From positions 1 through 30,098 of the IMG/VR virus record IMGVR_UViG_3300044627_002173: 30,098 bases of DNA, one strand, 5' to 3'. Positions 1 to 30,098 of the stretch are shown here, piece by piece. A model generated the notes under the pieces. That model was given only the letters and a program-made list of their open reading frames with translations. It searched no databases and was not told the DNA's origin. How positions within the stretch are numbered: the first letter of the stretch is position 1; each line of letters begins with the position of its first letter. This stretch comes from a virus. The position numbers and the translations under genes are program-made.

Positions 1-851
1 TGATTGACAAGAAGATCGAAGCAGTCACCACAGCAGCAGTCCATCCGGCGTGCCTTGATTTTCGGGCTGCCGCTGCCGATGCGCTGAAGGCCCTGGAAGC
101 CGCCGGCGGCGGTTTGGCGCTACCTGACCCAGCGTTGGTGCGTGTCTCCAACACCGCTGTCGGTGAGGGCGAGTACGTTGTCACGCCACTGAACACGATG
201 GGCAACCGGTACATGCACACCCCCGGTGAGCATGACGATTACGCCTTCGTGTTCCTGGCCTACACGATCCCGTCTGTGGTTCCTGGTGGTTCGCAGTGGA
301 CGATCAAAGTCACCTACGGCGGCAAGACGATGACCTACCGCAACGAGTTCCTGACCGGCGGCAGCGCCACTGATGCGACTCGCGGCGCGGTGCAGTACTA
401 CGACTTGCCGATCACACCGGGTCAGGGTCCGCAGGAGGTTGTGGTCACTTGCACTACCGGGTTGAATTTGACTGGCCGTGCCGGTAATCCGACGTACACG
501 TTCGCCTCAAACTCTGTGACGGTAAGCAACTGGGTTCAGAGCGCGTCAGCGGGATGGGCCGGTGGTAGCGGCAGCAACGACAAAACCACCTTCCCCAAGC
601 TCGATGGGGACCGCCGCTATCTGGGTGTGTCTTCTGTAGCCACCACCCCGGCCCGCACATACGTGCAGTCCGGTTCCGGTGGACCAGCGAAGGTTTTGTG
701 GGAGGCGTCCGACAAGGATGGCCGTCGCATCGTCATCTTCGAGGATCGCAAGCCGCAGCCCGACTTGTTGACGATCATGCACGGTGGTGGAGCGAAGTTC
801 GCTGCTGGCGCTTTGGTTGTCAACGTGAACGCGCCGCCGAAGGTGCTCTAA
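1..851 (+). CDS. Head-tail region structural protein, 5' partial
   Basis: The reading frame is open from the left edge (first whole codon at position 3) to the stop at 849-851, so the gene starts outside the window. A TTG at 114 is in frame, but the upstream codons read as an alanine-rich helix continuous with it, so 114 is unlikely to be the start. The visible 283 residues have a short helical N-terminal stretch and then a beta-rich, Gly/Thr/Ser-rich body without cysteine pairs or membrane segments. It lies directly before the head-closure and tail-completion genes, 10 bp upstream of the next start, so a virion role at the head-tail connector or capsid surface is inferred from position. I do not recognise the family with certainty. 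Confidence 0.6.
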   Translation, partial: IDKKIEAVTTAAVHPACLDFRAAAADALKALEAAGGGLALPDPALVRVSNTAVGEGEYVVTPLNTMGNRYMHTPGEHDDYAFVFLAYTIPSVVPGGSQWTIKVTYGGKTMTYRNEFLTGGSATDATRGAVQYYDLPITPGQGPQEVVVTCTTGLNLTGRAGNPTYTFASNSVTVSNWVQSASAGWAGGSGSNDKTTFPKLDGDRRYLGVSSVATTPARTYVQSGSGGPAKVLWEASDKDGRRIVIFEDRKPQPDLLTIMHGGGAKFAAGALVVNVNAPPKVL

Positions 852-861
852 GGGGGCTGTT

Positions 862-1215
862 GTGAGTCTTCTGGATCGTGGTAACCAGTGTGTGATCGTT
901 TACCCGGAGGAAGTTGTTGAGGACGCTGACGGGAACATCAAAACCCAGCCTGCTAAGTGCGGGTTCCACGCCAGGGCTCGTATCCAGCCGATAGGCCAGT
1001 CCGGCACTTCTGCCCGTAGGGCTGAGCAGGACAACGAGGGTTTTGAAACGGAGAAGATGTATTCGCTTCGTTTCCCTCGCGGGTTTAAGTGTGTGTTGGG
1101 TGCCCAGTCTCAGGTTGAGTGGATGGGTGTTCGGTGGGCTGTCCACGGGGATGCGATGCATTTCAGGGCTTCTCCGAGGACGGCGCATTTGACGTATGTG
1201 TTGCGGAGGTTTTAG
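862..1215 (+). CDS. Head closure / head-to-tail stopper-like protein
   Basis: 117 residues from a GTG preceded by an AGGGGGC ribosome site. The protein is beta-rich with a segment where an aromatic and a tryptophan flank a glycine (MGVRWAVHG, near residue 90), as in small phage connector 'stopper' proteins that seal the portal after packaging. The role is inferred from size, beta content and its place between the connector region and the tail terminator. Its stop codon shares one base with the next GTG start (TAGTG), which points to translational coupling. It could instead be another connector ring protein. Confidence 0.55.
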   Translation: MSLLDRGNQCVIVYPEEVVEDADGNIKTQPAKCGFHARARIQPIGQSGTSARRAEQDNEGFETEKMYSLRFPRGFKCVLGAQSQVEWMGVRWAVHGDAMHFRASPRTAHLTYVLRRF

Positions 1216-1577
1216 TGGCGCAACTGTATTCGCAAAAGGTGTTGAACGGGATCGTCGCCAACATGCCCGGTGTGCATAACGAGGTTAAGTCTGAGGCACG
1301 CAGGATCGGCAGGATCGCGGAAGTGCGGCTGGATTCAGCGCGGGCTTCGACACAGTGGTTCAAGATCGCGGACCCCGGCAACAAAACGAAGATCACCGTC
1401 GAGGACGGCGCTGTGGACGCTTTCGTGAACTTGGAGGCGTACAAGATGGGCGCTATGGCGTTGGAATACGGTCACGCACCTTCTGGTGTGTTCGGACCCG
1501 GAGGAAGACTCTCCCACGTCAAAACCAAAGCCCCATTTGGGCTTTACATCATGACCGGGGCGTACATACAAGCATAG
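1215..1577 (+). CDS. Small head-tail joining / tail completion protein
   Basis: 120 residues. I chose the GTG at 1215 because a GGAGG motif at 1205-1209 precedes it and it overlaps the upstream stop; an in-frame start at 1119 would lie inside the previous gene. The N-terminal half is predicted helical and the C-terminal third is glycine-rich (GPGGR, near residue 97). Size, order and helical start resemble the HK97 gp10-type tail-completion family that sits between stopper and terminator genes in siphoviruses. The assignment is by synteny; no catalytic motif is present. Confidence 0.5.
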   Translation: MAQLYSQKVLNGIVANMPGVHNEVKSEARRIGRIAEVRLDSARASTQWFKIADPGNKTKITVEDGAVDAFVNLEAYKMGAMALEYGHAPSGVFGPGGRLSHVKTKAPFGLYIMTGAYIQA

Positions 1578-1590
1578 GAAGGGAGTGAAC

Positions 1591-2001
1591 ATGTCGCGGA
1601 TACCACGTATCCAAGCAATCGTCATCCCCATCCTGCGGGAAGCTTTTCCCGATGTGAAAGTCAGTTCTTGGGTTGAAGACATTGACTATCGGGAGTTCCC
1701 TCTGCTGAATGTTCGCAGGATCGGCGGTGTGCGACACGACCGCCGGCCAACCCAACTAGCCATGCCGATCATCGAGTTGACCTCTTTCGGCATAGCGGGT
1801 TTGGTTGAAACTGAGCAGTTGTACGAGGACGCACTAGAAGTGCTGTACGACGCTGTTCTCACTCAGAAACAAACCGAGGCCGGGTACCTGCACTCCATCA
1901 AGGAAACGATGGGTGCCACCCAGTTCTCGTCCCTTTTTCAAGATTCCTGGCGGGTCCAGGGGCTTATAGCACTAGGGGTTAGACCCCCTTCACTCATATA
2001 A
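1591..2001 (+). CDS. Tail terminator protein
   Basis: 136 residues from ATG 1591, preceded by GGAAGGGAG with good spacing; an in-frame GTG at 1585 lies inside that site and is less likely. The protein has an alternating alpha/beta pattern (helix, strand, strand, helix) as in tail terminator proteins, which cap the tail tube after the tape measure has set its length. It lies immediately upstream of the major tail protein, the usual place. The identity comes from size, fold pattern and order, not from a specific motif. Confidence 0.6.
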   Translation: MSRIPRIQAIVIPILREAFPDVKVSSWVEDIDYREFPLLNVRRIGGVRHDRRPTQLAMPIIELTSFGIAGLVETEQLYEDALEVLYDAVLTQKQTEAGYLHSIKETMGATQFSSLFQDSWRVQGLIALGVRPPSLI

Positions 2002-2017
2002 CCAGGAGTAATTAGAT

Positions 2018-2713
2018 ATGCCAATCAATGATAAAGCAGTGTTGACTGCTGCGACCGGGTTCATTTTCACGGCCCCGGTCGGTACTGCTGCACCGACCCC
2101 TGTTGAGCTTGCCGCTCTGGATTTGCCGAAGCTGATTCGTGAAGCGTTGGGTGAAGGTGAGGTAGCCCCTGATGCTGGGGTCACCCCGGATGTCGATGAT
2201 GACGCCGCTGGCGGCAAGGCTGGGCGTTCGACGGTGGTTGCCGATCCGAAGGCCCCACTGCCTGTGGCGTGGGTCAACGTGGGCCATACCAGCCGGTCCG
2301 ACCTACCCGAGTTCGGCTATGACGGTGGGGATTTGGAGGTTCGTGGGACGTGGCAGAACGAGTCGCTGCGCGAGGTCGAAACCGATCCGGTTCAGGATTA
2401 CCTGACCTTCAAGCTGCACCAGTTCGATAACGGTGCGCTGGAACTGTATTACGGCAAGGACGGCCTTGCGGGCACCCCAGGTGCGTTCGGTGTAGCCGGT
2501 GGTACCACCGTGCCGGTGGAGAAGGCTTTGTTCATCCTTGTGGTTGACGGTGCCAACAAGGTTGGTTTCCACGCCCACAAGGCGTCGTTCCGCCGTGACG
2601 ACGCTATCGAAATGGCAACCGACGAGTTCGCGTCACTGCCTGTTCGGGCGACGTTCCTGAAGTACAACTCTGAGGTCAAGTTCTCTTGGATCAACAAGGA
2701 CTTGTTCGTCTGA
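2018..2713 (+). CDS. Major tail protein
   Basis: 231 residues from ATG 2018 with an AGGAG site about ten bases upstream. The protein is acidic and beta-rich, with a long loop rich in Asp/Ala/Gly near residues 45-75, as in major tail tube subunits that stack into the tail tube. It precedes the frameshifted chaperone pair and the tape measure gene, the strongest positional marker for this role. A 12-bp hairpin follows the stop directly, which may lower transcription of the genes beyond it relative to this abundant subunit. Confidence 0.8.
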   Translation: MPINDKAVLTAATGFIFTAPVGTAAPTPVELAALDLPKLIREALGEGEVAPDAGVTPDVDDDAAGGKAGRSTVVADPKAPLPVAWVNVGHTSRSDLPEFGYDGGDLEVRGTWQNESLREVETDPVQDYLTFKLHQFDNGALELYYGKDGLAGTPGAFGVAGGTTVPVEKALFILVVDGANKVGFHAHKASFRRDDAIEMATDEFASLPVRATFLKYNSEVKFSWINKDLFV

Positions 2714-2722
2714 GGATAGGCC

Positions 2723-2768
2723 GGGAGGGGGAAGTGGTCTTGGCGGGCCGTCCCTTCCCCCTCCCTTT
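2723..2768 (+). terminator. Hairpin after major tail gene, probable partial terminator
   Basis: GGGAGGGGGAAG at 2723-2734 pairs perfectly with CTTCCCCCTCCC at 2754-2765, leaving a 19-nt loop, and TTT follows. The T-tract is short, so I infer a leaky terminator or an mRNA-stabilising hairpin between the major tail gene and the chaperones. Confidence 0.65.
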
Positions 2769-2813
2769 GACCCGCCAATCTAGGCCCGCCACAAACTTTT
2801 TGAAAGGTTCGCC

Positions 2814-3194
2814 ATGTCCAATGTGTTTACCCTCGATTCGATGAGGGAAGAAATTGAGCGGGAGTTCGCACCGTGCCAGGTGGAGTTGGGTGACGGTAAG
2901 ACTGTCACTTTGCGGAACCTGCTGCGGGTGCCCCGCAAGAACCGTGAGGAAATCTACGGTCTGCTCGATGAGTTGTCCGACGCCCAAAAAGCTGAGGGCG
3001 ATGATGCTGGTTTGGCTGCTACTGAGAAGTCGGCTCAGATCGCGTTGCGGATTCTGCCGTTGGTGGCTGATAGCGAGAAGCTTGGCCGGCAGTTGGTGGA
3101 GTCGATTGAGGAAGATTTGGCTTTGACACTGCGGGTGTTTTCGCGGTGGATGGACGGCACGCAGGCGGGGGAAGCCGAGGGCTCGCCGAACTGA
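2814..3194 (+). CDS. Tail assembly chaperone, short form
   Basis: 126 residues from ATG 2814, preceded by GAAAGG. It is small, acidic and mostly helical, between the major tail and tape measure genes, where siphoviruses encode a chaperone that coats the tape measure during tail assembly. The run GCGGGGGAAG at 3165-3174, fourteen bases before the stop at 3192-3194, lies where a ribosome could slip back one base into the following frame. The short form would be made by ribosomes that do not slip. Chaperone pairs joined by frameshift are a general feature of siphophage tails. Confidence 0.8.
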   Translation: MSNVFTLDSMREEIEREFAPCQVELGDGKTVTLRNLLRVPRKNREEIYGLLDELSDAQKAEGDDAGLAATEKSAQIALRILPLVADSEKLGRQLVESIEEDLALTLRVFSRWMDGTQAGEAEGSPN

Positions 3195-3568
3195 TTGATG
3201 AGTTCGGTGAGCATCTGGCCGCTGATCTGCTTGAGTTTTATGGGGTGGATTTGCGGGATGTTTTTGATCCTGTTCGCCCGTTGACGCCGTTGTTTGTTTT
3301 GGCGTTGGTTCGTGGTTTGCCTGATGATTGCCGGTTTAATGCGGAGCGTCGTGGTGGCCCTGAGTTTCGGGGTTGGGACGCTTCGAGGTATATCGCGGCT
3401 GCGACTGTTAACGCTGTGAGGGCTTTGCAGTTCACGTATGTGGCTGCTCATTCTAAGTCTCGCCCTAAGCCGCCTGAGCCGTTTCCGATTCCGGGTGCTG
3501 TTGTTAAGAGGGCTGGTTCGGGTTTGTTTGCGGCTATTGCGGCTCAAAAGTTGGCGGGTAAGGAGTAG
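3170..3568 (+). CDS. Tail assembly chaperone, frameshift extension
   Basis: This frame is open across the end of the short chaperone and adds about 132 residues after a -1 shift at the G-run near 3167-3173, giving a fusion of about 251 residues. No good independent start exists: an in-frame GTG at 3146 lies inside the upstream coding region without a ribosome site. The extension is basic and helical, and it ends two bases before the tape measure GTG, whose AAGGAG site lies in its last codons. In frame 0 the slip site reads G-GGG-GAA; the GGG codon re-pairs exactly after the shift, while the next codon pairs imperfectly, so slippage may be modest. Confidence 0.75.
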   Translation, partial: GSRGLAELIDEFGEHLAADLLEFYGVDLRDVFDPVRPLTPLFVLALVRGLPDDCRFNAERRGGPEFRGWDASRYIAAATVNAVRALQFTYVAAHSKSRPKPPEPFPIPGAVVKRAGSGLFAAIAAQKLAGKE

Positions 3569-3570
3569 TT

Positions 3571-6500
3571 GTGGCGGGTGCGGGTGGTAAAGAGGTCGGT
3601 CGGGTTTCTATCCGGGTTGTTCCTGACCTGGATCGGTTTCGGGAAGACCTGAAAAAGAAGCTTGAGCAGGTTGAGCGGGAGCTTCGGGGTCGGGTTGCTG
3701 TTGATGTTGATGCCCGCCTGAAGGATTCCGGTAAGAAACTCACTGACGATATCGAGAAATCTACAAAGAACCTGAAGGCTGAGGTTGAAGCTAAGGCCAC
3801 CGGCACCGAAAAGCTCGCCAAGGACATCCAGGGTGCCGCTAAAGGCTCTAAAGCCAAGGTTCAGATCGACGTTGACCTTGACCGGTTCAAACGCAGGTAT
3901 CTGAACAAGTTCGAGTCTCTGATTACCGAGTTTGAGGCAAACCTGCCTTTAACTGTGGACAACGAGGAACTTCGTGACGGCTTCAAGGAAGCCGAAAAAG
4001 TCTTCAAAAAGAAACTATCGCTTCTTGACCCGAAACAGGATAAAGAAACACTTGCCGCTTTGCGGCAGGACATCGAGGACTTCTACCGAGAAGCCCGCGA
4101 TTTCGGGTACGGCGAGAACCTTCTCAGTAAAGAGATCCGTTCACAAGTCAAACTGGACTTCGATGTCGCTAACGCGAAACGTGAACTTGCAGAGTTCAAA
4201 AAGAAAGTTGACGATGATTTCGCGGAGTTTAAGCGGCTAGAGTTCTTCAATAATCTGGCCCAGCAGAAACTTGAGATAACTTTACGCCCGAAGATTGAAC
4301 TGTCTGAGATTAACAAGATCGACTGGGACAAGATCGGTTTCAGCCGCAGCTTGGCGATACTTGGCACAGGCGGCTTCAAAGCGGTATCTAATAGTCTTTA
4401 TCAGGTCGGTTCAGCCGCTATCAATGCTGGTAAGGCTTTCGTGCGGCTTGGGCAGAACGGCATGATCGCTGTTGCTGTTCTGGCTTTGATCGCCCCGGCG
4501 TTGGCCTTGATTTCTGGCGGTTTGGTCGCTATCCCGGCTGCGTTTGCAGCCCTGACGGTTCCCATTGCTGCGATAGCGTTGGGTTTGGACGGCATTAAGA
4601 AGGCTGCGGAGTCGGTGAAGCCGCAGTTTGAAGAACTGCGTGCTGTTATGTCGCAGTCTTTCGAGGTCGGTTTCACACCGATTTTCAAAGAGCTTGCCGA
4701 CAAGTTGATCCCCAGCCTGAAGAAGTCTCTGCCTACTGTTTCGCAGGGCTTGACTGAACTGTTCGGCGGGTTGACAAAGACGGTCACCGATCCGGGCAAC
4801 CTGGGCAAGATCGAGAACACTATCGAGAACATTGGCAAGGCGTTGGGTAGGGCGAAGCAGGGTGCCCAGGACTTCGCTTCTGGTTTGATCCAGCTTGTCT
4901 CCGAGTTGTCGAACAAGTTCCCTGGTTTGGCTGACGCTTTCAACCGGACTGGGAAATCGTTCTTGGAGTGGGTTGACAAGATCACCACCAAGGATGCTGT
5001 TACCGGTGTGTCCCAGTTGGACACGGCGATGAAGCAGTTGGGTGACACCCTTTCCCGGTTGGGTGGTCTTGTCACTACGTTCTTCCAGAGTGGTTGGGAG
5101 AACCTGTCTAACGTCGATTTCGGTAAGTCGATGAGCGGGTTTGTGGACTCTGTTGATCGTCTGGTCAATGTGACGTTGCCGGCGCTTGCTGATGCTTTCC
5201 AGGGGATCGCTACGGCGTTAAAACCTGTTGTGGCGGTTGTCGAGGCGATTGATGCGGTACTGAACAAGTTGGGTGCCCGTCTGCCGCAGTCGGCGCAACA
5301 AATGTCTGACTCCCTTTCCGGTTTGGCTTCACCTAACAAACTTGTTTTCGGTGACAAGGTTGGTGGCTGGATTGATGAACTCACAGGTAATGAGTTCAGC
5401 AGTAAGGCTAGGGCCGCTGGGGCGAGGCTCGCCACTGACCTGTCGGATGGTTTGGCTCAGGGTTTAGAGGCTGGGGCGCAGATCGGCACTGACTTTTTTG
5501 ACATGAGTCAGGTCGGTGAAGCTGTCAAACAGCAGATCAATCAGGCGATCAACATATCCAAAGAGGATCAGGCACAAGCTCTCCGTTCAGCGTTCACGCC
5601 GGGTGGTGTGGACACCGCTGTGTCTCAGCAGTTGACGCAGCAGATTACGGCTGCCATCCAGGGCGCTAAGAACGCTATGGCGAACCTTGGCCCGGAGTTG
5701 CAGACGCAGATCGACAACGCTTTGTTGCCGTTGGCGACTATCGCTGACCGGGTTGGTCAGGCTTTCTCCACAATGGGTCCGGCTATCAATAATGCGTTCA
5801 TTGCGGCTATGGCTGGTGTGCGTAACACGATCACCGGCCTGTTCGCCTTCATGGTGCTTGCTATCGGGACGCAAACGTCGAAGATCAGTAACTCCATTGG
5901 TGAAGCGTTCAGGGGTGCCCCTCAGCAGGTTGGTGCCGCTCTTTCGGGTGTGGTGGCCGCTGTGGGTGCGGCTTTGACACCCGCGATTGGTGTTGTCCAG
6001 ACCGTGATGTTGGGCATCGTCAACGTGGTGAATGTTGTGGGTGCCCAGGTGGCTGCGGTGGCTTCGGCGACGTTCGCCCAGTTCCCCCCGGCTGTGCAGG
6101 GAGCTATGGCACCGGCTATCGCTGCGGTGGGCAGTGTTGGTCAGCAGATGATTTCTACGATGCTGGCGTTCGTTGGTGCCGCTGAGTCTGCCGGTAGAGC
6201 TATCGGTGCCTCGTTCGCGGCGGGTATCGCCTCGTCCGCTGATCTGGTGGCCGGTGCCGCGTCTGCGCTTATGGCCGCTGCTAAAGCGTTCTTCCCGCAG
6301 TCACCAGCCGAGAAAGGCCCGTTCTCCGGGTCAGGCTGGGTGGACAACTCAGGCAAGGCAGTAGGTGAAGGTTTCGCCGCTGGGATGGAATCATCCGTAG
6401 GTGGGGTAGTTGAAATCGCCCGCGTCATGATGCAACAAGTCAAAGACGTGTTCGGCAACGCCGAAGGGCTAGTAATCAACTTCAACTTCAACCAAGTTGC

Positions 6501-7089
6501 CCAACCTATCTCCCAGTTCTCCAACAGCATTGCGGGGATCGGAACATCTATGGCAGGCGCTTTGCCTGCCGCCCAAGAGTTCCAGCAGACACTAGGCCAA
6601 ACAGGTCAGTCTTTAGCGATGCTCGATTCGTCCCAGTCGAAGGGCCGCATCGAGGAACTGAAGAAAAGCCTGTTGGAGTTGGAGATTCAACGCAAACAGT
6701 TGGAAGCTGCCAAGGACACCCCTGGTGCCGATCAGGCCGCTATCAAAGCGCAGATCGAGCAGATCCGTAACCAGAAGAACCTGTTGGGGTTGGAGCGGGA
6801 CAAACTGACTTACGCCCAGAAGTACGGCGGTCAGATGAACTCCACGACGCAAAGCTACAAGGAGCAGATCAACGGTTTTCAGCAGATACCGTTCGATTTC
6901 GCTACCGCTACCGGCAACCAGTTCATGTCCGATCTGGGTTGGTCCGGCCAGGGCGCTATCCCGTCGCTGATGCAGCAAGGGCTCGATTACGCAACCAGTT
7001 TCGTGTTCAACGTCGCGAACATGGATGACGCTTTGAGCGGCCAGAAGGTTCTACAGAACAGGCAAATGCAAGCCACCATTGGGAGATAA
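3571..7089 (+). CDS. Tape measure protein
   Basis: 1172 residues, the longest gene in the window, from GTG 3571 with AAGGAG upstream. It sets tail length and is ejected with the DNA. The first ~250 residues are charged and coiled-coil-like with many Lys/Glu repeats. A hydrophobic stretch of about 40 residues begins near residue 298 and is rich in Ala, Leu and Ile. Further Ala/Gly/Val-rich hydrophobic stretches occur around residues 740-920, which fits insertion into the host envelope. A Gly/Ser/Pro patch (FPQSPAEKGPFSGSG) occurs near residue 909, and a second coiled coil of Glu/Gln/Leu repeats spans about 1025-1080. I see no clear peptidase or lysozyme motif. It overlaps the ribosome site of the next gene. 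Confidence 0.95.
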   Translation: MAGAGGKEVGRVSIRVVPDLDRFREDLKKKLEQVERELRGRVAVDVDARLKDSGKKLTDDIEKSTKNLKAEVEAKATGTEKLAKDIQGAAKGSKAKVQIDVDLDRFKRRYLNKFESLITEFEANLPLTVDNEELRDGFKEAEKVFKKKLSLLDPKQDKETLAALRQDIEDFYREARDFGYGENLLSKEIRSQVKLDFDVANAKRELAEFKKKVDDDFAEFKRLEFFNNLAQQKLEITLRPKIELSEINKIDWDKIGFSRSLAILGTGGFKAVSNSLYQVGSAAINAGKAFVRLGQNGMIAVAVLALIAPALALISGGLVAIPAAFAALTVPIAAIALGLDGIKKAAESVKPQFEELRAVMSQSFEVGFTPIFKELADKLIPSLKKSLPTVSQGLTELFGGLTKTVTDPGNLGKIENTIENIGKALGRAKQGAQDFASGLIQLVSELSNKFPGLADAFNRTGKSFLEWVDKITTKDAVTGVSQLDTAMKQLGDTLSRLGGLVTTFFQSGWENLSNVDFGKSMSGFVDSVDRLVNVTLPALADAFQGIATALKPVVAVVEAIDAVLNKLGARLPQSAQQMSDSLSGLASPNKLVFGDKVGGWIDELTGNEFSSKARAAGARLATDLSDGLAQGLEAGAQIGTDFFDMSQVGEAVKQQINQAINISKEDQAQALRSAFTPGGVDTAVSQQLTQQITAAIQGAKNAMANLGPELQTQIDNALLPLATIADRVGQAFSTMGPAINNAFIAAMAGVRNTITGLFAFMVLAIGTQTSKISNSIGEAFRGAPQQVGAALSGVVAAVGAALTPAIGVVQTVMLGIVNVVNVVGAQVAAVASATFAQFPPAVQGAMAPAIAAVGSVGQQMISTMLAFVGAAESAGRAIGASFAAGIASSADLVAGAASALMAAAKAFFPQSPAEKGPFSGSGWVDNSGKAVGEGFAAGMESSVGGVVEIARVMMQQVKDVFGNAEGLVINFNFNQVAQPISQFSNSIAGIGTSMAGALPAAQEFQQTLGQTGQSLAMLDSSQSKGRIEELKKSLLELEIQRKQLEAAKDTPGADQAAIKAQIEQIRNQKNLLGLERDKLTYAQKYGGQMNSTTQSYKEQINGFQQIPFDFATATGNQFMSDLGWSGQGAIPSLMQQGLDYATSFVFNVANMDDALSGQKVLQNRQMQATIGR

Positions 7090-7090
7090 C

Positions 7091-9055
7091 GTGAAACCTG
7101 ACACCGTAGTCGTGTTAGAGGGTGTCAACGGGGTTCGGTTCACTCTTGCCGGCCCCAACGCCGGGGATAAAGGTGTGTACCTGGGAACAGGGTTGAAGGA
7201 GTTTTATGACCCTGCGGTGAAGGTGGTCAGCGAGGAGCCCGGTAACTATCCGGGCTCCCGCTACCTCAACCACAGGGTGCTGCGCCGCGACATGGTGTTC
7301 GCGGTGGAGATTCTGGACGACCCTTCCAAGAACCAGTCGTGGTCATCGAGGGATTCGGAGTGGCGCAAAGCGTGGTCCTTTGAGGCTGACTGCAAACTGT
7401 TTGTGACGACCACCGAATCGGGGACACGGTTCCTGAAGGTTCGGCTGTTGGAGTCCCCCCAGGTTGACACGATGATGGACCCGCGTATGCACACCATCAA
7501 CCGTGTGTCGATGGTGTGTGTGGCTTACGACCCGTTTTGGTACGGCGAGGACGAGATACACACCGCTGTAACGAAAACGGACACATCGTTCGACCCGAAC
7601 GCACTCAATCTGCCGTGGCCCTGGCCGCAGAACGAACTGCCCAAGGAAACAATCACCATTGATGTTCCGAAGGTTAACCCTACGGATCAGATCATTTGGC
7701 CTAAGTGGTCGGTGCCAGGTTCGACTGAGGCACCGGCTGAACCTTATGTGCCGTGGCTGCCGTGGCTGGGTGCCCCGAAGTCCAAGGCAACGATTTGGAC
7801 GTTGCCCGATTATTCGTGGGAGGAAGACGCCCAGAAGAACCGCCGCCTGCGGCTACCGGGTTTGATTGGTGGTCTGCGAACCAATGAGGTTCAGCAGATC
7901 GTCATTGATGGTAGGCCCACTGGTGGGAACTTCCGGTTGAAGTTCGGTACGGAAACCACCGGGACTATTCCGCACAATGCGACTACGACGCAGATCCAGA
8001 ACGCTTTGGTGGCGTTGGCTCAGATCGCTGCCGGGGATGTTGTGGTGAACCGTAACCCGGCTGTGAATGAGAAGCAGACCGTGGAGTTGACCGGTGGTGC
8101 CACAGGTGGCACGTTCCGGTTGTGCTTCGAGGACAACTGGACCGACGACATCCCGTTTAACGCTATCGCCTTGAATGTGTACGCAGCTTTGGCTGCTATC
8201 CCCCAGGTGTCGATGGTGGGTGTGACGGTGGAGCAGAACTCGCAGGACTGTGTTCAGGAAGTCCGCATTGTCGGTGAACCCACTAAGGGCACGTTCAAGT
8301 TGACGTTCGACGGGGAAACCACCGGCCCGATCCCCTATAACGCATCCAATTTGACTGTGGCGTTTGAGTTGTCGAAGTTGTCGAACATCGGCTCGTTCGA
8401 CATTAACGTCACCGGGGCTGGTTTGTTCGGTGGTGGGCCGTGGTGGAAGATCGCGTTCCAGGGCAACCTTGCAGGGGTGGCTGTTAACCGTTTGACCGCT
8501 GATGCCGGGGATCTGTCCGGTGGCGCTGGGATCGCGGTGAACACCAAGATCCTCACACCCGGATTCCGTAAGTACACCATCACCTTCGGTGGCTCACTGT
8601 CCGGTTACAACGCGGAGATGTTGAAGTCGGATGCCAAGAAACTCACGGGCGGTAAGAACCCGGCTGTGGCTATCGAAACGGTGACGCAGGGTTCGCACCC
8701 GTTCCAAGTGACGTTCCAGGGTTTGTTGTCCGGTAAGGATGTTCCTGCCCTTGAACCGGCGTCTGTGGCGTTGACCGGTGGCAGGAACCCGAGGGTGACT
8801 ACGGCTGTCCGGTTGGAGGGTGCTACAGCCCCTGCGGAGAACGCTTTCGTGGACACCGATCCGCGTGTGGAGCAGGTTGTGTCGGAGTCAGGTTCGGAGT
8901 TGTGGGGCCGCATGAACGGTGTCAGGTTCAAACACTTCGTTCCCCCGTACACAGGCACCAGAAGGTTCGAGGTCACTGTGTCTGGTTGTAAGCCCGGTCA
9001 GATGGTGGCGCTGCGCCTGCCGCGCCCTTGGTCACGCCCGTGGGGTTTGGAATGA
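7091..9055 (+). CDS. Distal tail (Dit-like) minor tail protein with beta repeats
   Basis: 654 residues from GTG 7091; GGGAGA at 7081-7086 is its ribosome site, so the in-frame TTG at 7079 is rejected. The N-terminal ~170 residues look like a siphovirus distal tail domain, a beta sandwich with conserved aromatic and basic residues; it would form the hub ring below the tail tube. The rest carries two repeat types. Type A (about residues 273, 335, 395) has a G-x-F-x-L-x-F strand, then an I-P-x-N-A turn and a helix. Type B (about 443, 490, 535) has an x-F-x-G-x-L-x-G strand-turn and ends in an L-[ST]-G-G motif. Such repeats recur in large surface proteins and phage tails and may bind host surface polymers. 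Confidence 0.75.
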   Translation: MKPDTVVVLEGVNGVRFTLAGPNAGDKGVYLGTGLKEFYDPAVKVVSEEPGNYPGSRYLNHRVLRRDMVFAVEILDDPSKNQSWSSRDSEWRKAWSFEADCKLFVTTTESGTRFLKVRLLESPQVDTMMDPRMHTINRVSMVCVAYDPFWYGEDEIHTAVTKTDTSFDPNALNLPWPWPQNELPKETITIDVPKVNPTDQIIWPKWSVPGSTEAPAEPYVPWLPWLGAPKSKATIWTLPDYSWEEDAQKNRRLRLPGLIGGLRTNEVQQIVIDGRPTGGNFRLKFGTETTGTIPHNATTTQIQNALVALAQIAAGDVVVNRNPAVNEKQTVELTGGATGGTFRLCFEDNWTDDIPFNAIALNVYAALAAIPQVSMVGVTVEQNSQDCVQEVRIVGEPTKGTFKLTFDGETTGPIPYNASNLTVAFELSKLSNIGSFDINVTGAGLFGGGPWWKIAFQGNLAGVAVNRLTADAGDLSGGAGIAVNTKILTPGFRKYTITFGGSLSGYNAEMLKSDAKKLTGGKNPAVAIETVTQGSHPFQVTFQGLLSGKDVPALEPASVALTGGRNPRVTTAVRLEGATAPAENAFVDTDPRVEQVVSESGSELWGRMNGVRFKHFVPPYTGTRRFEVTVSGCKPGQMVALRLPRPWSRPWGLE

Positions 9056-9264
9056 CAATCGTATTCAAACTATTCGGAATCCCCGTCCTCACAGTCGATG
9101 TGCTGGGCGTGGATCTTGTTTCGGACGATGAGGACGATTGCGACACCCGTATTGAGGGTGGCAGCGCACATAACTTCGAGCGGGACGTGAACCCGTTCGC
9201 ACCGGAGGACCGTTATGGCTGGGAATGGGAGGACAGGCGTGGATTCGGTTTTGCAGCGCGCTGA
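9052..9264 (+). CDS. Small tail-region protein, unknown function
   Basis: 70 residues from ATG 9052, which overlaps the upstream stop as ATGA. The centre is strongly acidic (five Asp/Glu of six residues near position 24) and the end is aromatic and Arg-rich. The last 50 bases overlap the next gene, whose GGAGG ribosome site (9203-9207) lies inside this frame. No family is recognised; position suggests a tail-tip accessory protein. Confidence 0.65.
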   Translation: MTIVFKLFGIPVLTVDVLGVDLVSDDEDDCDTRIEGGSAHNFERDVNPFAPEDRYGWEWEDRRGFGFAAR

Positions 9265-11062
9265 CCTTTCGGGTGGCTTGTCCAGCCTCGCGGACCACGA
9301 AAACCTGTGGGGGAAGGTTCAGGATCGCAGAGCATGGTTGGAGAAGCTGCGGCTGTCCAAACCGGTCATCGAACTTTACGACGGGGACTACCAGTTACGC
9401 GGCCAGGTGGCCGGCGAACGGTCAGGTGACTTCGAGGAAATCGAGAACGAAACCGGCACCGCCTCAATTCAACTGGGTTTGGATCACTACCTCGCTAAGT
9501 GGGTGATGAACCACAAGGGTAGGCAGAAACGTAACGTCCACATTGTCATTGAGAAGCAGGGTGTTCGTTGGTCTGGCCGCATGTCGGACTACCGGGTTGT
9601 GAAAGAGGACTCCGGGGACTGCTACCTGGACATCACGTTCTTGCACGATTTCGAGGAACTGAAGCACATCCGGGTGTGGGCTAACCCGTTCCTGCGCCCG
9701 GAGTTCCAGTTCCCGAAGCTGTGGGTAATTTTTGGTCCGGCCCGGTTCTGCCTGTTGACAACGCTTTTCGTGAACCTGTGCATCCGTTTGGAAGGTTCCC
9801 TGTGGTCTTTGCCGGACGATCCTCTGGATATCAATGAGTGGATGGGGCCTAGCTTTTACCCAGGTAACTGGCGAAACATTGTGAAGCCCTACCCGCTGCT
9901 GGGGGATAACACCCCTATCACGATTGTGTTCTCGCGGTTCGGATCGTTCTATGACATGGCGAAACAAGTGTTGGATGACACTGGTTTGACTATCACTTGC
10001 CGCCGGTATCTGCCGGATCGTGACCCGCACCCGTTCGAGAACCTTATCGGTGAGCAGCAGCTACTCGTTGACCTTTACACCGCGATCCCGTTGCGCCCAG
10101 GCTGCTTGGTGTGGGACGTGGAGGACAATAACGAGTGGGGTAAGGAAACCGCGTTCGGTGGGAGCATCCTGGTCGGTTTGACCAGGGGCATCGTCCAGTT
10201 GACCTCTGACGGTTACACCGAAGGTGTGGATGTGTTCACTGGTGATCCGACGTTCCCCGGTGAGTATTACACCCCGATGTTTTTCGGCACTTCCCCGCAG
10301 GCACCGCATGTGGTGTTCCAGGAGGGTGTGTATACGGGAATTAAATCGTCGGAGTTCCAGTATTTCGAGGCCACCGATACCAGCTTCTTGACGGGTGGTT
10401 CGTCGGCTCCGGGAATAAATGAGGCGGCGTCGGCGGCGGTGAATATCGGCGGCGACATAATTTCCTCGCTGATCAACAGTGCGTTGGAAGCCGCGTCAGG
10501 TGCCCCTGTCGGTGCCATACCCTTCGAAATGCCCTCACTCGGGGGCATGCTCGATGCTGTAGCCCAAATTTTCTACCGCGACGTTCTGCTGGCATTTATG
10601 CAGGTACCGACACTGCGGGCAATGGGTATCAGTTTGCCTATCGCCGGTTTGGAGAACATAAAAACCAGTTTAGGTGACTTCCATTACTACGAGGGCTGGG
10701 CAGATGCGGAGAAAGCGTTCACGCTTGGGGCTGCGCTGGCGGTCAAGAAGCGGATGTTTGAAACGCAGGCGCACACAGCGCACACCCTTCAGATTTCCGA
10801 CGCCGCGCCGTACCTGTTCGGGAGGAACGGCTACGGGCACATGTGGATCGGTTCTCGTGTCGGCACAACAGTTCTGGGTTACCCGGACCCCGACACCATT
10901 TTCGTGGAGCGGGTGAAGAAGGCGAAATACAGTTGGGGTAAGGACGGCCCTTCGGGTTGGCAGATCAGCCTGGGCTACCGCAAACCATCTGACCCCATGA
11001 CCCGTGTCATGTCGGAGATTCAGAAACTAGGCAGTATCGGAAGTCAGTTAGGGCTCTTGTGA
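9215..11062 (+). CDS. Tail-associated (Tal-like) minor tail protein
   Basis: 615 residues from ATG 9215 with GGAGG upstream. It follows the distal tail gene, the normal place for the protein that plugs the tail tube and contacts the host. The N-terminal third is beta-rich with many Trp and Tyr residues, and the pattern of ligand-like strands resembles baseplate hub proteins of other actinophages. A Gly/Ala/Ser-rich stretch spans roughly residues 395-450. The C-terminal part is mixed alpha/beta and ends in a helix. I see no peptidoglycan hydrolase motif. Its stop is shared with the next ATG. Confidence 0.7.
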   Translation: MAGNGRTGVDSVLQRADLSGGLSSLADHENLWGKVQDRRAWLEKLRLSKPVIELYDGDYQLRGQVAGERSGDFEEIENETGTASIQLGLDHYLAKWVMNHKGRQKRNVHIVIEKQGVRWSGRMSDYRVVKEDSGDCYLDITFLHDFEELKHIRVWANPFLRPEFQFPKLWVIFGPARFCLLTTLFVNLCIRLEGSLWSLPDDPLDINEWMGPSFYPGNWRNIVKPYPLLGDNTPITIVFSRFGSFYDMAKQVLDDTGLTITCRRYLPDRDPHPFENLIGEQQLLVDLYTAIPLRPGCLVWDVEDNNEWGKETAFGGSILVGLTRGIVQLTSDGYTEGVDVFTGDPTFPGEYYTPMFFGTSPQAPHVVFQEGVYTGIKSSEFQYFEATDTSFLTGGSSAPGINEAASAAVNIGGDIISSLINSALEAASGAPVGAIPFEMPSLGGMLDAVAQIFYRDVLLAFMQVPTLRAMGISLPIAGLENIKTSLGDFHYYEGWADAEKAFTLGAALAVKKRMFETQAHTAHTLQISDAAPYLFGRNGYGHMWIGSRVGTTVLGYPDPDTIFVERVKKAKYSWGKDGPSGWQISLGYRKPSDPMTRVMSEIQKLGSIGSQLGLL

Positions 11063-11238
11063 TGAATGACGATTTGGTTTTTCAGGAAATCTCCGTTTCC
11101 CGGCATATCAGGCCCGATGGGGCGCAAGGCTTCTCCGTTGCGATGAATGAGAACACATCGTTCATCGAGGCTTTGGGGTTGCTGGACGCAGCCCGCTGGG
11201 AGTTGTTCAAACAGATGTCGGAAAGGTTCTCCGCATGA
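11062..11238 (+). CDS. Small tail-region protein, 58 residues
   Basis: The ATG at 11062 overlaps the last base of the upstream stop, and the stop at 11236-11238 overlaps the next ATG as ATGA. Such tight coupling on both sides supports a real gene. The protein has a beta-like N-terminal half and an amphipathic helix near the C terminus (from about residue 35). No family is recognised; a small minor tail or assembly protein is inferred from the operon. Confidence 0.65.
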   Translation: MNDDLVFQEISVSRHIRPDGAQGFSVAMNENTSFIEALGLLDAARWELFKQMSERFSA

Positions 11239-11687
11239 TCCGCACGCAGGAGCAGACGAACTACCAAAACCCGCGTGAGCATTTCGTGTGGGCGTTACGC
11301 AACCTTCCCATGATCGCGGGGGTGGGTGGTATCACTCACCCCCAGTTCCTCACGCAGTGGTCCGAGCATCTGTTCAACTGCGGGTTCGCCCACCGCGACT
11401 ACATTGCGTCTTTGGCGGATGAGAACGGCATGGTGCATGTCGATCAGTTGCCCAGGCAGGTTTTGGATTTCCAGCCCGCTGTGCGCGGGCCGCGCCACGC
11501 TTACAACAATGCTGCCGGGTGGGTCACTGAGGGTACGCCGGCACCGGAACCGGTTCGGCTGCCTGACATTCAGGAGTTGACGGCCAACGAGCAGCAGGCG
11601 ATGTTGCAGCAGTTCGTGGATGCCGGGTTGGTGTCGGAGCCGGTGAACGGCCCCGCGTTCCTCCCGGCTGAGGTCGCTGATGAGTGA
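11235..11687 (+). CDS. Minor tail protein, 150 residues
   Basis: Starts at ATG 11235 inside an ATGA overlap. The N-terminal two thirds are rich in aromatic residues and His (HFVWALRN near residue 16), followed by a Pro-rich linker near residue 103 and an acidic helical end. Proteins of this size and position are found in L5-type phages between the tail hub and the distal receptor-type protein. The function is inferred as a tail-tip component. Confidence 0.6.
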   Translation: MIRTQEQTNYQNPREHFVWALRNLPMIAGVGGITHPQFLTQWSEHLFNCGFAHRDYIASLADENGMVHVDQLPRQVLDFQPAVRGPRHAYNNAAGWVTEGTPAPEPVRLPDIQELTANEQQAMLQQFVDAGLVSEPVNGPAFLPAEVADE

Positions 11688-12729
11688 CGGCTCGTATGTG
11701 ATCGGCGGCGGGGATTGGGGTCAGAACGTCAACGAAACCCTTTTGAATCAGATTGTGGGGGTGACTCCGACGTGGGATGCCCCGTTGGAGCAGGTTGAAC
11801 GCCAACTGTTGCGGTTACCGTTGGATGCTTTGAGGCAGTTCGAGCCGGTTTTAGGTGGGGATTTCGGCGGCGAAACATCTGCGGTGACCACCATCATGGG
11901 TGCGTTGAAAACCAAACCCGATCTGCTGAAGTTCTTCAAAGACATCATCAACAACATCGTTGATGGTTGGCAGGGCTTGGTGGAGGGTGACTGGGATTTC
12001 CTTGACATCTACGCCACGATGGAGCAGATCGCCGCCGCTATCGCCACCCTGAACTCCGATGTGGCCGCACTGTTCGCCGGGGGCGCTGATGGGATCAGCA
12101 AAACGGAGAACTTCAACCTCTACCCCGATGGTGGTCCTGGGTCGAAATGGGAAACGTGGCATAAAGGTTTAGCTGCGGAAACCATTGAGATCAAAGACGG
12201 CAAGATGTGGCTGTTTTGTTTCCCTCTGGCTACCCGCACCGGTTGGGCTAAGTACGTTGCGGAGGACACCGGCACCGACTTTCAGCGTGTCGGTGTGGTG
12301 TTCCAGGCGAAACCGCAAACAGGTTTGTTCAACCAGACTGCGTTCAACTACATCATGGGGCGTGTCGCCAAGATGGGTAACACTGACACAACTGCGACGT
12401 TCGTGTTCGCAAAGCTGGGCGCTAAGTCCGCTGAGATCGGTGTGAACATTCGTGGCACTGAAACGATCTTCAAGAAGGCTGGCTCTTTCAACTTCAACCC
12501 CGCCGCCAGCTACACGTTGCAGTGCGGTGTGAAGGGCGTGAACGGGGCTGCGGATGCCCCGTACACCTTCCGACTGTTCGAGGGCGGCACCCAGATCCTT
12601 GAGGCAATAGACACCAGCAGGATCTCGTTCGTCGGCCCCAATCACAGGTACACCGGGTTGGCGTTCGCAAACACTAACGCACTGCAGTCCGGTAAAGCCG
12701 CCCAGTTCGTCATGTTCGATTCAAAGTAG
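11680..12729 (+). CDS. Minor tail protein, possible receptor-binding protein
   Basis: 349 residues from ATG 11680, overlapping the previous gene by 8 bp. The N-terminal ~130 residues are helical with repeated hydrophobic heptads, suited to attachment and trimer formation. The rest (about 145-349) is a beta-rich domain with regularly spaced Trp, Phe and Gly residues that looks like a jelly-roll or lectin-type sandwich. As the last long tail gene before the terminator it is the best candidate in the window for contacting host surface glycans. The lectin reading is an inference from pattern only. Confidence 0.6.
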   Translation: MSDGSYVIGGGDWGQNVNETLLNQIVGVTPTWDAPLEQVERQLLRLPLDALRQFEPVLGGDFGGETSAVTTIMGALKTKPDLLKFFKDIINNIVDGWQGLVEGDWDFLDIYATMEQIAAAIATLNSDVAALFAGGADGISKTENFNLYPDGGPGSKWETWHKGLAAETIEIKDGKMWLFCFPLATRTGWAKYVAEDTGTDFQRVGVVFQAKPQTGLFNQTAFNYIMGRVAKMGNTDTTATFVFAKLGAKSAEIGVNIRGTETIFKKAGSFNFNPAASYTLQCGVKGVNGAADAPYTFRLFEGGTQILEAIDTSRISFVGPNHRYTGLAFANTNALQSGKAAQFVMFDSK

Positions 12730-12738
12730 GGAGTTGTT

Positions 12739-13005
12739 GTGGCTGATGCCGGTTTAGTGCGGGCCGTTACCGCACAAGTAGCAGACCTAACAGAAGAACA
12801 AGTTAAAGCCGTCCTGACGGCTGTGCAACGCGCACAGGGCGGTGACCCTGTGGGCACCGTGTTAGAGGAACCTGGCACCGGCAATATCGCGGTGCGGGTA
12901 TCCGATCAGGGTGTGCTGTATTGGCGTGTGACTGGTTTGGACGGCAGTGTGTCTAATGACCAGCAGGGCACCCTGGCCGGGTGGACTGTACTTAAGGCTG
13001 TCTGA
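12739..13005 (+). CDS. Hypothetical protein downstream of tail genes, 88 residues
   Basis: GTG 12739 with AGGGAG upstream. The first half is helical and the second half is beta-like with Val/Trp/Gly strands (YWRVTGLDG near residue 66). It is co-transcribed with the tail genes and its stop overlaps the next ATG (TGATG). No family is recognised; a small tail fibre accessory protein is possible. Confidence 0.6.
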   Translation: MADAGLVRAVTAQVADLTEEQVKAVLTAVQRAQGGDPVGTVLEEPGTGNIAVRVSDQGVLYWRVTGLDGSVSNDQQGTLAGWTVLKAV

Positions 13006-13166
13006 TGGTTGTCACACCGCAGGATTTGTTGGATGCCGGTTTGCGTTTGTGTGGGTGCCGTGAGGTTATGCCTTTGTCTCTTTACACCCCTGACGGTAAA
13101 CGTGCGGATGTGGAGATAGGTGAGTGCCGGTTGTGTCATGGCCGGTTCGGGAAGATGCCTGACTAA
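13005..13166 (+). CDS. Small Cys-rich protein, possible zinc ribbon, 53 residues
   Basis: ATG 13005 overlaps the upstream TGA, and the stop TAA is at 13164-13166. The protein has two cysteine pairs, C16-G-C18 and C41-R-L-C44, about 23 residues apart, which could bind one zinc ion. It is the last gene of the rightward operon, twelve bases before the terminator stem. No enzyme or DNA-binding motif is evident beyond the possible zinc knuckles. Confidence 0.6.
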   Translation: MVVTPQDLLDAGLRLCGCREVMPLSLYTPDGKRADVEIGECRLCHGRFGKMPD

Positions 13167-13177
13167 AACAAGAAAGA

Positions 13178-13210
13178 CCCCCCACCCTTTATTGGGTGGG
13201 GGGCTTTTTT
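13178..13210. terminator. Bidirectional intrinsic terminator between convergent operons
   Basis: CCCCCCACCC (13178-13187) pairs perfectly with GGGTGGGGGG (13194-13203) around a 6-nt loop, followed by C and six T on the + strand. On the - strand the stem is followed by a looser T-rich run (TCTTTCTTGTTTT). It ends the rightward structural operon and can also stop leftward transcripts from the integrase, whose stop codon (13189-13191) lies in the loop. Confidence 0.95.
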
Positions 13211-14616
13211 GCGTTAAGGCGGTCTAACATCTCGTCGGGAATGTACAGGTCCGAAGTTATTACCTGAGTTCCTGGCACACGCAGTATCTTGAAGTAGATG
13301 CCTGACTTGATTAGCAACTGCCGGCGCTGCTCTACGTCGGCTGCATTCCACGCATCTGTGAAGGTTTGCCCTGTTTCTTTATAAACCCAACCGGCTTGGG
13401 AGGTCGGTAACCTTTCAAGGGTCGATATCCGAAAATCTATGGCCCTCATTTGCTCTGTAAGACGTTTTCTCACCGTGTCTGAGGTCATTGTACCCAGCAG
13501 GGTACTAATGTCGTCCAGGGCGCGTTTAGCGTCCTCTAATTCGGTTTCGTGGTTTTCGCCCTTACGGAACACCCTTTCGAGGACTTTCCGCTCCCCCACA
13601 GCATCAAGAAACGCTTCCTCAAGCAATTCCTCCACCATTCCCGCTTCCACCATCCCGGTGTGGTTATCCCGGCAATGGTAGTACCGGTAAATGTTCTTCC
13701 CGTAGTTCCTGCGGTACACCCGGTGGAATAAGGGTTGCTCACACTCGAAACACAAAGCGACATTCAGTAGCGGGGATACGTTACGGGTTCTTGATATAGG
13801 CCCGGACTTGCGGAGTTGGACAGCGGCTTGTAGTTGATCCCATTCAGCGGCGTCCAGAACAGGCTCCGAAATGAGGACAGGGAAACCCTCCGCATCCCTG
13901 ACGGTTTCCCCACCGTAGGTGGAATGGCCGAGCAGGTATTTCGCCTGGGTCATTTTGAACAGGGTTTGGGGTGTCCATTTGACCCCTTTGGGGGACGGTA
14001 TGCCGTCCTCGTTGAGCCGGTTGGCTACCGCTTCTACAGCGGCCCCGCCGATCAGTTCAGCGGCGATCCTGCGTATCACAGCCGCCTGTTGTGGGTCAGG
14101 TTGCAACTGCCAGCCACCCGCCGCTAGCTCTACCGGTGTCAGCCCGTAGGGGGCGTGTCCACCGGGCCAGCGCCCCAACTGAACCAGTTTCATCCGGCTT
14201 GCTTTGGTGCGTTCCACAATGGCTTGGGATTCGCCTTCAGCGACTCCTGCGAGGACGTTGGCGACTAGTCTGCCTGTCCAGTTGGACAGGTCTAGTGATT
14301 CGGTGATGCTGACAAGGATTTTGTCGTGGCGCAGCATCCACCCGAAGACCTCGTTCAAAGCGATCACTCTGCGGCTTAGGCGGTCTAGCCGCCAGATAGC
14401 CATGACCTCCCACTCCCCCGCCCTCTCCCCAAACCACGGGGAGAGAGCAGGGGCTTCCATAGGGTGAATGGAGCCGGGGCAGTCAACGTCCTCAGCCCAC
14501 CCCACGATTTCGTGTTCGTGCAGGGCAGACCATTGTTCGATCAGTTCCTTTTGGCGTTCTATGCTGGTGCTTTCCGTTGTGCTGCGGGATAACCGGACTC
14601 TGCCCAAAACCTTCAT
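13189..14616 (-). CDS. int: Serine integrase (large serine recombinase)
   Basis: 475 residues. It catalyses site-specific integration of the phage genome between attP and attB through a serine-DNA intermediate. The catalytic domain covers about residues 1-140: the nucleophile is S10 in RLSRS, with the conserved Arg/Asp motif R76-L-D-R79-L-S-R. The recombinase domain follows with a helix-rich DNA-binding stretch near 175-235. A zinc ribbon near 289-319 has C289-x2-C292 and C315, with H319 where a fourth cysteine is usual. A coiled coil spans about 345-400. Length and N-terminal motif order resemble integrases of Bxb1-type phages. The C-terminal KKPPTQ is encoded by the terminator stem. The ribosome site (GATGGG) is weak. 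Confidence 0.97.
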   Translation of the reverse strand: MKVLGRVRLSRSTTESTSIERQKELIEQWSALHEHEIVGWAEDVDCPGSIHPMEAPALSPWFGERAGEWEVMAIWRLDRLSRRVIALNEVFGWMLRHDKILVSITESLDLSNWTGRLVANVLAGVAEGESQAIVERTKASRMKLVQLGRWPGGHAPYGLTPVELAAGGWQLQPDPQQAAVIRRIAAELIGGAAVEAVANRLNEDGIPSPKGVKWTPQTLFKMTQAKYLLGHSTYGGETVRDAEGFPVLISEPVLDAAEWDQLQAAVQLRKSGPISRTRNVSPLLNVALCFECEQPLFHRVYRRNYGKNIYRYYHCRDNHTGMVEAGMVEELLEEAFLDAVGERKVLERVFRKGENHETELEDAKRALDDISTLLGTMTSDTVRKRLTEQMRAIDFRISTLERLPTSQAGWVYKETGQTFTDAWNAADVEQRRQLLIKSGIYFKILRVPGTQVITSDLYIPDEMLDRLNAKKPPTQ

Positions 14617-14667
14617 CCCATCAGTTTACAGTCAGAACACTAGGTCACGTCGAGTGTGGGTTAGTGT
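14617..14667. other. Candidate attP region upstream of integrase
   Basis: This short stretch before the integrase start holds the only notable gap near the gene. It contains the inverted repeat ACACTA (14637-14642) and TAGTGT (14662-14667), plus a nested ACACT/AGTGT pair (14637-14641, 14653-14657). Serine integrase attP sites are about 50 bp with imperfect inverted arms and lie next to the gene. The match is weak and no attB is available for comparison. Confidence 0.2.
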
Positions 14668-14813
14668 AGATACATTCCTGCGGGGTGATCGTCGGTTTTC
14701 TCTGACCACACCACTTTGGGTTCTCTGGCCCGGTTGCCTCCGATCCACACATCCACATTGCCTCTGGTGAGCATTTCGGTGTGGAGTTGGAGGATCAGTT
14801 CAGTCAGTTTCAT
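14661..14813 (-). CDS. Small hypothetical protein, 50 residues
   Basis: Reads from ATG 14813 to TAA 14661. It overlaps the end of the upstream gene by 14 bp and keeps the operon continuous toward the integrase. The protein is a helix followed by a short beta-like segment with VDVWIGG (from residue 20) and a charged end. No family is recognised. Confidence 0.6.
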   Translation of the reverse strand: MKLTELILQLHTEMLTRGNVDVWIGGNRAREPKVVWSEKTDDHPAGMYLH

Positions 14814-15021
14814 CGTCGGCTGTCCATTCGGTGACGTAGCGGTAGCGGGACGATTCAGGTTCCGAATACGGGTCGTAGTCCTGACGTAGCCCTAGTTGTT
14901 CGATCACCGCGTCGGCCAGCACTTCGGCGTTGCGTGTCGCTATCGACGTGTCAGGCCATCGCATGTCTGACAGCAGTCGCGGTTGCAGCACCTGGGCGAT
15001 ACGGGTACGTAGATCAGTCAT
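14800..15021 (-). CDS. Small hypothetical protein, paralogue of upstream neighbour
   Basis: 73 residues from ATG 15021, overlapping the upstream stop as ATGA. It shares a pattern with the gene just upstream: an M-[ST]-[DE]-L-R-x-R-I-A start, a central A-D-A-V-I-x-x-L-G-L helix and a Y-R-[YW]-V-T-x-W strand. This indicates tandem duplication. The function is unknown; a small alpha/beta protein is expected. Confidence 0.7.
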   Translation of the reverse strand: MTDLRTRIAQVLQPRLLSDMRWPDTSIATRNAEVLADAVIEQLGLRQDYDPYSEPESSRYRYVTEWTADDETD

Positions 15022-15323
15022 TTCGGTTGCCTTAATCCCATCTCAGTCGCCCACGTCCGCCTCAACGGCGGCGCCACCACCTCCATTACCGGCGGTTCAG
15101 GGGTTCGGTGTTTCCAATGTGGGATCCAGTCGGTGACCCAGCGGTAATAGCCTGGATGCCAGTTGCTCCATTGTTGCCAAAGCCCTAGTTCCGCGATCAC
15201 CGCGTCGGCCTGCCCGAGATACAACGCCTGGATGTGCCCAGCCAACGCATCCCACGGGTGCCCGTCCCACTGCGATGCCGCGCCGTAAATGGTGACGGCT
15301 ATACGTTCACGCAACTCACTCAT
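15018..15323 (-). CDS. Small hypothetical protein, paralogue of downstream neighbour
   Basis: 101 residues from ATG 15323, part of an ATGAGTGA overlap with the deaminase stop and preceded by AAAGGAA with good spacing; longer readings would start inside the deaminase gene. It shares the LRxRIA, ADAVIxxLGL and YRxVTxW motifs with the next gene and adds a Trp-rich insert and a Pro-rich C-terminal tail. The function is unknown. Confidence 0.7.
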   Translation of the reverse strand: MSELRERIAVTIYGAASQWDGHPWDALAGHIQALYLGQADAVIAELGLWQQWSNWHPGYYRWVTDWIPHWKHRTPEPPVMEVVAPPLRRTWATEMGLRQPK

Positions 15324-15708
15324 CTTCATTTCCTTTCGGCCACACAACCCCGTGAACACCCGCAGCCTGAATAGCCTTATCGCAGGCATAACACGGCTCC
15401 CTAGTCACATACAAAGTTGCACCCACCAAATCCTCCCGGTCGCAATACAACAGTGCGTTCATTTCCGCGTGGACCGCCACACAACGCCCTTCCCCGGTGG
15501 TGTAATCAGAACCCGGAGATACGTTCGATAATCTTCGAGGACAGTCAAAACACCCAGGTGTACCAGCAGGGCTTCCGTTGTAGCCTGTGCCCCGCACCCG
15601 GCGGTCTTTAACAACCACCGCACCGACCTTCGAGCGTTCACAGTCGCTCCTTTCCGATACCGCTTCGGCTATTCCCATGAAGTAGTCATCCCAGCCAGGT
15701 CTGCTCAT
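15316..15708 (-). CDS. Deoxycytidylate (dCMP) deaminase
   Basis: 130 residues. The family converts dCMP to dUMP, feeding dTTP synthesis for phage replication. The zinc site is clear: H80-A-E82 supplies one ligand and the catalytic Glu, and P105-C106-x-x-C109 supplies the two Cys ligands. Extra cysteines near C53 and C56 are typical of the phage branch. It overlaps the upstream gene (ATGA) and belongs with the class II ribonucleotide reductase encoded further upstream as a nucleotide supply module. Confidence 0.93.
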   Translation of the reverse strand: MSRPGWDDYFMGIAEAVSERSDCERSKVGAVVVKDRRVRGTGYNGSPAGTPGCFDCPRRLSNVSPGSDYTTGEGRCVAVHAEMNALLYCDREDLVGATLYVTREPCYACDKAIQAAGVHGVVWPKGNEDE

Positions 15709-16058
15709 CCAGCAATCAGCCCTTCCAAATCGGCACGCAACTCAGCCAACTCAGCCTCCAACTCCGCAATACGGCACTCCCGCGCGTCCTTATCGAAATC
15801 AGCCCTGTCAGCCTCATCCAAAGCAGCCAGCACAGTGCGAATCAGATCGGGGAAACACCCGTGAATAGCGGTGATGAAGTCAGCATCTTCATCCAACAGA
15901 ACTGAAGCGACGAACTTATTGTCACCGTCCTCACCGACAGCGTTGATGTTGAAGAAGTAGTCTTTGCCGTCTTTTTGGTAGTCCCAGTACCGGTCTTGCG
16001 CGCCGGTGGTGGCAGCCCACATTTGGTACAGCTTGTCGAAAAACTCACGCTCATCCAT
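15705..16058 (-). CDS. Acidic hypothetical protein with C-terminal coiled coil
   Basis: 117 residues from ATG 16058; AAAGGG lies 7 bases upstream, which favours it over the in-frame TTG at 16064. The N-terminal part is aromatic and mixed alpha/beta, the middle is very acidic, and about the last 25 residues form a Leu/Glu/Ala coiled coil (from about residue 90). No family is recognised. It follows the polymerase gene after a 53-bp gap holding a hairpin. Confidence 0.65.
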   Translation of the reverse strand: MDEREFFDKLYQMWAATTGAQDRYWDYQKDGKDYFFNINAVGEDGDNKFVASVLLDEDADFITAIHGCFPDLIRTVLAALDEADRADFDKDARECRIAELEAELAELRADLEGLIAG

Positions 16059-16089
16059 TGTCAAACCCTTTCGTTCCGTTAATTCGATG

Positions 16090-16108
16090 ATTCCGCTGGC
16101 AGCGGAAT
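16090..16108 (-). terminator. Short hairpin between polymerase and downstream gene
   Basis: ATTCCGCT (16090-16097) pairs perfectly with AGCGGAAT (16101-16108) around a 3-nt loop. There is no T-tract on the leftward strand, so it is more likely an attenuator, pause or mRNA processing site than a full terminator. Confidence 0.4.
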
Positions 16109-16111
16109 AAG

Positions 16112-17893
16112 CTAATAATCTGAACCGTAAAGCGATCCCCAGGAACGGCCACCGACCTCCGGGTCAGTGCCGATATGCACACCCTTAAAAGTGCAAGCCA
16201 TAAACTCACCAATCTTTTCGGCACCCCAACCAGCTTTATTCGCCGGCAAAGAAGCCAAAACCTCATCGTGAATAGGCAACCGCACATACGGTGTGAACCC
16301 GGCTGCGTGCAGCCGCAACAAACCCTGCGCCGTTATATCCCTGGATGATGACTGCACCATGTAATTCAAAGCCGCATACGGCTTGTCCTTATCCACCGGA
16401 AGCCTGCGCCCAAACGGGGTAGTGATAAACCCGTCAGCGACAGCCTGACGCTGTAACCGTTGAGACAACTGCTTAACCCTGGGATATCTTGACTCGAAAC
16501 CGGCAATGACCTTCCGGGCGGTCAGAACATCAATGTCGGCTTGCTCCGCGATGTTCCTTGGCCCCGAGCCGTACACGTAAGCGAAGTTCACCATTTTGCC
16601 GATCTTGCGGTCCACCCCCGAAACATCGGCGGTCATCTGGTGCAAGTCCTGGTCGGTTTGGAAAGCCCGGATCATCGTCTGGTCACCCGACAGTGCGGCT
16701 AACACCCGCAACTCTTGGGTTTGGTAGTCCACCGACGCTATAAGGTGACCTTCGTCAGCAACGAAGCAGCGCCGGATCAACCAGTCGCCAGCCGGCAGCG
16801 TTTGTGCCGGTATCCCGGTTATCGACATCCTCGCTGTGCGTGCCCTCAAAGGGTTGATTGATGCGTGGCATCTGCCGCCCGCATCTACACCAGCCAAAAA
16901 ACCATCCACCCATGTTGTCCTCCACTTCCGCGCTTTCTTAGCCTCAAACACCGCCTCAGCGAACTCGTCACCAGAAGCCACCAAACGCTCCAACAACACC
17001 TTGTCAACCTTCCGGTTCCCTGTCGGGGTGAACTCAGTGAACGTGTGGCCCCTGGACTGGAAAGTGTCAGCCAACTGCTCAGGTGAGAAAATGTTTTCGC
17101 ACCCAAACTGGCGTGCTTTCCATGAGTAGGCTTCCTCTGTGTCCCTGAATGTTTCGGACAACTCTTTGGTGTATTCGACATCGAGGAGGAACCCACGGCG
17201 TTCGATGTACGAACACACTTCAGCGAGTTTGCGTTCCTGCTCGATGAGTGGGCGGGACTCTTTCGGGACCAGCGGGGCCAGCTTGCGGTACAGGCGGTAA
17301 GCCAAAACAGGGTCCATCCCGGCGTACAGTTCGTACTGCGGGTCATCCAACGGCACTACCCGCCAAATGTGTTGTTTCGTTGTTTTGTGTTGCAGCCGCA
17401 ACACATTCATCAACCCCTTAACCTCATCGGCCACCGCAGGGTCGATGTAGTGCCGTGTTAAGTCCTCCAAAGACAAACCGGGGCCGCCCTCCGACACCCC
17501 GCGAGGGTCCACCAGATGCGCCAGGATGCGGGTGTCAGCAACCTTGGGCCACAGTTCTTCCATCGGAACCCCGACGCACCTGTCGAACACCTGAAGGTCA
17601 AAAGCGGCGTTCTGCAACACCATCCCGTCAATGTGTTTCAGAACGGTTCTTGCGGCGTGACGAAACGCCCCACCCTTGTCTACGGGTATCACCCACGCTT
17701 CGTCGGCTGTGCCGAACTGCACCAGCCGGCACCGGAAGTCATCGGAGTAGATGCGGAGGTCGGTGGTTTCGGAGTCCACACCGAGAACTTTGTGTTGCCG
17801 GGTGAAGTCGAGGAACGGCTGCAAATCCTCTGTTGTTTCAACCACGTTGATGACAACGGGGGTTTCGTCCACTAGCCGCTTATGCTGCTTCAC
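16112..17893 (-). CDS. DNA polymerase I (family A)
   Basis: 593 residues from GTG 17893, which overlaps the upstream stop (GTGA). It replicates phage DNA. The N-terminal 3'-5' exonuclease has D40-S-E42, an AFDLQVFDR motif and a later LAHLVDP motif. The polymerase domain shows motif A (VDYQTQELR), motif B (K-I-G-K-M-V-N-F-A-Y-V-Y-G) and motif C (H542-D543-E544). There is no 5'-nuclease domain, as is usual for phage family A enzymes of about 600 residues. All catalytic residues expected in these motifs are present, so it should be active. Confidence 0.97.
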   Translation of the reverse strand: MKQHKRLVDETPVVINVVETTEDLQPFLDFTRQHKVLGVDSETTDLRIYSDDFRCRLVQFGTADEAWVIPVDKGGAFRHAARTVLKHIDGMVLQNAAFDLQVFDRCVGVPMEELWPKVADTRILAHLVDPRGVSEGGPGLSLEDLTRHYIDPAVADEVKGLMNVLRLQHKTTKQHIWRVVPLDDPQYELYAGMDPVLAYRLYRKLAPLVPKESRPLIEQERKLAEVCSYIERRGFLLDVEYTKELSETFRDTEEAYSWKARQFGCENIFSPEQLADTFQSRGHTFTEFTPTGNRKVDKVLLERLVASGDEFAEAVFEAKKARKWRTTWVDGFLAGVDAGGRCHASINPLRARTARMSITGIPAQTLPAGDWLIRRCFVADEGHLIASVDYQTQELRVLAALSGDQTMIRAFQTDQDLHQMTADVSGVDRKIGKMVNFAYVYGSGPRNIAEQADIDVLTARKVIAGFESRYPRVKQLSQRLQRQAVADGFITTPFGRRLPVDKDKPYAALNYMVQSSSRDITAQGLLRLHAAGFTPYVRLPIHDEVLASLPANKAGWGAEKIGEFMACTFKGVHIGTDPEVGGRSWGSLYGSDY

Positions 17894-18132
17894 TTGTGAT
17901 AAACACCCCTTACTATTCTTGAAACGGTTGCCGGGTTAACTGCGTAGCAGTCCGCTATCTCGCGCTGCGTCAGATCCGATGTGCGGGCAAGGTTGCGTAT
18001 CTCTTTGACCTCACGGTCAGTCAACTTCTTCTGATTATTGGGCTCCTGCAACACATCGAGTTGCTTGCGGAGTTCGTCGCGTTCTTTGATGAGTGCGTCG
18101 ATTTCTTTCATCACAGCCAGCAGCGTGTTCAC
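17890..18132 (-). CDS. Coiled-coil helix-turn-helix DNA-binding protein
   Basis: 80 residues from GTG 18132, with GAAAGGA about 8-10 bases upstream. Residues 1-30 form a Glu/Leu coiled coil suited to dimer formation. Residues 50-78 form a helix-turn-helix (LTQREIADCYAV-NPATVSRI pattern) close to resolvase or sigma-type HTH units. A small regulator is likely. Just upstream lie a stoperator repeat and a perfect 11-bp hairpin, so its expression may be set by the immunity repressor. Confidence 0.8.
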   Translation of the reverse strand: MNTLLAVMKEIDALIKERDELRKQLDVLQEPNNQKKLTDREVKEIRNLARTSDLTQREIADCYAVNPATVSRIVRGVYHK

Positions 18133-18159
18133 AAACGGTGTCCTTTCGTCGGGGGGTTA

Positions 18160-18186
18160 GGAGGGGCACCCAGACGGTGCCCCTCC
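18160..18186 (-). terminator. Perfect 11-bp hairpin beside a stoperator
   Basis: GGAGGGGCACC (18160-18170) pairs perfectly with GGTGCCCCTCC (18176-18186) around a 5-nt loop. No T-tract follows on the leftward strand. It lies in the 71-bp gap before the HTH gene and touches the stoperator at 18186-18198. Confidence 0.5.
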
Positions 18187-18198
18187 CTACTGTCAAGT
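18186..18198 (+). promoter_or_regulatory. Stoperator-like repeat (CCTACTGTCAAGT)
   Basis: An exact TGTCAAGT core with a CCTAC flank, intergenic, in the same orientation as the other copies. Repressor binding here would act on leftward transcripts entering the HTH and polymerase genes. It is assigned by similarity to the L5 stoperator core. Confidence 0.8.
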
Positions 18199-18203
18199 CC
18201 CGG

Positions 18204-18635
18204 TCAGAAGAAAATCGGGCGTGACTCGTCCCCACGAGGCGGGAAAAACCCCTTATACGGCTTCCCTGCCTTCGACACCCCGGAGCGGAACTGCCAGCCA
18301 GGGGGGCAGTCGGGTGCGTCTGCCGGCGGTTCCTGCGCCTGCTGAGGAACAGACTTCACAGGTGCCGAACCCACACCGGACCCCCCGGAGAAATGCTGGG
18401 CTGCGGACTTCACCTTGCCCATCAACTCCGACAACAACGCCGCGTTGTCCCCGGTCAACTGCTCGTAAGCATCCGGGATGTCCGATGCGTGAATAACGAT
18501 CCACGGGGAATCGAACCCTGCACCACCCTTCAACGTGATGGTGATTTTCCCCTCAGCACTGCTCACGGGCCGTTCCTCCTTTTTGTCTTCGACGGTGTTG
18601 TCTGCGAACACGTCTGCGAACACATCAACGGTCAA
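18204..18635 (-). CDS. Hypothetical protein, possible ssDNA-binding type
   Basis: 143 residues. The start is TTG 18635, preceded by AGTAGGA at about 7 bases. The N-terminal ~25 residues are acidic with a duplicated DVFA unit; the core (25-90) is beta-alpha with IVIHASD; a Pro/Gln-rich linker follows (about 95-115); the last 30 residues are Gly/Pro/aromatic and basic (CPPGWQFRSG...KPYKGFFPPRG pattern). A core plus flexible tail next to polymerase and ribonucleotide reductase would suit a DNA-binding accessory factor. I do not recognise a defined family, so this is an inference. Confidence 0.6.
   Translation of the reverse strand: MTVDVFADVFADNTVEDKKEERPVSSAEGKITITLKGGAGFDSPWIVIHASDIPDAYEQLTGDNAALLSELMGKVKSAAQHFSGGSGVGSAPVKSVPQQAQEPPADAPDCPPGWQFRSGVSKAGKPYKGFFPPRGDESRPIFF
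18600..18623. repeat. 12-bp perfect tandem duplication
   Basis: GTCTGCGAACAC occurs twice in succession (18600-18611 and 18612-18623). It encodes the duplicated D-V-F-A unit at the N terminus of the gene at 18204-18635, so the coding frame is kept. Confidence 0.9.
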
Positions 18636-18650
18636 TTCAATTTCCTACTT

Positions 18651-19022
18651 TCATTTGTTGTTCGGCAGGTACAGGCTGTACTTGCCGTGCTTGTAGAGGT
18701 AGTGTTCACTACCTCTTGGAACCCAGTGCCTACCCTTCGCATCCCTGTCTGCGGAGTTCTCAGCGGGTGTGCCCAAGAACAGGTGAGAAGGGTTGCAGCA
18801 CTTCGGAACATCACATGTGTGGCAGACGAACATCCCAGGAGGGATGTCGCCTACCCACAGTTGGTACGCAGCCCTATGAGCCTGTACCGACTTGCGGCTG
18901 CCGTTGATTTTGAGATAGGCGTAGCGCCTTCCGGACTGGCCTTGAAACAACCAGCATCCGTTCTCGTCCTTAACTAGTCTTCGACGTAGCCGTTCCTCAA
19001 CAGGGATAACCGGATAAGGCAT
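18651..19022 (-). CDS. HNH endonuclease
   Basis: 123 residues from ATG 19022, overlapping the ribonucleotide reductase stop (ATGA). The HNH core is around residues 48-90: an A-H-R-A-A-Y motif, then V-C-H-T-C-D, then [11 protein letters not shown], giving the first His, the Cys pairs that hold the fold, and the Asn and last His. It matches the homing-type HNH_3 class common in phages. The gene sits as an extra between the replication accessory gene and the ribonucleotide reductase, as mobile HNH genes often do. Confidence 0.9.
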
Positions 19023-21043
19023 CAGCGCACCGGGCACCCTCCGGTTCCACAGTCTTCCGAAATACCGTCAGAAACCTGCTTCGCCACTGCTGACTCATAT
19101 TCCCAACGGCTTAACCTTTCATACGGAGACTGTGGCATGGATGCCTCCGGAAATATGGTGCAGCCTTTTAGCCTTCCGGCGAACTGCCGTATCTGCTCTT
19201 CAACATGGTCAGAGCTGTATTGCTGCGGATCAACATTCGCTGTGAAGCTGACAGCGTTGTCAGCCCAATAAGCCTGATACAACGCCTGGAATCGCAGCAT
19301 GTCATGAAGCGGCAGATCGCTGGCAGCCTCCACAATGCTTTCGCCTTCATCCCCGAACCTGTCAGTGACAGCCTGAACAAGTGTGTCCTTTGTGGGGATG
19401 GAGATGACAGCGGTGTTGGCTGCGTACATGCAGTCCTCAACCTCGAACCCGTCAGCCTCGTACTGCTTCAGCATCATCACCTGATCGGGGTCCACCTTCG
19501 ACAACCGCACCCTGCGGATGAAATACTTCGCAAAGATAGGGTGGACTCCCTCAGACACACCAGGCATTTTGGCTATAGTTCCTGTCGGTGCGATGGTGCG
19601 CTTCTTGACCGGGACGGGGATTCGGAGTTCATGGCAGAACGCCGAAGCCGAGTAATCCACCGTTGTTGCAAGCTGATTCAGCAAAGCTTGGAACTCCCGG
19701 CTGTCCGGGGCTTTGGAATACTTCAGCCCCGACATAGCGAGGAATGAGGCAACCCCGAAGTGCCCGACACCGATGCGCCGGTTGCGGTCAAGAACCTCAC
19801 GGGATTTCGGGTCGCCTACAGCGGAGAAGGTGGCCCGGATGAGGAACCGGGTCATCAACTGGTGCGCCTTGTCCATCCCAAAGGTGTCCACTCTGCCGTT
19901 TTCGTCCACGAACCCGGCCAAGTTGACGTGCCCCAGGTTGCACGGCTCCCACGGCTCCAAGGTGATTTCGCCGCAAGGATTGGTGCAGACAACCTCGTTG
20001 GGTTCACCGACGTTGGACAGGGATGAGTCCCAGAACCCCGGTTCTCCGTTGTTCACCATGCCCCGCGATAGGGCTTTCAGTACCCGGGCGGCTAACCATG
20101 CGGAACCTTGCTGGGCCTGATACCAGAACTTGTCATCAACCTCAACACTGATGTTGGTTGTCCAGTGCGACAAAGATTGCTGCTTGATGTCGATGAACTT
20201 TTCGATCTGCGGGTCAGCCCAGTGCATCATTGCCATTCGTGCGGATCGCCGCACACCGCCAGCGACAACGCACTGCGCGATTGCGTGGTCGATTTCCATA
20301 GCGGAGATACCGTCAAGCATTTCGAGGTCAACCGCCAAGCGGTTGAACACCTGCGAAACATCAATCAGCATCTTCGCCAACGGCAAAGGCCCGGAAGCCC
20401 TACCACCAAAGGTTTTCAGCTTGGAGCCTGCGGATCGGACACGGGACACGTCGTACACACGGTTGGTATGTTCGACAACAGGGTTGTAGTGGGTGTCGAT
20501 CAGATCCACTAAGGCGGCAGCCCACCCCTCGCGGGAGTCCTCGATCTTGAACGCCCCGAACCAGTCCGGGTCATAGGTTTCCGACAGCAACCCGGCAGCT
20601 TTCATGTCGTCGTAGTCCGCATGTTCCGGGTCGCAAACGATTTCAACCTTGAGTGCCTGCTTCACCAACGGGTACCGGGACAGATACTTGTTGCTGTAGT
20701 TGGCACCTACCCCGCCGCCCTCCATTAACCGCATGAAGGTGAACTCGAAGTGATCGGCGGGCTCATCGGTCCACCCGGCAACCCAGCAGTTGAACAGGTG
20801 TTCAGCGTTCTTCACACCGGACGCCCACAAGTGCCGGCCAGCGGGCAGGATCTTGAAGTCGAGCATCATGTCGATCAACTGTTGGCGTTCATCCTCAAGC
20901 TGGTAACGCTCATCGACCAAGGCGAGGTTGCCGTCTACTACCCGTTCGACGGTTTGCGGCCAGGTTTCTTTTGTGCCGTCTGGGAGGGTTCGGCTGTAGG
21001 TGCGTTCGTAAACGAGTTGCCCTGTGGGTCCAAAGTTAGTCAT
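19022..21043 (-). CDS. nrdJ: Class II (B12-dependent) ribonucleotide reductase
   Basis: 673 residues from ATG 21043 with GAAAGAG upstream. It reduces ribonucleotides to deoxyribonucleotides with adenosylcobalamin. The active site motif N355-P-C357-G-E359-I carries the thiyl Cys and catalytic Glu; C86 (FNCW) and C368 are the likely redox pair. The C-terminal C665-G-T-G-G-C670 tail is the shuttle pair that accepts electrons from a redoxin. Length and motif spacing fit the monomeric type. The glutaredoxin-like gene at 23303-23548 could reduce it. Confidence 0.96.
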
Positions 21044-21213
21044 GCAATCTCTTTCATCATCATGTAGGTGCCTCCGCAGTACATTTGGAGGTCATCGAGA
21101 GGCCAGTTGTTAACCAGCATTGGTTTCTCATGGGGGAACAGATCGGGGAAGATCAGTGAGCGGTAAAGCTCCGATCTGCCCATCCCGTTGAATACAGGAT
21201 CAATGATATTCAT
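21040..21213 (-). CDS. Small hypothetical protein before ribonucleotide reductase
   Basis: 57 residues from ATG 21213, with a strong GGAGGAGGACA ribosome site directly upstream. The stop overlaps the reductase ATG as ATGA, which suggests translational coupling with that gene. The protein is rich in Met and aromatic residues (three Met in a row near the end) and has no recognised family. A role linked to the reductase is an inference from coupling only. Confidence 0.75.
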
Positions 21214-21319
21214 TGTCCTCCTCCGGTTCCCTAATGTCCAGTTGTTTAGCTTTTCTGTGGTCTTCGAGGATCAGGTCGATGTTGTTGAGCCCGGTTTGCG
21301 GGTCGATGTATTCGTTCAC
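21200..21319 (-). CDS. Small acidic protein, 39 residues
   Basis: GTG 21319 overlaps the upstream stop (GTGA), and the frame runs to TGA 21200, overlapping the next gene by 14 bp. Its end encodes the ribosome site of that gene, giving an acidic [10 protein letters not shown] tail. It is predicted helical, with no recognised family. A stoperator variant lies within it at 21230-21242. Confidence 0.55.
   Translation of the reverse strand: MNEYIDPQTGLNNIDLILEDHRKAKQLDIREPEEDNEYH
21230..21242 (+). promoter_or_regulatory. Stoperator variant (one core mismatch)
   Basis: CCTAATGTCCAGT differs from the consensus at one core base (C for A). It has the same orientation as the other copies and lies within a small ORF. 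Repressor affinity may be reduced. Confidence 0.45.
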
Positions 21320-21954
21320 CGTCCACTAGCCCTGGCTTGGTTTTGAAGCCGTTGCACGGCTTCGCTGCTGTCGTCGTCCCAATCGGTTTTCGATATCTGT
21401 CGGGCTTTGGCTGCACTGATCTTTGCGCGGCTCCCAGGGCCGGCGTTCGGCTGGTTTTTGAAGGACCGGTTCATTTCCGTTGTGAGGGCTTCCAGAGCGC
21501 GACTCACCTGGGTTTTGTCGTATCCAGATGTGGGAGTGATGTTTTGCACATACTTAGACCATAAGCATTCCCGATACTCTTGGCTGATTCCATCGAGGGA
21601 TTGGTGAAGGTCTTGGAACGCAGACGATTTAGTGGAGTTGCCGCGCAATCCTCCCTTTTCCAGCATCCGTTTCACTTCGTTGACCGAGTACCGGAAATTG
21701 CCCGAGAAAACCTCGTAGTCCAGCCGCTCTTTGGAAGCGATCTGATGCCCGATAGCGATGATCGCGTTCAGCCGATCCTTCGGGCTGAACTCATCTAGCA
21801 GCTTGTCCAATGAGCCTGGACGTTCCATCAGATGCAAAGTGATGTCCTGCTGAATGTCGTCTTCATCAACCACCGTGGGCCACTGATAAGCCACAGTTTT
21901 AGCGGCCTTACCGATCAGATCAGCCAACTCCTCAATCCGGTTACCTACTGTCAA
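21316..21954 (-). CDS. Sigma-factor-like DNA-binding protein
   Basis: 212 residues. I choose TTG 21954: it follows the upstream stop by one base and has GGGAGG six bases before it; a longer reading from ATG 21978 lacks such a site. The TTG is part of the stoperator TTGACA. The N-terminal half is helical with an acidic D-E-D-D-I-Q-Q-D helix, like sigma region 2. A later helix pair (about residues 105-145: SQEYRECLW, then KTQVSRALEAL) resembles a region 4 type HTH. The C-terminal 50 residues are charged and disordered. It may be a phage transcription factor; no -10 binding signature is certain. Confidence 0.55.
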   Translation of the reverse strand: MTVGNRIEELADLIGKAAKTVAYQWPTVVDEDDIQQDITLHLMERPGSLDKLLDEFSPKDRLNAIIAIGHQIASKERLDYEVFSGNFRYSVNEVKRMLEKGGLRGNSTKSSAFQDLHQSLDGISQEYRECLWSKYVQNITPTSGYDKTQVSRALEALTTEMNRSFKNQPNAGPGSRAKISAAKARQISKTDWDDDSSEAVQRLQNQARASGR

Positions 21955-21956
21955 GT
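21944..21956 (+). promoter_or_regulatory. Stoperator-like repeat (CCTACTGTCAAGT)
   Basis: An exact core with a CCTAC flank at the junction of the metallophosphoesterase and sigma-like genes. On the leftward strand its TTGACA supplies the TTG start of the sigma-like gene, so repressor site and translation start are fused. Confidence 0.75.
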
Positions 21957-22723
21957 CAGACCTCCCATGTGTGACCATCAACTGTGAACCTTCCTTTCGT
22001 GATCGGAACCAACTCCGGTTTAACATGCCCACCATCAACGGTGAGCAGGGCGAACCCCATCTGCCAGTCACCCGTCCCGCCCTTCAAATACTGGGCGAGT
22101 TTCTGGTTCATCAAATGACCGACCTCAACACCTGTGATCTGCCGGGTGATGTTCCCGGCGAAACCGTTGGTCTTCGAGCAGACACCCATCCTGTGTGTGT
22201 GACCCATCACCACACTTGTCGAGAACTTCACTGCCGCGTTCAACGCGGTGTTGCCGGCAACCCTGGACAAGCTGATCTGGCCCCGATGCCCATGGGTGGT
22301 GATCCACCCAGGAGCGATCTTGTTGAACTCAGGTAACATTGTAATCTCATACTGCCTAAAGTCAAGTAGGGTGTCAAGGTTGAACGCCCCTGACTCCGCG
22401 AGTGCTGGCGCATACTTGGCTAGGTAGGTGCGTGGCCGTTCGTCGTGGTTGCCTTCGTGGACACCGACTGGGCCTGCATATACTTTGCGTAGCGGTTCGA
22501 GGAATATCCGTTTGGCTTGTTCGGAGTCAGCGAACACAGATCCCTCGAACTCGCCGGCGGTTCCTTTGTTCCACCTGGACGGCTGTGGGTAATCCATCAA
22601 ATCCCCGATGTGAATTACCTCGTCGGGTTGCAGGTCACCTACGGCTTTGATGACCGCTTTGAGTGCTTTACGGTCGTGGTAGGGGATTTGGGTGTCGGAG
22701 ATAACGAAGATTCGTTTACTCAA
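21956..22723 (-). CDS. Metallophosphoesterase
   Basis: 255 residues from TTG 22723, which overlaps the upstream stop (TTGA). The calcineurin-like metal site is complete: D10-T-Q12 and H16, G40-D-L-M-D44, G91-N-H93-D-E, H144-G-H146 and G174-H175-T-H177. Q12 replaces the usual His of the first motif, which is common in some phage members. The family hydrolyses phosphomono- or diesters with two metals; the substrate is unknown, and nucleic acid end processing or nucleotide turnover is possible. Confidence 0.93.
   Translation of the reverse strand: MSKRIFVISDTQIPYHDRKALKAVIKAVGDLQPDEVIHIGDLMDYPQPSRWNKGTAGEFEGSVFADSEQAKRIFLEPLRKVYAGPVGVHEGNHDERPRTYLAKYAPALAESGAFNLDTLLDFRQYEITMLPEFNKIAPGWITTHGHRGQISLSRVAGNTALNAAVKFSTSVVMGHTHRMGVCSKTNGFAGNITRQITGVEVGHLMNQKLAQYLKGGTGDWQMGFALLTVDGGHVKPELVPITKGRFTVDGHTWEV
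22355..22379 (+). promoter_or_regulatory. Pair of degenerate stoperator-like sites
   Basis: CCTAAAGTCAAGT (22355-22367) has one mismatch to the consensus, and TGTCAAGG (22372-22379) keeps the core except its last base. They lie 17 bp apart start to start, in one orientation, inside the metallophosphoesterase gene. Confidence 0.4.
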
Positions 22724-22914
22724 TTTTCCAGCCTGTCTATTTCGCGGTCCAAGTACCAGCGGGCTTTGTAAAGGTCTTCTAGTTCGTCTGTTTTTCTTCC
22801 TGCCCTGGCAACGTATTTCACTACGTTGCCCCGGCAGAAGTTGAGTTGTTCGGTGAGGTCAATAACTTGGATTCGGTTGAACTGGTAGTGGTCAGGGGAA
22901 ATAGGGTCACTCAT
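22720..22914 (-). CDS. DUF3310-type small protein
   Basis: 64 residues from ATG 22914; AGCAGG lies 6 bases upstream and the start forms an ATGAGTGA overlap with the upstream gene. The family signature is present: H-Y-Q near the start, then I-x-V-I-D, C-R-G-N-V-V-K-Y-V-A-R, then a D-L-Y-K-A-R-W-Y-L helix. DUF3310 proteins are common in phages, and some are annotated as nucleotide kinase-like, but the function is not established. Confidence 0.85.
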   Translation of the reverse strand: MSDPISPDHYQFNRIQVIDLTEQLNFCRGNVVKYVARAGRKTDELEDLYKARWYLDREIDRLEN

Positions 22915-23038
22915 CGTCATCCTGCTCTTTCCACTTCAACTTCTCCAACGCCGCGAAAATGTCCATCACCACGGCACCGAACTGTTCCCCGTCCTGGGCG
23001 GCGTCCAGTAGCTCCGCGACAGTTTTAGGTTCACTCAC
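22907..23038 (-). CDS. Small acidic hypothetical protein, about 43 residues
   Basis: I choose GTG 23038, which forms a GTGAGTGA overlap with the upstream stop and has GAGG six bases before it; ATG 23050 is an alternative that adds four residues. The protein is a helix with an acidic C terminus (QDDDE). No family is recognised. Confidence 0.5.
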   Translation of the reverse strand: MSEPKTVAELLDAAQDGEQFGAVVMDIFAALEKLKWKEQDDDE

Positions 23039-23225
23039 TGAAAGCCTCATCCCATTCCTCAGCCGTGATTCCGGTCTTGATGAACTCACGCTCATCAGGT
23101 GTCAGATCGGGGAAGGCGTGCTGCGCGAACACCCCTTCCTTCCATAAACTGATCTGCTTCTCTGTGACAGGTAAATCCATTTCACGAACCACACCAGTCA
23201 AGGTGGATTTACGTCTAATCAGCAT
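23031..23225 (-). CDS. Small phage protein, 64 residues, unknown function
   Basis: ATG 23225 is preceded by a purine-rich GAAAGTGAAGAAG stretch; longer readings start inside the small upstream gene. A basic start (MLIRRKS) is followed by V-x-E-x-D-L-P-V-T, then a hydrophobic F-P-D-L-T-P-D-E-R-E-F-I-x-T-G-I-T-x-E-E-W-D block. I recall similar C-terminal blocks in many phage genomes, always without known function. Confidence 0.7.
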   Translation of the reverse strand: MLIRRKSTLTGVVREMDLPVTEKQISLWKEGVFAQHAFPDLTPDEREFIKTGITAEEWDEAFSE

Positions 23226-23319
23226 CTTCTTCACTTTCTTCTGACCAAACATAGTCGTGGATCCGCTCAACCCACTTCGGGAACTCCATACCCACCGTGA
23301 AGTTAATTTCCAAACGCAC
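23215..23319 (-). CDS. Very small acidic protein, 34 residues
   Basis: GTG 23319 has AAGGAG seven bases upstream, inside the end of the redoxin gene, and the frame runs to TAG 23215. It has one aromatic-rich helix (FPKWVERIHDYVW) and an acidic tail (EESEEDAD). The good ribosome site and tight packing support translation. No family is recognised. Confidence 0.55.
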   Translation of the reverse strand: MRLEINFTVGMEFPKWVERIHDYVWSEESEEDAD

Positions 23320-23548
23320 CGATAATCTCCTTCAACTTGTCAGGCTGATAGCCGATAACCGGGTCGAACCCGTCAGCCTCAATAACAGGGGTTGACTTCG
23401 CACCCAACCATCGGGTCAAATAATCTTTTGACACTAGATCGCGGCTGATATCAATAATCTCCGGATCAATCCCCGCATCCCACATCTTGTCAATCACCCG
23501 TTTGCAGGGCAGGCATCCGGGCTGCGTGTAAACAATCACCTGTTTCAT
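23303..23548 (-). CDS. NrdH-like glutaredoxin
   Basis: 81 residues from ATG 23548, overlapping the primase stop (ATGA). It has a thioredoxin-fold order: strand, then C12-L-P-C15 active site, helix, S-T-P-V strand and G-Y-Q-P-D-K-L helix, as in NrdH redoxins. It is expected to pass electrons from thioredoxin reductase to the ribonucleotide reductase. The pairing with a class II enzyme, rather than class Ib, is noteworthy. Confidence 0.92.
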   Translation of the reverse strand: MKQVIVYTQPGCLPCKRVIDKMWDAGIDPEIIDISRDLVSKDYLTRWLGAKSTPVIEADGFDPVIGYQPDKLKEIIGAFGN

Positions 23549-24087
23549 TTCATCCTTTCGATTAAAGCGTTCCTGCCGTGATTGACAACCAGCGAGTTCA
23601 CGTCATCCCCCGGCGGCATGGGGATGACTTTCGCGTTCGGCAACTGTTCAGCGATGGTTGTTCCGAACTGCTGCCCTGCCGGGTCACCATCGGCCAGCAC
23701 GTACACGTCCCGGTATCCGAGGAACAGGTCGCGGAAGTGTGGTTGCCATACGTGAGCGCCGGCCACTCCTACTGCCGGGATTCCGCACAGGTCGGCGGTT
23801 ATCGCATCTATTTCACCTTCTGTGATCGCCACCGCAGGTGTTTGTTGCATGAGTGCTGCGGTGTTGTATAGGTGCGGTTTGTCGCCTGCCACTGACATGT
23901 ATTTGCCGTGCCCTTGGTGTTCGTGGTTTTGTAGGCATCGGAAACGGATCGCTATAACCCCCGCCGGCCTGAGATACGGGATTGCTAGATATCCGCGAAA
24001 CATTTCATGACCCGGCATTGGATCTTCGACATATCCGAGTTTGTATCTGTCACCGATTGACGGGTTTTGCAGCCCTCTAGTCGTCAA
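23545..24087 (-). CDS. DNA primase, TOPRIM catalytic part
   Basis: 180 residues from TTG 24087. It carries the TOPRIM domain: E90 in A-I-T-E-G-E-I-D-A and D133-G-D135 in L-A-D-G-D-P-A-G bind the metals for primer synthesis. The N-terminal ~75 residues match the small subdomain that precedes TOPRIM in phage primases. The zinc-binding part is a separate ORF upstream, overlapping by 11 bp in the +1 frame. No good ribosome site precedes the TTG, so reinitiation after the upstream stop or a frameshift is likely. Confidence 0.9.
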   Translation of the reverse strand: MTTRGLQNPSIGDRYKLGYVEDPMPGHEMFRGYLAIPYLRPAGVIAIRFRCLQNHEHQGHGKYMSVAGDKPHLYNTAALMQQTPAVAITEGEIDAITADLCGIPAVGVAGAHVWQPHFRDLFLGYRDVYVLADGDPAGQQFGTTIAEQLPNAKVIPMPPGDDVNSLVVNHGRNALIERMK

Positions 24088-24388
24088 ATACTCTGATGCT
24101 GGGCTTGCGGGTAGGCTTTGGTGGTAGCGTTTGGCCGCTTGCAGCAGATAGTGTCTCTGCGATTCGTTTAGCTGATGAATAGTTGATTCCTTTCTGTGTG
24201 GCGATCAGCGTCACCGGGTTGCCTTTGACTCCGCAGCCGAGACAGTTGAAGGCGTCTAGTTGGTAGGAGATTGCGGCTGATTTGATGGAGTCGGGGTGGA
24301 ATGGGCACAGGGTGTGTACCCATTTCTTTCCGTTGTCGGCGGGCGGTTCCCACCCTGGGGTGAGGTATTGGATCGCTTGGGTTATCAA
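24077..24388 (-). CDS. DNA primase, CHC2-type zinc-binding part
   Basis: 103 residues from TTG 24388, with CAGGAAA seven bases upstream. The frame stays open to a TTG at 24508, but the extra 40 residues are very basic and unlike a primase, and members of this family begin about 25 residues before the zinc site. The zinc site is C28-x2-H31-x17-C49-x2-C52, which reads template trinucleotides in DnaG-type primases. The catalytic TOPRIM part follows in another frame. Confidence 0.85.
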   Translation of the reverse strand: MITQAIQYLTPGWEPPADNGKKWVHTLCPFHPDSIKSAAISYQLDAFNCLGCGVKGNPVTLIATQKGINYSSAKRIAETLSAASGQTLPPKPTRKPSIRVFDD

Positions 24389-24494
24389 TGGTGTTTTCCT
24401 GTGTTTGTTGTGTCGCCTGTCAGGGTTTGTCCAATACGTTTTGAGGTTTCCTTTGTATCTTGTGTGTTTTTGCCATTTGAATCTGCCCCTGTGG

Positions 24495-25139
24495 TTACCC
24501 AATGTCAAGTAAATGACGTAAGGCTAGTTCGGCTTGTTGAGGTACTACACCGTTCCCTAGTAGTTTGAGTTTCGCACCGTAGGGGATGTTTATGTCTGTA
24601 ACCCATCCTTTTGGTAGTCCCATCATCCATTCGGAAAATGCTGCGTTGAGTCGCGGTTTTCCGTTTTTGTTGGGTTCGGTGGGTTGTGGCGCTGGCCGGG
24701 TCAGTTGCTCCCAGCGTCGGATCGCAGGTTCGTACTTGCCCCACTGCGCTTCAGGAAAGTGGTAGGTGACCGCTTCAATGCCAGGACTATTACGGCGCAG
24801 GCCGGATTCTGAGCTGTCTCCATGCCTAACCCGGGGCGTCGGTAGAAGTGCGACGGCTGTGCGTAAATCCATACCGCCGGTACCATGCTTGCCGGCCCCT
24901 GTGCTGTCAGATGTTCGAGGAGTCGGTAAGCAAGAAGAAAAGTCGCTCCCTTCGATGCGGGGCTCCGGCGTCGGAAGCTCGTACAGAACACCACCTGACA
25001 TCGAACCCGTCTTCGGCACAGTCCCGCAAAACTGTTCCGAACCCCATAGACCTGTGCCCTGCCACGTTCTCAAGGAACGTGTATCTGGGTCGAAGTACGC
25101 GAACGGCTTCCCTGATGTAAGGCCACAAGTGTCTTTCAT
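24495..25139 (-). CDS. Methyltransferase C-terminal / LPTP-motif protein
   Basis: 214 residues from ATG 25139, which has an AAAAGGAG ribosome site six bases upstream, inside the N-terminal methyltransferase gene. Three L-P-T-P motifs (residues 55, 71, 99) mark the target-recognition region found in actinobacterial and phage cytosine methyltransferases. Residues 166-184 (FSEWMMGLP) and G195-N-G-V-V-P200-Q-Q-A match the C-terminal motif X region that completes the methyltransferase fold. The first 77 residues are encoded in a 233-bp stretch also used, in another frame, by motifs VI-VIII of the upstream gene. It probably pairs with that polypeptide. Confidence 0.75.
   Translation of the reverse strand: MKDTCGLTSGKPFAYFDPDTRSLRTWQGTGLWGSEQFCGTVPKTGSMSGGVLYELPTPEPRIEGSDFSSCLPTPRTSDSTGAGKHGTGGMDLRTAVALLPTPRVRHGDSSESGLRRNSPGIEAVTYHFPEAQWGKYEPAIRRWEQLTRPAPQPTEPNKNGKPRLNAAFSEWMMGLPKGWVTDINIPYGAKLKLLGNGVVPQQAELALRHLLDIG
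24498..24510 (+). promoter_or_regulatory. Stoperator-like repeat (CCCAATGTCAAGT)
   Basis: An exact core with a CCCAA flank at the methyltransferase/primase junction. It overlaps the end of the methyltransferase C-terminal ORF and has the same orientation as the other copies. Confidence 0.75.
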
Positions 25140-25404
25140 CGTTTTCTCCTTTTCGTTTCCCTGCTGCACTGAATGGTTGGCATGGGTAGCCTCCCACCAG
25201 AACGTCAACCTCAAGCAGCGGTTTCCAGTTAAACCAATTGATTTGTTTTATGTCCCCCAAGTTGGGTACGTCGGGGAACCTTTCGGCAAGCAGAGTTGAA
25301 GGGTGTTTGTCGAACTCAGCGAACCAAGCCAGTTCGCCTCCTAAGACTTTATGCACAGACATGTCTAAGCCGCCGTAGCCTGTGCAGAGACTTCCTATCC
25401 TCAA
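24907..25404 (-). CDS. DNA (cytosine-5) methyltransferase, N-terminal part
   Basis: 165 residues from TTG 25404 with AGGAG eight bases upstream. It has the SAM-binding motif I (L-C-x-G-Y-G-G-L-D), the catalytic P74-C75 in motif IV, the E112-N-V motif VI and an R-x-S-D-A-G-A-P-H-R-R-E-R motif VIII. The target-recognition and motif X parts are absent, and the frame ends shortly after motif VIII; they are found in the overlapping ORF at 24495-25139. The two products could form one enzyme, possibly protecting phage DNA from host restriction. Confidence 0.9.
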   Translation of the reverse strand: MRIGSLCTGYGGLDMSVHKVLGGELAWFAEFDKHPSTLLAERFPDVPNLGDIKQINWFNWKPLLEVDVLVGGYPCQPFSAAGKRKGENDERHLWPYIREAVRVLRPRYTFLENVAGHRSMGFGTVLRDCAEDGFDVRWCSVRASDAGAPHRRERLFFLLTDSSNI

Positions 25405-25414
25405 ATCCTATGCT

Positions 25415-25427
25415 CCTATTGTCAAGT
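25415..25427 (+). promoter_or_regulatory. Stoperator-like repeat (CCTATTGTCAAGT)
   Basis: An exact core directly upstream of the methyltransferase ribosome site and overlapping the end of the endonuclease VII gene. Same orientation as the other copies. Confidence 0.8.
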
Positions 25428-25895
25428 TTGCATGTCGGGAGTGATCCGCTCACCAATAACACGAACAGCTGGCGGGTCAGTCAAATAGTCGATACACCGC
25501 TCAAAGAACGCAATCTCGTCCCTGGCGTGACCCAATATCTTCGAGTTGCAGGTAGAACACAACAGTCCTCTAACAACACCTGTTTTGTGACAGTGGTCAA
25601 CGGACAGCTTTCGCCTAACACCTGTGGCACGCTGGCAGATGAAACACCTTCCCATTTGGTAGCGGTAGATCGCCCAGTACTCGTCACCGCTGATGCCGTA
25701 AACCTGCATCCACCGCTGCTCTTGAGTGCTGCTGCGGCGGTTAGCGCGGATAGCGCGATGATGGGTGGCGCAACGAGGCCCAGGATGCGGTGCCTTCCTA
25801 CCAGTCGTGATCCCCTCATCAACACAATCAATACAGTTCTTACGTTTATGCCGGCGATCCTGTGACCGGTGCCCCGGTTTACGTTTCGTGGTCAT
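25422..25895 (-). CDS. Recombination endonuclease VII-like
   Basis: 157 residues from ATG 25895, preceded by GGAGG at eight bases; an upstream in-frame ATG (25919) lies before that site. The core has C-F-I-C, then L-S-V-D-H-C-H-K-T-G-x-V-R-G-L-L-C-x-x-C-N-x-x-L/I-G, which holds the zinc Cys pairs and the catalytic His-containing loop of the endonuclease VII family. A further Cys/His set (about residues 21-45) may bind a second zinc. The family resolves branched DNA before packaging. The N terminus is basic, and the end overlaps a stoperator. Confidence 0.93.
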   Translation of the reverse strand: MTTKRKPGHRSQDRRHKRKNCIDCVDEGITTGRKAPHPGPRCATHHRAIRANRRSSTQEQRWMQVYGISGDEYWAIYRYQMGRCFICQRATGVRRKLSVDHCHKTGVVRGLLCSTCNSKILGHARDEIAFFERCIDYLTDPPAVRVIGERITPDMQT

Positions 25896-26001
25896 CGAGG
25901 ATCCTCCGGATCGCCTCATCGAGCTGCCGTGACCGGTACCAGTCAGACCACAATTTCAACCCGGCAGCTACAGCCAACGCCAACAAAATCGACTGAATCA
26001 T
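25879..26001 (-). CDS. Small membrane-anchored protein, 40 residues
   Basis: ATG 26001 overlaps the upstream stop (ATGA). About residues 3-16 are hydrophobic (IQSILLALAVAAG), long enough for a short membrane helix, followed by a basic and charged tail. The end overlaps the endonuclease VII start by 17 bp and contains its ribosome site. No family is recognised; a membrane role is inferred. Confidence 0.6.
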   Translation of the reverse strand: MIQSILLALAVAAGLKLWSDWYRSRQLDEAIRRILDDHET

Positions 26002-26081
26002 CGGGAAACCACCCAAGCGATCAGCAACACATTCGCCAACCAAATGAACAAAGCAAAAGTCAACAAAACATCCAAGTTCAC
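25998..26081 (-). CDS. Tiny single-helix membrane protein, 27 residues
   Basis: GTG 26081 overlaps the ATPase stop (GTGA) and the frame ends at TGA 25998, overlapping the next gene. Nearly the whole product is one hydrophobic helix (VLLTFALFIWLANVLLIAWV), ending in a single Arg. This is typical of phage membrane peptides that act on the envelope or on membrane proteins. The function is unknown. Overlaps on both sides support translation. Confidence 0.6.
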   Translation of the reverse strand: MNLDVLLTFALFIWLANVLLIAWVVSR

Positions 26082-26881
26082 GATCTGTCCTTAATGGTCA
26101 TAGTGTCACCCCAAAAATCCAACGCCACATAATCGAAACCGGAAGGATCAGCCTTACCCGCCCGATTCTTCACAGTGGAAATCCGCAGGGAAGCCGGCCC
26201 CAACGGTTCGTTCACTTTATGAAGCGTCAAAACCATTTCCGGCACACGCGCCAGTTGTCCCTTCACACCCGACAAAGGCACATGGCCTTCAGCATCGTTG
26301 TACTTACCCGTGACATGATGTAAACCGACTACGCAGGATCCTGTTTTGCGGGCTTTGTCGTGCAGGAAATCCATCAACGATTCCAACCCGGCGAAAGGGT
26401 TCTCATCGTTCTCCTGACCGCCGGTACGAACATTGGTGATGTTGTCCACGATCAACAAAGCCGGGTAGTCGCCTTGGAGTTCCCAATACGATTTCAGAAC
26501 CTCTTTGATCCTCCCCAGGTCAGGTGATGCGTCATAGACGAACCTGATGGGTATGCCGTCGAACTTTTTTCCGTCGTCCCCGATGTTGCCTGCGCGAACC
26601 ATGTTCGTTGTTTCGGATAACGGTTTCCCTGTGAGGATTGACAGGGTTCTGGATAGTTGGGTGAAAGCGTCGGAGTCTGCTGACAAATACAGGGTGGGTA
26701 TTTTGGCTTTGAGTGCGTAGGTGAGGATGAGCGCGGATTTGCCGACGCCGGGGCCGGCGCAAATCAACGCTAGTTGCCCGCGTAGGAAGTTCGTTCCTTT
26801 CTGTTCAAGTGTTTTCCACACTGCGGGTAGGGGGTCACCGGAGTGCCCTTTGACGTGTAGTGATTGGTTGAGGGTGAACAC
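26078..26881 (-). CDS. RecA/DnaB-type P-loop ATPase (helicase-like)
   Basis: 267 residues from GTG 26881, with AGGAG close upstream. Walker A is A42-G-P-G-V-G-K48-S49. Walker B is a hydrophobic strand ending in D (ALLIVDN), followed by an H-H-x-x-G-K motif near residue 200 typical of RecA-fold ATPases in the DnaB superfamily. The N-terminal DnaB extension is missing, so it is a short, single-domain form as found in L5-type phages. It probably unwinds DNA or loads on single strands with the primase and polymerase. Confidence 0.88.
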   Translation of the reverse strand: MFTLNQSLHVKGHSGDPLPAVWKTLEQKGTNFLRGQLALICAGPGVGKSALILTYALKAKIPTLYLSADSDAFTQLSRTLSILTGKPLSETTNMVRAGNIGDDGKKFDGIPIRFVYDASPDLGRIKEVLKSYWELQGDYPALLIVDNITNVRTGGQENDENPFAGLESLMDFLHDKARKTGSCVVGLHHVTGKYNDAEGHVPLSGVKGQLARVPEMVLTLHKVNEPLGPASLRISTVKNRAGKADPSGFDYVALDFWGDTMTIKDRS

Positions 26882-26887
26882 TGTTCT

Positions 26888-26900
26888 CCTAATGTCAAGT
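26888..26900 (+). promoter_or_regulatory. Stoperator-like repeat (CCTAATGTCAAGT)
   Basis: A full consensus match between the exonuclease and ATPase genes. On the leftward strand the TGA inside TTGACA is the exonuclease stop, and the following TTAGGAG provides the ribosome site of the ATPase gene. Confidence 0.85.
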
Positions 26901-27668
26901 TGCGTATCTGCAAGCCCAGTTCACATCACAGAAAGCGCACTTCTTCGGGTCTGGGTCGGGGTCAAACCTTTCGGCTTGAATGTTTTCCTCAAGCCTCAGG
27001 AACGCTTCTCTGACCCGTTCCCGCGTCCACTCCCCGATCCGGTAAGGAACAGTCGGTTTCCCCGACTTCCCCATCCAATAATCCCCTGTTGTGGGCTGCA
27101 CAATGTTGTACTGCTCCGCTAACGCCACCGCGTACACAGCGAGTTGGAACGAGTCACCGGGTTGAGCCCCGGTCTTGTTGTCCCTAACAACCAAACCTTC
27201 CGGAGTGTCGATCACCGCATCAATGAACCCCCGAACCAGAACACCATCCAAATCAATATCGAAACCTAGTTCGATACCTGGGCTTCCATCTGGGGCGATC
27301 CAGATAACTTCCTGCGGATGACCTGCATACCAGCGAATGTACTTTTCGCACTGATCCAAACCAATCGAGTAACGCCTCTCAATGTCAAGTTCACCACCGT
27401 AAGGGCCGGACTTGAACCAAAACTCGAAGTTCGGTGTGACCTGACAGGCTTCCTCGATGTGCCGGCTGTAGGACTCCCTAAACACATCCTGCATCGTTTC
27501 AAGGGTCATGGTTCGACCGGATCGCTCGTAGGCTTCAGCAGCCTCGTGAACCGCCGAGCCTTGGGCTAACCAAGCAGCCGGCCTAGACCAAACCTTGTCG
27601 ATGCGGGAAAGCTTGTAGGCGTAAGGGCAACGCTCATACAGCTTCAGTTGGGACACCGACCTGTGCAT
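26895..27668 (-). CDS. Cas4-family exonuclease (PD-(D/E)XK)
   Basis: 257 residues from ATG 27668, with GGGAAGG upstream; an in-frame TTG at 27683 is rejected because it lies before that site. Nuclease residues are H41 (G-S-A-V-H-E), D150 (G-F-I-D) and D163-N-K165, with a Q-L-A-V-Y motif after them. C14 near the N terminus and C244, C247, C253 near the C terminus are placed to hold a 4Fe-4S cluster. The family is a recombination-linked exonuclease in L5-type phages; no CRISPR array is present here. Confidence 0.92.
   Translation of the reverse strand: MHRSVSQLKLYERCPYAYKLSRIDKVWSRPAAWLAQGSAVHEAAEAYERSGRTMTLETMQDVFRESYSRHIEEACQVTPNFEFWFKSGPYGGELDIERRYSIGLDQCEKYIRWYAGHPQEVIWIAPDGSPGIELGFDIDLDGVLVRGFIDAVIDTPEGLVVRDNKTGAQPGDSFQLAVYAVALAEQYNIVQPTTGDYWMGKSGKPTVPYRIGEWTRERVREAFLRLEENIQAERFDPDPDPKKCAFCDVNWACRYAT
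27378..27390 (+). promoter_or_regulatory. Stoperator-like repeat (CTCAATGTCAAGT)
   Basis: An exact core inside the Cas4-family gene, with the same orientation as the other copies. An intragenic place fits a role as a transcription roadblock rather than a promoter operator. Confidence 0.7.
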
Positions 27669-27669
27669 C

Positions 27670-27900
27670 TCAAACCTTCCCAAAAATGGTCAGTTCACCG
27701 TGACCGAACATCATCTGCTCATCCTCGATGACTTCTCTGTGTGTCACAGTGAACCCGTCAAACCTTTGTTTCACGGCCAGGTATTCAGGGTCGTCGTCCG
27801 CGACGAGGACACTCCGGTACACGAAACCTTCGCCGTGGTTTCGTTCGCCGGCGAAGATCCAATGCGGGTTGGCATAGCTCAAACCTTCTTCCAGTTTCAT
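27670..27900 (-). CDS. Hypothetical protein between exonuclease and repressor
   Basis: 76 residues from ATG 27900 with GGAAG five bases upstream. The frame is open further up, but that part overlaps the repressor gene in another frame and lacks a good start. It is a mixed alpha/beta protein with H-W-I-F-A-G-E-R (from residue 13) and V-L-V-A-D-D-D-P-E-Y (from about 32). It ends in GKV because its stop lies in the next gene's ribosome site. No family is recognised. Confidence 0.6.
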   Translation of the reverse strand: MKLEEGLSYANPHWIFAGERNHGEGFVYRSVLVADDDPEYLAVKQRFDGFTVTHREVIEDEQMMFGHGELTIFGKV

Positions 27901-27968
27901 GTGTTCTTCCACTTCTCCGCCCTGTGCCGGGGCGAAGATTAAAACACGTGGATCTGACAACAAAAAAT

Positions 27969-28478
27969 CTAAGGAAGTTGGGGTGGGAGCTTCCACAGCC
28001 GGTGGGCTTGCTCTGTCAACTGGGTGTGCTCGTTGACCCTGATGATGAGATCCCCGTCCGAGCTTCTGTGTTTCCTCCAAGCGAAACCTCCTTTGTTGCA
28101 AAACCCCGGTTCTGGGGGCAGGTTCGGGTCGTGTTCCAGCACGAAACCTTGCTGGATCTTGGTGTAGAAGGTTCGCAGCGCCGCAAGTTTGCGGGAGCTC
28201 ATACCTTTGCCGGCGGTAGCCATGTATTCGAGATGGTCACGGGACAACCGGTACGGGGACGTGTAACACTGCTCCCCTTTCACTTTCCACGGGTAGTGCT
28301 TCATGGCTTCTTCCCGCACTGTGAGCGAACCGTTGTAGGTGTGTTTGTGCCAGGACACCGCTTGCCGTGTCCTGTCGAACATGCGGGCTATGTCTGACTG
28401 TGTGTAGCCTTGCGCTTTCAAAGCTTCTATTACCGCAAGGGATAGTTCTGGTGGTTTCTCGTTCATGTTATCTTCCAT
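27969..28478 (-). CDS. Immunity repressor (L5-type)
   Basis: 169 residues from ATG 28478, with AGGGGGG upstream. A helix-turn-helix lies at about residues 24-46 (G-Y-T-Q-S-D-I-A-R ... R-Q-A-V-S-W-H-K-x-T-Y), followed by an L-I-I-R-V-N-E-H-T-x-L-T block near residue 145. This pattern matches my recollection of the L5/Bxb1 immunity repressor, which maintains lysogeny by binding many asymmetric 13-bp stoperators. The many TGTCAAGT repeats in this window support the identity. It has a strong promoter of its own at 28516-28544. Confidence 0.88.
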   Translation of the reverse strand: MEDNMNEKPPELSLAVIEALKAQGYTQSDIARMFDRTRQAVSWHKHTYNGSLTVREEAMKHYPWKVKGEQCYTSPYRLSRDHLEYMATAGKGMSSRKLAALRTFYTKIQQGFVLEHDPNLPPEPGFCNKGGFAWRKHRSSDGDLIIRVNEHTQLTEQAHRLWKLPPQLP

Positions 28479-28515
28479 GATTTCCCCCCTGGTATGTTGT
28501 TGTTTTTACCCTTTC

Positions 28516-28544
28516 ATAATACGTGTTATGGAACCTTGAGTCAA
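28516..28544 (-). promoter_or_regulatory. Sigma70-type promoter for the repressor gene
   Basis: On the leftward strand, TTGACT (28544-28539) and TATTAT (28521-28516) are separated by exactly 17 bp, close to the vegetative consensus. It lies 38 bp before the repressor ATG. The -35 box is inside a perfect 11-bp palindrome CTTGAGTCAAG (28535-28545) made of two facing copies of the stoperator core TCAAG, so repressor binding here could give autoregulation. Confidence 0.75.
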
Positions 28545-28546
28545 GT

Positions 28547-28711
28547 TCAAGCCTTTGTTATGTCTGTCGCCGGCACCCATTCGTATTCATCTGACAGATG
28601 CCAATGCACACGTATCATGCCGTGTGCCACAGCGGTGACCACACCTTGTATCCGGTGGTGTGGTAGGTAGGTGGGGTCAACTACTGTGTCCCCGATCCTG
28701 TACCGGGTCAT
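28547..28711 (-). CDS. Small SH3/KOW-like protein, 54 residues
   Basis: ATG 28711 has GGAAGG six bases upstream and overlaps the previous stop (ATGA). The protein is beta-rich: Y-R-I-G-D-T-V-V-D, then G-V-V-T-A-V, then I-R-V-H-W, then W-V-P-A-T-D-I, a strand order like a small SH3 or KOW-type barrel. Its stop lies next to the repressor promoter. The function is unknown. Confidence 0.65.
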   Translation of the reverse strand: MTRYRIGDTVVDPTYLPHHRIQGVVTAVAHGMIRVHWHLSDEYEWVPATDITKA

Positions 28712-28800
28712 GCCAAACCTTCCCATTCGGGCTCGTAGGGGTCGAATTCGATGAGTGACCAGGACAGTTTGATGACATCCCATTCGTCGGGGTCAAACAT
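28708..28800 (-). CDS. Tiny acidic protein, 30 residues
   Basis: ATG 28800 has GGAGG seven bases upstream, and the frame ends in a GCATGA overlap with the next gene. It is rich in Asp, Glu, Trp and Pro. The good ribosome site and overlap support translation. No family is recognised. Confidence 0.55.
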   Translation of the reverse strand: MFDPDEWDVIKLSWSLIEFDPYEPEWEGLA

Positions 28801-28802
28801 CC

Positions 28803-29075
28803 TCAAACCTCCTCAATATCAAAGGCAACCGAATAGGGCAGATATTCGTGATTGCTGCCGGGCACACGTCGGTATCCCAGCGCGGCCAAAGGCTCTTGCC
28901 ACGGCAGTTCCAGCATGTCGCGGTCAACATCCTCCTGGGCGTCTAGTGCCACATCGTGTAGCACGGTAGGTGTGTCTACGATCTGCCCGTCGTCGTCGTA
29001 TTCGCCTTGCATAACCAAGAGTGCTGGTTCGCCGGCGTTCCAGATACCTACCTCAGCCCAAAGCTTTGTTGTCAT
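28803..29075 (-). CDS. Small hypothetical early protein, 90 residues
   Basis: ATG 29075 has AGGAGG seven bases upstream; an in-frame TTG at 29081 lies too close to that site. It is mixed alpha/beta and acidic, with a Y-D-D-D-G segment near residue 26. It ends in E-E-V because its last codons and stop form the GGAGGTTTGA site of the next gene. Function unknown. Confidence 0.65.
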   Translation of the reverse strand: MTTKLWAEVGIWNAGEPALLVMQGEYDDDGQIVDTPTVLHDVALDAQEDVDRDMLELPWQEPLAALGYRRVPGSNHEYLPYSVAFDIEEV

Positions 29076-29077
29076 GC

Positions 29078-29305
29078 TCAAACCTCCTGTGGTTGACCAT
29101 TAACAGGCATACGCCAGCAATAAAACGAAGCAACATCGTCGTCGTAATCAAGCATGTCGAACGAATCAGGGACGGTTTTGCACATCCGCCCGTACCAGTC
29201 CAAAACTTCCTGCTCTGCGCCCTGCGCTGTGTAATTCACAGCGCAGTAACCACCGGTAAACCCAGGTGTCTCTAGCTCGATCCCTGCCACATAAACGTGC
29301 AACAC
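29078..29305 (-). CDS. Small hypothetical early protein, 75 residues
   Basis: GTG 29305 has GGAGG seven bases upstream; a TTG at 29311 is too close to the site. A beta N terminus (L-H-V-Y-V) is followed by a Gly-rich turn and a helix with E-V-L-D-W. It shares this weak pattern with its upstream neighbour, so distant paralogy is possible. It ends in Q-E-V before the stop. Function unknown. Confidence 0.6.
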   Translation of the reverse strand: MLHVYVAGIELETPGFTGGYCAVNYTAQGAEQEVLDWYGRMCKTVPDSFDMLDYDDDVASFYCWRMPVNGQPQEV

Positions 29306-29307
29306 AA

Positions 29308-29589
29308 TCAAACCTCCCGTACCTGATGCCTGTTAATACCCCATGTCAAGTCAGCCCCATGCCACGGCCCATTAGAAACCAGCAGATCGTTACCGACAAA
29401 CGAAACCTCACCGGCGGCATCAACTAAACTTGACTCGTCGTAGTGCGCTTCCTGCACAAAGATCAGCATGTCCATCAACCAGTCATTGAGCCCGTCTACC
29501 GCTGCTTCAAGACTTGAATACACCTGCGTTGCACCCACGTAGTCGCCTCCGCAGGCGTCTACCTCAACATCCATGACGTAAACATCCAT
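29308..29589 (-). CDS. Small hypothetical early protein, 93 residues
   Basis: ATG 29589 has GGAGG about ten bases upstream; a TTG at 29598 lies inside that site. A beta N terminus (D-V-Y-V-M-D-V-E-V-D) precedes an acidic helix (L-N-D-W-L-M-D-M). It ends in R-E-V, again from the GGAGGTTTGA junction. A stoperator lies inside its 3' part. Function unknown. Confidence 0.6.
   Translation of the reverse strand: MDVYVMDVEVDACGGDYVGATQVYSSLEAAVDGLNDWLMDMLIFVQEAHYDESSLVDAAGEVSFVGNDLLVSNGPWHGADLTWGINRHQVREV
29339..29351 (+). promoter_or_regulatory. Stoperator-like repeat (CCCCATGTCAAGT)
   Basis: An exact core with a CCCCA flank, inside the 3' end of a small early gene. Same orientation as the other copies. 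Confidence 0.7.
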
Positions 29590-29594
29590 ACCTA

Positions 29595-29969
29595 TCAAAC
29601 CTCCTGATCTAAACCATGCGACAAAGCCGCATTAACCAACTCAACCAACGCATGTTCCACACAAATCTCACGCCTGGCCGCGAACGCAACAATCTCTGCG
29701 CTGCGCGAATACGGTGCCAACGGACCATCGTCGGGGATAGCTGCCACCAAACGTGCCAGCGTGCCGGCGTTCAAAGCTATATCCAACTCAAGGTCCCTCG
29801 ATGCGACGATATCGCCGGCGACAAGCGTATCCGTGGCGCTGTCTGGCGTATCCGCATATACGGCATACATACCGCCGTACTCGCCGGACTCGATCAGTGC
29901 GACATACTGCCGCACCGTATCCGCCACGTGTTCACACTGCTGCCGTAAGTTGTCATCGTCACGTGTCAT
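29595..29969 (-). CDS. Hypothetical early protein, 124 residues
   Basis: ATG 29969, preceded by GAAAGGG about nine bases upstream. It is helical at both ends with a beta-like centre, acidic, without cysteine pairs or membrane segments. It ends in Q-E-V at a GGAGGTTTGA junction. It is the first whole gene on the right edge and follows a structured non-coding stretch. No family is recognised. Confidence 0.65.
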   Translation of the reverse strand: MTRDDDNLRQQCEHVADTVRQYVALIESGEYGGMYAVYADTPDSATDTLVAGDIVASRDLELDIALNAGTLARLVAAIPDDGPLAPYSRSAEIVAFAARREICVEHALVELVNAALSHGLDQEV

Positions 29970-29989
29970 GGTTTAGTACCCTTTCGTTT

Positions 29990-30060
29990 GCGTTCTAACA
30001 GTGCATCGAGTCCGGCGGGGCACTGGACTACCCCGCCGGCTACAAAACCCGCTAGAACGC
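29990..30060 (-). other. Nested stem-loop in the leader of the early gene cluster
   Basis: An outer perfect 8-bp inverted repeat (29990-29997 with 30053-30060) encloses an inner perfect 9-bp stem, CCGGCGGGG (30012-30020) with CCCCGCCGG (30031-30039), loop 10 nt. It lies between a stoperator and the start of the gene at 29595-29969. Neither strand has a T-tract. The rest of 29970-30098 holds no ORF with a normal start. Confidence 0.6.
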
Positions 30061-30073
30061 CGCGACAAGCCTA

Positions 30074-30086
30074 TCTAATGTCAAGT
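30074..30086 (+). promoter_or_regulatory. Stoperator-like repeat (TCTAATGTCAAGT)
   Basis: An exact core upstream of the structured stretch at the right edge, with the same orientation as the other copies. On the leftward strand it gives TTGACA followed by TTAGATA, but no well-spaced -10 box is evident. Confidence 0.75.
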
Positions 30087-30098
30087 CAACCGTACGTT

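Follow-up and report, generated by a model that had tools for sequence, protein, structure and literature searches.

The window analysed here, a virus record of 30,098 bases, very probably encodes a two-subunit cytosine-5 DNA methyltransferase whose second chain (beta) arises by internal initiation within the gene of the first (alpha). Across the family, both reading frames of the shared DNA are under constraint, the start sites of beta are recurrent, and the conserved motifs are partitioned between the two chains. Several points are inferred: that both chains are translated, associate with one another and are both needed, that the LPTP repeats recognize the target, that a methyl group is transferred to C5 of cytosine, and what role the enzyme plays. 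No expression, proteomic or methylation data stand behind the two-chain reading.

According to the proposed scheme, alpha would provide the SAM site together with the catalytic motifs PCQ and ENV, and would stop just past motif VIII. Ribosomes would also start within the alpha message, at ATG 25139, and produce beta in the +1 frame. The variable region of beta with its LPTP repeats is presumed to set the target, and its motifs IX and X would complete the fold and the cofactor pocket. Alpha and beta may then associate into one enzyme methylating the phage DNA, probably as a protection against host restriction.

Organization of the gene pair

The alpha chain (ORF1, 24907–25404, minus strand) has a TTG start and 165 amino acids and carries C5-methyltransferase motifs I–VIII, with the stop 11 codons past the RER of motif VIII. 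Its residues 1–162 match the first half of PF00145 (E 1.1e-31), and it also matches phrog_363 (E 1.1e-61). Motifs I, IV (PCQ), VI (ENV) and VIII, expected in this order in a C5-cytosine DNA methyltransferase, are all present, PCQ and ENV being invariant in alignment A1; the assignment of the SAM-binding and catalytic motifs to this frame in the initial annotation is thus borne out.

The beta chain (ORF2, 24495–25139, minus strand) starts with ATG at 25139 in the +1 frame and comprises 214 amino acids: an alternative-frame N-terminal segment, LPTP repeats forming the variable (target) region, and motifs IX and X. Residues 1–213 match phrog_1008 (E 1.8e-63). The repeats and motif X (GNGVVPQQA) had been recognized before, and both are confirmed; motif IX (LNAAFSEWMMGLPKGWVT), which had gone unmentioned, is also there. 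The part of beta that holds WGKYEPAIRRWE, motif IX and motif X (24495–24755, minus strand) was compared in alignment A2, where the C-terminal 86 amino acids of ORF2 are 52–70% identical to single-frame relatives. The succession of a variable region and motifs IX and X is therefore fulfilled by ORF2. Alpha of the window is incomplete alone, since motifs IX and X sit in beta.

The two frames share 233 bp (24907–25139, minus strand), corresponding to ORF1 codons 89–165 and ORF2 residues 1–77, and the wobble bases of ORF1 are the second codon positions of ORF2. ENV (motif VI) and ASDAGAPHRRER (motif VIII) lie inside the overlap, and PCQ (motif IV) lies upstream of it. This agrees with the earlier claim that alpha motifs VI–VIII and the first 77 residues of the partner are read from the same DNA; the coordinates, starts and overlap length given at that time are exact to the base. 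The proposed ribosome site AAAAGGAG (25146–25153, minus strand) was likewise found where it had been placed, within the alpha codons for KRKGE and six bases before the ATG. The start codon itself (25137–25139, minus strand) is formed from GAT GAA of alpha (NDE). At the junction (24907–24947, minus strand), the same DNA gives the alpha tail RLFFLLTDSSNI, ended by the stop, and the beta LPTP repeat SSCLPTPRTSD, with RLFFLLTD in ORF1 and SSCLPTP in ORF2 having common DNA.

Directly upstream of the pair is an ORF for recombination endonuclease VII (PF02945; 25422–25919, minus strand). A CHC2 zinc-ribbon primase-type ORF with a TTG start (24077–24508, minus strand) shares 14 bp with the 3′ end of ORF2, and the rest of this primase may sit in the next ORF (23545–24087). 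A B12-dependent ribonucleotide reductase and a glutaredoxin-like protein are encoded at 19022–21043 and 23303–23548 (minus strand), and the block with the reductase also contains a deaminase (15316–15708) and a serine recombinase (13189–14616).

Integrity of the split

Contigs from three other metagenomes (L007, L008 and L009) match the window without a single difference across the 910 nt that make up the pair, so the split is not an assembly error. A recent inactivating frameshift leading to a pseudogene, or a sequencing or assembly indel, might be supposed from the continuous-frame relatives in Wachhund, Graduation and CheeseTouch and from the simple break known in phage Jarcob. Such an origin is scarcely credible, however, given the identical DNA of the three contigs, the recurrence of the +1 layout in 74 classed viral and 12 bacterial loci and in many isolate genomes annotated with two genes, and a further contig (L010) whose difference in the middle region leaves both frames intact. 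The view of the initial annotation that this is not a simple disruptive frameshift is upheld by the identical contigs together with the recurring layout, which rule out simple disruption of the gene. A plain frameshift in the window, suggested by the 'fused' relatives (Wachhund, CheeseTouch, Graduation), was also rejected after frame maps had put the starts of their LPTP repeats in the +1 frame too.

Compared with positions 24495–25139 of the window, L010 (468–1247) has a near-identical alpha and near-identical motifs IX–X around a different LPTP middle, a pattern suggestive of a swapped target-recognition part. In Mycobacterium phage Jarcob (L006, 1245–2415), a different frameshift interrupts alpha near codon 138 (gp69/gp70); this is a probable simple disruption and serves as a contrast case.

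Relatives and the three layouts

The 575 phage records matched in a tblastn search with ORF2 come mostly from phages of Mycobacterium, Gordonia and Arthrobacter. Homologues of residues 1–77 of ORF2, whose existence had been a question from the outset, were found: taken alone, this segment matches 104 phage records and phrog_1008 (E 6e-11). Two genes are already annotated under the match in 36 of 60 phage records sampled evenly down the ORF2 list; in Drake94, for example, gp76 and gp75 overlap by 182 bp. About 200 viral loci, collected with patterns from both halves, and 80 bacterial loci were gathered, which are search samples and not a census. Among 145 distinct N-to-C pairs located with half profiles, 75 had the C half in the +1 frame after a stop, 6 had it in the +2 frame and 57 had it in frame.

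Mapping the frames of motifs IX and X in 159 classed viral loci gave three layouts. Both motifs are in alpha in class i (55 loci); IX is in beta and X is in alpha or not found in class ii (22 loci); both are in beta in class iii, the layout of the window (74 loci). Eight loci fall outside these classes. Of the 106 non-redundant loci with an LPTP-like repeat no more than 75 nt from motif VIII, 105 have the first such repeat in the +1 frame, and later repeats of class i are found in either frame. Since the first repeat is in +1 in all three layouts, the 'fused' enzymes also carry a nested +1 frame over the same codons. A +1 beta frame indeed runs over these alpha codons in nearly all loci, the apparently fused ones included, and all 34 betas of alignment A4, drawn from the three layouts, match phrog_1008. 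The initial annotation had held that single-frame homologues lacking any relative of residues 1–77 would refute the two-chain interpretation. Homologues with a single frame do exist, yet the relative of residues 1–77 is kept in them.

In six loci (L073, L076, L077, L079, L102 and L106), motifs IX/X are in +2 and the first LPTP-like repeat, in those having one, is in +1, which could reflect a broken beta, an assembly error or a further frame move. Another six loci, mostly of Streptomyces (L227, L233, L256, L266, L274 and L280), have LPTP repeats split between frames, the first in +1 and the later ones in the frame of alpha.

A tree built from 129 alpha N-halves requires no fewer than 9 layout changes, with class iii scattered at several positions within class i and class ii forming almost a single clade. 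This scatter implies that motifs IX and X repeatedly switched frames, with the +1 frame over motifs VI–VIII being retained. A broader interpretation is favoured, with appreciable reservation, in which the family reads one methyltransferase gene in two frames throughout. The +1 beta would always be kept over motifs VI–VIII and supply the first target-recognition repeat; motifs IX, X and the later repeats would have moved between frames some six to nine times or more; and even the 'fused' phage and actinobacterial enzymes would encode a nested, unannotated subunit.

Two rival accounts of the pair were also weighed. ORF1 and ORF2 could both be real proteins with beta acting apart from methylation, for instance as an inhibitor or regulator, or pairing with another alpha. 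The class-i beta, without IX and X and nested in a nearly complete alpha, lends this some support, but the beta of the window has the very motifs IX and X that are missing from its alpha, and a separate function is very unlikely. The second account is a programmed +1 frameshift near the end of ORF1 that yields a full-length ORF1–ORF2 fusion, the internal start being incidental. In the window layout the frames overlap past motif VIII, and a single +1 shift there would give a complete I–X enzyme. However, a programmed shift would be expected to show a conserved slippery site, and the 53 class-iii loci have 37 different last-codon/stop combinations, with varying stop contexts and no slippery string common to the junctions compared. 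The same shift would lose motif X in class ii and both IX and X in class i, leaving an incomplete enzyme in two of the three layouts, yet the overlap is kept there. Moreover, the constraint stretches back from the junction over 40–75 codons, as far as the internal start, and a shift would not need this. A fusion made by a +1 shift, which the initial annotation had allowed for, thus remains unsupported and is regarded as improbable; two separate chains are the preferred reading.

Selection on the +1 frame

Constraint was assessed by shuffling synonymous codons within each alpha and counting stops in the other frames; relatedness was ignored in this null. Over alpha codons 88–160, +1 stops numbered 7/3771 in class i against 117 expected and 0/1465 in class ii against 53 expected. 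The corresponding figure in class iii, over codons 111–160, was 51/3347 against 130. In the GTRSGLW subtype, which accounts for most class-iii members, beta seems not to start until about codon 117, leaving the codons before this point free. The 52 bacterial copies had 3/3763 stops (48.8 expected). No comparable depletion was obtained by synonymous shuffling in the +2 frame or in the upstream half. These results reject the possibility that residues 1–77 merely hitch-hike on the conservation of alpha.

Identity in the +1 alternative frame exceeded the null with z of 18 to 56 over codons 111–160. Conservation of the DNA itself raised identity in +2 as well (z up to 39), and therefore the frame-specific evidence consists of the stop depletion and the codon-position pattern. 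Synonymous-site conservation, proposed earlier as a check, was detected: same-codon use in alpha at codons 122–132 was 2.2 times expectation in split and 1.95 times in fused loci, compared with about 1.1 times upstream. The ratio of wobble to first-position mismatches falls in the overlap in all classes (in class iii from 2.2–2.6 to 1.65), as expected where wobble bases are second positions of beta. Selection on both frames of an overlap, the mark of a dual-coding gene pair, is thus met in the relatives by stops, synonymous conservation and codon positions, and the +1 frame is conserved in well over a hundred of them.

Ten loci with later LPTP repeats in frame 0, intended as a negative control, also kept the +1 frame (0/740 stops against 8.1), and no clean negative control group was found among the loci examined. 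In E. coli dcm, most blocks of 50 codons contain +1 stops. It could further be argued that the overlap is constrained as RNA or DNA, by a structure or a regulatory site, and that the +1 frame is open by accident; the nucleotide conservation that lifts +2 identity as well points that way. This explanation is hardly tenable, since only the +1 frame is depleted of stops, from around the start site onward, the mismatch pattern depends on codon position, and the +1 frame runs unbroken into the LPTP repeats and motifs IX and X.

Internal start of beta

Each subtype has its own recurrent position for +1 starts with an SD-like site. Among class-i relatives of the window's type, 34 of 38 have such a start at alpha codons 78–92 (20.5 expected). 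In the GTRSGLW subtype they lie at codons 112–120, in 8 of 13 class-i loci (0.5 expected) and in 22 of 48 class-iii loci (7.0 expected); the conserved start is thus seen in only this part of the latter group. The Asp codon is GAT at 20 of 25 start sites, where the ATG comes from GAT-G of alpha, compared with 92 of 241 other Asp codons. The beta start is not invariant, because among the nearer class-iii relatives of the window L032 has ATC and L127 has ACG. Together with the conserved +1 frame and the two known two-polypeptide enzymes, the recurrent starts support the two-chain methyltransferase, dual-coding overlap and internal ribosome site advanced by the initial annotation, with translation inferred.

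Structural models

The AlphaFold model of beta is weak overall (mean pLDDT 69, pTM 0.41, alignment of 34 rows). Its alternative-frame part (residues 12–54) is predicted as strands with moderate confidence (pLDDT of 64–82 in 10-residue blocks), the part with motifs IX–X (residues 140–190) has a pLDDT of about 90, and the LPTP stretch is uncertain. A fold search with this model returned nothing below E 0.57, only weak DNMT3 matches (best E 0.57), an absence that says little. The folding alignment A3 contains no rows from phage records. For a class-i alpha (L135), residues 1–160 and about 229–288 were modelled confidently and match the M.HhaI fold (Z 23.4), and the LPTP DNA read in frame 0 gives a disordered stretch (pLDDT 33–43). 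Within the limits of shallow alignments, the models fit the suggestion that beta may supply the target region even where alpha has motifs IX and X.

Comparison with known systems

Both ORFs have already been called by phage annotators in many records, and both families bear the name DNA methyltransferase in PHROGs. The actinophage 'DNA methylase' pairs (Drake94 gp76/gp75, Severus 77/76; phrog_363 and phrog_1008) have the same two overlapping ORFs in the same frame relation; they differ in the overlap length and the target repeats and are annotated merely as two DNA methylases. A literature search for overlapping phage methyltransferase genes found no paper on dual coding of this methyltransferase family in the collection searched, which is not proof of absence. 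Two-chain C5-methyltransferases have been described as rare exceptions (M.AquI, M.EcoHK31I), and the present data point to a widespread phage and actinobacterial family whose catalytic motifs are dual-coded with a partner chain. If this is true, a subunit has gone unannotated for many genes now listed as single DNA methylases, and codon-optimised expression of the annotated frame alone would yield a dead enzyme. The family would also be a rare case in which conserved enzyme motifs in two frames, and their movement between frames, can be followed.

M.HhaI and other single-chain C5-methyltransferases (PF00145) have the same fold and motif order in the catalytic half, but they consist of one chain read in one frame. 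Another actinophage methylase, described in a 2025 paper, resembles the window in having an out-of-frame ORF within the methylase gene; there it is an inserted HNH endonuclease, a homing element (PMC11855218), whereas the second frame of the window codes for part of the methylase itself without any insertion.

Among the natural two-chain enzymes, M.AquI has motifs I–VIII in alpha and IX–X in beta, and M.EcoHK31I has I–VIII and X in alpha and IX in beta; artificial splits of M.SssI complemented best when cut between motif VIII and the target region (PMC3404938). The window is similar to M.AquI of Agmenellum quadruplicatum, in which the larger subunit contains I–VIII and the smaller one the distal variable region and IX–X (PMC3404938; no AquI sequence was compared). 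The M.AquI type of partition, with I–VIII on one chain and IX–X on the other, is therefore met. The two ORFs of M.AquI are known to overlap near the junction only; the overlap of the window, unlike theirs, is 233 bp and extends back past motif VI. The second chain of M.EcoHK31I (YGGCCR), reportedly following Lee et al. in 1995, is encoded in an alternative frame of the first. Its motif partition, with X on the larger chain and only IX on the smaller, is that of the class-ii relatives alone and is not met in the window, where IX and X are both in beta and alpha ends after VIII. The window combines the partition of M.AquI with a long overlap of the M.EcoHK31I kind.
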